From positions 186,001 to 250,000 of the forward strand of contig JAFQRW010000011.1 of the NCBI GenBank assembly GCA_017409875.1: DNA of 64,000 nt. The letters run 5' to 3'. Position 1 is the stretch's first letter. Every line of letters starts with the position of its first letter. This DNA comes from Clostridia bacterium (GTDB lineage Bacteria > Bacillota > Clostridia > RGIG6154). Both the position numbers and the translations under genes were made by a program. The notes under the pieces are model-generated. The model did no database searches and had not been told where the DNA came from. It saw only the letters and a program-made list of their open reading frames with translations. Positions 1 through 64,000 of this stretch are shown here, piece after piece.

Positions 1-941
1 TCTTTTTTCTCAGGAGGATACTTGTACGCAACCGCCCATCTTGGTGCTTTTACCGTAGTACCAAGCAATTCTCGTTGTGATAAATTGTCAATCTTAACAA
101 CAGCACCATCTATATCATAAGGTAAAGAATTTCGCATCTGACCGAATTTCTCAATAGTATATATAACTTCATCAATATTTTTGCATAAAACAGTTTCAGG
201 GTTAATTTTAAAGCCGAGATTTTTCAAAAAGTCCAATGACTGAATATGACTTGCAAACTCTTCACCGGAAAACTGCTGAACATTAAAAACAAAGATATCA
301 AGATTTCTTTCTGCAGCCACTTTAGGGTCTAATTGTCTTAAAGAGCCCGCTGCAGCATTCCTTGGATTTGCAAAAAGTGGAAGACCGTGAAGTTCACGAT
401 AATCATTTAGATCTTCAAAGCTTTTTTTAGGCATAAAAACTTCTCCGCGCACTTCGATATCAATATTCTTATTAAGTTTTAATGGTATTGAAGATATTGT
501 TTTTAAATTATTTGTAATATCTTCGCCCACTATACCATCGCCACGTGTTGAACCTCTAAAAAATTCGCCGTTCTTATATTCTAAAGACACAGACAAACCG
601 TCAATTTTCAGTTCGACAGAGTACGTATAATTCTCTAATGATTTACTAATTTTATTATCAAAGCCCACAAGTTCTTCGAACGAAAAAACATCATTAAGAC
701 TCTGCATTTGAACAGTGTGAGTTACGCTTTCAAAGCTATCAAGAGGTTTATCTCCAACACGCTGAGTAGGCGAATAAGACAAAATTAGCTCAGGATGCTG
801 TTCCTCTAACTCGACTAATTGCGCATATTTTTTATCATATTCGTAGTCAGAAATGTCGGGATTATCAAGAACATAATACTTGTAAGCATGTTCATTTAAC
901 TCAGCAACTAAATCTTCAATTTTTTTATTAACGCTTTTCAA
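1..941 (-). CDS. ligA: NAD-dependent DNA ligase LigA, N-terminal part (runs off window)
   Basis: Seals nicks during replication and repair using NAD+. About 313 N-terminal residues are present: the Ia NMN-binding region (HAYKYYVLDNP, SDYEYD) followed by the adenylation domain with the AMP-accepting lysine in ELKIDG (about K112) and the downstream GDGIVGEDIT and RNAAAGSLRQLDP motifs. The OB-fold, zinc finger, HhH and BRCT regions lie beyond base 1. I prefer a TTG start at 941, which has a GGTGG ribosome site about 7 nt upstream. An in-frame ATG at 956 has no such site. No frameshift was seen in the part translated. The family assignment is certain; only the start is open. Confidence 0.95.
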   Translation of the reverse strand, partial: MKSVNKKIEDLVAELNEHAYKYYVLDNPDISDYEYDKKYAQLVELEEQHPELILSYSPTQRVGDKPLDSFESVTHTVQMQSLNDVFSFEELVGFDNKISKSLENYTYSVELKIDGLSVSLEYKNGEFFRGSTRGDGIVGEDITNNLKTISSIPLKLNKNIDIEVRGEVFMPKKSFEDLNDYRELHGLPLFANPRNAAAGSLRQLDPKVAAERNLDIFVFNVQQFSGEEFASHIQSLDFLKNLGFKINPETVLCKNIDEVIYTIEKFGQMRNSLPYDIDGAVVKIDNLSQRELLGTTVKAPRWAVAYKYPPEKK

Positions 942-1048
942 GTTAACACCACCCATATGCTCAATAATAATTATAAAAATAATACACAATTTACGCGCCA
1001 ATCATTTTAAATAAATTTTGCACTACTGTAATATTTACATAAAGCCAT

Positions 1049-1867
1049 TTATGCATCTATAAAATTTTGGTAGATAAGCCATTTTGTGAGCAAGTCAATC
1101 CACTGTTTAGCATGATTCAAAACCTTTGTATCTTCTGTTGGAAGACCAATCCCATGGTTCCCGTCGGGAAAAATATGCATTTCAACCGAGGTTCCGTTTT
1201 TCCTCAAGTTTTCGGCATACTTAAGCGAATTTAGTACACTTACGCTGCTATCATCAAAATTATGCCATATAAATGTCGGTGCATCAACCTTTACCTTTGA
1301 AAATTCAAGGCTCAAAACATCTTTGTATTGCTCATATTTATCGTTAAGCAAACTGCTGGGCGACCCGTAATGTATATAGTGGTTTTCTTTATCAAGACCA
1401 ATAACGGGATAGCAAAGGATCTGATAATCAGGCACATAGTTTTCCTTATCAATTTCGTCAATGTCTTCAAAGTCAATTTTATCGTTATAAGAAAACAACG
1501 ACGCTGTAAGATGACCACCCGAGGAATATCCCATAGCAGCAATTTTGTTTTTGTTTATGCCAAATTTTTCACTGTTATATCTTATAAATCTTACCGCTCT
1601 TCTTCCGTCGAGTATCGGCAAAGGAAAATAGTCAGGCTTTACGCGATATCGAAGACAAAATACATTTATGCCCATCTCGCAGTAATACTTCGCCACTCTT
1701 TCACCCTCTTGTTTAGGACGATCAGGGTCGACCTCATAGCCACTTCCCGGCACAATAAGTAGTGCTGAATCGGTTATCGCTTTTTGGGGCGCATAATGTT
1801 CAATCCATGGCTCATAATTTGTCGTGCCTGGTATATTATCCCACAAACTGTATCTTGTAATTTCCAT
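1049..1867 (-). CDS. Alpha/beta hydrolase, acetylesterase-like
   Basis: A 272-residue alpha/beta-hydrolase of the BD-FAE/acetyl-xylan-esterase-like group, probably a cytoplasmic carboxylesterase, since no signal peptide is visible. The nucleophile elbow GYSSGG (about residues 154-159) supplies the serine. The acid is likely in NFDDSSV and the histidine in DGNHGIGL. The oxyanion-side motif is PGSGYE rather than the classical HGGG. The start ATG follows an AAGGAG site. It has its own promoter inside the 3' end of yunB. Substrate unknown; a role in removing acetyl groups from plant polysaccharide fragments is inference from family membership only. Confidence 0.8.
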   Translation of the reverse strand: MEITRYSLWDNIPGTTNYEPWIEHYAPQKAITDSALLIVPGSGYEVDPDRPKQEGERVAKYYCEMGINVFCLRYRVKPDYFPLPILDGRRAVRFIRYNSEKFGINKNKIAAMGYSSGGHLTASLFSYNDKIDFEDIDEIDKENYVPDYQILCYPVIGLDKENHYIHYGSPSSLLNDKYEQYKDVLSLEFSKVKVDAPTFIWHNFDDSSVSVLNSLKYAENLRKNGTSVEMHIFPDGNHGIGLPTEDTKVLNHAKQWIDLLTKWLIYQNFIDA

Positions 1868-1918
1868 ATTTATTCTCCTTTAATGATGAGTTATCGTCAT
1901 AATTGACATTATAAATTT

Positions 1919-1947
1919 ATTATACCATATTTTTCAATTTTCTGCAA
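1919..1947 (-). promoter_or_regulatory. Sigma-A promoter of the esterase gene
   Basis: On the minus strand TTGCAG (1942-1947), a 17-nt spacer and TATAAT (1919-1924). The -35 box lies within the last codons of yunB, so the esterase gene need not depend on the yunB transcript. Confidence 0.7.
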
Positions 1948-2629
1948 GCTGTAAAACTGTATCGTCAAGTTTTTGAGGAGAAGTAGTAACATTTGTATAA
2001 CTTTGTGGAACCTCACCTACTATTACCGTTTGTGCAACCGGCACTGTTGAGGAAACTGTATGTTTAATTTGTATGGCAGGCATAACTATAACAACATTTA
2101 TATTGAACTTCAAATCAATCTGGTGCTTCGATTGATTGACTCCAACCGATTCAAAAGTACTTTTAAGATCTGCGTTTATTATTCCAACAGGCTTTAATTT
2201 AATGTGTATAACCGGCCCTATTTCCGACAAAAAAGGATTGTTTAAAAAAGAAAGTACAGGGATCCCAAAACGTTCATTTTGAAGGTTTTTAATTTTTTCA
2301 GTAATACTGCTTAAAAAAACAGATTTAAACTCATTAACTTTTACAGTATCAGTTTCAATTCCAACAATTTTGTTATCATTATCTTTTATTATATTGACAA
2401 AACTGTCGAATTCCTTTGAGCTAATTATTTCAAGTACCGTTTTATTCATAAGATTTTGCATTAGATTATTTGTTCTTCCTACTGCCATTGATGTTATGTA
2501 TGGCTTATAAATACCTGTAAAAAAACCGCTTAAAAGTATTCCAAGCATCATCGTTATAACTAAAACAGCAATTACTTTTTTTATGTAAACAAACTTAAAA
2601 CACACTTTTTGTTTCATACAGATACGCAT
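1934..2629 (-). CDS. yunB: Sporulation protein YunB
   Basis: A 231-residue protein matching the YunB family, which in Bacillus is a mother-cell sporulation protein of poorly defined role. An N-terminal membrane segment (about residues 16-37) is followed by an extracytoplasmic domain. The late motif with VPVAQTVIVGEVPQSY is the most recognisable family signature. The start ATG at 2629 has a GGTGA-like site; an in-frame ATG four codons later is an alternative. It fits with the other sporulation genes here (spoIIA operon, sipL, ger operon) but is not linked to them in an operon. Confidence 0.85.
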   Translation of the reverse strand: MRICMKQKVCFKFVYIKKVIAVLVITMMLGILLSGFFTGIYKPYITSMAVGRTNNLMQNLMNKTVLEIISSKEFDSFVNIIKDNDNKIVGIETDTVKVNEFKSVFLSSITEKIKNLQNERFGIPVLSFLNNPFLSEIGPVIHIKLKPVGIINADLKSTFESVGVNQSKHQIDLKFNINVVIVMPAIQIKHTVSSTVPVAQTVIVGEVPQSYTNVTTSPQKLDDTVLQLAEN

Positions 2630-2669
2630 AAAATCACCAATATATTATATGCAACTATTAAATTAAATT

Positions 2670-2710
2670 GATAACAAATATCCACCCTGGTTGGGTGGAT
2701 ATTTGTTATC
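2670..2710. terminator. Perfect 18-bp palindrome after mglC
   Basis: Arms 2670-2687 and 2693-2710 are perfectly complementary around the 5-nt loop TGGTT. The right arm overlaps the mglC stop codon at 2706-2708. It probably terminates or protects the mglBAC transcript, although the following tract is not a clean T run. Twelve bases of the left arm match the outer part of the right end of the IS200-like element near 38.6 kb. Confidence 0.55.
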
Positions 2711-3716
2711 TCTTTTCAATATATTTTCTTACATCAATAGAAACTGCCAATATTATTATTAACCCTTTAATAATATATTGCAAATAAGGACTTACACCAA
2801 TAAAATTAAGACCATAATTTATAAACTGAAGGATTACAGTTCCTATAAGAACGCCAGGTATTGTACCAACACCTCCTGAAAAAGAAACCCCTCCTACAAC
2901 ACAAGCGGAAATTGCATCAAGTTCATAATTTATACCACTGTTACTTGTAGCTGATCCAACACGTCCTGCTTCTAAAAAGCCAGCCAAACCATATAAAATT
3001 CCTGAAATCAAAAATATAATAATAATATTTGTTGAAAGTTTAACCCCGGATACTGCAGCCGCTTCCGGATTTCCTCCAATGGCAAACATATTTCTCCCAA
3101 GAACGGTCTTATTCCATACAAACCACATAATTACAGAAACTATTGCAAGGTAGAGTATCAGATATGGGAACTCAAACGCTCCAAATTTTAGCGAACCTGT
3201 AACAAACCTTACATATCTGTCATCTAAATTTGCAATCGGTTGTGCTCCAAGAGGTGGGCGGTCTATATATATGCAGGAAACACCATAGGCAATAAGCTGT
3301 GTACCAAGAGTTACAATAAACGCATGAAGTTTTAATTTTGCCACTCCAAATCCATTTATTAAACCAAAAATTCCACCAATTATTACTGCTACAAGCATTG
3401 GAATAATTATTGGCAGTTGTGGCAAATTTGCATACATTCTTGACGCATACGTTGTTGATTGCAAGAGCGATGCAGACACAATTGCAGTTAATCCTAAAAT
3501 TCTTCCTGCAGACAAATCTGTACCTTGCAAGACAATAAGACCTGCAACGCCTAATGCAAGTATACCTCTTGTGGATGCCTGACTTAGTATATTAGTAATA
3601 TTTTTCAGTGAGATAAACGACGGATCTTTAATTATCACTATAAGAATAAGAATTCCTAAAACAATATAAAGAGAATAGTCAAGTAAAATTTGTGATAGTT
3701 TTTTATTTTTTATCAA
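2706..3716 (-). CDS. mglC: Galactose/methylgalactoside ABC transporter permease
   Basis: Membrane permease of the Mgl sugar importer (BPD_transp_2 family) with about ten hydrophobic segments. It carries the family hallmarks GVAGLIVLQGTDLSAGR, FAIGGNPEAAAVSGV and ACVVGGVSFSGGVGT in the usual order. The start is placed at TTG 3716 because an AAAGGAAG site sits 7 nt upstream and the resulting 336 residues equal the usual MglC length. A longer frame upstream runs into mglA and is not believable. The gene follows mglA by 22 nt and ends the operon. Confidence 0.92.
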   Translation of the reverse strand: MIKNKKLSQILLDYSLYIVLGILILIVIIKDPSFISLKNITNILSQASTRGILALGVAGLIVLQGTDLSAGRILGLTAIVSASLLQSTTYASRMYANLPQLPIIIPMLVAVIIGGIFGLINGFGVAKLKLHAFIVTLGTQLIAYGVSCIYIDRPPLGAQPIANLDDRYVRFVTGSLKFGAFEFPYLILYLAIVSVIMWFVWNKTVLGRNMFAIGGNPEAAAVSGVKLSTNIIIIFLISGILYGLAGFLEAGRVGSATSNSGINYELDAISACVVGGVSFSGGVGTIPGVLIGTVILQFINYGLNFIGVSPYLQYIIKGLIIILAVSIDVRKYIEKR

Positions 3717-3738
3717 CTTGGTTCTTCCTTTCAAGATG

Positions 3739-5262
3739 CTATATATACTTTGCAGACAATTCCATAATTTTTTCCTGTGATAAATTTGTAACAGGCTCAA
3801 TCCCGGCAACCCTGCCGTTTGACATCACTAAAATTCTGTCGCATATGCCAAGTAACTCAGGCATTTCCGAAGAAACTACAATAATGCCCTTACCTTTACT
3901 TGCCAAATCAATTATCAGTTGGTATATTTCAAATTTTGCTCCTACATCAATACCACGTGTTGGTTCATCTAGCAAGAAAACTTCCGGTTCATTTAAAAGC
4001 CATCTTCCCAAAATAACCTTTTGCTGATTGCCACCTGATAAATTTCTGATTTTTGCTGTAGAAGATGGCGTCTTTACGTTTAATTTTTCAATGACCCATT
4101 TAGCTGCATTAATAGTTTTTTTGTTATTAATAATTCCAAAACGGGTATATTTTTTTAAGCTAGAAATTATTGAATTAAAAGTAATATCTAATCCGCCAAA
4201 AATACCATCTTTCCTTCTCTCCTCCGTAAGAAGTGCAAACCCATTTATGATTGATTCACGCGGAGTTTTGTTATAAACATGTTTTCCGTTAATAATTATC
4301 TCGCCGCTTGATTTGGTTGCAATACCAAAAATTGTTTCTAAAAGTTCTGTACGCCTTGAACCAACCAAACCTGACACTCCTAAAATTTCACCTTTTTTAA
4401 GTTCAAAATTTACATCATTTATGCATGGCGGATATTTACCGGTTAAGTTTTTTACTTCCAAAACATTAAATTGAGAAATTTTGTTAGTTTTATCAGGATA
4501 CCTGTTTGTGAGCTCCCTGCCGACCATAAGTTTAATAATTGTATCGGTTGTTAAATCGGAAGCGCTATGTGTAGCAACCCATTTTCCATCACGCATAACT
4601 GTTACTTCATCACATATTTCGAGTATTTCTTCCATTTTATGAGAAATATATATAATTCCGCACCCAGCATCTTTAAGTTTTTTAATAATTACAAACAATC
4701 GTTTTACTTCTTCTGAAGCAAGCGACGACGTAGGTTCATCTAAAACAACAATCTTTGAATCATAAGATACAGCTTTGGCTATTTCGACCATTTGTCTGTC
4801 AGAAACAGAAAGCTTACTCATTTTAACATTTGGGTCAATATCAAGGCCGAGTTCTTTAAAAACCTGAAGTGTTTTTTCAATATACTCGCTATTACTGACA
4901 ACACCAAGATTATTAGGGTATCTTCCAAGCCATATATTGTCAGCAACAGTCATTTGTGAAACCTGGTTTAGCTCTTGATGCACCATTGCAACACCATTAT
5001 TAAGCGCCTGTTTAGGTGTATTAAACTCGATAACCTGACCGTTTAATTTGATTATACCGCTATCTTTTTTATACACGCCAAACAAGCATTTCATAAGAGT
5101 TGATTTTCCTGCACCATTTTCCCCCATTAAAGCGTGTACACTACCTTTTTTTATTTGTAATTTTGCATTGTCAAGCGCTTTAACACCAGGGAACTCTTTG
5201 CTGATATTTTTCATTTCAAGCAAAAATTTTTGGTTATCCATATCTTTGTTATTTTTCTCCAT
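3739..5262 (-). CDS. mglA: Galactose/methylgalactoside ABC transporter ATP-binding protein
   Basis: A 507-residue ATPase with two tandem ABC domains that drives MglC. Domain 1 has a canonical Walker [10 protein letters not shown] (about residues 48-56) and [15 protein letters not shown]. Domain 2 has the degenerate P-loop [12 protein letters not shown] typical of carbohydrate-importer double ATPases, but an intact LSGGNQQKV signature and a DEPTRGID Walker B. The start overlaps the 3' end of mglB by 14 bases, suggesting translational coupling. Sugar specificity (galactose, glucose or methylgalactoside) is inferred from the whole mglBAC set. Confidence 0.93.
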
Positions 5263-6250
5263 TGTATGCCTGATAAGGTATTCTTACTGATACACCGGTA
5301 GTATCATATTCAAAATCTGTGCCATCAATAAAATCAAAACCGCTTGCTGCATTAACTCCAATAGTATAAAGTGCCATTGCCATTGCCTGACCGTCTTGCA
5401 ATACTGTTCCGGTCATATATCCTTTTGAAATTAAATCTTTTGCTGCATCAGTTGCATCAACGCCTACTACTGAAACAAACTTCTCTTTATCCCCTTTATT
5501 ATAACCTGCTGCCTGAAGTGCCGCTATAGCGCCTTGTGCCATTCCATCATTATTTGCCACCACAAACTCAATTTCGTCACCGAATTTAGATATCCATGCC
5601 TCTGTTGCTCTACTTGCAAGTTCGGTATCCCAGTTACAAACCTGAAGGCCTAACTGCTGTGTCTTAATACCGCTTTCATTTACAGTTTTAATAGACCACT
5701 CAGTTCTGGCAACAGCCTCCGGATTGTCCGGTTCACCTTTTAACATAACATACTGTAAGATTCCATCATTGTTTTTATCATAATCATCAGACTTCCATGT
5801 GTCTGCAATAATTTGTCCTTGTATAATTCCTGCATCTTTTGCATTTGTACCAACAAAACGTGCTTTACTATACGATTTTAGCACTTCTTCAGCCGGCTCT
5901 CGATTGAAGAAAATTATTGGCACATCAGCACTTTTTGCTTTATCAACTATTGTTTGCGCTGCACCAATATCAACAATGTTAACCAGTAGCGCATCAACAT
6001 TTTTTTCAATTAATAAATCGATTTGATCATTTTGTGTTCCCTGATCGCCTTTGCCATCATTTAACAACAACTTAACTTTTCCTTCAGCCTCTTTTTCAAG
6101 TGCTTGCCTAACTGTTGAAATATAGGTGTCATCATACTTATAAAAACACACTCCAAGTGTAGGAACAGTCTCATCCATTTTCCCGTTTTCTCCGCATGAT
6201 GCAAATAACAATGTACAAATAAATATTACTGAAAATATAATTTTTTTCAT
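5249..6250 (-). CDS. mglB: Galactose/glucose-binding lipoprotein
   Basis: Substrate-binding lipoprotein of the Mgl importer, anchored outside the membrane. The signal peptide ends in the lipobox LFASC (lipid-modified Cys at about residue 19). The periplasmic-binding-protein fold carries the MglB calcium loop [10 protein letters not shown] followed by [10 protein letters not shown], which is the main reason for calling MglB rather than RbsB or XylF. The start is ATG 6250, preceded by AAAGGAG; the upstream in-frame ATG at 6268 lacks a site. I see no strong promoter between this gene and the purL terminator 60 bases upstream. Confidence 0.92.
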
Positions 6251-6297
6251 TTTTCTCTCTCCTTTCATATATATTATTATTTTTTTAATTTTTTTTA

Positions 6298-6332
6298 TAC
6301 AAAAAAATACAGCGAAATAATTCGCTGTATTT
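6298..6332 (-). terminator. Terminator of the purine operon
   Basis: Stem 6305-6316 / 6321-6332 with the 4-nt loop ATAA, followed on the minus strand by a run of seven T. It closes the purE-purL transcript 12 bases after the purL stop. Confidence 0.88.
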
Positions 6333-6343
6333 AAAATTAAAAA

Positions 6344-9300
6344 TCATTTAAAATATTTAACTGCTGAATCAAAGATACCCATGTCATAGTTACCTTCAAC
6401 ATTTTTATAAAGTCCATAACCAATTCTTTCTGAATGCCCCATCTTACCAAACACTCTACCATCAGGAGAAAGTATACCTTCAATGGCAAAATCAGAATTG
6501 TTGGGATTAAAATGAATATCGTTGGTTGGATTTCCATTTAAGTCAACATACTGGGTTGCAATCTGACCATTGCTTGCAAGTTTCTTAACAAGGTCACTGT
6601 CTGCAATAAATCTGCCTTCACCATGTGATATTGCTACATTGTATATATCGCCAACTTTTGTATTCATAAGCCAAGGCGATTTATTAGAAGCAATTCTGGT
6701 TCTGACAATTCTTGATTGATGGCGACTGATTGTGTTATAAGTAAGTGTAGGACAAGTTTCATCTGTGTCAATAATTTCGCCGAAAGGCACAAGTCCTAAT
6801 TTAATAATTGCCTGAAAACCGTTACAAATACCGCACATCAATCCATCACGATTCTTCAAAAGATTGTTAACTGCATCTTTAATCTCGCCATTTCTGAAAA
6901 ATGCTGTAATGAATTTACCAGACCCATCAGGTTCGTCGCCACCAGAAAAGCCACCGGGGATAAATATAATTTGTGAAGAATTAATTTTTTGTGCAAAAGC
7001 TTTTACAGATTCTTTAATATTTGCAGAAGTTAAATTGTTAATAACAAATATCTCTGTTTCAGCACCGGCATCAAGTAAAACTTTCTGAGTATCAAACTCG
7101 CAGTTTGTTCCCGGGAATACCGGAATCAATACTTTAGGCTTAGCATAAGAAGTTTTTGCTTTAAAGTTATGTGTTTTGCTAAAATCAAGCTTTGGTATTT
7201 CTTTGTTTTCTGACTTAATGTTGCACTTAAAGATAGGTTCAAGTTTGTTTTCATATTTAGAAAGCAAATCGTTTAAATCAACTTTATCATTCTTATATGA
7301 AATCTCAAATTCCTTTGTTGTATAACCAATTACCTGTCCAATATTTACATCGTCAGAAACCTCAAGAACAAATGCACCATAGTTGTAACTAAACATTTCT
7401 TGAACAGAAACATCATCTGAATACTTAAAACCAATGCTGTTACCGAAAGACATTTTCATTATCGCCTCGGCAACGCCACCATAAGTTGGTGTGTAAGCAG
7501 AAAATACTTTTTTATCCGAAATAAGTTTATTTACAAGGTTAAACAATTCTTTTTGCGAGGACGCACAAGGAAGATTTGCGCTTGTATATTCAGGTTTAAT
7601 CAAAACGACTTTACTGCCGACTTTTTTAAACTCAGGTGAAATTATACTATCAACTTTTTCTGTTGTAACTGCAAAAGATACAAGAGTTGGTGGAACATCA
7701 ATGTTTTCAAAGCTACCACTCATTGAATCTTTCCCGCCTATTGCTGCAATCTCAAAATCTTTCTGTGCCATAAATGCACCCAAAAGTGCAGACAAAGGTT
7801 TGCCCCATCGCTTACCATCTTTTAAAGGTTTTTCAAAGTATTCCTGGAAAGTTAGGTAAACATCTTCAAACTTGCTACCCGCAGCAATAAGCTTTGAAAC
7901 AGATTCAACAACTGCTAAATACGCGCCATGATACGGGCTTTTTTCTGAAATAAACGGATTGTATCCGTATGCCATAACAGAGCAAGTGTTAGTATGCTTT
8001 GTTTCAACAGAAACTTTATTTACCATAGCCTGAATAGGAGTAAGCTGATTTTTTCCGCCAAACGGCATTAAAACCGTTCCTGCACCGATGGTTGAGTCGA
8101 ATCTTTCTGAAAGTCCACGTTTTGAACATACATTAAGATCATCAGCTAACTTATTATGTGCTAAAGTAAAATCATTCTCATCAGGTTTATTATAATCTTT
8201 CGTATTGCAAGGTGTAATATCAATATGTTTTTCTGCACCGTTTGAATTTAAAAATTCTCTCGAAATATTAACAATTTCCTTGTCGTTCCAGGTCATAACC
8301 AATCTTGGATCTGACTGAACTGTAGCAACAACAGTGGCTTCAAGATTCTCACAGTTTGCAAGAGAAATAAATCTATCAACATTTTCAGCTTCAACGACAA
8401 CCGCCATACGTTCCTGAGACTCGCTGATAGCAAGTTCAGTGCCATCAAGACCATCATATTTTTTAGGAACGGCATTAAGATTGATTATAATGCCATCAGC
8501 TAACTCTCCGATAGCCACTGAAACACCGCCTGCACCAAAGTCATTGCAACGCTTAATAAGCAGTGATGCTTCTTTATTTCTGAACAAACGTTGAAGTTTA
8601 CGCTCTTCAGGAGCGTTACCTTTTTGAACTTCAGCACCGCAATTTTCCAAAGATGAAAGTGTGTGTGATTTTGAAGAACCTGTTGCACCACCACAACCAT
8701 CTCTGCCGGTTCTTCCGCCAAGAAGTATAACAACATCGCCATCTTCCGGACGTTCACGCCTTACATTTTCAGCAGGAGCAGCTGCAACTACAGCACCAAT
8801 TTCAAGTCTTTTGGCAACGTAACCGTCATGATAAATTTCATCAACAAGACCGGTTGCTAATCCAATTTGATTACCATAAGAACTATAACCATTAGCAGCG
8901 GTTGTAACAATTTTTCTCTGTGGAAGCTTACCTTCCATAGTATCCTTAACGGGTATTAACGGATTTGCTGCGCCAGTAACACGCATAGCAGAATAAACGT
9001 AACTTCTACCTGAAAGTGGGTCACGGATAGCTCCACCAATACAAGTAGCAGCACCACCAAATGGCTCAATTTCTGTAGGATGATTATGAGTTTCGTTTTT
9101 AAATAACAACAACCACTCTTCATCTTTTCCGTCAACATCAACAGTCATTTTAACAGTACATGCATTAATCTCTTCTGACTCATCAAGCTTTTCAAGCTTG
9201 CCGATTTTTTTAAGATACTTGCCAGCAAGCGTTGCAATATCCATAAGATTTATTGGCTTAGTTCTACCAAGTTCTTTACGGGTACTAATATACTCGTTAT

Positions 9301-10030
9301 ATGCATTTTGTAAAATATCATCTTCAAATTTCACACTGTCAATAGTGGTTAAAAATGTAGTGTGACGACAGTGATCAGACCAATATGTATCAATCATTTT
9401 AATTTCAGTGATATATGGGTCTCTGTTTTCAGATTTAAAGTAATTCTGGCAGAATTTAATATCATCAAAATCCATCGCAAGACCTTGTGATGCCATAAAT
9501 TCTTTCAAACCATTGTCATCGAGCTTGCAAAATCCTTCAAGGAGTTTTACACTTGTTGGAATATCATAATTGATTTTGAGAGTTTCAGGCTTTTCTAATG
9601 AAGCCTCCCTTGCCTCAACGGGATTAATAACATATTTTTTAATCTGTGCAATATCGCTCTCAGCAAAGTTTCCGTAAAGCAAATACACCTTTGCAGATTT
9701 TACAATAGGCTTTTCTATCTGCGAAATTAATTGTATGCACTGTGCCGCAGAATCAGCCCTTTGATCAAACTGTCCCGGAAGGTATTCAACAGCAAAAACA
9801 ACATCAGCTGCATTAAAATCATCAGTCACAATATCAAGCTGTGGTTCGGAAAAAACCGTGCTTTTGCAATATTCAAACAAATCAGCATCAATATTTTCAA
9901 CATCATATCTATTAAGAATTCTAAGACTGTCTAACGAAGATATCTGAAGCAACTCATTTATATCATTCTTGAGTGCCTCTGCTTCATGCGCAAGACCTGC
10001 CTTTTTTTCTACATAAATTCTAAAAACCAC
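6344..10030 (-). CDS. purL: Phosphoribosylformylglycinamidine synthase, single-chain PurL
   Basis: ATP-dependent conversion of FGAR plus glutamine to FGAM, the fourth purine step. A 1228-residue fused enzyme in which the synthetase half (FKNETHNHPTEIEPFGGAATCIGGAIRD) precedes a C-terminal class I glutaminase. The glutaminase has VFPGTNCEFD, the nucleophile Cys in MCGICNGFQ and the histidine in SHGEGRF, so separate PurQ and PurS are not needed. The start is GTG 10030 with AAGGAGG about 8 nt upstream; no ATG fits. Last gene of the operon, 21 nt after purD. Its length matches the Clostridia-type single-chain family. Confidence 0.97.
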   Translation of the reverse strand: MVFRIYVEKKAGLAHEAEALKNDINELLQISSLDSLRILNRYDVENIDADLFEYCKSTVFSEPQLDIVTDDFNAADVVFAVEYLPGQFDQRADSAAQCIQLISQIEKPIVKSAKVYLLYGNFAESDIAQIKKYVINPVEAREASLEKPETLKINYDIPTSVKLLEGFCKLDDNGLKEFMASQGLAMDFDDIKFCQNYFKSENRDPYITEIKMIDTYWSDHCRHTTFLTTIDSVKFEDDILQNAYNEYISTRKELGRTKPINLMDIATLAGKYLKKIGKLEKLDESEEINACTVKMTVDVDGKDEEWLLLFKNETHNHPTEIEPFGGAATCIGGAIRDPLSGRSYVYSAMRVTGAANPLIPVKDTMEGKLPQRKIVTTAANGYSSYGNQIGLATGLVDEIYHDGYVAKRLEIGAVVAAAPAENVRRERPEDGDVVILLGGRTGRDGCGGATGSSKSHTLSSLENCGAEVQKGNAPEERKLQRLFRNKEASLLIKRCNDFGAGGVSVAIGELADGIIINLNAVPKKYDGLDGTELAISESQERMAVVVEAENVDRFISLANCENLEATVVATVQSDPRLVMTWNDKEIVNISREFLNSNGAEKHIDITPCNTKDYNKPDENDFTLAHNKLADDLNVCSKRGLSERFDSTIGAGTVLMPFGGKNQLTPIQAMVNKVSVETKHTNTCSVMAYGYNPFISEKSPYHGAYLAVVESVSKLIAAGSKFEDVYLTFQEYFEKPLKDGKRWGKPLSALLGAFMAQKDFEIAAIGGKDSMSGSFENIDVPPTLVSFAVTTEKVDSIISPEFKKVGSKVVLIKPEYTSANLPCASSQKELFNLVNKLISDKKVFSAYTPTYGGVAEAIMKMSFGNSIGFKYSDDVSVQEMFSYNYGAFVLEVSDDVNIGQVIGYTTKEFEISYKNDKVDLNDLLSKYENKLEPIFKCNIKSENKEIPKLDFSKTHNFKAKTSYAKPKVLIPVFPGTNCEFDTQKVLLDAGAETEIFVINNLTSANIKESVKAFAQKINSSQIIFIPGGFSGGDEPDGSGKFITAFFRNGEIKDAVNNLLKNRDGLMCGICNGFQAIIKLGLVPFGEIIDTDETCPTLTYNTISRHQSRIVRTRIASNKSPWLMNTKVGDIYNVAISHGEGRFIADSDLVKKLASNGQIATQYVDLNGNPTNDIHFNPNNSDFAIEGILSPDGRVFGKMGHSERIGYGLYKNVEGNYDMGIFDSAVKYFK

Positions 10031-10051
10031 AAAAGGTTCCTCCTTAAAACG

Positions 10052-11308
10052 TTATAGAGCTTTTAAAGCTTTCTGTCCAATATCTTTTCTGTAATATGCA
10101 TTGGCAAATTTAACATTGTCTACTTTGTTATATGCGTTTTTAATTGCATCAGAAAGTGAATCTCCAATAGCACTTACTCCTAAAACTCTTCCACCTGATG
10201 TAAGAAGTTTATCTCCGTCAAGTTTAGCACCTGCTACATAAATCATATTGTCATCAGGCATTGTTATTTCAAATCCTGTATCATACTTTTGAGGATACCC
10301 ATCTGATGACATAACAACACAGCATGCGCTCTTATCAGAAAATTTAACAATGTCTTTGTTTAAAGTACCGTTTGATGTGCTTATCATAATATCAAGCAAA
10401 TCACTCTCTAAAAGTGGAAGAACAACCTGTGTTTCAGGATCGCCGAAACGGCAATTATATTCAATTACCTTAGGACCTTTTGGTGTAAGCATTAAACCAA
10501 AATACAAGCACCCTTTAAACGTTCTCCCCTCGTTTTTCATCGCATGAAGAGTTGGCATAAATATTTTTTCCATACACTCTGCAGCAATACTTTCTGTATA
10601 ATATGGATTTGGTGCAATTGTACCCATACCACCAGTGTTTAACCCTTCATCGTTGTCTTTTGCACGTTTATGATCCATAGAAGAAACCATTGGCACAAGC
10701 GTTTTTCCATCTGTAAATGCAAGAACAGAAACTTCGGGACCAGTAAGGAATTCTTCAATGACAATGTTATTTCCGCTGTCGCCAAAAACTTTATCTTCCA
10801 TAATGGAAACAACTGCCTCTTGTGCTTGTTCAAGCGTTTGCGCAATAATAACACCCTTACCTAAAGCAAGTCCATCAGCCTTAATTACAACAGGAATTTC
10901 GCAAGTTTCAAGGTATTTTAAAGCATCTTCTTTATTATTAAATGATTCATAATCCGCAGTAGGAATGTTATACTTTTTCATAAGATTCTTTGAAAAAACC
11001 TTACTTCCTTCAATAATTGCTGCTTTTTTATCAGGTCCAAAACAAGGAATACCAATTTCATTAAGTGAATCCACTGCTCCTAATACCAAAGGATCATCAG
11101 GAGCAACAACAGCAAAATCAATTTTCTGTTCTGACGCAAATTTTACAATTTGTTTAATATCTTTGGCAGCAATGTTAACGCAAGTTGCATCTTTTGCTAT
11201 ACCACCATTACCCGGAAGAGCAAAAATATCAGTAACATTTCTATTTTCTTTAATTTTTTTAATGATGGCATGTTCTCTACCACCGCCACCTACTACTAAA
11301 ACTTTCAA
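10052..11308 (-). CDS. purD: Phosphoribosylamine-glycine ligase
   Basis: ATP-grasp enzyme joining phosphoribosylamine and glycine to GAR, the second purine step. The 418 residues begin with the PurD signature VLVVGGGGREHAI. Central ATP-grasp motifs are KADGLALGKGV, GPEVSVLAFTDG and YNCRFGDPETQ, all intact. The start is TTG 11308 with a perfect AAAGGAGG site 8 nt upstream. Between purH and purL in the operon. Confidence 0.97.
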   Translation of the reverse strand: MKVLVVGGGGREHAIIKKIKENRNVTDIFALPGNGGIAKDATCVNIAAKDIKQIVKFASEQKIDFAVVAPDDPLVLGAVDSLNEIGIPCFGPDKKAAIIEGSKVFSKNLMKKYNIPTADYESFNNKEDALKYLETCEIPVVIKADGLALGKGVIIAQTLEQAQEAVVSIMEDKVFGDSGNNIVIEEFLTGPEVSVLAFTDGKTLVPMVSSMDHKRAKDNDEGLNTGGMGTIAPNPYYTESIAAECMEKIFMPTLHAMKNEGRTFKGCLYFGLMLTPKGPKVIEYNCRFGDPETQVVLPLLESDLLDIMISTSNGTLNKDIVKFSDKSACCVVMSSDGYPQKYDTGFEITMPDDNMIYVAGAKLDGDKLLTSGGRVLGVSAIGDSLSDAIKNAYNKVDNVKFANAYYRKDIGQKALKAL

Positions 11309-11334
11309 ATTGAAAGCCTCCTTTAAAAGCGATT

Positions 11335-12519
11335 TTAGTGATGGAACAATCTCATACCAGTGAATGACATTGCAATTCCAAGCTTATTGCATTCATCAAT
11401 AACAAGCTGGTCTCTGATTGAACCTCCCGGCTGAGCAATAAACGAAACTCCGCTTTTTGCAGCACGTTCAATATTGTCGCCAAATGGGAAAAATGCATCA
11501 CTGCCTAAAGCAACATTCTTGATAGTAGAAAGATATGCTTTCTTTTCTTCTTTTGTAAAAGGCTCCGGTTTTTCAGTAAATAATTTCTGCCAAACACCAT
11601 CTTTAAGTAAGTCCTCATAATCGTCCGAAATATATATATCAATTGCGTTATCTCTTTCCGGTCTTCCAACAGTTTCAATAAATGGAAGGTTTAAGACCTT
11701 TTTATTCTGACGCAAGTGCCAGATATCAGCTTTATTTCCTGCAAGTCTTGTACAGTGAATTCTTGATTGTTGACCTGCGCCAACGCCAATAGCCTGACCA
11801 TCAACAGCATAACAAACAGAATTTGACTGTGTATATTTAAGTGTAATAAGTGAAATAATTAAATCTCTAATTGCGCTTTCCGGCAAATCTTTGTTATTGG
11901 TTACAACATTATTAAGTAAATCTTTGTCAATTTTAAAATTGTTTCTTCCCTGTTCAAATGTAATACCATAAACCTGCTTAATTTCACGCTCTTCAGGGAT
12001 ATAGTCAGGATCAATTTTAACAATATTGTAATTGCCACTTCTTTTTGTTTTTAAAATTTCGAGTGCTTCCGGTTCGTAATCAGGAGCAATAACACCATCA
12101 GAAACTTCACGTGCAATAAGTTTTGCTGTTACAACGTCACACTTGTCACTAAGTGCAATCCAGTCTCCAAATGATGACATTCTGTCAGTGCCTCTTGCTC
12201 TTGCGTAAGCGGTCGCAAGCGGTGAAGAATCTAAATCTTCAATATCATCAACAAAGCACGCTTTTTTCAAATCATCACTCATTTTAATGCCGACTGCAGC
12301 AGAAGTTGGACTTACGTGTTTAAAAGATGTTGCTGCCGGCATACCTAAAGCAAGCTTTAACTCTTTAACAAGCTGCCAACTGTTAAATGCATCTAAAAAA
12401 TTAATAAATCCCGGTTTACCGGAAAGGATTTCAATAGGTAATTCCTCACCATTTGACATATAAATTTTTGCAGGTTTTTGGTTTGGGTTACAACCATATT
12501 TTAATTCAAATTCTTTCAC
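11335..12519 (-). CDS. purH: AICAR formyltransferase, stand-alone PurH C-terminal domain
   Basis: Transfers the formyl group of 10-formyl-THF to AICAR, giving FAICAR. The 394 residues correspond to the transformylase half of bifunctional PurH: the catalytic Lys-His pair is in SFKHVSPTSAAVG (about residues 66-68), and the later AGQQSRIHCTRLAG, SDAFFPFGDNIERAAKSG and FIAQPGGSIRDQ motifs are present. The N-terminal IMP cyclohydrolase (MGS-like) domain is absent. Its activity is supplied by the neighbouring purO. The GTG start lies 11 nt after purO; the purO TAG stop is inside the AGGAG ribosome site, so the two are tightly coupled. Confidence 0.93.
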   Translation of the reverse strand: MKEFELKYGCNPNQKPAKIYMSNGEELPIEILSGKPGFINFLDAFNSWQLVKELKLALGMPAATSFKHVSPTSAAVGIKMSDDLKKACFVDDIEDLDSSPLATAYARARGTDRMSSFGDWIALSDKCDVVTAKLIAREVSDGVIAPDYEPEALEILKTKRSGNYNIVKIDPDYIPEEREIKQVYGITFEQGRNNFKIDKDLLNNVVTNNKDLPESAIRDLIISLITLKYTQSNSVCYAVDGQAIGVGAGQQSRIHCTRLAGNKADIWHLRQNKKVLNLPFIETVGRPERDNAIDIYISDDYEDLLKDGVWQKLFTEKPEPFTKEEKKAYLSTIKNVALGSDAFFPFGDNIERAAKSGVSFIAQPGGSIRDQLVIDECNKLGIAMSFTGMRLFHH

Positions 12520-12530
12520 AACAATTACTC

Positions 12531-13247
12531 CTATCTATATTTATTAATCATTCTGTTTTTGATTTCACCAGTTGTTAAATCAATATATCTGACATAAAGT
12601 GATATTTTATTATCACTGTTTAAATTTTCCCACAAATTATTTGTGAATTCGTCAATATCATCAAGAATTTCAACACGCTCAGGCTCACCAGTAAAGGTTG
12701 GAATTGGATTTCCATCACAGTTATAAGTATGTATAAAGTGTCCAAGTCCATCAACAGGTTCATACGAAAATGTATATCTGTTACAGTTACCGCCTAAGCC
12801 ATCAGAACTCTTTAATATGCTCATTTTATATGAGAATTTTTCGTCAAGCGAAAGGATAGCGCTGATTCTTGGAGTAAAATTAGGACTGTCAGGCTCAAAC
12901 TTTCTAGTTTCTAATGCCTCTTCAAAAGTTTTTCCTTCTTTGATAAATTCATAAATTGTATCTGTCTGGTCGCCATTAGTAGCAATGAGTTTGTTGCCAA
13001 TATTTCTAATTGGTGAGTAGATAATTAAAGAAGGGTCCTCAACTTTTGAAGCATCAAAAGGATAAATAGTTACATCATTACCCTCTTCAACAAAAACTCT
13101 ATTTCTACTATTATCGCTTCTTCCCATAATAAAATATGCAACAACAGCATTTTTTCCGTTTTTACTCTTGCCCGCAACAATACCTCTGCCAACATAAGAA
13201 TTGTCTTTAATTAACTCTCCTATGTTGTTAACATCATAAATTCCCAT
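12531..13247 (-). CDS. purO: IMP cyclohydrolase, archaeal PurO type
   Basis: Closes FAICAR to IMP, the last purine step. The 238-residue protein matches the PurO family (PF07826), an Ntn-hydrolase-like fold first known in methanogens, not the PurH N-terminal domain. Visible family features are YVGRGIVAGKSKNGKNAVVAYFIMGRS, RNIGNKLIATNGDQTDTIYE and the NFTPRISA block. Start ATG 13247 follows GAAAGGA and lies 2 nt after the purN stop. The pairing with a formyltransferase-only purH directly downstream supports the assignment. Confidence 0.9.
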   Translation of the reverse strand: MGIYDVNNIGELIKDNSYVGRGIVAGKSKNGKNAVVAYFIMGRSDNSRNRVFVEEGNDVTIYPFDASKVEDPSLIIYSPIRNIGNKLIATNGDQTDTIYEFIKEGKTFEEALETRKFEPDSPNFTPRISAILSLDEKFSYKMSILKSSDGLGGNCNRYTFSYEPVDGLGHFIHTYNCDGNPIPTFTGEPERVEILDDIDEFTNNLWENLNSDNKISLYVRYIDLTTGEIKNRMINKYR

Positions 13248-13249
13248 AA

Positions 13250-13855
13250 TTATTTTCCTTTCTTTATATTAGATGAAACAATTTCACATGCCTTTGGAAG
13301 TATAATCCATTCTGCTTGTTCCATTACTCTTTTTTGTAAAGTTTCAGGAGTATCTCCTTCTAAAACATCAACACTTTTCTGTAAAATGATTTCACCGCCG
13401 TCAGGGATTTCGTTCACATAATGAACTGTAGCTCCTGTGACCTTAACGCCGTAATTTAAGGCAGCCTCATGTACTTTAAGGCCATAATACCCCTTTCCGC
13501 AAAACGACGGAATAAGTGATGGATGTACATTTATAATTCTGTTTCTGAACTGTTTAGTGAAATTTTCACTCAAAATACACATAAAGCCGGCAAGAACTAT
13601 GAAATCGATATCATATTCTTGTAAAATTTGAATAATTTGATTCTCAAACTCATCTTGCGTTTTGCATGTTTTTTTGTCAGCAGCTTTTGCAGCTATCCCA
13701 TACTTTTGAGCACGTTTAAGCGCATATGCATCCGGATTGCTCGCAATAACAACCTCTATCTTTCCGCTTTTTATAATTCCTGAATTTTGCGCATCAATTA
13801 AGGCTTGTAAGTTTGTTCCTCCTCCGGAAACTAAAACAGCAATTTTTGTCAGCAT
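13250..13855 (-). CDS. purN: Phosphoribosylglycinamide formyltransferase
   Basis: Folate-dependent GAR transformylase, third purine step. The 201 residues hold the N-terminal [15 protein letters not shown] loop and the catalytic triad equivalents Asn and His in [11 protein letters not shown] and Asp in [11 protein letters not shown]. It overlaps the end of purM by 7 bases. Like purH it uses 10-formyl-THF, which is relevant because the operon leader senses the signal of formyl-folate shortage. Confidence 0.96.
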
Positions 13856-14886
13856 ATTACCACACTCTCATCGCCTTTTACAATCTCTCCGATTATATAG
13901 GCATCTTCTCCGTTATCTTTCAAAACTGAAAGTGCCATATCAGCATCATTCTTATCAACAACAATGCTCATACCGACGCCCATGTTAAAAGTATTAAACA
14001 TATCTCTTTCGGAAATATTACCTGTTTTTGCAATAAGTTCAAAAATAGGAAGAACTTTAACAGATGCTCTGTTAATTTTTGCAGTAAATCCATCAGGAAT
14101 ACTTCTTGGGATATTTTCATAAAAGCCTCCGCCGGTAATATGTGAAACAGCTTTAACTTTAACTTTTTTAAACAATTCAAGCATTGGTTTTACATAAATT
14201 TTAGTTGGAGTAAGTAAAGTTTCGCCAATAGATTTTCCGCCTAACTCTGAAACAGGGGTTTTTATATCAGCATTTTCGACATCAAAAACTTTTCTTACAA
14301 GTGAAAAGCCATTTGAATGAACACCACTTGAAGGAAGGGCAATAATTATGTCTCCTTCTTTTATCGTTTTATTATCAAGGATTTTTTCTTTATCAACAAC
14401 ACCAACAGCAAATCCCGCTAAATCATACTCATCTTCAGGATAAAAGCCAGGCATTTCGGCTGTTTCACCGCCAATTAAAGCAGCACCAGACTGAACACAT
14501 CCTTCGGATACGCCGGATACAATCTGTGCAACTTTTTCAGGATAGTTTTTTCCTACAGCTATGTAATCAAGAAAAAACAACGGTTTTGCGCCACAGCATA
14601 TAATATCGTTAACACACATTGCAACACAATCAATGCCAACCGTATCGTGCTTGTCCATCAAAAACGCCATTTTCAGCTTTGTTCCTACACCGTCTGTTCC
14701 ACTGACAAGGACTGGGTTTTTAATATCAGACATATCCAATGAAAACAATCCGCCAAAACCTCCAATATCAGAAACAACCCCGCTTGTCATAGTGCGGGCA
14801 ATATGCTGTTTCATTAAACGAACCGCCTCATAACCTGCAGTAATATCAACACCTGCTTCTTTATAACTTTCGCTGTAACTTTTCAA
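13849..14886 (-). CDS. purM: Phosphoribosylformylglycinamidine cyclo-ligase
   Basis: AIR synthetase: ATP-dependent ring closure of FGAM to AIR, the fifth step. The 345 residues have the PurM motifs [44 protein letters not shown] and [13 protein letters not shown]. The start is TTG 14886 after an AAGGGAG site; the protein begins [14 protein letters not shown], the usual PurM N-terminus. Confidence 0.97.
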
Positions 14887-14922
14887 AATAAATACTCCCT
14901 TCTGTAAACTTTATAGTAGCAC

Positions 14923-14955
14923 AAAACTTTCCTGAATACGTTTCAGAAAAGTTTT
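14923..14955 (-). repeat. Hairpin between purE and purM
   Basis: Arms 14923-14936 and 14942-14955 give a 14-bp stem with one G-U pair in the minus-strand RNA. Only a short GTTTT follows, so it could be a weak terminator or an RNA-processing element that sets purE apart from the rest of the operon. Confidence 0.5.
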
Positions 14956-14961
14956 GGTTAT

Positions 14962-15465
14962 TTATTCAGCATAAAAACTGTATTTTTCAGAAATGATCCG
15001 ATCTTTTTCAAGAACTTTTTCTGATGCTATTTTACGCATATTATCAAATTTATGAGCTATTTCTTCATCTGAAACTGCGAGAATTTGCAAAGCAAGCAAA
15101 GCTGCATTTTCAGCACCGTCGATAGCCACAGTAGCAACTGGCATTCCTGAAGGCATCTGCACTGTAGATAAAAGTGCATCCAAGCCATCTAATGTTGACG
15201 ATTTAACCGGAATTCCGATCACAGGCAGAATAGTATTGGCAGCAACTGCACCGGCAAGATGTGCTGCTTTACCTGCAGCAGCGATAACCACACCAAATCC
15301 ATTTTCCTTAAGGGAAGATGCAAATTCTTTAGTCTGCGAAGGAGTTCTATGTGCAGATAAAACACGCACTTCACATGGTACACCAAATTCTTTAATTTTA
15401 TTTATACATTTTTCCATAACGGGCAAATCACTATCACTGCCCATGATCACTGCAATTTTTTTCAT
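14962..15465 (-). CDS. purE: N5-carboxyaminoimidazole ribonucleotide mutase
   Basis: Moves the carboxyl group to give CAIR, the sixth purine step. The 167 residues contain the class I PurE motifs GSDSDLPVM, SAHRTP and AAGKAAHLAGAVAANT, plus STVQMPSGMPVATVAI. Class I enzymes normally need PurK to make N5-CAIR, but no purK lies in this window. First gene of the operon, directly behind the ZTP riboswitch; start ATG 15465 has an AGGAGG site. Confidence 0.95.
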   Translation of the reverse strand: MKKIAVIMGSDSDLPVMEKCINKIKEFGVPCEVRVLSAHRTPSQTKEFASSLKENGFGVVIAAAGKAAHLAGAVAANTILPVIGIPVKSSTLDGLDALLSTVQMPSGMPVATVAIDGAENAALLALQILAVSDEEIAHKFDNMRKIASEKVLEKDRIISEKYSFYAE

Positions 15466-15484
15466 AACATCCTCCTGATTTCAA

Positions 15485-15525
15485 CAAAAGGGCAATCCTC
15501 TAAATATAAAAATAAAGGATTGCCC
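15485..15525 (-). terminator. Riboswitch-controlled terminator before purE
   Basis: Stem 15490-15499 / 15516-15525 on the minus strand followed by TTTTGTTG. The 5' arm GGGCAATCCT contains the GGGC of the riboswitch pseudoknot, so ligand-stabilised aptamer folding and termination are mutually exclusive. Confidence 0.85.
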
Positions 15526-15597
15526 AGACGGTCGACATAAATACCGCTTTTTATTCCATGTGGTATTATCCACTTATCCGTCAGTCATAAAAAGCAC
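15521..15597 (-). promoter_or_regulatory. ZTP/ZMP riboswitch (pfl motif)
   Basis: The minus-strand leader of purE folds as the pfl motif. P1 is a perfect 9-bp helix (15587-15595 with 15546-15554); P2 is GTGG/CCAC (15570-15573 with 15560-15563), enclosed by GACTGACGG and ATGGA joining strands. The 3' signature CCGTCTGGGCA (15521-15531) matches the family consensus CCGCCTGGGCA. This class binds ZTP/ZMP and switches on purine and one-carbon genes when 10-formyl-THF is short, by preventing the terminator. Purine and ykkC-type riboswitch consensus sequences do not fit. Confidence 0.9.
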
Positions 15598-15603
15598 ATT
15601 AAT

Positions 15604-15632
15604 ATGATACCATATTTTTGTAGTTTAGTCAA
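15604..15632 (-). promoter_or_regulatory. Sigma-A promoter of the purine operon
   Basis: Minus strand TTGACT (15627-15632), 17-nt spacer, TATCAT (15604-15609). Predicted transcription start near 15597 falls exactly at the first base pairs of riboswitch P1. Confidence 0.85.
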
Positions 15633-15675
15633 CAGAATTTAACATATTAAATTTCAATTTTACAAAATATTCTAT

Positions 15676-16350
15676 TTAATTATCATTGTACATTTTCCGC
15701 ATAAACATTAATGCCTTTTTTTCAAGTCTTGAAACCTGAACCTGCGATATTCCAATTACATTTGCCACCTCCTGCTGAGTCTTTTGCTTAAAAAATCTAA
15801 GCAATATTATCTGTTTGGCTTTAGCATCAAGTTTATCAATAGTTTGCTTTAAAAAAACTTTGTCTTCTATTTCCATATCATTATTTTCCTCAAACGACAT
15901 TGAATCTAAAATATAAGTTTCCTGGGGAGTTTGTTGATAAATTGAGTCAACCGGCAACGTCGCTTCGAGAGCTTCAACAATTAATTCAACACTAATTCCG
16001 GTAAAATCGCTGATTTCCTTGATTGTTGGCTCTCTTCCATTTGCTTTACTAAGGTTATCTGACGCTCTTTTAACTTTAAAAGCAGTTTCTTTTGTTGTTC
16101 TTGGAATTTTAATTATACCATCATCTCTGAAAAACCGCTTGATTTCACCTATAATTAGTGAAACAGCGTAGGTGGAAAATTTAACATTTAATTCGGCATT
16201 GTACTTTTTTGACGCTTTAATTAAGCCGATACTCCCAATTTGCACAATATCATCAAAATCAACACCACGCCCTGAAAACTTTTTTGCCACCATATATACC
16301 AGACCCATATTATCTTCAACGATGGTATTTTTTTCTAATTCATTAATCAT
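15676..16350 (-). CDS. sigF: RNA polymerase sporulation sigma factor sigma-F
   Basis: First forespore-specific sigma factor. The 224 residues show region 2 (DDIVQIGSIGLIKASKKYN, FSTYAVSLIIGEIKRFFRDDG), region 3 (REPTIKEISDFTGIS) and the region 4 helix-turn-helix (TQQEVANVIGISQVQVSRLEKKAL). Identity as sigma-F rather than sigma-G rests on the spoIIAA-spoIIAB-sigF order. It overlaps spoIIAB by 8 bases. No terminator is visible between its stop and the purE promoter, so some read-through into the purine leader is possible. Confidence 0.95.
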   Translation of the reverse strand: MINELEKNTIVEDNMGLVYMVAKKFSGRGVDFDDIVQIGSIGLIKASKKYNAELNVKFSTYAVSLIIGEIKRFFRDDGIIKIPRTTKETAFKVKRASDNLSKANGREPTIKEISDFTGISVELIVEALEATLPVDSIYQQTPQETYILDSMSFEENNDMEIEDKVFLKQTIDKLDAKAKQIILLRFFKQKTQQEVANVIGISQVQVSRLEKKALMFMRKMYNDN

Positions 16351-16771
16351 TATTTGCTATTTTTTTCCTCATTATAATTTTTGTGCCACAATCAGGTTTT
16401 GAGTAAACTTGTAAATCGTCCATAAATGTTTCCATCACCGTAAATCCCATCCCTGATCTTTCCATTTCCGGCTGAGTTGTAAATAGTGGTTGCCTTGCCG
16501 CTTCTACATCAGATATCCCATAACCCTTGTCAGAAATCTCAACTATAATCTCATTCTTACAAATTTCGGCAGACATAAATATTATTCCAGCTTTATTTTT
16601 ATATCCGTGAATTACAGCATTGGTAACAGCCTCAGAAACGGCTGTTTTAATATCACACAGTTCGTCTAAAGTAGGATTTAAATCTGAAACAAAATGCGCA
16701 ATTATCTGTCTTGCTAATTTTTCATTTTCAGCACACGCTTTAAACTGTGTGTATATGTAATTATTCTTCAT
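16343..16771 (-). CDS. spoIIAB: Anti-sigma-F factor SpoIIAB
   Basis: Serine kinase and anti-sigma factor that holds sigma-F inactive in the predivisional and mother cell and phosphorylates SpoIIAA. The 142 residues form a GHKL ATPase domain: N box in AVSEAVTNAVIHGY, G1 box in ISDKGYGI, lid region FTTQPEMERSGMGF. Start ATG follows AGGTG, one base after the spoIIAA stop. Confidence 0.95.
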   Translation of the reverse strand: MKNNYIYTQFKACAENEKLARQIIAHFVSDLNPTLDELCDIKTAVSEAVTNAVIHGYKNKAGIIFMSAEICKNEIIVEISDKGYGISDVEAARQPLFTTQPEMERSGMGFTVMETFMDDLQVYSKPDCGTKIIMRKKIANND

Positions 16772-16772
16772 T

Positions 16773-17105
16773 TTATTTCACCTCGCACGTACAGCTTTCA
16801 TTATTATACATAATCGGAATAATTTTATTTATACCTGAAATTTCAATAATTTTAAGCACAGCTTTAGTAGGATTATTGATATAAACCATACCACCTATTG
16901 CATTAAGAAGTTTATATCTGCCCAATATCATTCCTATTCCGGCACTGTCCATAAACTCAACTCCGGAAAAATCAAATATCAGGGTTTTAATTGGGCGTTT
17001 GCCAATCTCACTATCGATTTGTTTTCTGATATCAAGTGCATTTTTGTGATCAATATCTTCACATAGTTTTACAGTCAATGTATTATTTGTGACCAAAATA
17101 TTCAT
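16773..17105 (-). CDS. spoIIAA: Anti-anti-sigma factor SpoIIAA
   Basis: STAS-domain partner that releases sigma-F from SpoIIAB when unphosphorylated. The 110 residues contain FMDSAGIGMILGRYK; the serine at about position 54 aligns with the phosphorylated Ser58 of Bacillus SpoIIAA, while the next Ser is Ala here. Start ATG has an AAGGAGG site 7 nt upstream. A promoter should lie in 17110-17165, where sporulation onset normally uses sigma-H, but I could not identify convincing boxes. Confidence 0.95.
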   Translation of the reverse strand: MNILVTNNTLTVKLCEDIDHKNALDIRKQIDSEIGKRPIKTLIFDFSGVEFMDSAGIGMILGRYKLLNAIGGMVYINNPTKAVLKIIEISGINKIIPIMYNNESCTCEVK

Positions 17106-17162
17106 AATTTACCTCCTTAGTCATCATAATTTAAATGATACATTAGTACCTAAAAAATAAAT

Positions 17163-17205
17163 GCAGAAAAAAGTCGCAAACTCTATAAAAGTTTGCGACT
17201 TTTTT
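17163..17205 (-). terminator. valS terminator
   Basis: Stem 17167-17181 / 17191-17205 (core AAGTCGCAAAC) with a 9-nt loop; on the minus strand the T-rich arm continues as TTTTTTCTGC. It separates the valS operon from spoIIA. Confidence 0.88.
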
Positions 17206-17214
17206 TGCAATAAA

Positions 17215-19848
17215 TTATTTAAGCTTTTCTAAGTTTTCAATAACGCTATCAAGCATCTGACGATATTTAATTCCTTTTTCTTTTTCTTCTTCAATAAGTT
17301 TTGCCGGTGCTTTAGCAACAAAACCCTGGTTGCTTAATTTACCTTCAACTCTTTTTACTTCTGCTTCTAAGCGCTGTTTTTCTTTCAACAAGCGTTCTTT
17401 TTCTTTCTCAAGATCAACAAGATCACCCATCGGGATAAGAATTTGTGCTTCATTTGATACAACAACAGTTGCATCTTCCAACACAAAATCGTCATCAACA
17501 ATGTTAACTCCTGAAGCATTTGCAAGCTTTTTAAAGAAAACCTCACCGCTTTCAAACACATCTTTTTGTTTGGTTTTAATGTAAAGATTAGCTTTTCTTG
17601 ATACAGGAACATTCATGGTTGCTCTTGTGTTTCTTATAGCCTTGATTGCATCCATAATGAGTTCAAGTTCTTTTTCTTCTTTTTCAAAGCTCATTTCTGC
17701 TGAATATTCAGGCCATCTAGCACGCATTATTGTCTCTCCATCATGCGGAAGATGTTGCCATATTTCTTCAGTAATAAATGGCATAAATGGATGCAGAAGT
17801 GTTAATGTATTTGTCATTACATATACTAAAACACACTGCGCTGTCATATTTGTTGGGTCTTGTGCTTCATATAAACGTGGTTTAATAAGTTCAATATACC
17901 AGTCACACAAATCGTCCCATATAAAATCGTAAAGTTTAGCAACTGCAACACCAAGTTCAAACTTATCAAGATTTTCAGTTACTTCTTTAGTCAATGTGTT
18001 AAGCTTGCTGATAATCCACTTGTCCTCAACACAAAGCTTAGAAACATCAAGTTCTGCAATATTTTCTTCAGTTAAATTCATAAGAATAAATCTTGAGGCG
18101 TTCCAGATTTTGTTTGCAAAGTTTCTGCTGGCTTCAACACGTTCTTCATAATATCTCATGTCATTTCCGGGTGAATTACCTGTTGCCAATGTAAATCTGA
18201 GTGCATCAGCACCATATTTATCAATAACTTCAAGCGGATTAACACCGTTTCCAAGAGATTTTGACATTTTTCTACCCTGACTGTCACGAACTATACCGTG
18301 GATAAATACGTGTTCAAAAGGTGCTTTACCTGTGTGCTCTAAAGCAGAAAATACCATTCTTGCAACCCAGAAAAAGATAATATCGTATCCTGTAACTAAA
18401 GTGCTGGTTGGATAGAAATATTTTAAATCTTGAGTATCTTCCGGCCATCCAAGGGTTGAAAATGGCCACAATGCTGAGCTAAACCATGTATCTAAAACAT
18501 CTTCTTCCTGGCGAAGCTTTCCACCGCACTTAGCACAAGTAGTAAGCTCGTCTTTTGAAACAAACATTTCACCACAATCATCACAATAAAATGCAGGAAT
18601 TCTGTGTCCCCACCATAATTGTCTTGATATACACCAGTCACGGACATTTTCCATCCATGATAAGTATGTTTTAGAAAACCTTTCGGGAACAAATTTAAGC
18701 GTACCGTCATTAATAACCTCTATAGCAGGTTTAGCAAGCGGTTCCATTTTTACAAACCACTGCTGAGATGCAATAGGTTCAACAGTAGTGCCACATCTGT
18801 AACAAGTACCAACATTATGTGAATGCTTTTCAGTTTTTACCAAAAGTCCTAACTGTTGCAAATCATCAATAATTGCTTTTCTGGCTTCATATCTGTCCAT
18901 ACCCTTATATTTGCCGCCAAATTCGTTAACGCATGCATTGTCATCAAGCACTTTAATAACTTCAAGATTATGTCTTTTTCCTACCTCGAAGTCATTAGGA
19001 TCGTGAGCAGGTGTAATTTTAACACATCCTGTACCAAAATCCTTCTCAACATACTCATCGGCAACAACAGGAATTTCTCTGCCAACAAGTGGTAAAATGA
19101 GCATTTTACCAACCAAATCTTTATATCTTTCATCATCAGGATGAACAGCAACAGCAGTATCACCTAAAAGTGTTTCAGGTCTGGTTGTTGCAATAATAAC
19201 AAACTCACCACTATCTTTAACGGGATATTTAATATGCCAGAATGCTCCCTCCTGCTCCTGATATTCAACTTCCGCATCAGATAAAGCGGTAGCGCAATCA
19301 GGGCACCAGTTAATAATTCTGTTGCCTCTGTAAATCAAACCTTTTTCATACAGATTGCAAAAAACTTCTTTAACCGCTTTTGAACATCCTTCATCCATTG
19401 TAAAGCGTTCTCTTGACCAATCACAAGAAGAACCGAGCTTTTTAAGTTGATTTGTTATGGTGTTGCCGTATTTAGCCTTCCAATCCCAAACCATTTCCAA
19501 AAACTTTTCACGTCCAATGTCGTGGCGTGTTAAACCCTGTTCTTTTCTTAAAGTTTCTTCAACTTTAATCTGTGTGGCAATTCCGGCGTGATCTGTACCC
19601 GGCACCCAAAGGGCTTCATAACCCGAAAGCCTTTTATATCTGATTAAAATATCCTGAAGTGTTTCATCTAAAGCATGTCCCATATGAAGTTGACCAGTAA
19701 CGTTTGGAGGTGGAATAACAATGGTATAAGGCTCTTTTTTAGAATCAGCACTTGCCTTAAAATATCCATTTTTCTCCCAAGTTTCATAAAGTCTGTCTTC
19801 AAACTGCTTTGGATCATAGTTTTTTTCTATGTTTTGATGTTTGCACAT
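17215..19848 (-). CDS. valS: Valine-tRNA ligase
   Basis: Class Ia synthetase charging tRNA-Val, 877 residues. HIGH motif appears as HMGH (about residues 55-58, in [17 protein letters not shown]) and KMSKS in [14 protein letters not shown] near residue 525. Between them is the CP1 editing domain ([22 protein letters not shown]). The C-terminal tRNA-binding coiled coil ([22 protein letters not shown]) is intact. No T-box leader is present: only 31 bases separate it from the upstream small gene, so it is expressed from the 20.97-kb promoter. Confidence 0.97.
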
Positions 19849-19879
19849 TAAAAATCATTCCTTCATTAAAAATTTATAA

Positions 19880-20062
19880 TTAACTAATCTGAGCAAGTGC
19901 CAGAGAAACTTCAGCTTCAGGTACTAAAATTTCATAAGTGCCAGGCTCATTGTTTTTTGATATTCTTTTCTTAATTCTAACTTTTACAGACAGTTCTTCT
20001 AATGTTTGCTTAATATTCTTCGCAACATCAATTTCATCTGTAACAAAAATAACAGTCCACAT
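19880..20062 (-). CDS. Small DUF2007-like protein
   Basis: About 60 residues beginning MWTVIFVTDEIDVAKNIKQTLEE and ending with YEILVPEAEVSLALAQIS, which resembles small DUF2007-type alpha/beta proteins common beside clostridial genes; similar proteins are often mislabelled glutamate decarboxylase. The start is ATG 20062 with TGAGGT 5 nt upstream; the ATG at 20074 has no site. It lies between a methyltransferase and valS. Function unknown. Confidence 0.65.
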   Translation of the reverse strand: MWTVIFVTDEIDVAKNIKQTLEELSVKVRIKKRISKNNEPGTYEILVPEAEVSLALAQIS

Positions 20063-20079
20063 ATTATACCTCAACTTAC

Positions 20080-20916
20080 TTATTTACTTAAAACACAAAC
20101 AACCATTTTAGTAAAACAATCCCTGAAAATTTTCATTTTAGAAAGTGGTGACAAAAATTCTCTAAGCGGAACTTCGCGGTAATAATCACACTTAAATGTT
20201 GTTTTTTTAAGAATAGATTTAAAACGTTTTGTGCTCATTTTATTTATATATGAAAAATACTCTTGCCCACTATCATTAACACCTATTCTGAATGAAACTC
20301 TCTCTTTGCCATCGGGATTATCTTTCATTAGCTCTTTATAACCGTCAATAAGAGTTTTGTCGTTAAAAAGCAAATGTACCCATGGAATTCCTATTGCGTC
20401 ACTAAGATGAGCGCCAAACGGATGATTATAAGGTGGGAAATTAATATACAGTTTTCCAGACGGCTTTAAAACTCTGTACACTTCCTTTAAAACCATTTCG
20501 GGTTGAGCAACATGTTCCATTGCATCGTTCATAATAACTGTATCAAACGTATTTTCGGCAAAAGGCATATTTGCAGCATCAGTACACATAAATTCAAAGC
20601 CTTCAAGATTTAATTTTTCCTGTAACTGCTTAGCCTCAACACCATATTTTTCTACAACATCTACCCCGATAACGCTTGTAGCTCCTTTAGAAAGGTAATA
20701 AAGTGACTTTCCTGCTGCCCCACATCCAATGTCAAGCACATTTTTTTCATCAAACATTTCATTTTCGTCGGTATATTCTAAATAAAACTTAATGGTATCT
20801 CTTCCCTTTTGGAATTGCCACTCAGCGTATGTCATTTCACCGTTTTGTTGCATATTAAACGGATGTTTAGGAAGCTTAAAAAGCTTGTTTAAGCGCAATA
20901 ACTGTCTTACAGACAT
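20080..20916 (-). CDS. Class I SAM-dependent methyltransferase
   Basis: A 278-residue Methyltransf_11-type protein. SAM-binding motif I is VLDIGCGAAGKSLYYLS (about residues 58-74), motif II the acidic GVDVVEK, and the motif IV region FDTVIMNDAMEHVAQPEMVLKEVYRVLKPSGKLYINFPP is well formed. No membrane segment or signal peptide. Start ATG after GGGAGGGT. It leads the operon with the small protein and valS. The substrate cannot be told from the sequence. Confidence 0.85.
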   Translation of the reverse strand: MSVRQLLRLNKLFKLPKHPFNMQQNGEMTYAEWQFQKGRDTIKFYLEYTDENEMFDEKNVLDIGCGAAGKSLYYLSKGATSVIGVDVVEKYGVEAKQLQEKLNLEGFEFMCTDAANMPFAENTFDTVIMNDAMEHVAQPEMVLKEVYRVLKPSGKLYINFPPYNHPFGAHLSDAIGIPWVHLLFNDKTLIDGYKELMKDNPDGKERVSFRIGVNDSGQEYFSYINKMSTKRFKSILKKTTFKCDYYREVPLREFLSPLSKMKIFRDCFTKMVVCVLSK

Positions 20917-20951
20917 ATACTACCCTCCCAACCATAATATAACAATTTATA

Positions 20952-20980
20952 ATTATAACCTCAACAAGCAAAAAAGTCAA
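20952..20980 (-). promoter_or_regulatory. Sigma-A promoter of the methyltransferase-valS operon
   Basis: Minus strand TTGACT (20975-20980), 17-nt spacer, perfect TATAAT (20952-20957), about 36 bases before the methyltransferase start. Confidence 0.85.
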
Positions 20981-21015
20981 TATAAATTATTTTATACGTT
21001 TTTTCAAGCATAATA

Positions 21016-21044
21016 TTGACAAGCAACAACTTTTTGTGTATAAT
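21016..21044 (+). promoter_or_regulatory. Consensus promoter of tRNA-Pro
   Basis: TTGACA (21016-21021), 17-nt spacer, TATAAT (21039-21044): a perfect sigma-A consensus 12 bases before the mature tRNA 5' end. Confidence 0.9.
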
Positions 21045-21056
21045 AACAAAAGTTAT

Positions 21057-21132
21057 CTGGGTGTGGCGCAGATGGTAGCGTGCTTGAATGGGGTTCAAGA
21101 GGCCATGAGTTCAAATCTCATCACTCAGACCA
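21057..21132 (+). tRNA. tRNA-Pro (anticodon GGG)
   Basis: A complete 76-nt cloverleaf with encoded CCA. Acceptor CTGGGTG/CACTCAG with discriminator A, D stem GCGC/GCGT, anticodon stem CTTGA/TCAAG, loop ATGGGGT, T stem ATGAG/CTCAT. Anticodon GGG at positions 34-36 with G37. The A32-U38 pair is the unusual conserved pair of tRNA-Pro(GGG). Confidence 0.95.
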
Positions 21133-21169
21133 AAAAGTGCGGATTTCAAAAGAAATCCGCACTTTTTTA
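21133..21169. terminator. Bidirectional terminator of tRNA-Pro and sipL
   Basis: Arms 21133-21146 and 21153-21166 with loop CAAAAG. The plus-strand T run follows the tRNA. The sipL stop codon (21167-21169) abuts the other side, so both convergent units can use it. Confidence 0.88.
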
Positions 21170-22717
21170 TGATATATTCTTATATTTTGGTATTAATAGC
21201 TGCATTCCTTTTTGCACTTCGTCTGATATTCCGTCATTTATTCTCTTTATAGCATCTACTGTAGTAAAATATTTTTTTGCAATATCCCATAAAGAATCAT
21301 TTTCCTGAACGAAATAAACAGTTATTGATGCTACATCTGCTAATATTGGCATACTTTCAGAAGAAACTTCCGTAATAATTTTTGTTTTAGTATCCGACCA
21401 CATAACTCCGTCAATTCTAATGTTAACTCTTAAATCCACACAGTTTGCATCACTTAGAGTATATGTTGTATTTAGTGTTTTTACATTAAATATACCGTCT
21501 GCCGATATGTTATCGTAGCAGTCAAAACTTTCTGAAAATTCAATCTCATTTTTTATACAATAAATCGGTAAGTCTTTTTGCTCAGTGATATATAAGACAT
21601 AATTATCTATTGTTCCGCTGACTGTAAGTTTGTCATTAAACTGCTCTGTTTTTTCAATATAAGCTTTCGAGAAAGCGTCATAAATTTTTCCGATTTTTGG
21701 CTCATTTTCAGCTATATTAATTTGTGTCTTGAATGTTTCTTCATAATTGATATCACAGATTTTTTTAGGAAGGTTAGCAACAACAGTTTCAGTTTTCAAC
21801 TTACTTGTTGTGGCATAACAGTCACTAACAACATCTAACTTTTCCTCTCTTAAAGCAAACAGTTTTACAAGGATTTCTGATGCTGTTTCTATTTCTCTTA
21901 TTTCACCGTTAGCATCTTCTTGGCAGCTGTATGAGTTATCAGCAACAAAAAGTTTAATATTGGTCAAATCCTCTGCCTTAATTCCATCAACATCAAGGAT
22001 TTCCGTAAAAGGAACAATGCCACTTATAACCTTAATCTCAGCGTCCACAGAATTAGTGTATGCACATGATAGTTTTACTTCTCCCTTTAGAATAACTTTA
22101 TTGCTTATAATTTTAGTCGTATATTCGTTTATCATTGGGGTTACTTTAATAACTTCTGCAGCCGAAGCCTCCGATTGAGGGATAATAATTTTTTCATTTA
22201 CCGCAAAGCTCTTTGCGTAATTTGCAGAGTTTGACAAAAAGACGATCTCTTTGCTTTTTGTCTGCACATTATCATCAACAATATTATTAACACAATCAGT
22301 GTTAACAAACTGACCGATTAATGCAGAAATTTCTACAGAACTTTTTACAGAAAACTTTCTTCCGTTGATAATTTTATAATTAACGCCTGCTATGTCTGCT
22401 TCGAAAGTACCAACCATTTGAGGATTTATCCCTTTAAAAGAAACAACATCAGTAAATGGCGTCTGAGTTTTTATGCTTTGCAAAGCTTCTGTGTTATCAT
22501 CAGGTATATATATGATGTTAAAATAAACATTTCCATTAACTAAAATTCTGTCGTTTTGAATTTCACTGTTGGTCATTTTCGCGCAGGCATCCACCTGTAA
22601 AATTTTTTTGATATCAGGCTTAGTATCAGGCACGATTACATCAGAATCAGTATTTACAACAAAAGTTTTATCTGCTACTTTCTCTGTCCAAGAAATTTTT
22701 TCTTTTTTTATTTCCAT
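21167..22717 (-). CDS. sipL: SipL-like spore coat morphogenetic protein (DUF3794 and LysM)
   Basis: Mother-cell protein that links the SpoIVA basement layer to the coat; functional counterpart of Bacillus SpoVID, known from Clostridioides difficile. The 516 residues have repeated DUF3794 units (VADKTFVVNTDSDVIVPDTKPDIKKILQVDA near the start, further copies around residues 165-250 and 320-430). A C-terminal LysM domain follows (YFVQENDSLWDIAKKYFTTVDAIKRIN, ending LLIPKYK). No signal peptide, as expected for a mother-cell cytosolic protein. Length is close to C. difficile SipL. It is divergent from the gerA operon. Confidence 0.88.
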   Translation of the reverse strand: MEIKKEKISWTEKVADKTFVVNTDSDVIVPDTKPDIKKILQVDACAKMTNSEIQNDRILVNGNVYFNIIYIPDDNTEALQSIKTQTPFTDVVSFKGINPQMVGTFEADIAGVNYKIINGRKFSVKSSVEISALIGQFVNTDCVNNIVDDNVQTKSKEIVFLSNSANYAKSFAVNEKIIIPQSEASAAEVIKVTPMINEYTTKIISNKVILKGEVKLSCAYTNSVDAEIKVISGIVPFTEILDVDGIKAEDLTNIKLFVADNSYSCQEDANGEIREIETASEILVKLFALREEKLDVVSDCYATTSKLKTETVVANLPKKICDINYEETFKTQINIAENEPKIGKIYDAFSKAYIEKTEQFNDKLTVSGTIDNYVLYITEQKDLPIYCIKNEIEFSESFDCYDNISADGIFNVKTLNTTYTLSDANCVDLRVNIRIDGVMWSDTKTKIITEVSSESMPILADVASITVYFVQENDSLWDIAKKYFTTVDAIKRINDGISDEVQKGMQLLIPKYKNIS

Positions 22718-22745
22718 ACATTTCCCTCACTTTTACTTTTTTTAA

Positions 22746-22773
22746 ATAATATGAATTTTTAAACAATATATTC
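22746..22773 (-). promoter_or_regulatory. Sigma-E-like promoter of sipL
   Basis: Minus strand GAATATA (22767-22773), 13-nt spacer, CATATTAT (22746-22753), resembling the mother-cell sigma-E consensus. Predicted start about 20 bases before the sipL ATG at 22717. The spacer is slightly short. Confidence 0.5.
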
Positions 22774-22780
22774 CCACTTT

Positions 22781-22809
22781 GCATAAATTTGCTCATTGAA
22801 GACATACTA
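22781..22809 (+). promoter_or_regulatory. Sigma-G-like promoter of the ger operon
   Basis: GCATA (22781-22785), 17-nt spacer, CATACTA (22803-22809) matches the forespore sigma-G consensus. The expected start point coincides with the A of the gerA ATG at 22815. Confidence 0.6.
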
Positions 22810-22814
22810 AAAAT

Positions 22815-24404
22815 ATGAACAAATTATTTAAAATTCTAAAAAATTTTATATTGTATTCCGTGAAAGATGAAAACCCAAAATTTCAATTTGATCCCGAAGA
22901 AGCAGACACACAATCAACACCGTCAAAAGATATCACTGTCAAGCAAAGCATTGAAGAAAATTTAAGCAATGTTAAAGATTACTTTAACTTCGGCATCAGC
23001 GGTGATATTAAAATCAGGGAATTTAAGATTTCGGGAGTAAAGGCGTTTATTCTATTTATTGAAGGAATGGTAAACACAGACTTTATTGACCAAAATATTT
23101 TAAAGCCATTAATGCTTCATTCACATGAAAAACCTACTAAAGACACCGTTTTAGATACCCTTATTACCCACAACCAGGCAATAACATCCGGGGAATTTAA
23201 AAAAATTGCTTCAAGCGTTAACTTTGGAGATTGTGCAATATTTGTTGATAATGTTGATGTTGCTATAATATGTGATGTAAAAACATGGGATAGGCGCGGC
23301 ATTGACGCTCCTTTAACGGACGCAGTAATAATGGGACCTCATGAAGGGTTTAATGAAAACTTTAAGATTAATACTGCATTAGTGCGAAAAATAATAAGAG
23401 ATGAAAATCTTATTATAGAGAACTTATCTGTGGGAGCACAAAGCAAAACCCCTTGCGCTTTTATGTATATGAAAAATATAGCAAATGATGAATTAGTTGA
23501 AGAATTAAAGAAAAGAATTAATAATATTTCGTGCGACTATATTTATCAGGTAAGTGAACTTGAACAGTTTATAGAAGACAGTTCTTTCTCGCTGGTGCCT
23601 CAGATGCTCAAAACAGAACGACCAGATAAAACTGCTGAGTCACTTATTGAAGGAAAAATAGCAGTAATTCTGCAAGGAAGCCCCTTTGCACTAGTTTTGC
23701 CCATTACAATCAGTGAATTTTTTACAACAGTTGAGGATAAAAACTTACGTTTTCCATACTCAAATATGATTCGCATAATAAGACTCTTGGGGATTTTAGC
23801 TTCAATCTTACTGCCCGGTTTTTATATTTCAATTTTAAATTTCCATCACGAAATGATACCTACAAACCTCTTATTTGCCATTGAAGCTACCAGAGAGGCA
23901 ATTCCGTTTTCAGCACTGACTGAACTGATAATAATGGAAATTTCGTTTGACCTTATAAGAGAAGCAAGTATTCGCGTTCCCTCTCCTGTCGGTTCAACAC
24001 TTGGAATTATTGGTGGTCTTATTATAGGACAAGCCGCTGTCAGCGCTAATGTTGTAAGTCCAATCTCTATAATAATTGTGGCTCTTGCCGGAATTGGCTC
24101 TTTTGCAACGCCTGATTACTCGGTATCTTTTGGTTTTAGACTTTCAAGGTATTTTTATACGTTTTTAGGCTCAATTTTTGGTTTTTTAGGACTAAGTTTA
24201 GGCATTTTTATTAATATCAGTATACTTTGCAATGTAAATTCTTTAGGTGTTTCTATGATGAAGTCGCTAGATAATGATGAAAATGATAATATTTTCAGGT
24301 ATCTGTTCAGCTACCCAATATGGAAGAGAGAATTAAGGCACAGCTATTTACACGCAAAACATCAACGCGTTCAACAACATATAAGCAGAAAGTGGGCAAA
24401 ATAA
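22815..24404 (+). CDS. gerKA: Spore germinant receptor A subunit (GerA family)
   Basis: Inner-membrane subunit of a germinant receptor, 529 residues, PF03323. A long soluble N-terminal region contains LIEGMVNTDFIDQNILKPL and a second globular part. The membrane half starts after the conserved PETAESLIEG-like motif (here RPDKTAESLIEGKIAVILQGSPFALVLP), with the ALTELIIMEISFDLIREASIRVPSP block and several hydrophobic helices. No ribosome site is visible before ATG 22815, and the sigma-G box places transcription start at the ATG. The ligand specificity (the K in the symbol) is not determinable. Confidence 0.9.
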   Translation: MNKLFKILKNFILYSVKDENPKFQFDPEEADTQSTPSKDITVKQSIEENLSNVKDYFNFGISGDIKIREFKISGVKAFILFIEGMVNTDFIDQNILKPLMLHSHEKPTKDTVLDTLITHNQAITSGEFKKIASSVNFGDCAIFVDNVDVAIICDVKTWDRRGIDAPLTDAVIMGPHEGFNENFKINTALVRKIIRDENLIIENLSVGAQSKTPCAFMYMKNIANDELVEELKKRINNISCDYIYQVSELEQFIEDSSFSLVPQMLKTERPDKTAESLIEGKIAVILQGSPFALVLPITISEFFTTVEDKNLRFPYSNMIRIIRLLGILASILLPGFYISILNFHHEMIPTNLLFAIEATREAIPFSALTELIIMEISFDLIREASIRVPSPVGSTLGIIGGLIIGQAAVSANVVSPISIIIVALAGIGSFATPDYSVSFGFRLSRYFYTFLGSIFGFLGLSLGIFINISILCNVNSLGVSMMKSLDNDENDNIFRYLFSYPIWKRELRHSYLHAKHQRVQQHISRKWAK

Positions 24405-24405
24405 T

Positions 24406-25467
24406 TTGAGTGAATATAAACTTGAAACAAAAGAAGCGATTGCTTTAATGGTAAATCTTTTATGCAACAAACTTTTTGTATTAGCCCCATTTTATCTGAA
24501 ACAAATTGCAGGCAATACAGCTTTAATTGTAACCGCAACATTTTATTTAGTAGCATTTACATTGTGGAGTATCTGCTCAAAAATGAATGACATTGATAAA
24601 GATTTATTGGATATCACAACTAACCATATATTAAGAAAGTTTTTGGGCTCAATAATTGCACTTTCAATAACTGTGGTTACAATCCTGACACTCCGTCAGT
24701 ACGCAGAAGGAATTAAAGTGATGGCATTGCAAAATACACCTATTAATTTAATCATTGTCGTATTTGGTGTTGCAATGTTATCAGGTGCTTTTTTAGGCCT
24801 AAAAAGCATTGGGAAAACAAACGGTTTTTTTGTTCCGCTAATTTTTATTGTTACATTAATACTCGTATTTGCTACCTTCAAACGCAAAGATTTAGTTAAT
24901 CTTTTTCCTGTATTCGGTAATGGATTTGGTAATATTGCTACAAGCAGCATTATAATGTTATCAATGCTTTTTGAGGTAACAATACTTTTCATGTTACCAT
25001 CTGTTTTAAAGGCTCCAGGAGATTTTCAAAAAATAGGCAGGTATACTTTTTTATGGTCAGGCATTTGTTTTATAAGTGTAGGTGGCATTTATTCAATATC
25101 ATCACCCGGACATCAAAGTGTTCAAAGTTATGAGCCTTTTTTCAGATTGATTAAGCAAATTGAATTTGGCAATTTCCTGCAAAGATTCGATTCGTTTTTT
25201 TTAATTCTCTATTGTATATCTGCGTTTTTGTATCTGTCTGCAATGTTATATTTTGGAGCGAATATTTTTGCGAAAACTTTCGATATTAAAAAAAGTAAGA
25301 GGCTAATTTTGCCAATAGGCTTAATTATCTCTTTCACATCAGCAGTTAATTTTTTGGAAGAATATATGTTTTATATAGTAGGAAAATCAAACTATATTTT
25401 ATGGATAATTGCATTTGCAATTCCGCTTACAATACTATTAATTTCAAAGCTAAGGAGCACAGAATGA
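24406..25467 (+). CDS. gerKB: Spore germinant receptor B subunit (permease-like)
   Basis: A 353-residue GerB-family protein (amino-acid permease fold) with about ten hydrophobic helices and no soluble domain; probably the subunit that binds the germinant. The start is TTG 24406, one base after the gerA stop, with AGTGGG upstream. Its stop TGA overlaps the gerC start as ATGA, consistent with coupled translation of the receptor complex. Confidence 0.9.
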   Translation: MSEYKLETKEAIALMVNLLCNKLFVLAPFYLKQIAGNTALIVTATFYLVAFTLWSICSKMNDIDKDLLDITTNHILRKFLGSIIALSITVVTILTLRQYAEGIKVMALQNTPINLIIVVFGVAMLSGAFLGLKSIGKTNGFFVPLIFIVTLILVFATFKRKDLVNLFPVFGNGFGNIATSSIIMLSMLFEVTILFMLPSVLKAPGDFQKIGRYTFLWSGICFISVGGIYSISSPGHQSVQSYEPFFRLIKQIEFGNFLQRFDSFFLILYCISAFLYLSAMLYFGANIFAKTFDIKKSKRLILPIGLIISFTSAVNFLEEYMFYIVGKSNYILWIIAFAIPLTILLISKLRSTE

Positions 25468-26522
25468 AAAAAATTGCTCTTGTACTACTAACACTACTAA
25501 TAATACTGACAACAAGTTCATGTTATGATTCTACAGAAGTTGACGATATGATATATGTTCTTGCAATCGGAGTGGATTTTGCCGAAAACGGTTATTATGA
25601 ATATACATTCCAGTCAGCAGTTCCTTTAAACATTAGCAGCGGAGTTGAAACGGGATTTGCTTCATCCGAAGAATCCGTCACTTTACAAAACATTAAAGTT
25701 TCAGCTCCAAATTTATATTCTGCCATTGACACCACAAATCAAAAGGTGACCAAGGAAATTAATATTTCTCACTGTAAGCTGATAGTTTTCTCAAAAAAGC
25801 TTGCACAAAGTAATCTCGAAAATCAACTAAAAGCTGTTGTTCAAAACACAAATCTCAGACCATTGGTGTATGTTGCGATAGCCGATGGTTTGGCACAGGA
25901 TTATTTGAATAATATATCATCTCCGTTTGAACTAAGCCCTGCTAGATACTATGAGTCTTTTTTTAACAAAGACTATTCCCCACAGTCATTTGTGGCGCAG
26001 TTATACGATTTTGAAAAAAATAAAATTGTAGCCGTACCATTGATTGAAGAAGACAACAAAATTACAACTTCAATAATTAAAGAATATACTCAAATAGGCA
26101 CATTAGACAACGACGAAACTGTTGCCCTAAATATTTTAACCGGCAGGTTTAAGAGCGGTTATCTTACTGTTGACAAAAGCTTGCCTGCAATAAGACTGAA
26201 CCATGACAAGATGCCAAATATCACTGTTGACACGGGTAGTAAACACCCGATAATTCACTTTGACTTAAGTTTTTACGGCACTCCAACATCTATAATAAAT
26301 AATAAAGAAGAATATGATGAAGTGGTAAAAATGTATATTGAAAACTTATGTAAGAATCTGTTGATAAAATCATCTAAAGAATTTAAAGCTGATATTACTA
26401 ATATAGAAAAATTTGTAAAAATCAAGTTTTTAACCCAAAAAGATTTTGAAAAATTTAATTGGGATGACAAATATCAAAACGCTGAATTTGATGTAAACGT
26501 AAAATATCGTACAATACGTTAG
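25464..26522 (+). CDS. gerKC: Spore germinant receptor C subunit (lipoprotein)
   Basis: Ger(x)C-family lipoprotein anchored on the outer face of the spore inner membrane. The signal peptide ends in the lipobox TTSSC (Cys at about residue 22), followed by the family opening YDSTEVDDMIYVLAIGVDF, the NISHCKLIVFS block and a C-terminal domain. The start is ATG 25464 with an AAGGAG site; a longer frame from 25401 would remove the signal peptide from the N-terminus. 352 residues. Confidence 0.9.
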   Translation: MKKIALVLLTLLIILTTSSCYDSTEVDDMIYVLAIGVDFAENGYYEYTFQSAVPLNISSGVETGFASSEESVTLQNIKVSAPNLYSAIDTTNQKVTKEINISHCKLIVFSKKLAQSNLENQLKAVVQNTNLRPLVYVAIADGLAQDYLNNISSPFELSPARYYESFFNKDYSPQSFVAQLYDFEKNKIVAVPLIEEDNKITTSIIKEYTQIGTLDNDETVALNILTGRFKSGYLTVDKSLPAIRLNHDKMPNITVDTGSKHPIIHFDLSFYGTPTSIINNKEEYDEVVKMYIENLCKNLLIKSSKEFKADITNIEKFVKIKFLTQKDFEKFNWDDKYQNAEFDVNVKYRTIR

Positions 26523-26534
26523 GAGTAGCTCAAG

Positions 26535-26651
26535 ATGAAGTTTCTTTTTAATCTTGTTGTTGTGCTTTGCAGCTTTAAAACATTTTCTGACGGGATTTTT
26601 ACGTTAAAAAAACAAAGAAAAAGGAGCTTGGCTCCTTTTTCTTTTAGGTAA
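26535..26651 (+). CDS. Possible 38-residue peptide or gene remnant after gerC
   Basis: A short frame starting MKFLFNLVVVLCSFKTFSDG, with AGGAG 9 bases upstream. It begins with one hydrophobic stretch and becomes basic. Its reading frame runs through the terminator hairpin at 26618-26640, so a terminated mRNA would lack its stop codon. It may be the decayed start of a small membrane subunit (some ger operons carry one) or chance. Confidence 0.25.
   Translation: MKFLFNLVVVLCSFKTFSDGIFTLKKQRKRSLAPFSFR
26618..26644 (+). terminator. ger operon terminator
   Basis: Stem AAAAAGGAGC / GCTCCTTTTT (26618-26627, 26631-26640) with a 3-nt loop and a T-rich tail. Confidence 0.88.
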
Positions 26652-26697
26652 TATTATTAATTTCACCAATATGCACTATAATAAATGTAGCACTTAA

Positions 26698-27162
26698 TTA
26701 GTTTTCTTCCTTGCTTCTCATTAAGGCATTAAGTTCTTTCATAAAGGTATCAATATCTTTAAATTGCCTATATACAGAAGCAAATCTTACATACGAAACT
26801 TCATCTATATCTTTGAGTGCTTCCATTACCTTCTGTCCAATTTCTTTAGTAGAGATTTCCTTATCAAGCGTGCTGAAAATATCATTTTCAATGTCGTCAA
26901 CAATGTTTTGGAGCTGTTCAATAGTAACAGGACGTTTTTCACACGCACGCATTATGCCATTTAAAAGTTTTTGAGAATCAAACATTTCTCTTGACTTATC
27001 TTTTTTAATAACGCGAAGAGGAATACTCTCAACTTTTTCATAAGTAGTAAATCTCTTTGCACATTCAATGCACTCACGCCGTCTTCTGATAATTGTTCCC
27101 TCATCAGTTGGTCTAGAATCAATAACTTTGCTTTCTATGCTACCGCAAAAAGGACATTTCAT
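26698..27162 (-). CDS. nrdR: Transcriptional repressor NrdR
   Basis: Nucleotide-sensing repressor of ribonucleotide reductase genes. 154 residues: an N-terminal zinc ribbon ([11 protein letters not shown] with [12 protein letters not shown]) and an ATP-cone domain starting [30 protein letters not shown]. The start is ATG 27162 behind GGGGTG; the frame extends 20 codons further upstream but that part lacks the family N-terminus. Confidence 0.95.
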
Positions 27163-27193
27163 ATCCACACCCCACTTAAACATTGTTTTCATT

Positions 27194-27222
27194 ATTTTAC
27201 CAAAAAAATACAATAAAATCAA
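27194..27222 (-). promoter_or_regulatory. Promoter of nrdR
   Basis: Minus strand TTGATT (27217-27222), 17-nt spacer, TAAAAT (27194-27199). Confidence 0.65.
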
Positions 27223-27250
27223 TAATTTTTTAGAAATTTCAAGAAAAAAC

Positions 27251-27279
27251 TTGTATTTTTTTTCAGTTTATTATATAAT
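27251..27279 (+). promoter_or_regulatory. Promoter of lysS
   Basis: TTGTAT (27251-27256), 17-nt spacer, TATAAT (27274-27279), 35 bases before the lysS start; divergent from the nrdR promoter. The leader is too short for a T-box. Confidence 0.75.
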
Positions 27280-27313
27280 TGGTAGGTATTTAATTAGTTA
27301 TGGAGGAACTGGC

Positions 27314-28864
27314 ATGGAAGGCATTGAAAATAATGTTAAAGAATTATCTGAAATTCTACAGGTAAGACGTGATAAATTATCTGAACTTCAAAATGAAAAT
27401 CGTGATCCTTTTGAAATCACAAAATATAACCGTACTCACACTTCAAAGGAAATTTCTGAAAATTGTACAACTGAAGAACGTACTGTTTCTGTAAGAGGTG
27501 AAGAAAAGCAGGTTACTGCGCTAATTTCGCCCTTAGACGGTCAAAACGTTTCAGTTGCAGGAAGAATTATGTCCAAGAGAGGTATGGGTAAAGTTGGCTT
27601 TGCTCATATTGCAGACCCTGATGGCCAGATTCAGCTTTTTGTAAAAAAAGATATTTTAGGTGAAGACGAGTATAACAGATTCAAAAAGCTTGATATAGGT
27701 GATATTATTGGTGCTGAAGGTGAAGTCTTCACAACACAAACCGGCGAATTATCAGTAAGGGTAAACAAAATTACGCTTTTGACAAAATCGCTTATGCCAT
27801 TACCTGAAAAATTTCATGGAATGACTAACACAGACTTGCGTTACAGACAACGCTATGTTGATTTGATTATGAACAGAGATGTAAAAGACACTTTTATTAA
27901 ACGTTCTAAAATCATTTCTACAATCCGTGCTTATCTTAACGCACAAGGCTTTTTAGAAGTAGAAACTCCTATGCTTGTTTCAAACGCAGGTGGTGCTGCA
28001 GCTCGCCCATTTGAAACGCACTTTAATGCATTAGACGAAGATTTTAAGCTTAGAATTTCATTAGAATTATATTTGAAAAGACTTATTGTTGGCGGTTTAG
28101 AAAAGGTTTATGAAATCGGCAGAGTATTCAGAAATGAAGGTCTTGACACCAGACACAATCCTGAATTTACTCTTATGGAGCTTTATCAGGCATATACCGA
28201 TTACCACGGAATGATGGATTTAACTGAAAATCTTTACAGACATGTTGCAACCGAAGTTCTTGGCACAACAAAAATCACATATAACGGAATTGAAATGGAT
28301 TTAGGTAAGCCATTTGAAAGAATTACAATGGTTGATGCAGTTAAAAAGTATGCAGGCGTTGACTTTAACGAAATTAAAACTTTAGATGAGGCACGTGCTG
28401 TTGCTAAAGAGCACCACGTTGAATATGAAGAAATCCATAAAAAAGGTGATATCTTAAACCTCTTCTTTGAAGATTTTGTTGAGGAACATCTTGTTCAGCC
28501 AACATTTGTTATGGACCATCCAATCGAGATTTCTCCGCTTACTAAAAAGAAACCGGAAAATCCTGAATATGTTGAACGCTTTGAATTTTTCATGAATGGT
28601 TGGGAAATGGCAAATGCATATTCAGAGCTTAACGATCCCATTGATCAAAGAGCACGTTTTAAAGCTCAGGAAGAACTTCTTGCCCAAGGGAACGAAGAAG
28701 CAAACACAACTGATGAAGACTTTATGAATGCTTTAGAAATCGGTATGCCTCCAACAGGTGGTATTGGCTTTGGTATCGACCGTATGTGTATGCTCCTCAC
28801 CGACTCTGCTGCAATCAGAGATGTTTTGCTCTTCCCCACAATGAAGCCGCTTGAGAAAAACTAA
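27314..28864 (+). CDS. lysS: Lysine-tRNA ligase, class II
   Basis: Charges tRNA-Lys; 516 residues. An N-terminal OB-fold anticodon-binding domain (VSVAGRIMSKRGMGKVGFAHIADPDGQIQLFVKKD) precedes the class II catalytic core. Motif 2 is FRNEGLDTRHNPEFTLMELYQAY and motif 3 GIGFGIDRMCML. The start is ATG 27314 with TGGAGGA upstream; a longer frame to 27068 runs through nrdR and is discarded. Confidence 0.97.
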   Translation: MEGIENNVKELSEILQVRRDKLSELQNENRDPFEITKYNRTHTSKEISENCTTEERTVSVRGEEKQVTALISPLDGQNVSVAGRIMSKRGMGKVGFAHIADPDGQIQLFVKKDILGEDEYNRFKKLDIGDIIGAEGEVFTTQTGELSVRVNKITLLTKSLMPLPEKFHGMTNTDLRYRQRYVDLIMNRDVKDTFIKRSKIISTIRAYLNAQGFLEVETPMLVSNAGGAAARPFETHFNALDEDFKLRISLELYLKRLIVGGLEKVYEIGRVFRNEGLDTRHNPEFTLMELYQAYTDYHGMMDLTENLYRHVATEVLGTTKITYNGIEMDLGKPFERITMVDAVKKYAGVDFNEIKTLDEARAVAKEHHVEYEEIHKKGDILNLFFEDFVEEHLVQPTFVMDHPIEISPLTKKKPENPEYVERFEFFMNGWEMANAYSELNDPIDQRARFKAQEELLAQGNEEANTTDEDFMNALEIGMPPTGGIGFGIDRMCMLLTDSAAIRDVLLFPTMKPLEKN

Positions 28865-28869
28865 ACATT

Positions 28870-28900
28870 AATGACCTGTAAAATTTGCAGGTCATTTTTA
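28870..28900 (+). terminator. lysS terminator
   Basis: Stem AATGACCTG / CAGGTCATT (28870-28878, 28888-28896) followed by T residues. Confidence 0.85.
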
Positions 28901-28909
28901 ATTATTATT

Positions 28910-28938
28910 TTGCTTTTACTTTAAATATATGTTAAAAT
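28910..28938 (+). promoter_or_regulatory. Promoter of rsmA
   Basis: TTGCTT (28910-28915), 17-nt spacer, TAAAAT (28933-28938). Confidence 0.6.
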
Positions 28939-28960
28939 ATATAACGAAGGAGTGGATGAT

Positions 28961-29833
28961 TTGGCACATATAAATTCCCCTGCGCAAATTAAAAAAATTA
29001 TGACAGAAAATGATTTGATTTTTCACAAAGGTCTTGGACAGAATTTTTTGTTTGACGAACATTATTTAAGCGCTATTATAGATGCAGGCAGTATCTCAAA
29101 AGACGATACCGTTATTGAAATCGGTCCCGGACTTGGTGTATTAACAACACGCATTGCCGAGCGTGCTAAGAAAGTTTATGCCATAGAAATTGATACAAAA
29201 ATTGCAAATGTTTTAAAAAAAATAACTTCAGATTATAACAACATCCAAATTATCAATGAAGATGTTTTAAAATTTGACTTAAATACACTTACCAATGGGC
29301 AGAAAAACATCAAAATTATTGCAAATCTTCCATATTACATTACGACACCTATTATAATGAAAATTTTGGAAGAAACAATCAATATAAATTCAATAGTCAT
29401 TATGATTCAAAAAGAAGTTGCTCAGCGACTCACAGCAAAAGCCAACTCAAAAGATTATGGCGCTATCACCCTTGCTGTTGATTATCATGCTGATGCAAAC
29501 ATAATGTTTACTGTACCTGCTGGTGCCTTTATCCCGCCACCAAAAGTTGAGTCTGCTGTTGTAAAACTTAATGTGCTTGATAAAAAAAGAGTTGATGTTT
29601 CAGATGAAAAACTTTTCTTTCGAATAATAAAGGCAGCTTTTGGACAAAGACGAAAAACTCTAGTAAATGCGCTTTCTAACAGTTGCCCGGAGTTTAGCAA
29701 AGACCTTATAAAGCTATCTTTGTCTGAAATTTGTGTGCAGGAGAATATACGTGGTGAAGCATTAAACATTGAAGCTTTTTCAAAAATTTGCAATTTTTTA
29801 CAAAAAAATAGAGGAAAAAAAGAATTTATATAG
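28961..29833 (+). CDS. rsmA: 16S rRNA dimethyladenosine transferase
   Basis: KsgA/RsmA methylates the two adjacent adenines near the 3' end of 16S rRNA. 290 residues with QNFLFDEHYL, SAM motif IEIGPGLGVLTTRIAE, the catalytic NLPYYITTPI motif IV and IPPPKVESAVVKL. The start is TTG 28961, 8 nt after AAGGAG; a GTG at 28952 in frame is too close to that site to be used. Confidence 0.95.
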   Translation: MAHINSPAQIKKIMTENDLIFHKGLGQNFLFDEHYLSAIIDAGSISKDDTVIEIGPGLGVLTTRIAERAKKVYAIEIDTKIANVLKKITSDYNNIQIINEDVLKFDLNTLTNGQKNIKIIANLPYYITTPIIMKILEETININSIVIMIQKEVAQRLTAKANSKDYGAITLAVDYHADANIMFTVPAGAFIPPPKVESAVVKLNVLDKKRVDVSDEKLFFRIIKAAFGQRRKTLVNALSNSCPEFSKDLIKLSLSEICVQENIRGEALNIEAFSKICNFLQKNRGKKEFI

Positions 29834-29905
29834 AATAATAAAAATATGGATAATTTTTTATTTGTTCAAGCTAATATGAATTTTTAATAACTGGAGGAAT
29901 AAATT

Positions 29906-31672
29906 ATGACAAATAATAAGGTTGTTTTAAATTGGCTTAATGAAATGGCCGAAATGACAAAACCTGAAAAAATCGTCTGGATTGACGGTTCTGAAGAGCA
30001 GCTTGAAAAACTACGTGCCGAAGCTGTTGCTACAGGTGAATTAATTAAACTTAACCAGGAAAAATTACCAGGTTGTTACTATCACAGAACTGCTGAAAAT
30101 GATGTAGCTCGTGTTGAAGACAGAACTTTTATCTGCACACCTACAAAAGAAGAAGCAGGCCCTATTAACAACTGGATGGATCCTGCTGAAATGTATGCAA
30201 AACTCAAGAAACTCTACACCGGCTCAATGATGGGCAGAACTATGTATGTTATCCCCTACTCTATGGGTCCTGTTGGTTCACCATTTTCAAAAATCGGTAT
30301 TGAACTTACAGACAGTATCTATGTTGTATTAAATATGGCAATTATGACACGTATAGGCAAAGCAGTTATTGACAGCCTTGGTGATAACACTGATTTTGTT
30401 AAGTGTCTTCACGCTAAAAAAGATGTTGATCCTGAAGAAAGATATATTGTTCAGTTCCCACAAGATTCAACTATCTGGTCTATTAACTCAGCTTACGGTG
30501 GAAACGTTCTCCTTGGTAAAAAATGCTTTGCTTTAAGAATAGCTTCATACCTTGGTATGAAAGAAGGCTGGATGGCTGAGCATATGCTTATCTTAGGTTT
30601 GGAAAATCCAAAAGGTGAAGTTAAATACATTTGTGCAGCATTCCCTTCAGCATGCGGAAAAACCAACCTTGCTATGCTTATTCCGCCTGAATATTTAAAG
30701 AAAAAAGGCTATAAAGTTTGGACAGTTGGCGACGATATTGCTTGGCTTAGAATTGGTCCTGACGGCAGACTTTACGCTATTAACCCCGAAGCAGGTTTCT
30801 TTGGTGTTGCTCCTGGAACAAGTGAAAAAACAAACTTTAACGCATTGGCAGCTACCAAGAAAAACACCATTTTTACAAATGTTGCAATTAACAATGATGA
30901 CAATACTGTTTGGTGGGAAGGTTTAGATAAAAATCCACCTGAAAACTGCACTGAATGGACAGGAAAACAGGTTAATGGTAAAACTTTTGACGGCAAACTT
31001 GCTCATCCTAACTCAAGATTTACAGCTCCTGCTATTAACTGCCCATGCATTTCAAGTGAATTTGAAAATCCACAGGGTGTACCGATTTCTGCAATTGTAT
31101 TTGGTGGTCGTCGTGCTAAGACGGCTCCACTGGTTTATCAGGCAAGAGATTGGGAGCACGGTGTATTTGTTGGTGCTACAATGGCATCTGAGACAACTGC
31201 TGCAGCAGCCGGTGCTGTTGGTGTTGTAAGACGTGACCCAATGGCTATGAAACCTTTTGTTGGTTACAATATGGCTGACTACTTTGCTCACTGGATTGAA
31301 ATGGGCAAAAAGCTTGATCCTGAAAAAGCTCCTAAGATTTTCCACGTTAACTGGTTCAGGCAGGACGATGAGGGCAACTTTATGTGGCCTGGATTTGGCG
31401 ACAACATGCGTGTTCTCCTTTGGATTTTGGACAGATGTGAAAACAGAGCCGGCGCTGTTGATTCAGCTATTGGTTATCTCCCTGAAGATGGTGCTGTTGA
31501 CACAACTGACCTTGATTTAAATCCTGATGTTTTAAAAGAACTTTTAAGCGTAGATAAAGACATTTGGATGGAAGACGTGGTTAATCAAAAAGAATATTTT
31601 GCACAGTTTGGCGACAGACTTCCTAAAGAAATCGCAAAACAGCTTGAGATTCTTGAAAACAACTTAAAATAA
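29906..31672 (+). CDS. pckG: Phosphoenolpyruvate carboxykinase (GTP)
   Basis: Interconverts oxaloacetate and PEP with GTP/GDP. In fermentative clostridia the enzyme often runs towards oxaloacetate, which is inference here. 588 residues with the GTP-family P-loop FPSACGKTNLAM (about residues 247-258), the metal site VGDDIAWLRIGPDG, and NWFRQDDEGNFMWPGFGDN. Start ATG 29906 has TGGAGGA. A possible promoter TTGTTC-17-TAATAA ends about 15 bases before the site but has a poor -10. Confidence 0.97.
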   Translation: MTNNKVVLNWLNEMAEMTKPEKIVWIDGSEEQLEKLRAEAVATGELIKLNQEKLPGCYYHRTAENDVARVEDRTFICTPTKEEAGPINNWMDPAEMYAKLKKLYTGSMMGRTMYVIPYSMGPVGSPFSKIGIELTDSIYVVLNMAIMTRIGKAVIDSLGDNTDFVKCLHAKKDVDPEERYIVQFPQDSTIWSINSAYGGNVLLGKKCFALRIASYLGMKEGWMAEHMLILGLENPKGEVKYICAAFPSACGKTNLAMLIPPEYLKKKGYKVWTVGDDIAWLRIGPDGRLYAINPEAGFFGVAPGTSEKTNFNALAATKKNTIFTNVAINNDDNTVWWEGLDKNPPENCTEWTGKQVNGKTFDGKLAHPNSRFTAPAINCPCISSEFENPQGVPISAIVFGGRRAKTAPLVYQARDWEHGVFVGATMASETTAAAAGAVGVVRRDPMAMKPFVGYNMADYFAHWIEMGKKLDPEKAPKIFHVNWFRQDDEGNFMWPGFGDNMRVLLWILDRCENRAGAVDSAIGYLPEDGAVDTTDLDLNPDVLKELLSVDKDIWMEDVVNQKEYFAQFGDRLPKEIAKQLEILENNLK

Positions 31673-31680
31673 TTAAATTT

Positions 31681-31713
31681 AAAGGTGGTGCATTTTGCAC
31701 CACCTTTTTTATA
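31681..31713. terminator. Shared terminator of pckG and the radical SAM gene
   Basis: Stem AAAGGTGGTGCA / TGCACCACCTTT (31681-31692, 31696-31707) with a 3-nt loop and T runs on both strands; it overlaps the end of the convergent radical SAM gene. Confidence 0.88.
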
Positions 31714-33358
31714 ATATTTCTTTATGCCTTAAACGAAAAGAGTGATCATATGACTCAACTTTATCCTTGCCGCTGATAATAAATATTTCACCACCAGCCG
31801 CAACTAACCTGAATTTTGTATTCTTGTAGTCATCATATTCTAGAATCTTCTTTCTGTAATTATTTAGATTTGCATTTTTATCATTTTCAGACAAAAGAAT
31901 GTCCGGAACTTTTAAATTTGGATTATTTATCACGAAATCTCTTGCGAGTCCCCATTTTATATCATCTCCATAAATCTCATATAAAAGCTCATAAAGTGCC
32001 GGTCTTGATAACGGACCTTCTTTCTCGCGTTGATAAAGTTCAACTCCAATTTTTTCAAATGTTTCGAATGGATCATTTCTTAACCAGCAAGGAGAGATGA
32101 GAAAGCTCGGAAGATAAGACCAGCCCGTTAATATTAATAAGGAATTATGAAATGCCCCACTATTATAATACTTATCAACCGCATTTTCAACTTTCTTCAA
32201 CAAAATTAAATCTTTAGCATGCATTGTGCTTGTTGAAAGAACCTCGTACGGTGGGAATGATGTAGTTTTAATCTGATACTTTTCTGCATCCTTTTTTAGA
32301 TTAGTATTGTGCAAAAGTTTCAAAAAGCCAAGTTGAAGCATATCAGGATGCAAAGAATAAACATAGTTAAACCCATCTTTGAAACTTTCCAATGTTTCCA
32401 TTGGCAGTCCTGCAATCAAATCAAGATGAACATGTACCCCCGATGGGATCAGATTTAATTTTTCCTTAACTTTTTTAACATCATAAACTCTGTTAATACA
32501 TTTCATTGTATCTATGTTTGTAGTTTGTATTCCCATCTCAAGCTGTACTAAACCATTCGCTTTACGCAAAATCTTTTTAAACTCTTCTGTTAACAATATT
32601 GGTGATACTTCGAAATGAAATTTTGTTTGCTTATTATTTTGTACAATAAAGTTTAAAATCTCGCAAGCGCGTTCATTGTTTTCATTGAATGTACGATCAA
32701 TAAATTTGACTAGCGGCACAGAATTATCAATAAAGAATTTAATCCCATTTTTAACATACTCCATATCAAAGTATCTTGTCCTGCCTTCAGAAGATGACAA
32801 GCAATACGAACAATTAAAAAGACATCCTCTTGATGTTTCAAAATACACAATTTTGTTTTTTAATTCAGTAACATCAACTTTATTATAAGGAAATTTGATT
32901 TTTCGTAAATCAACCTTTTTCACTTCATTGCAAATGATTTTATTGCCATTACGATAAACATAATTGGGAATTTGATCATTGGAGCTACCATTTATAATTT
33001 CTGTTATGGCATACTCCCCTTCACCGATAATTATTCCATCAATAAAATTATATTTACTTAAAAGTTCAGTGTAATTATATCCAGCCTCAGGTCCTCCAAA
33101 TATAATCTTTATATCTCTACGAGCATTTTTTAACATGGGTACTAATTTCAAAGTGAATTCCACATTCCATATATAAACAGAAAAGCAAAACACCTTGTAG
33201 TCCCTTTCACAAAGTGCTGAATACACATTGAATATATTATCATTGATACTACACTCAAATATATCACACCCACAATTTTCCCTGAAATATCTTAGTGCTA
33301 GATTTGAGTGTGAATATTTTGAATTAACTCCAATAACAATTACATTGCTACTAATCAT
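31709..33358 (-). CDS. B12-binding-domain radical SAM protein (DUF4080 type)
   Basis: About 549 residues. An N-terminal Rossmann-type cobalamin-binding-like domain (VIVIGVNSKYSHSNLALRYF, KIIFGGPEAGYN) is followed by a radical SAM core with the cluster motif CLFNCSYC in SRGCLFNCSYCLSS (about residues 175-188). The C-terminal part resembles DUF4080. The B12 DxHxxG signature is not evident, so cobalamin binding is uncertain. Start ATG 33358 is 6 nt after AAGGAG; ATG 33364 is too close to it. It stands alone with its own terminator; substrate unknown. Confidence 0.82.
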   Translation of the reverse strand: MISSNVIVIGVNSKYSHSNLALRYFRENCGCDIFECSINDNIFNVYSALCERDYKVFCFSVYIWNVEFTLKLVPMLKNARRDIKIIFGGPEAGYNYTELLSKYNFIDGIIIGEGEYAITEIINGSSNDQIPNYVYRNGNKIICNEVKKVDLRKIKFPYNKVDVTELKNKIVYFETSRGCLFNCSYCLSSSEGRTRYFDMEYVKNGIKFFIDNSVPLVKFIDRTFNENNERACEILNFIVQNNKQTKFHFEVSPILLTEEFKKILRKANGLVQLEMGIQTTNIDTMKCINRVYDVKKVKEKLNLIPSGVHVHLDLIAGLPMETLESFKDGFNYVYSLHPDMLQLGFLKLLHNTNLKKDAEKYQIKTTSFPPYEVLSTSTMHAKDLILLKKVENAVDKYYNSGAFHNSLLILTGWSYLPSFLISPCWLRNDPFETFEKIGVELYQREKEGPLSRPALYELLYEIYGDDIKWGLARDFVINNPNLKVPDILLSENDKNANLNNYRKKILEYDDYKNTKFRLVAAGGEIFIISGKDKVESYDHSFRLRHKEIL

Positions 33359-33473
33359 AATCATCTCCTTAAATGCATAATTATTTTAACATAATTTCAC
33401 AAAAATTTCATTATTTTTTATATATTTAGTTATTTTGTACAAAAATTTTAAAAAAGTTTGTTGAAATATATAT

Positions 33474-33502
33474 TTGAATTTCTCTAAACTTTGTGTTATA
33501 AT
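33474..33502 (+). promoter_or_regulatory. Promoter of the MsmX-type ATPase gene
   Basis: TTGAAT (33474-33479), 17-nt spacer, TATAAT (33497-33502). Confidence 0.78.
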
Positions 33503-33537
33503 ATTTACGAAAAAAAGAAAACGAAAGGATGTTTCAA

Positions 33538-34653
33538 ATGGCAGATTTACAACTTAAAAATATTTACAAGATTTACGATGGCAATGTCACAGCTGTAAGC
33601 GATTTTAACTTGGATATTGAAGATAAGGAATTTATCATTTTAGTTGGTCCTTCTGGTTGTGGTAAATCAACAACTCTTAGAATGATCGCAGGTCTTGAAG
33701 AGATTTCTAAAGGCGAGCTTTACATAGGTGGACAGCTTATGAATGATATCGAACCAAAAGACAGAGATATTGCGATGGTTTTCCAGAACTATGCACTTTA
33801 TCCACATATGACAGTATATGATAACATGGCTTTTGGTCTTAAATTAAGAAAAGTTCCGAAAGATATTATTAAAGAAAAGGTACAAGAAGCTGCTCGCATT
33901 CTTGATATCGAACACCTTTTGGACAGAAAACCTGCTGCTCTTTCTGGTGGTCAGAGACAGCGTGTTGCTCTTGGTCGTGCTATCGTTCGTGAACCTAAAG
34001 TGTTCCTTATGGACGAACCTCTCTCAAACCTTGATGCAAAACTCAGAGTTCAGATGAGAACTGAAATTAATAAATTGCACAAAAAACTCAACACTACATT
34101 CTTATATGTTACACATGACCAGACAGAAGCTTTAACAATGGGTACAAGAATTGTTGTTATGAAAGACGGCGTTATTCAACAGGTTGACTCACCTCAAGTT
34201 TTATATTCAAAACCTTGTAATGTATTTGTAGCAGGCTTTATTGGCAGCCCACAGATGAACTTCTCTGATGCTAAAATTGATAAACGTGCTGACGGTACTT
34301 ATATTGTTTTAGCTGGTGGCGGTGAAGTTAAACTCACTGAAGCTAAAGCTCAGCAGCTTGAAGCAAGCGGTTTTACCGGCACTGACGTTATTATGGGTAT
34401 CAGACCTGAAAACATTCACGATGAAGATGTATTCCTTGCTAACTCACCTGACAGTATTCTTGATGCTAACGTTATCGTTACTGAGCCTATGGGTGCAGAA
34501 ACATATCTCTTCTTAAAAATCGGTGAAACTCAGTTTAACGCTCGTGTTAATCCGAGAACAACCGCAAAACCAGGTGACAATATTAAAATCGCTTTTGATG
34601 TTAGCAAAATTCACCTCTTTGACAAAGAAACTGAAAAGACAATTATCAACTAA
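33538..34653 (+). CDS. msmX: CUT1-type sugar ABC transporter ATPase (MsmX/UgpC-like)
   Basis: A 371-residue ATPase of carbohydrate importers. Walker A GPSGCGKST (about residues 37-45), signature LSGGQRQRVALGR, Walker B FLMDEPLSNLDAKLR and a C-terminal MOBE/TOBE region that contacts permeases (IMGIRPENIHDED). No binding protein or permease accompanies it; it has its own promoter and terminator. In Bacillus, MsmX is such a lone ATPase energising several sugar importers, and that is the likely role here. Start ATG 33538 rather than 33529, because AAGGA lies directly before the latter. Confidence 0.85.
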   Translation: MADLQLKNIYKIYDGNVTAVSDFNLDIEDKEFIILVGPSGCGKSTTLRMIAGLEEISKGELYIGGQLMNDIEPKDRDIAMVFQNYALYPHMTVYDNMAFGLKLRKVPKDIIKEKVQEAARILDIEHLLDRKPAALSGGQRQRVALGRAIVREPKVFLMDEPLSNLDAKLRVQMRTEINKLHKKLNTTFLYVTHDQTEALTMGTRIVVMKDGVIQQVDSPQVLYSKPCNVFVAGFIGSPQMNFSDAKIDKRADGTYIVLAGGGEVKLTEAKAQQLEASGFTGTDVIMGIRPENIHDEDVFLANSPDSILDANVIVTEPMGAETYLFLKIGETQFNARVNPRTTAKPGDNIKIAFDVSKIHLFDKETEKTIIN

Positions 34654-34659
34654 TATCAC

Positions 34660-34692
34660 AAAAAAGAGCAACCTAAATGGTTGCTCTTTTTT
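34660..34692 (+). terminator. Terminator of the MsmX-type gene
   Basis: Stem AAAAAAGAGCAACC / GGTTGCTCTTTTTT (34660-34673, 34679-34692) with loop TAAAT. Confidence 0.9.
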
Positions 34693-34794
34693 TATACCTG
34701 ATAAACTTACCTTTTAATATTAATCTTCTTAAATTTTTTCCAAAATTTTCAATAAAATAATTTGATGCTTTTTGTAAAAAATTTGCTAAATACA

Positions 34795-34823
34795 TTGACA
34801 TTTTACAAAAAAGAAGGTATAGT
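34795..34823 (+). promoter_or_regulatory. Promoter of potABCD
   Basis: TTGACA (34795-34800), 17-nt spacer, TATAGT (34818-34823); 38 bases before the potA ATG. Confidence 0.85.
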
Positions 34824-34861
34824 TATATATTGATGTATTATGTTGCAAAGGGGATTGATAA

Positions 34862-35941
34862 ATGAAAAACTCAATCATACGTCTTGAAAATATTTCAAAG
34901 ACATATGGTGACACTAAAGTTCTAAATGAACTGAACTTATCCATTAAAAAAAACGAATTTCTTACTCTGCTTGGTCCTTCCGGATGTGGGAAAACAACTA
35001 CACTTAAAATTATTGGAGGATTTGAAACTCCGGATGAAGGTAATGTATATTTCGAAGAACAGTGCATTAACACACTTCCCCCTTACAAGAGGAAACTTAA
35101 CACTGTATTTCAAAAGTATGCTCTTTTCCCTAATATGAATGTTTTTGAAAACATTGCTTTTGGTTTAAGAATAAAAAAACTACCTTCTTTAGAAATAGAA
35201 TCTTGTGTTAAAGATGTTTTAAATATGGTTAACTTAAATGGTTTTGAAAAACGTGATATTTCATCTCTGAGTGGCGGTCAACAGCAGCGTGTTGCAATAG
35301 CGCGTGCCATCGTCAACAAACCTGATGTTTTATTATTGGACGAGCCATTGGGTGCTCTCGATTTAAAACTCCGAAAGGATATGCAGATAGAACTTAAAAA
35401 TATACAAAAACAACTTGGTATTACTTTTATTTATGTAACTCACGATCAAGAAGAAGCTCTTACTATGTCTGATACCATAGTAGTAATGAACAATGGTCTT
35501 GTGCAACAAATCGGCTCGCCTGTTGATATATACAATGAACCGCAAAATGCTTTCGTTGCCGATTTTATTGGTGAAAGTATTATTGTAGATGGTATTATGC
35601 ACGAAGATTTTGTTGTTGAATTTATTGGACACAAATTTGAATGTCTTGATAAAGGATTTGACAAAATGGAAGCTGTTGATGTTGTAATTCGTCCTGAAGA
35701 TGTAAAAATTGTAGAAAAAGATGCGGGCAAATTTAATGTTGTAATAGATTCTGTTACTTTCAAAGGCGTGCATTATGAAATGGTTGCTCACACTGATAAT
35801 GTTTGTGACACAAAATGGCTTATTCATTCCACACAAAAAGCTGTGGAAGGTAGCACTGTCGGCATTAATCTTGAGCCAAATGATATCCACATAATGAAAA
35901 AGCTTTCTGCAGAAGTTGGTGATAGCTATGAAGAAAAATAA
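34862..35941 (+). CDS. potA: Spermidine/putrescine ABC transporter ATP-binding protein
   Basis: ATPase of the polyamine importer, 359 residues. Walker [10 protein letters not shown] (38-46), signature [14 protein letters not shown] (near 137), Walker [16 protein letters not shown], then a TOBE domain. The Q-loop reads [16 protein letters not shown]. Start ATG has AAAGGGG. It opens a four-gene operon whose last member is the PotD lipoprotein, which fixes the assignment over other polyamine/iron ATPases. Confidence 0.93.
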
Positions 35942-36758
35942 ATCCTTCTGTGCTTATCCTTATTATGTTTGGATGATAACATTTATCGTTATCCCCCTTT
36001 TGCTCGTCCTTTGGTATGCCCTTTTTAAAAGTGAAAATGACAGTATTGTTTTTACAACAGAATATATAAAAAGGTTTTTTGAACCTATATATATTCAGGT
36101 TTTTTTACGTTCTATTGTTCTTGCTGTTATAAGCACTGCAATCTGTCTTGTTATTGGATATCCTCTTGCATATATACTTGCAGGAAAAACCTTTAAACAC
36201 AAAAATATGCTTATGTTTTTAGTTATTGTTCCAATGTGGATGAATTTTCTGTTAAGAACATACGCTTGGCTTACAATTTTGGAAAAAAACGGGATTTTAA
36301 ATCAGATTTTAAGATTCTTAAACCTTCCTACTCAAAACATACTTTATACAAATTACGCTGTAATTTTAGGTATGGTGTATAACTATTTGCCATTTATGGT
36401 TTTACCATTATACACTGTGCTTTCAAAAATGGACATTAATCTTATTAATGCTGCTGAAGATTTAGGTGCAAACAAACTTACTGTTTTTAAAAAAGTAGTT
36501 TTCCCCTTAAGTCTGCCTGGAGTTGTTTCAGGAATAACTATGACATTTATGCCTGCTGTAACAACATTTGTAATTTCAAAATTGCTTGGTGGCGGACAAA
36601 CAACGCTTATTGGTGATTTGATTGAAAACCAGTTCAAAGTAGCAAATGATTGGAATTTTGGTTCCGCACTTTCTCTTATTCTGATGGTAATAATTCTTCT
36701 TAGCATGAGAGTGATGACTAAATATGAACAAGAGAACGAAGGAGGCGGATTGTTTTGA
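35928..36758 (+). CDS. potB: Spermidine/putrescine ABC transporter permease PotB
   Basis: BPD_transp_1 membrane permease, about 276 residues, with six hydrophobic helices. The inner-loop EAA motif is [27 protein letters not shown]. The start ATG 35928 lies inside the last codons of potA (14-base overlap); a GTG at 35916 is an alternative. The stop overlaps the potC start as TTGA. Confidence 0.93.
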
Positions 36759-37549
36759 AAAAAAGCATATACAGACTATACACTTTTTTAGTATATTTTT
36801 TTCTGTATGCACCAATTATTGTGCTGATAGTATACTCCTTCAACGAATCATCATCCAGAGGCAAATGGGGCGGTTTTTCTTTAAAATGGTACGCCGAATT
36901 ATTTGACAATCCTACCATTATGACTTCTTTAAAGAACACTTTGCTTATTGCACTGCTGTCAGCAGTTATTGCAACTATCATTGGAACACTTGCAGCAATT
37001 GGTATTCACAAATTAAAACCATTCACAAAAAACTTTGTTATGGACATTACCTATCTTCCTGTATTAAACCCTGATATTGTTACAGGTATATCATTAATGT
37101 TGTTGTTTGTGTTTTTATCAATACCACTTGGTTTTGTATCGCTGCTGTTATCGCACATAACATTTAATATACCCTATGTAATTTTAAATGTTATGCCAAA
37201 ACTTAAGCAGCTTAATCCTAACACTTACGAAGCAGCACTTGACTTAGGTGCAAGCCCGATATATGCATACAGCAAAGTAATTTTACCGGAAATAGCACCA
37301 GGGATACTCACTGGATTTTTATTTGCTCTTACGCTTTCAATAGATGACTTTGTTGTAAGCTTTTTCACAACAGGACCAGGTGTATCCACCTTGTCAATTA
37401 CTATATATTCTATGACAAGAAAAGGTATTAAACCAGAGATTAATGCACTTTCTGCATTAATGTTCATAACAGTGCTAATTCTATTATTTATTGTAAATTA
37501 CAGAAGTGAAAATTCTAAAAAGGAGAATATTGATGAACAAAATATTTAA
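36755..37549 (+). CDS. potC: Spermidine/putrescine ABC transporter permease PotC
   Basis: Second permease, 264 residues, six hydrophobic helices and EAA motif YEAALDLGASPIYAYSKVILPEIAPGI. Start is TTG 36755 with GAAGGAGG about 8 nt upstream. It overlaps potD by 17 bases. Confidence 0.93.
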   Translation: MKKSIYRLYTFLVYFFLYAPIIVLIVYSFNESSSRGKWGGFSLKWYAELFDNPTIMTSLKNTLLIALLSAVIATIIGTLAAIGIHKLKPFTKNFVMDITYLPVLNPDIVTGISLMLLFVFLSIPLGFVSLLLSHITFNIPYVILNVMPKLKQLNPNTYEAALDLGASPIYAYSKVILPEIAPGILTGFLFALTLSIDDFVVSFFTTGPGVSTLSITIYSMTRKGIKPEINALSALMFITVLILLFIVNYRSENSKKENIDEQNI

Positions 37550-38606
37550 AATCACCCTTTTATTATTATCTATAACCCTAATTTTAAGCTGTTGTGGTCA
37601 AAAAGCTGTTCCTACTGCTGACAAGCCGTTAGCCGGCACTACCCTAAAGGTTTATAACTGGGGTGAATACATTGACGAAGATGTAATTTCTATGTTCGAA
37701 GACGAAACCGGAATTAAAGTAATCTATGACACTTTTGAAACAAACGAAGACATGTACACAAAGCTTAAAGCTGCGGGTAATAATAGTTATGATGTGTGTA
37801 TACCTTCGGACTACATGATTAAAAAAATGTTAGACGAAGATATGCTTGCCGAACTCGATTTTGCCAATATTCCCAACTACAAATACATTGACGAAAAATA
37901 TAAAAAACAGGTTTTTGACCCAGAAGATAAATATTCTGTACCATATATGTGGGGAACTGTTGGTCTTGCAATAAACACAGACTTGGTAAAAGATGAAATT
38001 ACAAGTTGGAACGTATTGTGGGACGAAAAATATGAAAAGCAGATCTTAGGCATTGACAGTGAAAGAGATGCTATTGGACTTACACTTAAGTATCTTGGCT
38101 ATTCATTGAATTCAAAAGATGAAAATGAGTTGAATGAAGCTAAAAACGCGTTGATTTCTCAAAAGAAAAACATCCTTGCATACGTTGGTGATCAGGTTAA
38201 AGATAAGATGTTAAATGAAGAGGCTGCAATTGCAATTTTATGGTCTGGTGATGGTATTGTCTTAGAGCAAACCGATCAAAAGTTTAAATATATCATACCT
38301 GAGGAAGGTTCTAATTATTGGATTGATTCTGCAGTTATTTTAAAAAATTGTCAAAATAAAGCAGGAGCAGAAGCTTTTATTAATTTCTTATGCAGGCCTG
38401 ATATTGCACTTAAGAATGTTGAATATATTTGTTATTCTACGCCTCACACCGAAGCATATAATATGTTAAGTGATGATATGAAAAACAATAGTGCAGCATA
38501 TCCCCCAGATGAAATTATTGCAAAATGTGAAATATTTGAAAATCTGAGCGATGTTGAAATTATGCAAAAATATTCAAAGATATGGCTTGATGTGTTGTCG
38601 CAATAA
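37533..38606 (+). CDS. potD: Spermidine/putrescine-binding lipoprotein PotD
   Basis: Extracytoplasmic polyamine-binding lipoprotein of 357 residues. The signal peptide ends in LILSC (lipobox), then the PotD opening LKVYNWGEYIDEDVISMFEDETGIKVIYDTFETNEDMYTKL and the conserved PYMWGTVGLAINTD. Start ATG 37533 with AAGGAG. Its last codons CAA TAA fall inside the 8-bp sequence repeated at both ends of the adjacent IS element, so the stop as it now stands belongs to, or borders, the element, without change to the protein. Confidence 0.93.
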   Translation: MNKIFKITLLLLSITLILSCCGQKAVPTADKPLAGTTLKVYNWGEYIDEDVISMFEDETGIKVIYDTFETNEDMYTKLKAAGNNSYDVCIPSDYMIKKMLDEDMLAELDFANIPNYKYIDEKYKKQVFDPEDKYSVPYMWGTVGLAINTDLVKDEITSWNVLWDEKYEKQILGIDSERDAIGLTLKYLGYSLNSKDENELNEAKNALISQKKNILAYVGDQVKDKMLNEEAAIAILWSGDGIVLEQTDQKFKYIIPEEGSNYWIDSAVILKNCQNKAGAEAFINFLCRPDIALKNVEYICYSTPHTEAYNMLSDDMKNNSAAYPPDEIIAKCEIFENLSDVEIMQKYSKIWLDVLSQ

Positions 38607-38610
38607 ATAT

Positions 38611-38629
38611 CCACCCGCATAGCGGGTGG
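38611..38629. repeat. Right-end hairpin of the IS200-like element
   Basis: CCACCCGC-ATA-GCGGGTGG followed on the plus strand by TTTTTC; probably the TnpA binding hairpin, and now positioned to act as a terminator for potD. Confidence 0.75.
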
Positions 38630-38711
38630 TTTTTCATTTTCGGGCATAGCCCTATCCTTTACTGGCAACGCACAAGTGCGTTTTATTATTGGCCTGCCAG
38701 CCATGCACTCT

Positions 38712-39182
38712 TTACTTACTACCCATAAATGGGTCCCGCGGGTCAAACAAACTTAATTGATCACTTTCATAATCTCTTTTTAATTGTTCGGATATATATT
38801 TCTTTATCGCTTTTGTGTTTTTACCCGCGGTATCCACGTAATATCCCTTACACCAAAATTCGCGATTTCGGTATGCGAATTTCATATTTCCCCACTTTTG
38901 AAATATCATAAGTGAGCTTTTACCTTTTAAATATCCCATAAACCCTGAAACACTCATTTTGGGCGGGATGCTGACCAACATATGTATGTGATCCGGACAT
39001 ACTTCTCCCTCTATTATCTCCACTCCTTTCCATTGACATAGTTTTCGTAGTATTTCTCTGATTTCTAATCTTTTTTCTTCGAAAAACACTTTCCTTCTAT
39101 ATTTCGGTGCGAACACTATATGGTACTTGCAATCCCATTTTGTATGTGCTAAACTATTTGTGTCTATGTTTTCTTTTCTCAT
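38712..39182 (-). CDS. tnpA: IS200/IS605-family transposase TnpA (Y1)
   Basis: A 156-residue HUH single-strand transposase. The metal-binding HUH pair is HIH (residues 65-67, in PDHIHMLVSIPP), and the catalytic tyrosine is probably Y129 in IKKYISEQ. The N-terminal KYHIVFAPKYRRKVF and the FWCKGYYVDTAGKN block are typical. The gene is intact, so the element may be active. The start ATG has GGAGG, but that site lies in one arm of a 14-bp inverted repeat (39189-39202 / 39241-39254). Confidence 0.95.
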   Translation of the reverse strand: MRKENIDTNSLAHTKWDCKYHIVFAPKYRRKVFFEEKRLEIREILRKLCQWKGVEIIEGEVCPDHIHMLVSIPPKMSVSGFMGYLKGKSSLMIFQKWGNMKFAYRNREFWCKGYYVDTAGKNTKAIKKYISEQLKRDYESDQLSLFDPRDPFMGSK

Positions 39183-39188
39183 AGATTT

Positions 39189-39254
39189 AATCCTCCAATG
39201 TGTTTTTTTATTCTTGACTGGCAGGTCAATTTTATTATATCACATTGGAGGATT
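39189..39254 (-). promoter_or_regulatory. Fold-back over the tnpA ribosome site, with internal promoter box
   Basis: Perfect arms AATCCTCCAATGTG (39189-39202) and CACATTGGAGGATT (39241-39254) pair in any minus-strand RNA entering from outside, hiding GGAGG. A TATAAT box on the minus strand (39234-39239) lies between the arms, so an RNA started there would lack the 5' arm and leave the site open. Confidence 0.65.
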
Positions 39255-39281
39255 TCTGTTCATCGGTTAACCTCTACTGAA

Positions 39282-39300
39282 CCACGCGACTATCGCGTGG
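39282..39300. repeat. Left-end hairpin of the IS200-like element
   Basis: CCACGCGA-CTA-TCGCGTGG, extended by two A-T pairs; same stem length and loop size as the right-end hairpin. Confidence 0.75.
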
Positions 39301-39320
39301 TTTTCGTTATGCAATAAAAT

Positions 39321-39350
39321 AAAGAGGTGCGTTTTCGCACCTCTTTTATT
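39321..39350. terminator. mutS2 terminator, ancestrally shared with potD
   Basis: Stem AAAGAGGTGCG / CGCACCTCTTT (39321-39331, 39336-39346) with a TTTT loop. It ends mutS2 on the minus strand. Removing the IS element would place it 11 bases after the potD stop. Confidence 0.88.
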
Positions 39351-41718
39351 ATTTCATTTTAACTACTGTAACCCCTGCTTCCCCTTCGCCATATACGCCA
39401 AGTCTGAAATCCTTTACCGCATGATGCCCCTTAAGAAGCTCATGAATTGCAGATTTTAATGCACCCGTACCTTTTCCATGTACTACAGTTATTTGCGGCA
39501 AATTTGCAACAGATGCGTCATCTAAGAACTTATCAACCTTATCAACAGCTTCTTGCGCATACATTCCCCTTACATCTATCTGTGGTGAAATTGTAGCAGC
39601 CTTACTCACAAACTCTTTTGTAGAAACATACGCCTTTGCAATATTTTCCGATTCATTTTCTTCAGCAATTCTTAAAGATGCTAAAGGAACAGAGATTTTT
39701 AAAATTCCCGTCTGAACCTGGACATTTCCTTTTTTATCAGGTGCAGCAAGCACCGTACCATTAGAATTGGTATCAGTAACAAAAACAACCGTTCCAGGAA
39801 TAACATTTTTAGGTATCTGTCCTTTTACTTCTTTAACCTGCTGATTATTTCTTCTCCTGACGCTGTCTTTTTTCTTTTTAAGTTCTTTTCTGAATTTTTC
39901 AAGTTGCTTTAATGCTTCATCGTCATTGTTTTGTTTCTTAAGGTTAATAATCTCAGCAATCATTTCATCAACTTGTTTTTGCGTGTCAGAAATGATTTTT
40001 TCCGCATCGTAAGCTGCTTTTTCCAAAAGTTTATCTTTTTCTTTTTCAAGCTTATTTTTTTCGTGTTTAGCAGACTGCTTATATTCAGCAGCATCTTTTT
40101 TTAATCTCGTAGCCTTGTTTAGTTCTCGTTGTGCTGTCATGCGACTATGCTCAAGGTCAGATAAAATATCTTCAAACTTGATATTATCACGCGAAATATA
40201 GCTTTCTGCCTCATTAATAATACTTTCATCAAGTCCAATCCGCTTGGAAATTGCAAACGCATTTGACTTTCCGGGAGTGCCAATATTAAGGTTATATGTC
40301 GGTCTTAGTGTTTTAACATCAAACTCACATGAAGCATTTTCTATCCTTTCAGAACTCATAGCATATAATTTAATTTCACTGTAATGAGTAGTTGCAACTG
40401 TTTTTGCTCCACGTTTTCTCACTGTTTCTAATATTGCTATTGCAAGTGCTGCACCTTCTGTTGGGTCAGTACCAGCTCCAAGCTCATCAAACAATACCAA
40501 GCTTCCAGGTGAAACATTGTTAACAATTTCCACGATGGTAGTCATGTGCGAAGAAAAAGTACTAAGGCTTTGTTCAATGCTTTGTTCATCACCAATATCA
40601 GCATAAACATTTTCAAAAACTGATATTGCACTTCCATCCGCAACAGGAATTAAAAGTCCTGCTTGTGCCATAAGAGTTAAGAGCCCTACTGTTTTTAAAC
40701 TAACAGTTTTTCCGCCGGTATTTGGTCCTGTAATAACCAATGTATCAAAGCTTTCTCCAATGTAGATATCTATTGCGACAACCTCAGTTTTGTCGATTAA
40801 CGGATGACGTGCTTTTCTCATTTTAACAACGCCATCATTATTAACTTTCGGCTTCATAGCATTAATATCTACTGCATATTTTGCTTTTGCAAATGCAACA
40901 TCAAGTTTTGCAATATACTTGATGTTTTCTAGTAAGCTATCACCAATAAGTGCAATTTTTTTCGAAAGTTCTTTTAGAATGCGCTCAACTTCTCGAAGCT
41001 CCTCTAACTCAAGTTCACGGATGTTATTATTAAATTCAACAACAGAAGCAGGCTCAACAAACAAAGTTGCACCGGTTGAAGATGTGTCGTGAACGATACC
41101 TTTTATATTTGCTTTATACTCTGATTTAACAGGAACAACATATCTCCCGCCTCTTGTTGTAACAATGGGCTCTTGCAAAAACTTTGCATACTGTTCAGAA
41201 GAAATATAACTGTTAAGCGTAGATTTGATTTTGGCATCAAACTGCATTTTGCTACGCCTTATTTTTAACAATTCTGAAGATGCAGCATCAGATAACGTTT
41301 CTTCATTAAGGATTGAAGAATCAATTTCTTTTTCTAAAGATTCATAAGAATAAATATTTTCAATATAGCTGTTAATTATCTCATATTCTTGAATATCTTC
41401 ACCGTACTCATGATAAGCTCTTGAAACCCTAAGCAGTGTGCAAATTGACAATAGTTCCTTGATTGATAATGTGCCATCTGCCATTGCTCTTTTTATAAGC
41501 TCGTCCTGATTTTCAAGTCCACATGATGGTGGTGCAGAAAACTTAAGCAGCAAAACAACTGCTTGATCTGTTTCATCAAGCAGGTACTTAACATCATCAA
41601 TATCAGTTTTTGGTTTCAAACCTAAGACTCTTTCTTTAGTCTTACTGCCTGTTGCGTATTCTGATACTTTTTTTAGAATTTTATCAAACTCAAGAATAGT
41701 TAAGGTTTTATTATTCAT
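39349..41718 (-). CDS. mutS2: Endonuclease MutS2
   Basis: MutS-like ATPase linked to recombination control and rescue of collided ribosomes, 789 residues. MutS core with Walker A GPNTGGKTVSLKTVG (about residue 331) and Walker B LVLFDELGAGTDPTEG, a long coiled coil (about residues 520-630), then a KOW-like segment and a C-terminal Smr nuclease domain (IDVRGMYAQEAVDKVDKFLDDA, VVHGKGTGALKSAIHELL). The mismatch-recognition domain of MutS1 is absent, as usual. It overlaps the upstream isomerase gene by 8 bases. Confidence 0.96.
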   Translation of the reverse strand: MNNKTLTILEFDKILKKVSEYATGSKTKERVLGLKPKTDIDDVKYLLDETDQAVVLLLKFSAPPSCGLENQDELIKRAMADGTLSIKELLSICTLLRVSRAYHEYGEDIQEYEIINSYIENIYSYESLEKEIDSSILNEETLSDAASSELLKIRRSKMQFDAKIKSTLNSYISSEQYAKFLQEPIVTTRGGRYVVPVKSEYKANIKGIVHDTSSTGATLFVEPASVVEFNNNIRELELEELREVERILKELSKKIALIGDSLLENIKYIAKLDVAFAKAKYAVDINAMKPKVNNDGVVKMRKARHPLIDKTEVVAIDIYIGESFDTLVITGPNTGGKTVSLKTVGLLTLMAQAGLLIPVADGSAISVFENVYADIGDEQSIEQSLSTFSSHMTTIVEIVNNVSPGSLVLFDELGAGTDPTEGAALAIAILETVRKRGAKTVATTHYSEIKLYAMSSERIENASCEFDVKTLRPTYNLNIGTPGKSNAFAISKRIGLDESIINEAESYISRDNIKFEDILSDLEHSRMTAQRELNKATRLKKDAAEYKQSAKHEKNKLEKEKDKLLEKAAYDAEKIISDTQKQVDEMIAEIINLKKQNNDDEALKQLEKFRKELKKKKDSVRRRNNQQVKEVKGQIPKNVIPGTVVFVTDTNSNGTVLAAPDKKGNVQVQTGILKISVPLASLRIAEENESENIAKAYVSTKEFVSKAATISPQIDVRGMYAQEAVDKVDKFLDDASVANLPQITVVHGKGTGALKSAIHELLKGHHAVKDFRLGVYGEGEAGVTVVKMK

Positions 41719-42508
41719 AACAGGTTAATAACCCCTCTAAAAAATTTACTGAATTTTTAATTTGACTTATATTTTGATAACAATCGCTATACACTTCTAA
41801 AATTAGTGCTTTATCATAGTTAAATCTATTTAGAAGAGATAAGACCTCTTCAAAGTTTCGCTTGCCGTCACCTGGTAAAACACAAGTAGAAGCATCGTTA
41901 TAATCACTGACATGTACGTTAACAAGATTGCCTTTCATTACACTTATATAATCTTCAATGCTTTCATTTGATCTAAGTGCCTGTTTCAAATCAAGTGTAA
42001 ACCCAAAATCTCTATAATCAAGGTATTGCATACAGTTTTTTAAAAAATCAACGCTCCCCGACTGGCACCAACTTACATTTTCCCACGCAAGCAATCCGCC
42101 ACACTCTCTTGCAATACGAGCAAGAGAAGTAAAGACAAGAGAATACTCTCTATATGAAAAATAATTATTGCTTTGTATGTTTCTATTCCCATGAAACGTG
42201 TAATATGAAGCACCAAGATACCCCATTGCCTTGCAAACTTTTGTAAACTGCAAAAGTGCATCATTGCTCCTTCTTTTATATTCACTAAACAAAAAAGGCT
42301 CAAATGCTGCACAAAAAGAGTGTACTGAAACAACATTGATTCCATAAAAATCAAGCTTATCTTTCAGTAACTTGCAAAAATCCTGCTCAGCTTCACAATT
42401 TGCTTCAAGAAATATTTCAATATTTTTAACCCCAAGTTGCGCAAGCTTATCAATAGTTTTTTCTGTTTCCATTGGGTATAAGCTTGCTGTTGATACTCCA
42501 ATAAACAT
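41711..42508 (-). CDS. Sugar phosphate isomerase/epimerase-like TIM-barrel protein
   Basis: A 265-residue AP_endonuc_2/xylose-isomerase-like TIM barrel. Likely metal ligands are Glu in AWENVSW, Asp in TLDLKQALRS, His in NVHVSDY and Glu in ILEVYSD. The family includes sugar and inositol epimerases and endonuclease IV; no DNA-binding loops typical of Nfo are apparent. Substrate unknown. Translation is probably coupled to mutS2. Confidence 0.8.
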   Translation of the reverse strand: MFIGVSTASLYPMETEKTIDKLAQLGVKNIEIFLEANCEAEQDFCKLLKDKLDFYGINVVSVHSFCAAFEPFLFSEYKRRSNDALLQFTKVCKAMGYLGASYYTFHGNRNIQSNNYFSYREYSLVFTSLARIARECGGLLAWENVSWCQSGSVDFLKNCMQYLDYRDFGFTLDLKQALRSNESIEDYISVMKGNLVNVHVSDYNDASTCVLPGDGKRNFEEVLSLLNRFNYDKALILEVYSDCYQNISQIKNSVNFLEGLLTCYE

Positions 42509-42569
42509 TACTTAACCTTTCTAAAAGTGTCAACAAGTATAATTCTCATATTTATTCCCCTAAAAATTT

Positions 42570-43211
42570 TCAATCATCCAAATGTGGCATATTCCATTTA
42601 AAGTATGCCGCAGCAAATCTTATTAAAACTATAACAATGCTTCCGATTGTCATGGAAACTTCTGCTCCTAAAGGCTTATAAGTATAATAACACACTACGG
42701 CGCCTGCTATTGAAGCCAAAGCATAAATATGCTTTACAAATATATACGGAACATTACCAGTAAATACATCTCGTGTTATTCCGCCTCCAATACCTGTTAT
42801 TACTCCGACAAAAACTACCAACAAGACATTATCATCATAACCAAGTTGCATAGCTGTATTAATACCAATAACTGTAAAAATAGCAAGCCCAATGGAATCA
42901 AACACCAGCATCATAGTATCATACAGCCCCCTGCGACTGTCATTAAGCAACTCTTTTTTCAAATATATGATTATAAACAAGATAAATGATGTGATAACAG
43001 ATGTTATTACATAGGTATAATCGCAAAACATTACAGGCGGTCTTATGCCTAAAATTATATCTCTGATCAATCCACCGCCAACGGTAGTTACAACACCAAG
43101 TACGATAACCCCAAAAACATCCATTTTCATTTTAGCTGCAGTTAAAACACCTGACGAAGCGAATGCAATGCACGCTGTAATCTCTAAAAATCTCAACCAT
43201 ATACTTGTCAT
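42570..43211 (-). CDS. TRIC cation channel family membrane protein (UPF0126/YicG-like)
   Basis: About 213 residues with seven hydrophobic helices arranged as two homologous halves, each with the family glycine motif: VGGGLIRDIILG in the first and IGGGITRDVFTGNVP in the second. Family members from bacteria form monovalent cation channels; the YicG-like branch is otherwise annotated for glycine or unknown transport. Start ATG 43211 with GGAG; ATG 43229 in frame lacks a site. Confidence 0.87.
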   Translation of the reverse strand: MTSIWLRFLEITACIAFASSGVLTAAKMKMDVFGVIVLGVVTTVGGGLIRDIILGIRPPVMFCDYTYVITSVITSFILFIIIYLKKELLNDSRRGLYDTMMLVFDSIGLAIFTVIGINTAMQLGYDDNVLLVVFVGVITGIGGGITRDVFTGNVPYIFVKHIYALASIAGAVVCYYTYKPLGAEVSMTIGSIVIVLIRFAAAYFKWNMPHLDD

Positions 43212-43295
43212 TTTTACATCTCCAAACAAACTAATATAAGCTAGAAAATTGCAATATAAATAATATGCAAGCGCAAATCAGTTAAATATTTAAAT

Positions 43296-43321
43296 AAGTC
43301 TGCCAAAAGACAGACTTATAA
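43296..43321 (-). terminator. Terminator of the dockerin gene
   Basis: Stem ATAAGTCTG / CAGACTTAT (43296-43304, 43313-43321) directly after the dockerin gene stop; modest T content downstream. Confidence 0.65.
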
Positions 43322-43322
43322 T

Positions 43323-43967
43323 CTACTCACTAAAAGTTCGGTTAGCAATTGTCTCTTTCATAGCTGCAACATCCAACAAATTCACCACAAAATCTTTATT
43401 ATAATCTGCCACATAATTATCACGGTCAGTCCATAATCTTGTAACATCTTCAACATTTGCAAGGTAGTTTTTTAGCTTAATTATATCTAATGTATTTAAA
43501 ACACTATCGTTATTTACGTCACCAATTACTAATTCAGCATCAATTCCTAACGGAAATGTAACCCTTGCAGCAGCACTGAAATCATCACCACCAAGCAAAA
43601 GAACGTATGTTCCGATAGGAGCCTGCGAAGAAATTGGGAACGTAAAAGAATCGTTATTATATACAACCTGGTTTATATAATAAATATTTTCTTTTGTCGG
43701 TGTTGCATCAACACCTTCAGGTTTATAAGCAACCACAGTCAGTTGTGACGAGCCTCTTACAAGTTTGTCAGATGAAAACGAAACAGTTACACTCCTGCCA
43801 GAAACCGAAACACCATCTTGCGCAATGCTTATGGTATTTCCGTTTTCAGTAGCAGAATAAAGAGCTACAGCCTGTAAAACATCGAATTCACTACTTTGCT
43901 TAGCAAAACACGATAATGATGCAGATACAATTAAAAACACCAATAAAATGCACAATAATTTACGCAT
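43323..43967 (-). CDS. Small secreted protein with C-terminal type I dockerin
   Basis: 214 residues. A signal peptide ends near SLSCFA/KQ (about residue 22). The middle 110 residues form an unrecognised, beta-rich domain without visible catalytic motifs. The C-terminus carries two calcium-binding dockerin repeats: DVNNDSVLNTLD with IIKLKNYL, and DYNKDFVVNLLD with VAAMKETI. Dockerins normally bind cohesins on a scaffoldin; none is in this window. No enzyme domain is fused, which is unusual. Own promoter. Confidence 0.82.
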   Translation of the reverse strand: MRKLLCILLVFLIVSASLSCFAKQSSEFDVLQAVALYSATENGNTISIAQDGVSVSGRSVTVSFSSDKLVRGSSQLTVVAYKPEGVDATPTKENIYYINQVVYNNDSFTFPISSQAPIGTYVLLLGGDDFSAAARVTFPLGIDAELVIGDVNNDSVLNTLDIIKLKNYLANVEDVTRLWTDRDNYVADYNKDFVVNLLDVAAMKETIANRTFSE

Positions 43968-43994
43968 AAGCTACCCCTTGACTTTTTTTCTTTA

Positions 43995-44023
43995 ATTGTA
44001 CAATATTTCAATTCATTTGTCAA
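43995..44023 (-). promoter_or_regulatory. Promoter of the dockerin gene
   Basis: Minus strand TTGACA (44018-44023), 17-nt spacer, TACAAT (43995-44000). Confidence 0.82.
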
Positions 44024-44033
44024 CTTGAAAACC

Positions 44034-44062
44034 TTGTTAAAATAAAAATTATATGATATACT
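44034..44062 (+). promoter_or_regulatory. Promoter of tmcAL
   Basis: TTGTTA (44034-44039), 17-nt spacer, TATACT (44057-44062); divergent from the dockerin promoter. Confidence 0.68.
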
Positions 44063-44089
44063 AATAAAAAATATACAGGAGAAGTTTTT

Positions 44090-45235
44090 ATGAATTTGCT
44101 TGGTATTATTGCAGAGTACAATCCATTTCATAATGGTCATAAATATCACATTGAAAGATCGAAAGATTTCTTCAAGCCTGACGCCACTGTCGCGGTTTTA
44201 AGTGGCAATTTTACTCAACGTGGCGACATTGCCTGTTTTGACAAATGGACACGTACTAAATGCGCTCTTTTAAATGGTGTTGACCTTGTTGTTGAGCTTC
44301 CTGCGATTTTCGCAACTGCATCTGCTGAACGATTTGCTCAAGGTGGTATTTATTTACTTGACAAAATGAAGGCGAAATACTTATCCTTTGGCGTAGAAAA
44401 CAATATTGACGAACTAAGCAAGATAGTTGACATGTTGCTTAATGAAGATTTTGAAATACAAAAAAAATCAGAAATTCCTTTTTACAAGCTAAGACAACTA
44501 TCATTAAATAATAGCGAAATAGTCACAAAACCAAACAACATTTTAGCAATAGAATACCTCAAGGCATTAAAGACATTAAAATCTGATATTATCCCCCACG
44601 CTGTAAAAAGATTTGGTGCAGGATACAACGATATTGAAATAATAAACAATACCGTCTCTGCCACAAAACTTCGTGATATGATACAAAATGATTATGATTA
44701 CTCAAATGTAATCCCTGAAAATCTTGACAGCGTATATAAATCAGCAGTATTTTTACACACTGAAATGCTATTTGCACAATTAATATATTCAATAAAATCC
44801 AAATCTGCATCCGAATTAAAAGAATATGCTCACATACGCGAAGGAATTGAAAACCGGATATACAAGTATGCTTTTGAGGCAACATCTTTTGACGATTTAA
44901 TTAAAAAAGTCAAATCCAAGCGATACACTTATACTTCCGTTTCCAGAATGTTAATCAGTATTTTACTTGATATAAAAAAAGACGATTTATGCGTCCACCC
45001 CCAATATATTCGTGTTTTAGGGTTAAATGACAAAGGTACCAAGGCTCTAAAATTTATTAAATCGCAGTGCGATTTACCTATTATCACAAAAACTGCCACA
45101 GTGTATGATAAGCTATCTAATGAAGCTAGAAATTCTCTTGATATAGACATAAAATCCAGTGATATATATTATTCTATTTCTAAAACTGTTACCTCAGGTC
45201 GTCCTGATTTTATAAATTCACCAATAAAAATATAA
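44090..45235 (+). CDS. tmcAL: tRNA(Met) cytidine acetate ligase
   Basis: Makes N4-acetylcytidine at the wobble position of elongator tRNA-Met from acetate and ATP. 381 residues with the nucleotidyltransferase opening GIIAEYNPFHNGHKYHI (HNGH at about 14-17), the AVLSGNFTQRGD motif and NNTVSATKLRDMI. Start ATG with CAGGAG. This is the former YlbM family. Confidence 0.95.
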   Translation: MNLLGIIAEYNPFHNGHKYHIERSKDFFKPDATVAVLSGNFTQRGDIACFDKWTRTKCALLNGVDLVVELPAIFATASAERFAQGGIYLLDKMKAKYLSFGVENNIDELSKIVDMLLNEDFEIQKKSEIPFYKLRQLSLNNSEIVTKPNNILAIEYLKALKTLKSDIIPHAVKRFGAGYNDIEIINNTVSATKLRDMIQNDYDYSNVIPENLDSVYKSAVFLHTEMLFAQLIYSIKSKSASELKEYAHIREGIENRIYKYAFEATSFDDLIKKVKSKRYTYTSVSRMLISILLDIKKDDLCVHPQYIRVLGLNDKGTKALKFIKSQCDLPIITKTATVYDKLSNEARNSLDIDIKSSDIYYSISKTVTSGRPDFINSPIKI

Positions 45236-45262
45236 GGTATGCTTTTTAAGAGCATACCTTTT
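45234..45262. terminator. Terminator between convergent tmcAL and prmA
   Basis: Stem AAGGTATGCT / AGCATACCTT (45234-45243, 45251-45260); the first bases overlap the tmcAL stop. Confidence 0.82.
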
Positions 45263-45264
45263 AA

Positions 45265-46230
45265 TCATTTATTCAGCGAGAGCACACCACATGCCCATGC
45301 ATTTAAATTTTCAACACGTTCTAAATTAAATCCATACTTTTGGATTTCATCTAAAACCTCATCTTTTCTTTCAATAATTATGCCGGAGACTATTAGCTTT
45401 CCGTCATCTTTCAGGAAGTCTGCAAAATACGGTGCGAAAGCTTTTAAAACATCTGCTACAATATTAGCAAATATGTAATCATATTGTTTATAGCCAATGC
45501 TATCTCTTAGCTCTTTATTTGATGTTATGTCTCCACACAAAGCATCAAATTCACTTTTGTTAAAATTATTAATTTGAAGATTTTCTGTAGCAATTCTGAT
45601 GCTGTTTTCATCAATATCCACTAATTTTGCATTTTTCCCGCCAAGCAAAAGAGCTCCAATAGACAAAATCCCACTACCGCAGCCTAAATCAAGAATTGAT
45701 TTATTATCAAGATCAAACTGTTGCATAACTTCAAGACACATTTTTGTGGTTTCATGCGTTCCCGTACCAAAACTCATTCCGGGATCAATCTTTAATATCT
45801 TTCTATTATCTTTATTGACAACACTTTCCCAAGAAGGCTTTATCAAAAGTTTTTCGCCAATGTATAGAGGCTTAAAAAACTGTTTCCAGTTATTCTCCCA
45901 ATCTTCTTCTTTAACATTATTGATTGAGACATCTAAAGCTCCATACTTGTTTTGTTTTCTTAATTCTTCAAGCGCCTGTTTTAGTGCAGACATCATATCG
46001 AGCCCCTGAGAATTCTCCGGGAGATACAGTATAACCTTTGTCTGGCAATCTTTCAGATACATAAGGTCGTCATCAACATAATCCCAATAAGTCTGAGTAC
46101 CTTCTAAGAATTCATTAAAATCCTCAGCGCTTTCAATTCTGATTCCTGTGATACCAATATTTAGGAGCTGCCCGGTAAGGACTTCAATTCCTTCGGTGTT
46201 TGTATCAATACTAACTTCAATCCAATTCAT
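45265..46230 (-). CDS. prmA: Ribosomal protein L11 methyltransferase
   Basis: 321-residue SAM-dependent enzyme trimethylating L11. An N-terminal substrate domain (NWIEVSIDTNTEGIEVLTGQLLNIGITGIRI) is followed by KIDPGMSFGTGTHETT and SAM motif ILDLGCGSGILSIGALLLG, then FANIVADVL. It follows dnaJ by 10 bases and closes the heat-shock operon, a common clostridial arrangement. Confidence 0.96.
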   Translation of the reverse strand: MNWIEVSIDTNTEGIEVLTGQLLNIGITGIRIESAEDFNEFLEGTQTYWDYVDDDLMYLKDCQTKVILYLPENSQGLDMMSALKQALEELRKQNKYGALDVSINNVKEEDWENNWKQFFKPLYIGEKLLIKPSWESVVNKDNRKILKIDPGMSFGTGTHETTKMCLEVMQQFDLDNKSILDLGCGSGILSIGALLLGGKNAKLVDIDENSIRIATENLQINNFNKSEFDALCGDITSNKELRDSIGYKQYDYIFANIVADVLKAFAPYFADFLKDDGKLIVSGIIIERKDEVLDEIQKYGFNLERVENLNAWACGVLSLNK

Positions 46231-46240
46231 ACCAATTATC

Positions 46241-47365
46241 CTACTTAAATATATTTTTTACTTTTTCGAAAAAATTGTTCCTGTTTATATGATTATTCCC
46301 ATTATCATAGCTTTGAAATTCCTTTAAAAGGCTCTTTTGTTTTGAAGAAAGGTTTTTGGGAACATCAATTACAACAGTAAACAAATGATCTCCTTTTCCG
46401 AAAATCTTTTTGATACCCTTTCCTTTAATTGAAAAAGTTGTTCCGGTCTGGGTTCCGTCAGGAATTTTATATTTAATCTTACCATGAATTGTGGGTACAT
46501 CGATTTCAGCTCCCAAACATGCCTCAACAAACGTTATAGGAACATCACAATACACATTTGCATCACGTCTTTTGAAAATCGGATGCGGAGCTATTCTTAT
46601 TCCGATTATAAGGTCGCCATATGGGCCACCATTAGCACCAATATTACCAAAGCCGCGCTTTTGTAAATACTGCCCGTTGTCAATGCCCTCAGGAATGTCA
46701 AGCTTAATCTTTTTATTCTTCTGTACCATCCCTTTGCCGCTACATGTTGGGCAAGGAGTCTTGATAACTTTCCCTTTACCGCCGCAATGTGGACATGGTG
46801 ATGATGTCATCATATTGCCAAGGATTGTTCGCTGCATTCTCTTAATCTGGCCTGTTCCTCTGCACTGCTGACACACTTCAGGTTGAGTACCTTTTTTTGA
46901 ACCGCTGCCACCACAGTCAGGGCAAGCTTCAACGCGTTTGAAACTAATTTCTTTAGTTGTGCCAAACGCAGCTTCCTCAAAAGTAATATTTGCTGTAATT
47001 TCAATATCACTTCCCTGTCTTGGAGCATTAGATGATGCAGATGAAGAAAATCCACCAAAGAAAGAATCGAAAATATCACCAAAACCTTCTGCACTGAAAC
47101 CTCCAAATCCGCCGCCTTGTCCTGCTCCGTAACTTGGGTCTACTCCTGCATGGCCAAACTGATCATATCTTGATTTTTTCTCAGGATTAGATAATACCTC
47201 GTATGCCTCATTTACCTCTTTAAACTTTGCTTCAGCCTCTTTGTCGCCGGGATTCATATCAGGATGATATTTTTTTGCCTGAGTCCTGAAAGCTTTTTTA
47301 ATGTCAGCCTCAGAAGCACCTTTTGATACGCCCAGCACTTCATAATAATCGCGTTTATCTGCCAA
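46241..47365 (-). CDS. dnaJ: Chaperone DnaJ
   Basis: Hsp40 co-chaperone of DnaK, 374 residues. J domain with HPD in [18 protein letters not shown], glycine/phenylalanine-rich linker (about residues 74-105), and four zinc-binding repeats [24 protein letters not shown] and CPTCSGKG, then the substrate-binding domain. The start is TTG 47365 with GAAAGGT. Confidence 0.97.
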
Positions 47366-47404
47366 AAATTATCTACCTTTCAAAAAATAATAAATAACAA
47401 TGCT

Positions 47405-47429
47405 GTAAGCGGCTATAAAAGCCGCTTAC
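47405..47429 (-). repeat. Hairpin between dnaK and dnaJ
   Basis: Stem GTAAGCGGC / GCCGCTTAC (47405-47413, 47421-47429) with a 7-nt loop and no T run after it; more likely an RNA stabiliser or partial attenuator than a full terminator. Confidence 0.55.
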
Positions 47430-47441
47430 AAATATCAACAC

Positions 47442-49244
47442 TTACTCGTCGTCTACAACTTCACCTTGAGCCTCGTTGGCACCACCATTTGGGTCCATAC
47501 CAGCTTCCGGATTTGCCTGCTGATACATTTTTGCAGAAATCTCATAAAATACTTTAGTAAGACCTTCTGTTGCCGCTTTAATAGCCTCAGTATCAGTACC
47601 TTTAAGCGCTTCCTTAACTTTTTCACACTCAGCAGTAATATTTGCTTTTTCTTCCTCAGAAATTTTATCTTTCATTTCGTCTAAAGCTTTTTCTGTCTGA
47701 TAAACTAAAGAATCCGCCTGATTTCTTACCTCAATTTCTTCTTTTTTCTTCTTATCTTCTTCAGCATATTGCTCGGCTTCTTTTACCGCTCTGTCAATAT
47801 CTTCATCAGAAAGATTTGTGCTTGCTGTAATAGTAATTTTTTGTTCAGCACCTGTTCCTAAATCTTTTGCAGAAACATTTACAATACCATTGGCATCAAT
47901 ATCAAATGTTACTTCAATCTGCGGAACGCCTCTTGGTGCAGGAGCAATACCGGTAAGATTAAATCTACCGAGTGTTTTATTGTACTGAGCCATTTCTCTT
48001 TCACCCTGCAAAACGTGAATTTCAACAGAAGTCTGACCATCTGCAGCAGTAGAAAATACTTGGCTTTTTTTTGTTGGGATAGTAGTGTTTCTTTCTATAA
48101 GCTTTGTGCAAACACCGCCTAAAGTTTCAATACCAAGTGAAAGCGGAGTAACATCAAGAAGTAAAAGATCTTTAACGTCACCAGCTAAAACGCCACCTTG
48201 AATTGAAGCGCCAATAGCAACGCACTCATCCGGGTTAACTCCTTTATGTGGTTCTTTGCCCATAATGTTCTTAACAGCTTCCTGAACAGCAGGAATTCTT
48301 GAAGAGCCACCAACTAAAATAACTTTATTTATTTCTGATGCAGAAAGACCTGAATCACGAATTGCATTTTTTGTTGGTTCAATAGTTTTTTGAACCAAAT
48401 CTGCTGTAAGCTCATCAAATTTTGCCCTGGTAATAGTAATATCAAGGTGTTTAGGACCTGTTGCATCCGCAGAGATAAACGGAAGATTTACGTTAGATGT
48501 CATTGCAGAAGATAATTCAATTTTTGCTTTTTCTGCAGCTTCTTTAAGACGCTGAGCAGCCATTTTATCAGCTCTTAAATCGATACCGTTTTCTTTTTTA
48601 AACTCTTCAGCAAGATAATCAATTACTTTCTGGTCAAAGTCATCGCCACCAAGATGGTTGTTACCGCTGGTAGCAAGTACTTCAAATACGCCGTCGCCAA
48701 TTTCAAGAATAGAAACGTCAAAGGTGCCGCCGCCTAAATCGTATACCATAATTTTTTCGCCATTATCTTTATCAAGTCCATAAGCAAGTGCTGCTGCAGT
48801 TGGCTCGTTGATAATTCTTAATACTTCAAGGCCTGCAATTTTACCTGCATCTTTTGTTGCCTGACGCTGAGAATCAGAAAAATAAGCAGGAACAGTAATA
48901 ACTGCCTGAGTAACAGTTTCACCAAGATAGCTTTCAGCATCGGCTTTCAATTTTTGTAAAACCATAGCAGAAATTTCCTGTGGTGTATATGTTTTGTCGT
49001 CAATATTCACTTTTTTATCTGTTCCCATATCTCTTTTAATAGAAATGATTGTTCTGTCAGGATTTGTAATAGCCTGTCTTTTTGCAACCTGACCAACTAA
49101 TCTTTCACCATCTTTTGTAAAAGCAACAACTGACGGTGTAGTTCTTGCACCTTCTGCATTGGTTATAACAGTGGCTTCTCCACCTTCCATAACAGCAACA
49201 CAAGAATTTGTAGTACCTAAGTCAATACCAATAATTTTTCCCAT
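47442..49244 (-). CDS. dnaK: Chaperone DnaK
   Basis: Hsp70, 600 residues. ATPase domain with [14 protein letters not shown], phosphate-2 motif [13 protein letters not shown] and the adenosine motif [16 protein letters not shown], then the linker DLLLLDVTP and the substrate-binding domain ending in a VVDDE tail. Truncated in the insert typical of Gram-positive DnaK. Start ATG with AGGAGG. Confidence 0.98.
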
Positions 49245-49265
49245 TTTATATTCCTCCTAAAAATA

Positions 49266-49760
49266 CTAATTTGCTACTTTAACGACACTGTGTCTTAACA
49301 CTTTGTCCTTTATCATATAACCCTTAACAAATTCCTCAACAATTTCATTTTCACCAAATTTATCATCGTCAACATGCATCACTGCATCGTGAAAATTCGG
49401 GTCAAAGTTCTCACCAAGCGCAACAATAGGTTCAACACCGAAGTTTTTCATCATATCGGTTAGTTGTTTATAAATCATTCCGACGCCTTGTGCAAAATCC
49501 GATTTGTCACTTTCATCAATAGCAGCCATTGCTCTATCAAAATTATCAACAACCGGTAAAAGCTGTTCTAACGCTGCACTAAGTCCGTTATTATAAGAAC
49601 CAAGCATTTCTTTTTGTGTTCTTTTTTTATAGTTGTCGAAATCAGCATAAAGTCTTACATACTTATCTTTCCATTCATCAAGTTGTTCAGTCGCTTGTGC
49701 TTCACTTTCTAAAGTTTCATTTTCACAAACTTCAGTAGTTTCATTTTCCTTTTCACTCAC
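49266..49760 (-). CDS. grpE: Nucleotide exchange factor GrpE
   Basis: 164 residues: acidic N-terminus, long helix (EQLDEWKDKYVRLYADFDNYKKRTQKE) and the C-terminal beta domain with FDPNFHDAVMHV and GYMIKDKVLRHSVVKVA. The start is GTG 49760, overlapping the hrcA TGA stop as GTGA, with GGAGG about 10 nt upstream. Confidence 0.96.
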   Translation of the reverse strand: MSEKENETTEVCENETLESEAQATEQLDEWKDKYVRLYADFDNYKKRTQKEMLGSYNNGLSAALEQLLPVVDNFDRAMAAIDESDKSDFAQGVGMIYKQLTDMMKNFGVEPIVALGENFDPNFHDAVMHVDDDKFGENEIVEEFVKGYMIKDKVLRHSVVKVAN

Positions 49761-50806
49761 TTGTTTTTATCCTCCTTATTTGCAGTTATCTGTTTCATTT
49801 TGTCATTAATGATGTCAGTTACATAATCCATAACTGTAACAGCCCTTCTGTAGTCCATTCTGGTTGGCCCGATAAGTCCGATAAATCCTTCCATATTGTC
49901 GCTTACCTTGTACCGTGATACAATCAAACTACAATCCTCAATCGGGCTGCCCTTTTCACCAATTTTAATAACAATTTTTTTATCTTTATCGCTGGCATTG
50001 TTCATTAATTTCAAAACATCTGAGCGATTAGAAATCAAATTTAAAAATTTCTTTGCTTTTTCAACATTTGAATACTCGGGAAAATTAAAAATATTTGCCT
50101 GACCATTAACATAAATATCATTTTCATTTACAACTTCCACACTGTCTTGCATAAATTTAAAAACTGCCAGCACTAGCTCATTGGAAACTCTTGCATCATT
50201 TACAAGTTTAACAATATTTTCCATTTTAATATCAGAAAAATCTATCCCTACTATATTTTTGTTGATAGCATTTTCAAGTCGGTAAAGTTCATCCTCGGTC
50301 ACAGAATTCTCAAGTACAATTTTCTGGTCTTTAATAATCCCTTCATTAGTAATTATTATTGTAAGTACAATTTTCTTATCAACGCTTATCAATCTTATAT
50401 TCTTAATTGAACCATACATGAGTCTTGGTCCGACTATAACAGACGTGTAGTTTGTAAGCTGTGACATAACTCCAGATGTCTTTGCAATTATTTTATCCAA
50501 AAAATCAATTTTGTCTTCCATAACAGTTTTAAGAACGTTGATTTCTTCAAGTGTTAAGCTATACTGTGTCATCAACTCATCAACATACATTCTGTAACCT
50601 GCAAGTGAAGGAACTCTGCCGGACGAAGTATGCGGCTGATTTAAAAGTCCTAATTCTTCTAAATCAGACATTTCATTTCGGATAGTCGCTGAGCTTAGTC
50701 CAAGATTATATTTCTTTTCAATAGTCCTAGAACCAACAGGTTCAGCCGTACTAATATAATCATCAACAATAGCTTTCAATATTAACTTTTTTCTATCGTC
50801 AATCAT
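49757..50806 (-). CDS. hrcA: Heat-inducible transcription repressor HrcA
   Basis: Repressor that binds CIRCE, 349 residues. Winged-helix domain (ISTAEPVGSRTIEKKYNLGLSSATIRNEMSDLEELG) then LLNQPHTSSGRVPS and the GAF-like regulatory part ending GFIGLIGPTRMDYRRAV. Start ATG 50806 follows AAAGGAGG; a frame to 50830 would start inside CIRCE. Confidence 0.96.
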   Translation of the reverse strand: MIDDRKKLILKAIVDDYISTAEPVGSRTIEKKYNLGLSSATIRNEMSDLEELGLLNQPHTSSGRVPSLAGYRMYVDELMTQYSLTLEEINVLKTVMEDKIDFLDKIIAKTSGVMSQLTNYTSVIVGPRLMYGSIKNIRLISVDKKIVLTIIITNEGIIKDQKIVLENSVTEDELYRLENAINKNIVGIDFSDIKMENIVKLVNDARVSNELVLAVFKFMQDSVEVVNENDIYVNGQANIFNFPEYSNVEKAKKFLNLISNRSDVLKLMNNASDKDKKIVIKIGEKGSPIEDCSLIVSRYKVSDNMEGFIGLIGPTRMDYRRAVTVMDYVTDIINDKMKQITANKEDKNK

Positions 50807-50823
50807 TAATGTTCCTCCTTTTA

Positions 50824-50850
50824 TTAGCACTCACTCTTTTTGAGTGCTAA
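50824..50850 (-). promoter_or_regulatory. CIRCE operator
   Basis: Perfect consensus TTAGCACTC-N9-GAGTGCTAA at 50824-50832 and 50842-50850, just downstream of the promoter and 17 bases before hrcA, giving HrcA autoregulation of the whole operon. Confidence 0.97.
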
Positions 50851-50861
50851 TAACTATTAAT

Positions 50862-50890
50862 AAGATATCACTATTTACAACATTTGTCAA
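50862..50890 (-). promoter_or_regulatory. Promoter of the hrcA operon
   Basis: Minus strand TTGACA (50885-50890), 17-nt spacer, TATCTT (50862-50867); start point predicted just before CIRCE. Confidence 0.85.
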
Positions 50891-50950
50891 TAGTTTTTTG
50901 AAAAAAGTTTGACTTTTTCTGACTATTATATTACACCTATCAATATTGTG

Positions 50951-50979
50951 TTGAATTTAAAATAATTTTTTGATATAAT
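50951..50979 (+). promoter_or_regulatory. Promoter of the SLH-peptidase gene
   Basis: TTGAAT (50951-50956), 17-nt spacer, TATAAT (50974-50979). Confidence 0.78.
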
Positions 50980-51009
50980 AGCATTATAAACTATGAAGGT
51001 GTGATTACA

Positions 51010-52380
51010 TTGAAACTTATATATAAATTTGTCTTTGTCTTTTTTTTACTGATGAGTGTAAGTTTTGTAGCCCTTGCAAATCCAAGCTATGGATCATGGG
51101 CAGAAGAAGCTATTACAAGTGCAATAACAAAGAAAATTTTAAAGGATGACTATATTCAAGATTATTATTCCCCTATTACAAGAATTGAACTTGCAAGATT
51201 AATTGCTGATACTTTTGAGCAAATCAGCGATGAAATACCTGATAATTTTGAAAGTTTTATTGATACCGACGACGACTGCGCAAATATCGTCTCTGCTCTT
51301 AATATAATGAACGGTTATGGCGACGGAACATTTATCCCGAATGCATTTACAACACGTCAGGAAATGGCAAAAATTATTCTTACATATCAATCTGCAATCA
51401 CAAAAGTCCCCCTCGTTTTACCTATCGAATTCACTTCACCATTTACTGATTTTAACTACTTAAGCAACTGGGCAAAGCCGTATGTACAAAAAGCATATCA
51501 AGAGGGTTTTATCAGCGGTTATGCTGATGGAAGTTTTTCTGGTTCAAACTATGTTTCCTGGCAAGAAGCTATTGTTTTAATAGATAGAGTTTTCCCATTT
51601 AGTAATATTGATAATAAGGAAACACAAATTCTCTGTGATGACTTTAATTTGAATACTGATGTGTCCAATGGAATTTTGACTATATCGTGGGATGATATTG
51701 ACGAAACAAAAAATTACACACTTACAATAACTGAGCAAAGGCTATCACGATACGAAAATGACATTCCTCCAAATTCGCCTTTAACAATAAATCTTAATAA
51801 TGAAAGCAGTTACAGCATAAGCATAAATCCGAACAAAAAGTATTCAATAACCATTTCGTGCAAAAATATGTTTTCAGAAAAAACTATTTATACCGAAAAA
51901 TTGATTTTAGAAGATATGAATGAAATTTCAGCTAATTATCCAACCACAGAAGTTGAAGCGGAAGAAATTGTCACCGAAATTACTGTCCCAATATGGAAGC
52001 TTTCAGGCAATGAAAAAGTTCCATCTGAAGCTACATTTAAAGTCCACAACAAAATCGCACAAAAAGTAATTTTAGTTTTTGAAGAAATTTATAACGGTGA
52101 TGAACAATTCCCAATAAAAGACGTAAATGCTTATACCTGGCGTGGAGGCACAACCGAACACAATGGCGGGACTGCAATAGATATTAACAGCAATGAAAAC
52201 TACTGTATTTACAATAATGGCACAATTATCGGTACTCATTGGAAGCCTTATGATGACCCATATTCTATAACACCTTACGGCGATGTTGTAAGAGCTTTTG
52301 AAAAATATGGTTTTACCTGGGGAGCAGACGCATGGTCTAATCCAAAAGATTATATGCATTTTTCATATTTAGGTACATAA
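51010..52380 (+). CDS. Secreted SLH-domain protein with C-terminal M15 (VanY-like) peptidase
   Basis: 456 residues. Signal peptide ending near FVALA/NP (about residue 23). SLH repeats follow in about residues 24-195 (SWAEEAITSAITKKILKD, TRIELARLIADTFEQI, MNGYGDGTFIPNAFTTRQEMAKIIL, SGYADGSFSGSNYVSWQEAIVLI). A fibronectin-like middle region follows, then an M15 peptidase domain with zinc motif TEHNGGTAIDIN and KDYMHFSY. The likely role is cleavage of D-Ala-D-Ala or L-Ala-D-Glu bonds while tethered to the wall by SLH. The start is TTG 51010, with GAAGG about 10 nt upstream; GTG 51001 abuts that site. Confidence 0.82.
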   Translation: MKLIYKFVFVFFLLMSVSFVALANPSYGSWAEEAITSAITKKILKDDYIQDYYSPITRIELARLIADTFEQISDEIPDNFESFIDTDDDCANIVSALNIMNGYGDGTFIPNAFTTRQEMAKIILTYQSAITKVPLVLPIEFTSPFTDFNYLSNWAKPYVQKAYQEGFISGYADGSFSGSNYVSWQEAIVLIDRVFPFSNIDNKETQILCDDFNLNTDVSNGILTISWDDIDETKNYTLTITEQRLSRYENDIPPNSPLTINLNNESSYSISINPNKKYSITISCKNMFSEKTIYTEKLILEDMNEISANYPTTEVEAEEIVTEITVPIWKLSGNEKVPSEATFKVHNKIAQKVILVFEEIYNGDEQFPIKDVNAYTWRGGTTEHNGGTAIDINSNENYCIYNNGTIIGTHWKPYDDPYSITPYGDVVRAFEKYGFTWGADAWSNPKDYMHFSYLGT

Positions 52381-52381
52381 A

Positions 52382-52411
52382 AAAACGCCGCTTAAAAGCG
52401 GCGTTTTAATT
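52382..52411. terminator. Shared terminator of the SLH-peptidase and NhaC-family genes
   Basis: Stem AAAACGCCGCT / AGCGGCGTTTT (52382-52392, 52397-52407) with loop TAAA; T runs on both strands. Confidence 0.9.
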
Positions 52412-52415
52412 GTTG

Positions 52416-54035
52416 TCAATTCTTGTCTTTGGTTACTGCTTTAATAGCAAACAATACTGCTATCATAAGTACAATCGCTATTGGGAGCAGAATAAATGCG
52501 TTCTGGATAAAAGCTGCCAACAGATATGCAACAAACGAAACGATTGCAACAGTTATTGCATAAGGAAGCTGTGTTGAAACGTGATTAATGTGATTGCACT
52601 GTGCTCCGGCAGATGACATAATTGTTGTGTCAGAAATCGGTGAGCAATGGTCGCCGCAAACTGCACCTGCAAGACAAGCAGACATACCAATAATTAAAAG
52701 CTCACTTGTAGGCTCAAAAATTGCAGTAACAATAGGTATCAAAATACCAAATGTTCCCCATGAAGTACCTGTAGCAAAAGCAAGTACGCATGCAACTAAA
52801 AAGATAATTGCAGGTAAAAAGTTAGCCAGACCTGCAGCAGCAGATTTCATTAAAATATCCACATATTCAGCTGCACCTAAAAGGCTTGTCATATTCTTAA
52901 GAGCAGTTGCAAAGGTTAAAATCAAAATTGCAGGAACCATTGCAACAAATCCTTTTGGAATACATTCCATTGCTTCTTTAAATGTAATAACTCTTCTTGC
53001 AACAAGATAAACTATTGCAATAACAAGAGCAATTAATGCACCCCAAGGAAGTCCAACAGTTGCATCAGTGTTACCAAAAGCAGTAACAAAATCATCTCCG
53101 GCAAAGAAACCGCCAACATACAAAAGACCGATAACGCATGTAGCTACTAGCACCAAAACAGGAAGCACAAGATCAATAACCTTAGCTTTTAAATTTGTCT
53201 CTTCAACAACAGTAGCTTCTACTTTTTCACCGCAAGTATATAAGTCGCCGTTGTTCATTGCATTAAACTCATGGAGTTTCATCGGACCAAAATCAAACTT
53301 CATAACAGCAATAGCAACTACAAACACAAGAGTTAAAAGTGAATAGAAGTTGTACGGAATAGCACGAACAAAAAGCTCAATTCCGGAATATCCTGTTCCT
53401 TCTGTAAACTCTGAAACTGCAGCAGCCCACGAAGATACAGGTGCAATCATACAAACTGGTGCAGCTGTTGCATCAATTATGTAAGCAAGTTTTGCACGTG
53501 AAATTTTATGTCTGTCAGTAACAGGTCTCATAACACTACCAACTGTAAGACAGTTGAAATAGTCATCAATGAAAATTAATACACCTAAAATAAATGTTGC
53601 TATCATTGCGCCAACTCTTGACTTAATGTTCTTTTCAGCCCATTTACCAAAAGCAGCAGAACCACCAGCTTTGTTAACTAATGCAACTATAATACCAAGA
53701 ATAACCAAGAACACAAAAATTCCTGCTGTTCCCGCAGTTGCAGCAATGATACCTTCATTTAAAAGATTGTCCATTGCCATAACAGGCTGCCAGTTTGCAG
53801 AGAGTAAACCGCCCAAAACAATACCTACAAACAAAGAAGAGTACACTTCTTTTGTAATAAGAGCAAGACCTATAGCAACAATAGGTGGAACTAATGCCCA
53901 AAATGTTGAAAAATACATGCTCTGGAATTCCTCAGTTTCGCCGCCATCAGCAAAAGCAACGCATGAAATTGAAAGAACCAATGTCATAACGATGAGGAAT
54001 GCAAAGATTAACTTTTTGTTTGAAAATAATTTCAT
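52416..54035 (-). CDS. lysW: NhaC-family transporter, probable lysine transporter (LysW type)
   Basis: 539 residues, PF03553 membrane protein with about 12 hydrophobic helices. Family blocks are GVLIFIDDYFNCLTVGSVMRPVTDRHKISRAKLAYIIDATAAPVCMIAPVSSW, and a late FATGTSWGTFGILIPI and GDHCSPISDTTIMSSAGAQCNH. By homology alone it would be called an Na+/H+ antiporter. The lysine riboswitch upstream makes lysine uptake (Na+ or H+ coupled) the better prediction, as already proposed for NhaC-like LysW proteins. The N-terminus has an extra hydrophobic segment ending CVAFA, possibly a cleaved signal. Start ATG with AAGGAGG. Confidence 0.8.
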   Translation of the reverse strand: MKLFSNKKLIFAFLIVMTLVLSISCVAFADGGETEEFQSMYFSTFWALVPPIVAIGLALITKEVYSSLFVGIVLGGLLSANWQPVMAMDNLLNEGIIAATAGTAGIFVFLVILGIIVALVNKAGGSAAFGKWAEKNIKSRVGAMIATFILGVLIFIDDYFNCLTVGSVMRPVTDRHKISRAKLAYIIDATAAPVCMIAPVSSWAAAVSEFTEGTGYSGIELFVRAIPYNFYSLLTLVFVVAIAVMKFDFGPMKLHEFNAMNNGDLYTCGEKVEATVVEETNLKAKVIDLVLPVLVLVATCVIGLLYVGGFFAGDDFVTAFGNTDATVGLPWGALIALVIAIVYLVARRVITFKEAMECIPKGFVAMVPAILILTFATALKNMTSLLGAAEYVDILMKSAAAGLANFLPAIIFLVACVLAFATGTSWGTFGILIPIVTAIFEPTSELLIIGMSACLAGAVCGDHCSPISDTTIMSSAGAQCNHINHVSTQLPYAITVAIVSFVAYLLAAFIQNAFILLPIAIVLMIAVLFAIKAVTKDKN

Positions 54036-54084
54036 CCCAAACTCCTCCTTTTAAAATATGTGTTAAATTTAATATTCATATAAA

Positions 54085-54122
54085 AGCAAAATTAAAGCAC
54101 AAGAGTGAAAACGCTCTTGTGC
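54085..54122 (-). terminator. Riboswitch terminator before the NhaC-family gene
   Basis: Stem GCACAAGAG / CTCTTGTGC (54114-54122, 54097-54105) on the minus strand followed by TTTAATTTTGCTTTT. It lies directly after the lysine aptamer and is the presumed off-switch. Confidence 0.85.
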
Positions 54123-54139
54123 AAAAACCCAAAAAGATA

Positions 54140-54304
54140 ACAGATAGCGCTCCACATTTACTGTGACAGTACGCCGCATATTGTACGGAATACCAGCCTC
54201 AAAGATTTGGCAATAATCTTTAAAACTTCGGCGATAATTCCTTTCACATATTAAAAATTTGCCCATAATAATATGCTACTGATAATCACCGCACCTCTAT
54301 CAAA
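54140..54304 (-). promoter_or_regulatory. Lysine riboswitch (L box)
   Basis: The minus-strand leader carries the L-box hallmarks in order: GATAGAGGTGCGGTGATTA, AGTAGC, GTGAAAGGAATTATCGCCGAAG, GAGGCTGGTATTCCGT, GCGGCGTACTGTCACAG and GGAGCGCTATC. P1 closes between GATAG (54297-54301) and CTATC (54143-54147). Lysine binding should favour the terminator and shut the gene off. A 65-codon frame in this stretch is not a gene. Confidence 0.93.
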
Positions 54305-54326
54305 TATTAAACTTAAATACATCTAA

Positions 54327-54355
54327 ATGTTAACATAGTTTACAATCTATGTCAA
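54327..54355 (-). promoter_or_regulatory. Promoter of the lysine riboswitch transcript
   Basis: Minus strand TTGACA (54350-54355), 17-nt spacer, TAACAT (54327-54332), about 23 bases before the aptamer. Confidence 0.8.
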
Positions 54356-54375
54356 GACATTTTCTGACAAAAATA

Positions 54376-55014
54376 TCAAAAAGTGACCACGCATCTATTT
54401 ATAGGAAAACCCTTTTCTGAAAAGTTTTTTTCGTACTCAGTCATTATGTTATTATAATTATATTCAGAATTATGTAAATCAAACGTAAGCTCTGAAATCT
54501 TAGCCCCGAACAGCTCAAACTGCTCGAGTGAAAAGTCGAACAGTGGTCTGTTATCAGTTTTAAAATAAACTTCCCCGTCTTCAGATAGAACGTACTTATA
54601 CTTTTCAAGAAATGTAACGTAAGTAAGTCTTCTTTTTGCCTGACGAGATTTTTTCCACGGATCAGAAAAGTTAAGATAAATTCTTTCAACTTCTCCACAA
54701 TCAAAAATGTCAGTTAATACATTTGCATCACCAAACAAGAATCTAACATTCTTAATTTGCTCATTTTTAATTTTTTCCATAGCAAGGATTAAAACATCCA
54801 GGCACTTTTCAATTGCAACAAAATTTACATCAGGGTTCCTGCGTGCAAGCTCTAATATAAAACCACCTTTTCCACAACCAATCTCAACATGAACAGGATT
54901 TTGATTGCCAAAAAGCTTATTCCAGTTTCCTTTGTGATTTTGTGGTTCTAAAACAGCCAGCTCAATACAATTTTCAAATCTTGTGTCCCTGTTCTTTTTG
55001 CGTCTCATTCTCAT
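54376..55014 (-). CDS. trmB: tRNA (guanine-N7-)-methyltransferase
   Basis: Makes m7G46 in tRNA. 212 residues with SAM motif HVEIGCGKGGFILELARRNPDVNFVAIE and the family block LNFSDPWKKSRQAKRRLTYVTFLEKY, and FKTDNRPLFDFSLEQF. Starts 4 bases after typA; the AGGTGA site lies in the gap. Last gene of its operon. Confidence 0.96.
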   Translation of the reverse strand: MRMRRKKNRDTRFENCIELAVLEPQNHKGNWNKLFGNQNPVHVEIGCGKGGFILELARRNPDVNFVAIEKCLDVLILAMEKIKNEQIKNVRFLFGDANVLTDIFDCGEVERIYLNFSDPWKKSRQAKRRLTYVTFLEKYKYVLSEDGEVYFKTDNRPLFDFSLEQFELFGAKISELTFDLHNSEYNYNNIMTEYEKNFSEKGFPINRCVVTF

Positions 55015-55018
55015 AAAA

Positions 55019-56836
55019 TCACCTGTTTGCCTTGCTTTTTGCTCTTAAATTATTGTTTAAAATTTTCTTTCTGATTCTGATATTTTTAGGAGTTACCTCA
55101 ATCAATTCGTCATTTGCAATAAATTCAATTGCTTCTTCTAAACTCATAATATGCGGCGGAATTAAACGCAACGCATCATCAGCTCCTGAAGAACGCGTAT
55201 TTGTAAGATGTTTTTTCTTGCATACATTAACATTAATATCTTCAGCTTTAGGGGACTCTCCTACCACCATGCCTTCATAAACCGGTGTTCCCGCACCTAT
55301 AAATAAGCAGCCTCGTTCTTGAGCATTATAAAGTCCGTAGGTTACCGCTTCACCTGATTCAAATGCAACCAAAGAACCTGTGTTTCTGCCTTCAATATCA
55401 CCTTTATACTGCTGATATGAATCAAACACCGTATTCATAATGCCTTCGCCTTTTGTATCTGTTAAAAATTGATTTTTGTAACCAAACAATCCTCTTGATG
55501 GTATTAAAAACTCGAGTTTTGTTCTGGTTCCTTTAGGTTCCATAGAAACAAGTTCTGATTTTCTGGTGCCAAGTCTGCTCATAACTGCGCCGACTGCATC
55601 GTCCGGAACATCAATAACAACCCTTTCCACAGGCTCAAAAGTTTTACCGTCTACTTCTTTTAAAAGTACTTTAGGAGTGCTTACTGCAAACTCATAACCT
55701 TCTCTTCTCATAGTTTCAATCAGAATTGAAAGGTGCATTTCGCCTCTTCCGCAAACCTTGAAAGAATCTGTTGAATCGCCATCTTCAACTCTTAAAGAAA
55801 CATCTTTTAAAAGTTCCTTAAACAATCTGTCACGAAGCTGACGTGATGTGACAAACTTGCCATCTTGCCCTGCAAAGGGACTATCGTTCACGGAAAATGT
55901 CATTTCAACAGTAGGTTCGCTGATTTTTATAAACGGAATTGGTTCTACAGCCTGCACATCACAGAGAGTGTTTCCGATTGTAATATCACCAACACCAGAA
56001 AAACATACAATATCCCCAACTTTAGCCGTCTTTACCGGCTGTCTGGTCAGACCTTCAATTTGATATAAATTAACAACCTTGCTTTTATAAGGAGTGATAT
56101 TTTCGTGGTAGTCACAAACAACAATTTCCTGATTTTGTTCTAATATGCCTCTTTCAATTTTTCCAATCCCTATTCTGCCAACATAATCATTATAATCTAT
56201 TGAAGAAACCAAAACTTGTGCCGGACCTTTTTCATCACCGCTTGGTGCAGGAATCTGATCAAGTATTTTTTCAAAAAGCGGAACTAAATTCTCACCTTTA
56301 TCATCCGGAGAAAGTGAAGCAGTACCTTCCCTTCCAGAGCAGAACAAAACCGGGCTGTCTAACTGTTCATTAGTAGCATCAAGCTCAATTAAAAGTTCTA
56401 ACACTTCATCGATTACTTCGTCAATTCTGGCATCAGGCTTATCAATTTTATTTATTGCAACTATAAGGTTGTGCCCAAGCTCTAACGCTTTTTGAAGAAC
56501 AAACCTTGTTTGTGGCATAGGACCTTCTGCAGCATCCACCAGAAGAATTACTCCATCAACCATTTTAAGTACACGCTCAACCTCGCCACCAAAATCAGCA
56601 TGTCCCGGTGTGTCAACAACGTTAATCTTAACATTTTTATAATAAATTGACGTGTTTTTTGCAAGAATTGTAATTCCACGTTCTTTTTCTAAATCGTTAG
56701 AATCCATAACACGTTCTTCAACAACCTGGTTTTCCCTGAAAGTTCCGCTTTGCTTTAACATTTCATCAACCAAAGTGGTTTTTCCATGGTCAACGTGCGC
56801 AATTATTGCAATATTTCTCAAATCTTCTCTAACCAT
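55019..56836 (-). CDS. typA: Translational GTPase TypA/BipA
   Basis: Ribosome-associated GTPase related to EF-G, 605 residues. G1 [10 protein letters not shown], switch region [11 protein letters not shown]3 [16 protein letters not shown]4 NKIDKPDAR, then beta-barrel, EF-G-like and the BipA-specific C-terminal domain ([26 protein letters not shown]). Start ATG 56836 after GGAG; TTG 56839 is less well spaced. Confidence 0.97.
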
Positions 56837-56859
56837 CAAAAATCTCCAATCTGTCGCTA

Positions 56860-58161
56860 TTAATTGTCTTTGGCGTATTCATCAATTATTCCAAGTGCAC
56901 GTTCAGAAATCTTTAAGTTTTTCTCTCTCTTTTTTCTGATATGCTCTTGTAAAGAAGAAATTATCCCAAAATTAATATTCATAGGTTGAAACTTAACTAT
57001 AGTTTCATCGCTGATATAATGAGAAAGAGCACCAATAGCAGTTTCTCTCGGCAAAACATCAGCCTGTCCTTTTTTAATAATCTGTGACAAATATATACCT
57101 ACCGCAAGGCCCGATGCAGCAGATTCAATATATCCTTCAACGCCGGTAATTTGACCTGCAAAAAATATTTTCTTATCCTTTTTAAGTTGGTACATATTAT
57201 TGAGTAATTTAGGTGAATTGATGTAAGTATTTCTATGCATAACACCATATCTTACAAATTCAGCATTTTTAAGTGCAGGAATCAAACCAAAAACTCTTTT
57301 TTGCTCACCAAATTTTAGGTGGGTCTGGAAACCTACCATATTATAAAGTGTAGCCTCAGAATTATCCTGTCTGAGTTGAACAACAGCATAAGGTTCTTTT
57401 CCTGTCTTAGGATCAGGTAACCCAACAGGCTTTAGAGGACCAAAGAGCAGTGTTTGCACACCGCGTGAAGCCATAACCTCTACAGGCATACAACCTTCGA
57501 ACACTTTATTGTTTTCAAATTCTTTAAGATGAGCGCACTCAGCATTAACAAGCTCGTTGTAAAAGATTTCATACTCTTTTTCGTTCATCGGGCAGTTAAT
57601 ATAACACGCCTCACCTTTGTCATATCGTGATGCTTTATAAGCATTTGAAAAATCTATAGATTCTGCGGTTATGACAGGAGCCGCTGCATCAAAAAAGTGC
57701 AGGTACTCATCACCGGTTAATCTTGCTATTTCTTGTGAGAGAGCATCTGAAGTTAAAGGACCTGTAGCAATTACCGTAAAATTGCCATCAGGAATACGAG
57801 TAATTTCGCCATTAACTACTTCAATATTTTCGTTTTTAAGCAACATTTTGCTTACATATTCAGAAAATTTTTCACGATCAACTGCCAAAGCTCCGCCCGC
57901 CGGAACGCTATTTAAATCAGCAGATTTGATTATTATTGAATCAAGCCGTCTCATTTCTTCTTTTAAGAGTCCGGGAGCATTTTCAAGTCCTGCAGCACGC
58001 AAGGAATTAGAACATACAAGTTCAGCAAAAGTGTTTAAAGAGTGTGCAGGAGAAAACTTTTCGGGTTTCATCTCAAACAGTTTAACTTTAATACCTCTTT
58101 TAGCAAGTTGCCATGCACATTCACAGCCTGCGAGTCCTGCTCCTACTACATTAACTGTCAA
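56860..58161 (-). CDS. trmFO: Folate-dependent tRNA (uracil-5-)-methyltransferase TrmFO
   Basis: FAD-dependent formation of m5U54 in tRNA using methylene-THF. 433 residues starting [40 protein letters not shown], with [25 protein letters not shown] and a C-terminal [23 protein letters not shown]. The start is TTG 58161, 9 nt after GGGAGG, overlapping the topA stop as TTGA; a frame to 58191 would add a charged tail lacking homology. Confidence 0.96.
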
Positions 58162-60239
58162 GCTTTTTTGCCTCCCTTTTCTTTCTGGCAATCAGGGTTG
58201 CTACATTTAATTCTTTTGTGACCCCTAAATGAGTTTCTAACCAACATACTGCCGCACTTCTCGCATTTTTCTTTAAGTGGTTCATCCCATGTCATAAAAT
58301 CACACTTTGGATTGTTTTCGCATCCAAAATACTTCTTACCTTTTGCTGATTTTTTCTGCAAAATCATACCACCGCATTTTGGACAATTTACACCTGTTTC
58401 AACCGCAATAGCTTTAGTATTTCTGCATTCGGGGAATCCCGGACATGCAAGGAATTTACCAAATCTACCTTGCTTGATAACCATTTTACGGCCACATTTT
58501 TCACAAACAACATCGCTTTCTTGGTCCTGAACGACAACTTTTTTCATTTTTTCTTCTGCTGTTTTAATTTCAGTTTTAAGTTCACCGTAAAAATTGTCTA
58601 AAATATCAGTCCAAAGCTTTCCCTCTTCTATTTCATCAAGCTGTTTTTCCATATTTGCAGTAAAGTCGACATCAACAATATTTGAAAAGTGCTTTGTCAT
58701 AAGCCCGTTAACAATATCTCCAAGTTCAGTAGGCTTTAAGGTTTTTTGTTCTTTTACAATATATCCTCTGTCTAAAATAGTCGATATAGTCGGGGAATAT
58801 GTGCTTGGTCTTCCAATGCCATTCTCTTCCATAGCTCTGATAAGCGAAGCTTCTGTGTATCTTGATGGCGGTGCGGTAAAGTTTTGCTTTGGTAAAATTT
58901 CCTCAACAATTACCCTTTCGCCTTCATTAAGCATTGGCAACATTCCTTCATCTTGCTTTGCTTCATCAGTAGATTCTTCATAAATTTTAGTGAATCCTGC
59001 GAATTTAACTTTGATACCGCTTGCTTTAAAGATATATTTATCTGCACAAATATCTGCATTTATTGTATCGTAAACTGCTTTTGCCATCTGGCTTGCAACA
59101 AATCTCTCCCAGATAAGTTTATAAAGTCTAAACTGTTCCGGCTTTAAAGATTCCTTAACGATAGCAGGTGTTAAGAAAACATTAGTTGGTCTGATAGCTT
59201 CGTGTGCATCCTGAGCATTGCTTTTAGTTTTGTACTGTGGCATATAATCTGGCGTGTACTCGGGAGGATAATTTTCTTTCAAAAACGCTTTACAAGCTAC
59301 CCCTGCCTCATGAGATATTCTGAGCGAGTCGGTTCTCATATATGTTATAAGACCAACAGCTCCCTCACCTTTAATCTCAACTCCTTCGTAAAGCATCTGA
59401 GCAACACTCATAGTTCTTTTGGTAGTAAAGTTAAGCTTTCTTGATGCTTCCTGCTGAAGTGTAGAAGTAGTAAAGGGCGGAGCCGGATTTTTTTCCTTAA
59501 TACCTGTTTTTAAATCCCGAACATAAAACTCTGCATTTTTTATTACCTGCAAAACATTATCAGCCTGCTCTTTAGAGCTAATTTCGAGTTTACCTTTATT
59601 GGTTCCATGAAATTTTGCAGAAAATTTTTCTTTGGCATTTTCTCTAGAAAAATCTCCTGTAATTGTCCAATACTCCTTAGGAACAAATTTATTAATTTCG
59701 TCCTCACGATCACATATAATTTTTGTGGCAACTGACTGTACTCTTCCTGCACTCAATCCCTTTTTAACGTTTTTCCACAAAAGTGGACTGATTTTATAGC
59801 CAACTATTCTGTCTAGAATTCTTCTTGCTTGCTGGGCATTTACAAGATTTTCGTCAATTGGTCTTGCGTGTTTCAAGCTCTCTTTAACAGCATTTTTTGT
59901 AATTTCATTAAATGTAATTCTCACATCGCCTTTGCCATCAATTCCCAGTACGTTAGAAAGATGCCACGAAATTGCCTCACCCTCACGGTCAGGGTCAGTT
60001 GCAAGATAAACTTTTTTTGCAGCTGATGCTTCTTTTTTTAATTTAGACAACAATTCACCTTTGCCGCGTATTGTTATATATCTTGGCTGAAAGTTATTTT
60101 CGAGGTCAACTCCAATCTGGCTTTTAGGCAAATCTACAAGGTGCCCCATCGAAGCCATAACCTTGTAATTCTTGCCAAGATATTTTTTAATTGTACTTGC
60201 CTTTGCAGGAGACTCTACGATTACTAAGTTATCTGACAT
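58158..60239 (-). CDS. topA: DNA topoisomerase I
   Basis: Type IA enzyme relaxing negative supercoils, 693 residues. TOPRIM domain opening [32 protein letters not shown] acidic motif, and catalytic tyrosine in [14 protein letters not shown] (about residue 298). Three C-terminal C4 zinc fingers: CEKCGRKM...CPGFPEC, CPKCGGM...CENNPKC and CEKCGSM...CSNPDC. Start ATG 60239 with TGGAGG; a further 19 codons upstream lack a site. Confidence 0.97.
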
Positions 60240-60258
60240 AATTTCCTCCAATATACTA

Positions 60259-61368
60259 TCATTTGATTTTATATCTATTACCTTCACATTTTTCAATTAC
60301 ATCTAAAAGCTCTAAATTCACAAGACATACAGACACATTTGTTACAGAAATATTAGTTTCTTTTATAATCTCGTCTATATGTAAAATCTTTCCCGAAAGT
60401 GCTTTTAATATAACTTTTTCTTCACACTCAAAACTCTCAAGAACTTTTTCATCAACTTCAGGAAGATTAACTTGTCTATTATTAAAATCAAGATTTTCAT
60501 TTAAAAGTTCGGGATATTTTGAAAAATAGTCAATTAATATATCTTCAGGACAAGTTACTAATATTCCACCCTCTTTGATATATCTATTGCTTCCCTTATA
60601 AAACTCGCTGTTGATGCTTCCGGGTATTACATAAGCATCTCTGCCATAAAGAGCTGTCCAGTTGAAAGTATGAGATGTCCCGCTTTTTGCACCGCATTGT
60701 ACAAAAACTGTTGCATCTGAAATACCTGCAAGCAATCTGTTGCGAAATATAAAGTTTTCTTTGTATGCACGAATTCCAAATGGATACTCTGTTATAAATA
60801 GCCCGCCACTTTGCAAAATGCTGTTTTTAAGCCTGAAGTGCACAGCGGGATAAGTAATGTTAATTCCACATGGTAATATTACTACTGTAGAAAGAACAGT
60901 TTTGTTAATATTAGCTTCAATTCCTTCAGCAAATCCGGCAACAATTTGTAACCCTGCATCTGACAATGCTTCTGAAAACCACCTTGCATTACTTATCCCC
61001 TCTTGGTTATGCTTTCTTGAGCCAATAACCGTAACTTTAGGAAGTTTAAGCTTCTTAAAATCACCTTTTGCATAGAGAACAATAGGCGGCATATCAGTAT
61101 ACTTTAATAGATTTGGATAGAAATCATCATTTTGGTTTATAATTGCAATTTCTTCTTTTTCACAACGCAAAATTATTTTCTCTGCCTGTTTTAAATCTTT
61201 CCTAAGCATATTAACTTTTTGTTTGTCAGGCAAATTAAGTAAATCTTCATCTGTAAAGCTATTAAATGCATTTTCTGAAGTTTTGTACTTTTCAATTAAT
61301 TTGTTAAATATATCAGGGCGGTTAATGAGCATTGCAGAAAACCAGACATCATATAATTTATCACTCAT
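60259..61368 (-). CDS. dprA: DNA processing protein DprA
   Basis: RecA loader in transformation-type DNA uptake, also widespread in non-competent species. About 369 residues: an N-terminal helical part with LPDKQKVNMLRKDLKQAEKI, a Rossmann fold (VTVIGSRKHNQEG, IVAGFAEGIEANINKTVL, PCGINITYPA, FIFRNRLLAGISDATVFVQCGAKSGTSHTFNWTALYGRDAYVIPG) and a C-terminal winged helix (about 305-369). ATG 61368 is best spaced from GAGGTGG; GTG 61377 is in frame. It overlaps the rlmB-like gene. Confidence 0.95.
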   Translation of the reverse strand: MSDKLYDVWFSAMLINRPDIFNKLIEKYKTSENAFNSFTDEDLLNLPDKQKVNMLRKDLKQAEKIILRCEKEEIAIINQNDDFYPNLLKYTDMPPIVLYAKGDFKKLKLPKVTVIGSRKHNQEGISNARWFSEALSDAGLQIVAGFAEGIEANINKTVLSTVVILPCGINITYPAVHFRLKNSILQSGGLFITEYPFGIRAYKENFIFRNRLLAGISDATVFVQCGAKSGTSHTFNWTALYGRDAYVIPGSINSEFYKGSNRYIKEGGILVTCPEDILIDYFSKYPELLNENLDFNNRQVNLPEVDEKVLESFECEEKVILKALSGKILHIDEIIKETNISVTNVSVCLVNLELLDVIEKCEGNRYKIK

Positions 61369-62143
61369 TAATGCCACCTCTTTGTCTTAATGCTTCATAC
61401 ATAAGCACAGCTCCTGCAACAGAAACATTCAAAGATTCTGCTTTACCTAAAATAGGTATTTTAACAGGAATAATACTTTTCAAACTCATTAGCTCGCAAG
61501 AAAGTCCGTGAGCTTCATTTCCAAGACAAATTACGCACCTTTGCTTTAAATCTGCCTCAAAATGAGATTTGTTTGCCTGCAAAGAGCCTGCAAATAATTT
61601 AAAATCGTCTTCTTGTAGTTTTCTTAATTCTTCCAAATACCTTTTTTCCCTTATAATATCAACATGAAAACAAGAACCCATTGTAGCGCGAATAATTTTA
61701 GGTGAGTAAACATCTGCACACTCAGGTGAAAGAATTACTAACTTAATGCCTGCCGCATCTGCAGTTCTTATAATAGCGCCAATATTTCCCGGATCACTTA
61801 AATTATCAAGATACACAGCAAGCGTAATAATTGAAAAATCAGGGTTATTTTCTGCAATTTTCATAACAGCCAAAACACCCTGCGGAGATTTTGTGTCAGA
61901 AATTGCTTCCATTATATAGTCAGGAACACAATAAACATCAAAATCTGAAGGATTTACAATTTCCTTATATTTTTCCGTAACAAAAATACTCTTTACATTG
62001 CTTCGGGAATGCAAAACTGCCTCTTTAACAATATTTTCTCCCTCTGCAATATAAAGTCCGCTTTCCATACGATTACTTTTGTTTTTTAATTGTTTTGCTT
62101 CTTTAACCAGACGGTTTGCAGCACTACTGATATTAGTTATCAA
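61361..62143 (-). CDS. TrmH/SpoU-family RNA 2'-O-methyltransferase
   Basis: 260 residues. N-terminal RNA-binding domain (ANRLVKEAKQLKNKSNRMESGLYIAEGENIVKEA) and a SPOUT knot domain with LDNLSDPGNIGAIIRTADAAG (motif 1), CVICLGNEAHGLS (motif 2) and VKIPILGKAESLNVSVAGAVLMYEALRQR (motif 3). Related to RlmB and TsnR; the modified rRNA or tRNA position cannot be told. The TTG start at 62143 follows AAGGGTGA. First gene of the operon running to trmB. Confidence 0.88.
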   Translation of the reverse strand: MITNISSAANRLVKEAKQLKNKSNRMESGLYIAEGENIVKEAVLHSRSNVKSIFVTEKYKEIVNPSDFDVYCVPDYIMEAISDTKSPQGVLAVMKIAENNPDFSIITLAVYLDNLSDPGNIGAIIRTADAAGIKLVILSPECADVYSPKIIRATMGSCFHVDIIREKRYLEELRKLQEDDFKLFAGSLQANKSHFEADLKQRCVICLGNEAHGLSCELMSLKSIIPVKIPILGKAESLNVSVAGAVLMYEALRQRGGINE

Positions 62144-62176
62144 AAAATCACCCTTTTAGCGTAACTCACCTACATT

Positions 62177-62205
62177 ATAATAAGCCAAAAAAGAAAGGTT
62201 GTCAA
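62177..62205 (-). promoter_or_regulatory. Promoter of the rlmB-like to trmB operon
   Basis: Minus strand TTGACA (62200-62205), 17-nt spacer, TATTAT (62177-62182), about 34 bases before the first gene. Confidence 0.8.
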
Positions 62206-62212
62206 TATTTTT

Positions 62213-62731
62213 TTATATTTCAAAGTGTGTTCCGGCAACAAAAGTGAAAATGCATGCCACCTTTAGTGCGTAAAACAATCTTGTTTTTTTATAAAACATA
62301 GGACTGTTTACTAATACCTTTAAATCTTTTTCAAGCCCAAGAGCATAAATAACCGCATCTGCTATATATTTTTCAATTTGCGGATAATTCTTCTTAATAT
62401 ATTCTCTTAAATATATAACATTATCAGAACTAAATCCTTTGTAATTTAAAAAATTATATTCAAATTCATCATAAGATACAACTGTGCAGCCTTCAGCAAA
62501 TTCAGCAAAATCTTTAATAACAGTTTCAAGTGATTCTGCATACTCTAATTCTTTGTTTGTAATGTTAGTAAATAACTCTAATTCTTCAGTCTGTGGTCTT
62601 AATGGCTTAACTAACTTTGAAAAAGTGTCACAAATTTCGCCATTTATGATTTTAACTGCACTTATTAGTAAAATATCATCGTTTTCAGGGCTAACTCCGT
62701 TCGTTTCAATATCAACAGTAATATAATTCAT
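62213..62731 (-). CDS. Degenerate DnaQ/RNase T-like exonuclease-fold protein
   Basis: About 172 residues. The first exonuclease motif is intact: YITVDIETNGVSPENDDILLISAVKIINGEI. The second motif reads VSYDEFEYNFLNYKG, where the usual Asn/Asp metal positions are altered, and the C-terminal HxAxxD motif is missing (the matching region reads TRLFYALKVACIF). It therefore looks catalytically inactive. Start ATG 62731 follows GAGGAG; a longer frame to 62872 runs back into nth and is not supported. Only 10 bases separate it from nth, so the two are co-transcribed. Confidence 0.65.
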   Translation of the reverse strand: MNYITVDIETNGVSPENDDILLISAVKIINGEICDTFSKLVKPLRPQTEELELFTNITNKELEYAESLETVIKDFAEFAEGCTVVSYDEFEYNFLNYKGFSSDNVIYLREYIKKNYPQIEKYIADAVIYALGLEKDLKVLVNSPMFYKKTRLFYALKVACIFTFVAGTHFEI

Positions 62732-62741
62732 AATTTTCTCC

Positions 62742-63371
62742 TCACTTAAGTTTTTTAGGACAAATGTCCCTAACCGGGCATTCGTCACAATTTGGTTTTC
62801 TTGCATTACAGTACTTTCTTCCATGAAGCACAAGTTGATGACAAAATTTTGTCTGGATTTCAGGCGGAACAATCTTTTTTAAGTCCATTTCTATCTTAAA
62901 CGGATCAGTGTTTTTGCTAAGTCCCATTCTTTGTGAAAGTCTTGATGCATGGGTATCAACAACGATAGATGGTACATTGAATGCTTCACCCAAAATAAGG
63001 TTGGCTGTTTTTCTTCCAACTCCATCAATTTCAAGCAGCTGTTCCATTGTACCGGGCACTTCTCCACCAAATAATTCACAAAGTTTTTTGCATCCATATT
63101 TAATATTTTTTGCCTTGTTTTTATATAATCCTAAAGTTTTAATATAATCTTCAAGCTCACATAGATCCGCCTCAGCAAAATCAAATGCTGTCTTATATCT
63201 TTTGTATAGTTTTTCAGTTACTTCATTAACTCTGTCATCTTTACATTGCGCAGAGAGTTCAGTAGAAATCAAAAGCTGCAAAGTGTTCTCTGTTTTAAGT
63301 GAACATTTTGCATCAGGATACTCTTTGTTTAATATATTATAAACCAACAACACAAAATCTTTCTTTCTCAT
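62742..63371 (-). CDS. nth: Endonuclease III
   Basis: DNA glycosylase/AP lyase for oxidised pyrimidines, 209 residues. Helix-hairpin-helix LLEIDGVGRKTANLILG with catalytic Lys (about residue 120) and Asp in VVDTHASRLSQRM. The 4Fe-4S loop has C-x6-C-x2-C-x5-C spacing in CNARKPNCDECPVRDIC. Start ATG with GGAGG. Confidence 0.97.
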   Translation of the reverse strand: MRKKDFVLLVYNILNKEYPDAKCSLKTENTLQLLISTELSAQCKDDRVNEVTEKLYKRYKTAFDFAEADLCELEDYIKTLGLYKNKAKNIKYGCKKLCELFGGEVPGTMEQLLEIDGVGRKTANLILGEAFNVPSIVVDTHASRLSQRMGLSKNTDPFKIEMDLKKIVPPEIQTKFCHQLVLHGRKYCNARKPNCDECPVRDICPKKLK

Positions 63372-63391
63372 AAACTTGCCTCCATTTATTT

Positions 63392-63419
63392 ATTTTAACA
63401 TATTTTTTATCAAAATCAA
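63392..63419 (-). promoter_or_regulatory. Promoter of nth
   Basis: Minus strand TTGATT (63414-63419), 16-nt spacer, TAAAAT (63392-63397). Confidence 0.6.
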
Positions 63420-63437
63420 ACATATTTCAAAAATAAC

Positions 63438-63466
63438 TTGCAAAGCCCAACAAAAAAATATATAAT
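63438..63466 (+). promoter_or_regulatory. Promoter of rarA
   Basis: TTGCAA (63438-63443), 17-nt spacer, TATAAT (63461-63466). Confidence 0.75.
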
Positions 63467-63498
63467 TATGGTAAGAATTTTTGTATGGAAGTGATATT

Positions 63499-64000
63499 TT
63501 GACAAGTCCATTAGCAGACAGATTAAGGCCTGTTATTCCCCAAGATGTTGTTGGTCAGCAACACTTATTAGGCGAAGGTAAAATGCTCAGCAAAATCATT
63601 AGCAGCAAATATATACCAAATATGATTTTTTACGGGCCATCAGGTGTTGGAAAAACAACTGTTGCAAACATAATAGCTAATATTTCTGATAAAAAGCTTT
63701 ATAAACTTAACGCAACAAATTGCTCTGTTTCTGATGTAAAAGCTATCATAAATGACACAGAATGTATAGACGCATCAAATGGCATCTTATTATATCTTGA
63801 CGAAATACAGAATTTCAATAAAAAGCAGCAACAATCTCTACTTGAAGTTGTTGAAAACGGACGCATCACACTTATAGCAAGCACAACAGAAAACCCGTAT
63901 TTTTACGTATATAATGCACTCTTGTCACGTTGCACCGTTTTTGAATTTAAACCTGTTGATGAAGACAGTATTATCAATGCACTAAAACGTGGTGTAAGCA
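63499..64000 (+). CDS. rarA: Replication-associated recombination protein RarA, N-terminal part
   Basis: AAA+ ATPase acting at stalled replication forks (MgsA/RarA, WRNIP1 relatives). The first 167 residues are present: PLADRLRPVIPQDVVGQQHLLGEG, Walker A YGPSGVGKTT (about 45-53), Walker B ILLYLDEIQNFNKKQQ and sensor LIASTTENPYF with the arginine finger LLSRC. The gene runs out of the window. The start is TTG 63499 after GGAAGTG; no ATG is close. Confidence 0.93.
   Translation, partial: MTSPLADRLRPVIPQDVVGQQHLLGEGKMLSKIISSKYIPNMIFYGPSGVGKTTVANIIANISDKKLYKLNATNCSVSDVKAIINDTECIDASNGILLYLDEIQNFNKKQQQSLLEVVENGRITLIASTTENPYFYVYNALLSRCTVFEFKPVDEDSIINALKRGVS

Follow-up and report, generated by a model that had tools for sequence, protein, structure and literature searches.

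The 64,000-nucleotide stretch analyzed here (the window; contig JAFQRW010000011.1 of the Clostridia bacterium assembly GCA_017409875.1) carries a transporter gene of the PF03553 family on its minus strand, and the interval 52416-54355 spans this gene from its stop codon to its promoter. Along the minus strand, a promoter-like site, a lysine riboswitch aptamer, an intrinsic terminator, a ribosome-binding site, and the gene for a 539-aa protein follow one another in that order (Table 1). The upstream neighbor on the same strand, trmB, ends 20 nt from the -35 hexamer of the promoter-like site. On the other side, a bidirectional terminator and a convergent open frame bound the gene, which is therefore a one-gene unit; a preliminary description of this DNA, made from the letters alone, had claimed that the riboswitch directly controls only this gene, and the layout bears this out. 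By eye, the 459-aa convergent frame looks S-layer-homology-like at its N terminus and carboxypeptidase-like at its C terminus; it had no NCBIfam match at E ≤ 1e-10. Elsewhere in the window, a ZMP/ZTP riboswitch (15515-15598, minus strand, 63.2 bits) and a tRNA gene (21057-21129, plus strand, 59.4 bits) were detected.

Table 1. Features of the transporter locus, in window coordinates
Feature	Position	Strand	Description	Basis
Convergent open frame	51001..52380	+	459 aa	open-frame list
Bidirectional terminator	52382..52407	.	strong; end of transcription unit	terminator scan
Transporter gene (PF03553), predicted LysW type	52416..54035	-	ATG start, 539 aa	Pfam, NCBIfam matches
Second core half	52419..53210	-	codons 276-539; ATGTSWGT and GDHCSPISDTT motifs; corresponds to first half of true NhaC	hhalign
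First core half	53211..53924	-	codons 38-275; FIDDYFN motif; corresponds to second half of true NhaC	hhalign
N-terminal hydrophobic segment	53949..54035	-	codons 1-29; ends AFA; signal-peptide-like	sequence; low model confidence at residues 1-4 and 23-35
Ribosome-binding site	54042..54049	-	AGGAGGAG	direct reading of letters
Intrinsic terminator of expression platform	54097..54122	-	hairpin and T-rich tail	folding, terminator scan
Lysine riboswitch aptamer (RF00168)	54137..54307	-		cmscan, 108.3 bits, E 6.3e-28
Promoter-like site	54327..54355	-	sigma-70 type, TTGACA-17-TAACAT	consensus scan
trmB, upstream neighbor	54376-55014	-		open-frame list, NCBIfam

The preliminary description had reported a complete L-box with promoter and terminator, and had named a lack of covariance support as grounds for giving up the aptamer. 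The covariance model RF00168 matched over its full length (positions 1-182), its 108.3 bits standing against a gathering score of 30. The promoter was recovered as a promoter-like site whose end lies 19 nt from the start of the aptamer, a placement that fits; such matches are no commoner in the stretch than chance (8, versus 6.9 in shuffles, sd 2.8). The terminator was also recovered, with a hairpin and a T-rich tail; terminator-like sites number 4 in the stretch versus 1.8 in shuffles (sd 1.6). The leader folded into the aptamer with its P1 helix, followed by a separate terminator hairpin. When the leaders of 40 riboswitch-linked relatives were analyzed together with that of the window, a hairpin and U-run at ≤ -8 kcal/mol was present within ~110 nt past the aptamer in 41/41, compared with 7/41 when each leader was shuffled once.

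The terminator loop GCGUUUU could pair with GGAGCGC of the aptamer, forming a candidate antiterminator, and the complementarity (4.80) exceeded that with shuffled downstream sequence (4.12, sd 0.15). Covariation was rejected as support for this pairing: none was found across the leaders, the observed value being reached by re-dealt motifs in 115 of 400 cases. The antiterminator was absent from the minimum-energy folds, and a transcript cut before the 3' arm of the terminator kept P1. With P1 blocked, the terminator was still in place in the fold, so thermodynamic folding alone does not demonstrate a switch. A mutually exclusive antiterminator in this leader is weakly suggested by the complementarity.

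To follow the link between RNA and gene, we searched public genomes for relatives and retrieved the 80 best of 385 (63-83% identity); most of them come from gut MAGs that bear the names Clostridia, Oscillospiraceae, or Ruminococcus. An RF00168 match lay upstream of 40 of these 80. No match was found for the other 40, which include the closest relatives, L005 and L010 (82-83% identity), as well as L016, L056, L073, and L074, where absence cannot be judged because <150 nt of upstream DNA is present or the gene is at a contig edge. Hidden riboswitches in the 40 unlinked relatives were rejected, since a covariance model built from the family itself found none up to E 5. On the tree of these near relatives the riboswitch label is scattered throughout and needs 17 changes, so the link must be old or have been regained. 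Directly upstream of the transporter gene and on the same strand, nine of the 80 near loci (L005, L006, L008, L009, L010, L012, L049, L053, and L071, all without riboswitch) have a gene that we take to be related to a DMT/EamA-type transporter, in agreement with how its L229 relative is annotated; the L. eligens relative of this gene sits downstream of the transporter.

We also scanned 299 genomes drawn from the phylum; 177 had a lysine riboswitch and 153 a PF03553 gene. From the better-scoring among the matches listed in these genomes, 80 PF03553 loci were hand-picked, 18 for an upstream riboswitch among the matches listed and 62 regardless of riboswitch. The family-built model found the riboswitch in 28 loci, namely all 18 chosen for it and 10 of the 62 others; these 62 comprised 43 long-type genes, the type of the window protein, and 19 short-type genes, and all 10 linked ones were long-type. 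A phylogeny against riboswitch-linked NhaC genes had been proposed as a check by the preliminary description. In a quick tree that joined the 80 wider loci with the window and 24 near relatives, every one of the 43 linked rows belonged to the long type (86 rows), and the short type (19 rows) had no linked row. Around 33 unlinked long-type and 7 short-type genes, the only other Rfam RNAs found were three tRNAs near one gene.

Homologues were also present in 57 named records of a plasmid collection. Eight regions were examined, and a riboswitch was found in four, at the homologues of Aeromonas caviae, Photobacterium sp. DA100, Vibrio sp. HDW18, and Pusillibacter faecalis; none was found at those of Lachnospira (Eubacterium) eligens, Vescimonas fastidiosa, Treponema saccharophilum, and Deinococcus proteolyticus. 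The Aeromonas, Photobacterium, and Vibrio homologues (L232, L233, and L234) are 36-38% identical to the window protein over 88-92% of its length. According to passages of PMC5584792, Aeromonas and Photobacterium have lysW riboswitches and Vibrionales have lysW; riboswitch-linked NhaC genes are listed there across several phyla.

PF03553 was the sole Pfam match of the 539-aa protein (168.8 bits). Homology pipelines had been expected to label such a gene NhaC; indeed, 10 of the 15 plasmid-collection matches listed (of 57) are named "Na+/H+ antiporter NhaC family protein" in public records, the remaining five of the 15 having no annotated feature. The curated models do not uphold this name. The protein scored 33 bits against the NhaC equivalog TIGR00931 (cut-off 370) and 31.3 bits against the arginine/ornithine antiporter ArcD, NF052307 (cut-off 650). 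Its best NCBIfam match, Tet(35) (NF000013), reached 205.5 bits against a cut-off of 750; this model has 369 positions only and matches residues 194-529 of the window protein. Short-type proteins fall into a group of 12 rows that we call the NhaC group, where five rows were scanned and 5/5 passed the TIGR00931 cut-off, and a group of ~440 aa (short1), where the one row scanned has PF13726 and PF03553.

Comparison of profiles by hhalign revealed that long-type proteins and true NhaC carry the same two halves in opposite order. The long-type first half matched the second half of NhaC with a probability of 98.1% and the long-type second half matched the first half of NhaC with 99.3%, versus 1.2% and 24% for the same-order pairs (the 24% belonging to the second-second pair, over 51 columns). 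Full-length comparison ranked the two crossing alignments as the top two (99.2 and 96.9%). When the long-type profile was rotated, best with a cut at about residue 252-276, one continuous alignment with NhaC covered 420 of 462 columns instead of 218, and its score rose from 153 to 217. With the short1 group, the long type aligned best in natural order; short1 rows, which we take to be YuiF-like and to include SAUSA300_0846, share the half order of the window protein. The short1 second half matched NhaC with 73.6% in the same order (73 columns) versus 93.4% for the crossed pair (171 columns); some same-order similarity exists because the halves are themselves pseudo-repeats.

The motif GDxxSPxSD marks the difference. 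It lies at relative position 0.68-0.87 in 57/57 long rows (window included; five atypical long rows, L173, L174, L200, L203, and L224, are omitted from this set), at 0.33-0.36 in 12/12 NhaC-group rows, and at 0.88-0.89 in 7/7 short1 rows. The window protein has no GDxxSPxSD in its first half, the NhaC-group position as drawn from the sampled rows, and lysine riboswitches mark, among these rows, only genes of the LysW/YuiF order, with the GDxxSPxSD half second. The PF03553 model does not see the swap, since it matches long, NhaC-group, and short1 proteins alike over their C-terminal 300 residues. Like NhaC (TIGR00931; the 462-aa antiporter of B. firmus, PMC9408914), the window protein thus consists of two halves that are distant homologues of the NhaC halves, but it differs from NhaC in their order. 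The half order of the LysW type relative to true NhaC appears, from well-supported profile evidence, to be a circular permutation. A narrow literature search for NhaC together with circular permutation found no paper; the swap is new here, and half order may be linked to substrate. For annotators, the position of GDxxSPxSD provides a simple sequence rule by which the NhaC naming can be stopped.

No solved-structure homologue was found by sequence, either with phmmer or by profile. An AlphaFold2 model built from 34 sequences (pLDDT 78, pTM 0.77) resembles members of the ion-transporter superfamily, namely ArsB, NaS1, NaDC3, an MleN-MetQ model, TRAP SiaQM, and VcINDY. The best VIA Z per structure was 15.6-20.5 over 382-425 residues, with rmsd 4.6-5.2 (ArsB 10tp_A: Z 20.5, 395 residues, rmsd 4.8; MleN-MetQ integrative model 9a59_A: Z 18.0, 408 residues, rmsd 5.0), and Foldseek TM (by query) was 0.35-0.53 for rows at E ≤ 0.001. 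The ion-transporter (DASS/TRAP/AbgT-like) fold was thus matched over most of the core. Structural alignments with the MleN model run in order, and this comparison was not used to test the half-swap. The modeled fold supports a secondary, elevator-type carrier and is silent on substrate.

To place the transporter among lysine-controlled genes, 76 whole genomes (26 + 49 and the genome of the window; five of the 80 loci omitted) were searched for lysine riboswitches, the 49-genome search with stricter filters, by which some weak matches were lost. A riboswitch-linked transporter was present in 39 genomes and absent from 37, one of which (L016) has too little DNA upstream of the gene to judge. Other lysine riboswitches numbered 28, of which 25 belong to lysine-biosynthesis genes and 3 to polar amino-acid ABC transporters. 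Where no linked transporter is present there are 14, each preceding an asd or dapA gene that scores over the curated cut-offs. The other 14 are spread over 13 genomes that do have one: asd or dapA over cut-offs follows in 10 cases and a confirmed dapB, at a distance of ~1.2 kb, in one. The remaining three precede the ABC transporters, which are named from sub-threshold best matches of the ATPase gene ~2 kb downstream. Since the other members precede lysine-biosynthesis or amino-acid ABC genes, we conclude that this riboswitch class reads lysine here and that the transporter belongs to the lysine regulon. In two genomes, G073 (L138, L139) and G045 (L132), a linked transporter occurs together with lysine riboswitches upstream of polar amino-acid ABC transporters; three lysine riboswitches are present in G073. 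An either-or arrangement, with the riboswitch before the transporter or before asd-dapA, was rejected as a general rule, a biosynthesis-gene riboswitch being present in 11/39 genomes that have a linked transporter and 14/37 that lack one, which is no mutual exclusion. In the clade of the window itself the riboswitch had seemed to move between the two places: the window genome has it before the transporter alone, and the L005 and L010 genomes before asd-dapA alone.

The window genome (1,461,971 bases, or 1.46 Mb, in 23 contigs; 98% complete) makes the locus a clean case. No second lysine riboswitch was found in it, leaving the transporter as the only gene found with one upstream, and no second PF03553 gene. 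asd, dapA, and dapB stand in a row without riboswitch, and lysA is also encoded. There was no match to the APC-type permease families AA_permease and AA_permease_2, to which LysP and YvsH presumably belong; these two families and PF03553 were the transporter families checked in this genome. One gene, one riboswitch, and no APC-type permease or second PF03553 gene found make this an unremarkable but uncomplicated representative of a predicted family, at which the old lysine-import prediction becomes directly testable.

The predicted family is LysW. Passages of PMC5584792 describe lysW (COG1757) as the most widespread riboswitch-linked lysine transporter candidate, with mention of a pH role, and it is called a candidate lysine transporter in PMC545781. 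Like LysW (COG1757, NhaC superfamily), the window protein is a long-type PF03553 protein with a lysine riboswitch upstream; it differs from the LysW described in its clostridial gut MAG lineage, in its N-terminal signal-like extension, and in that no other gene with a lysine riboswitch was found in its genome. The same riboswitch-NhaC arrangement is found at C. difficile CD1655, whose function is given as unknown in passages of a 2024 review (PMC11477304). For T-box-linked NhaC genes, tyrosine has been predicted (PMC2494555). A precedent for an amino-acid importer annotated as NhaC is S. aureus SAUSA300_0846, identified by radiolabelled uptake as the main histidine transporter (passages of PMC10817146); the window protein resembles this YuiF-type protein in being a probable amino-acid transporter that carries an NhaC annotation and is controlled together with amino-acid genes, and differs from the YuiF-type permease, which is ~440 aa long, has PF13726 at its N terminus, and takes histidine. 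In the literature searched (titles, abstract openings, and passages), no uptake assay of a LysW was found, and no paper there joins lysine fermentation, lysine aminomutase, antiporter, and transporter.

We consider it likely that the gene encodes a lysine importer of the LysW type, an elevator-fold secondary transporter probably coupled to Na+ or H+, and that an OFF switch sensing lysine controls it. Lysine import is favored because the gene is under lysine-sensing RNA control and the protein is built unlike true Na+/H+ pumps. The re-labeling of the NhaC "antiporter" as a lysine transporter in the preliminary description is supported by homology to the riboswitch-linked Aeromonas, Photobacterium, and Vibrio genes, by the failed NhaC equivalog, and by the swapped halves, transport itself being a prediction. 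Further support comes from the riboswitch upstream of half of the near relatives, from its place in a lysine regulon, and from a genome in which lysine-biosynthesis genes but no APC-type permease were found. Transcription from the promoter-like site would run through the riboswitch; at high cellular lysine the aptamer would close P1 and the terminator would stop the RNA. At low lysine, GGAGCGC at the 3' edge of the aptamer would become available for pairing with the terminator loop; the terminator would then fail, and the transporter would be made and would import lysine. The closest relatives, which lack the riboswitch, count against a lysine importer, as does the age of the LysW-type predictions, now two decades old. 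So do the lack of exclusion between transporter and biosynthesis riboswitches, the weak support for the antiterminator, and a decarboxylase match in the window genome, which leaves room for a pH role.

A published alternative (passages of PMC5584792 and PMC11477304) has the protein act as a Na+(K+)/H+ antiporter for pH control, induced by lysine starvation because decarboxylation then no longer consumes protons. We regard this as unlikely here. A match to PF01276 (Orn/Lys/Arg decarboxylase) over cut-off is present in 28/39 genomes with a linked gene, as the model would have it, and K+/H+ antiport has been reported elsewhere for SAUSA300_0846, according to PMC10817146. The 11/39 linked-gene genomes without such a match speak against it, weakly because these are draft genomes, and absence of a decarboxylase was dropped as an argument for the window genome, which has one PF01276 match (86.8 bits). 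The protein also argues against pH control: it fails the NhaC equivalog and has swapped halves, and it is the short type, with its TIGR00931-passing NhaC group, that shows no riboswitch link.

Somewhat less probable still is an exchanger, of lysine against cadaverine, ornithine, or arginine, for example, or a lysine exporter. The weak curated matches do include ArcD, at a score of 31 of 650, far under cut-off, and a DMT/EamA-type gene does lie next to the transporter gene in some near relatives, but every one of these nine neighbors adjoins a gene without riboswitch, and an OFF switch before an exporter would presumably be counterproductive. Import of diaminopimelate, an aspartate-family metabolite, or an organic acid, with lysine merely the signal, is very improbable: this fold class mostly carries anions and the riboswitch also governs asd and dapA, on the aspartate-to-lysine route, in relatives, but for a gene under the control of lysine alone the simplest assumption is that lysine is what it carries, and in 2/76 genomes this RNA also stands before amino-acid ABC transporters.

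The lysine importer proposed here would have its core oriented with the N terminus outside. The preliminary description had singled out an N-terminal hydrophobic extension ending CVAFA as an oddity. The extension is real; it is not odd, since 75/77 near rows have one (window included; rows with the core motif found), and so do 15/56 wider long rows with the core motif found. For these counts start codons were set mechanically, and seven rows without a found core motif were omitted. Among the 57 long rows, K or R follows the first core helix in 57/57, and likewise occurs at 133-141, 172-184, 246-286, and 345-355; the last ten residues contain K or R in 49/57. Stretches 80-86, 386-390, 398-404, 440-446, and 507-512 contain K or R in only 6-11 of the 57 rows, and stretch 309-324 does so in 37/57, yet is acidic on average (K+R 0.75, D+E 3.26). 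By the positive-inside rule, this pattern indicates that the long-type core starts outside. Short N-tails lack K or R in 39/40 cases. The 12 NhaC-group rows have 2-4 K/R among their first 20 residues, which suggests that these proteins start inside. A signal-peptide-like extension fits an N-out core.

These observations lead to a broader proposal, on which we see the balance as even: PF03553/COG1757 would comprise two circular permutants of one elevator fold, and the LysW/YuiF order would be an N-out, mislabeled amino-acid-uptake branch in which signal-peptide-like N termini set the core N-out, with an extracellular DnaJ-like zinc finger in many gut clostridia. The window protein has no CxxC motif in its N-terminal extension. 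In 40/77 near rows (L007, L011, L013, L026, L033-L037, L042, L059, and L064 among them), at least two CxxC motifs, mostly CxxCxG, lie between the N-terminal hydrophobic helix and the core. The DnaJ central domain PF00684 matched 4/4 scanned CxxC rows below threshold (15-30 bits, cut-off 32.7), and going by the predicted topology this DnaJ-like zinc-finger segment would be extracellular.
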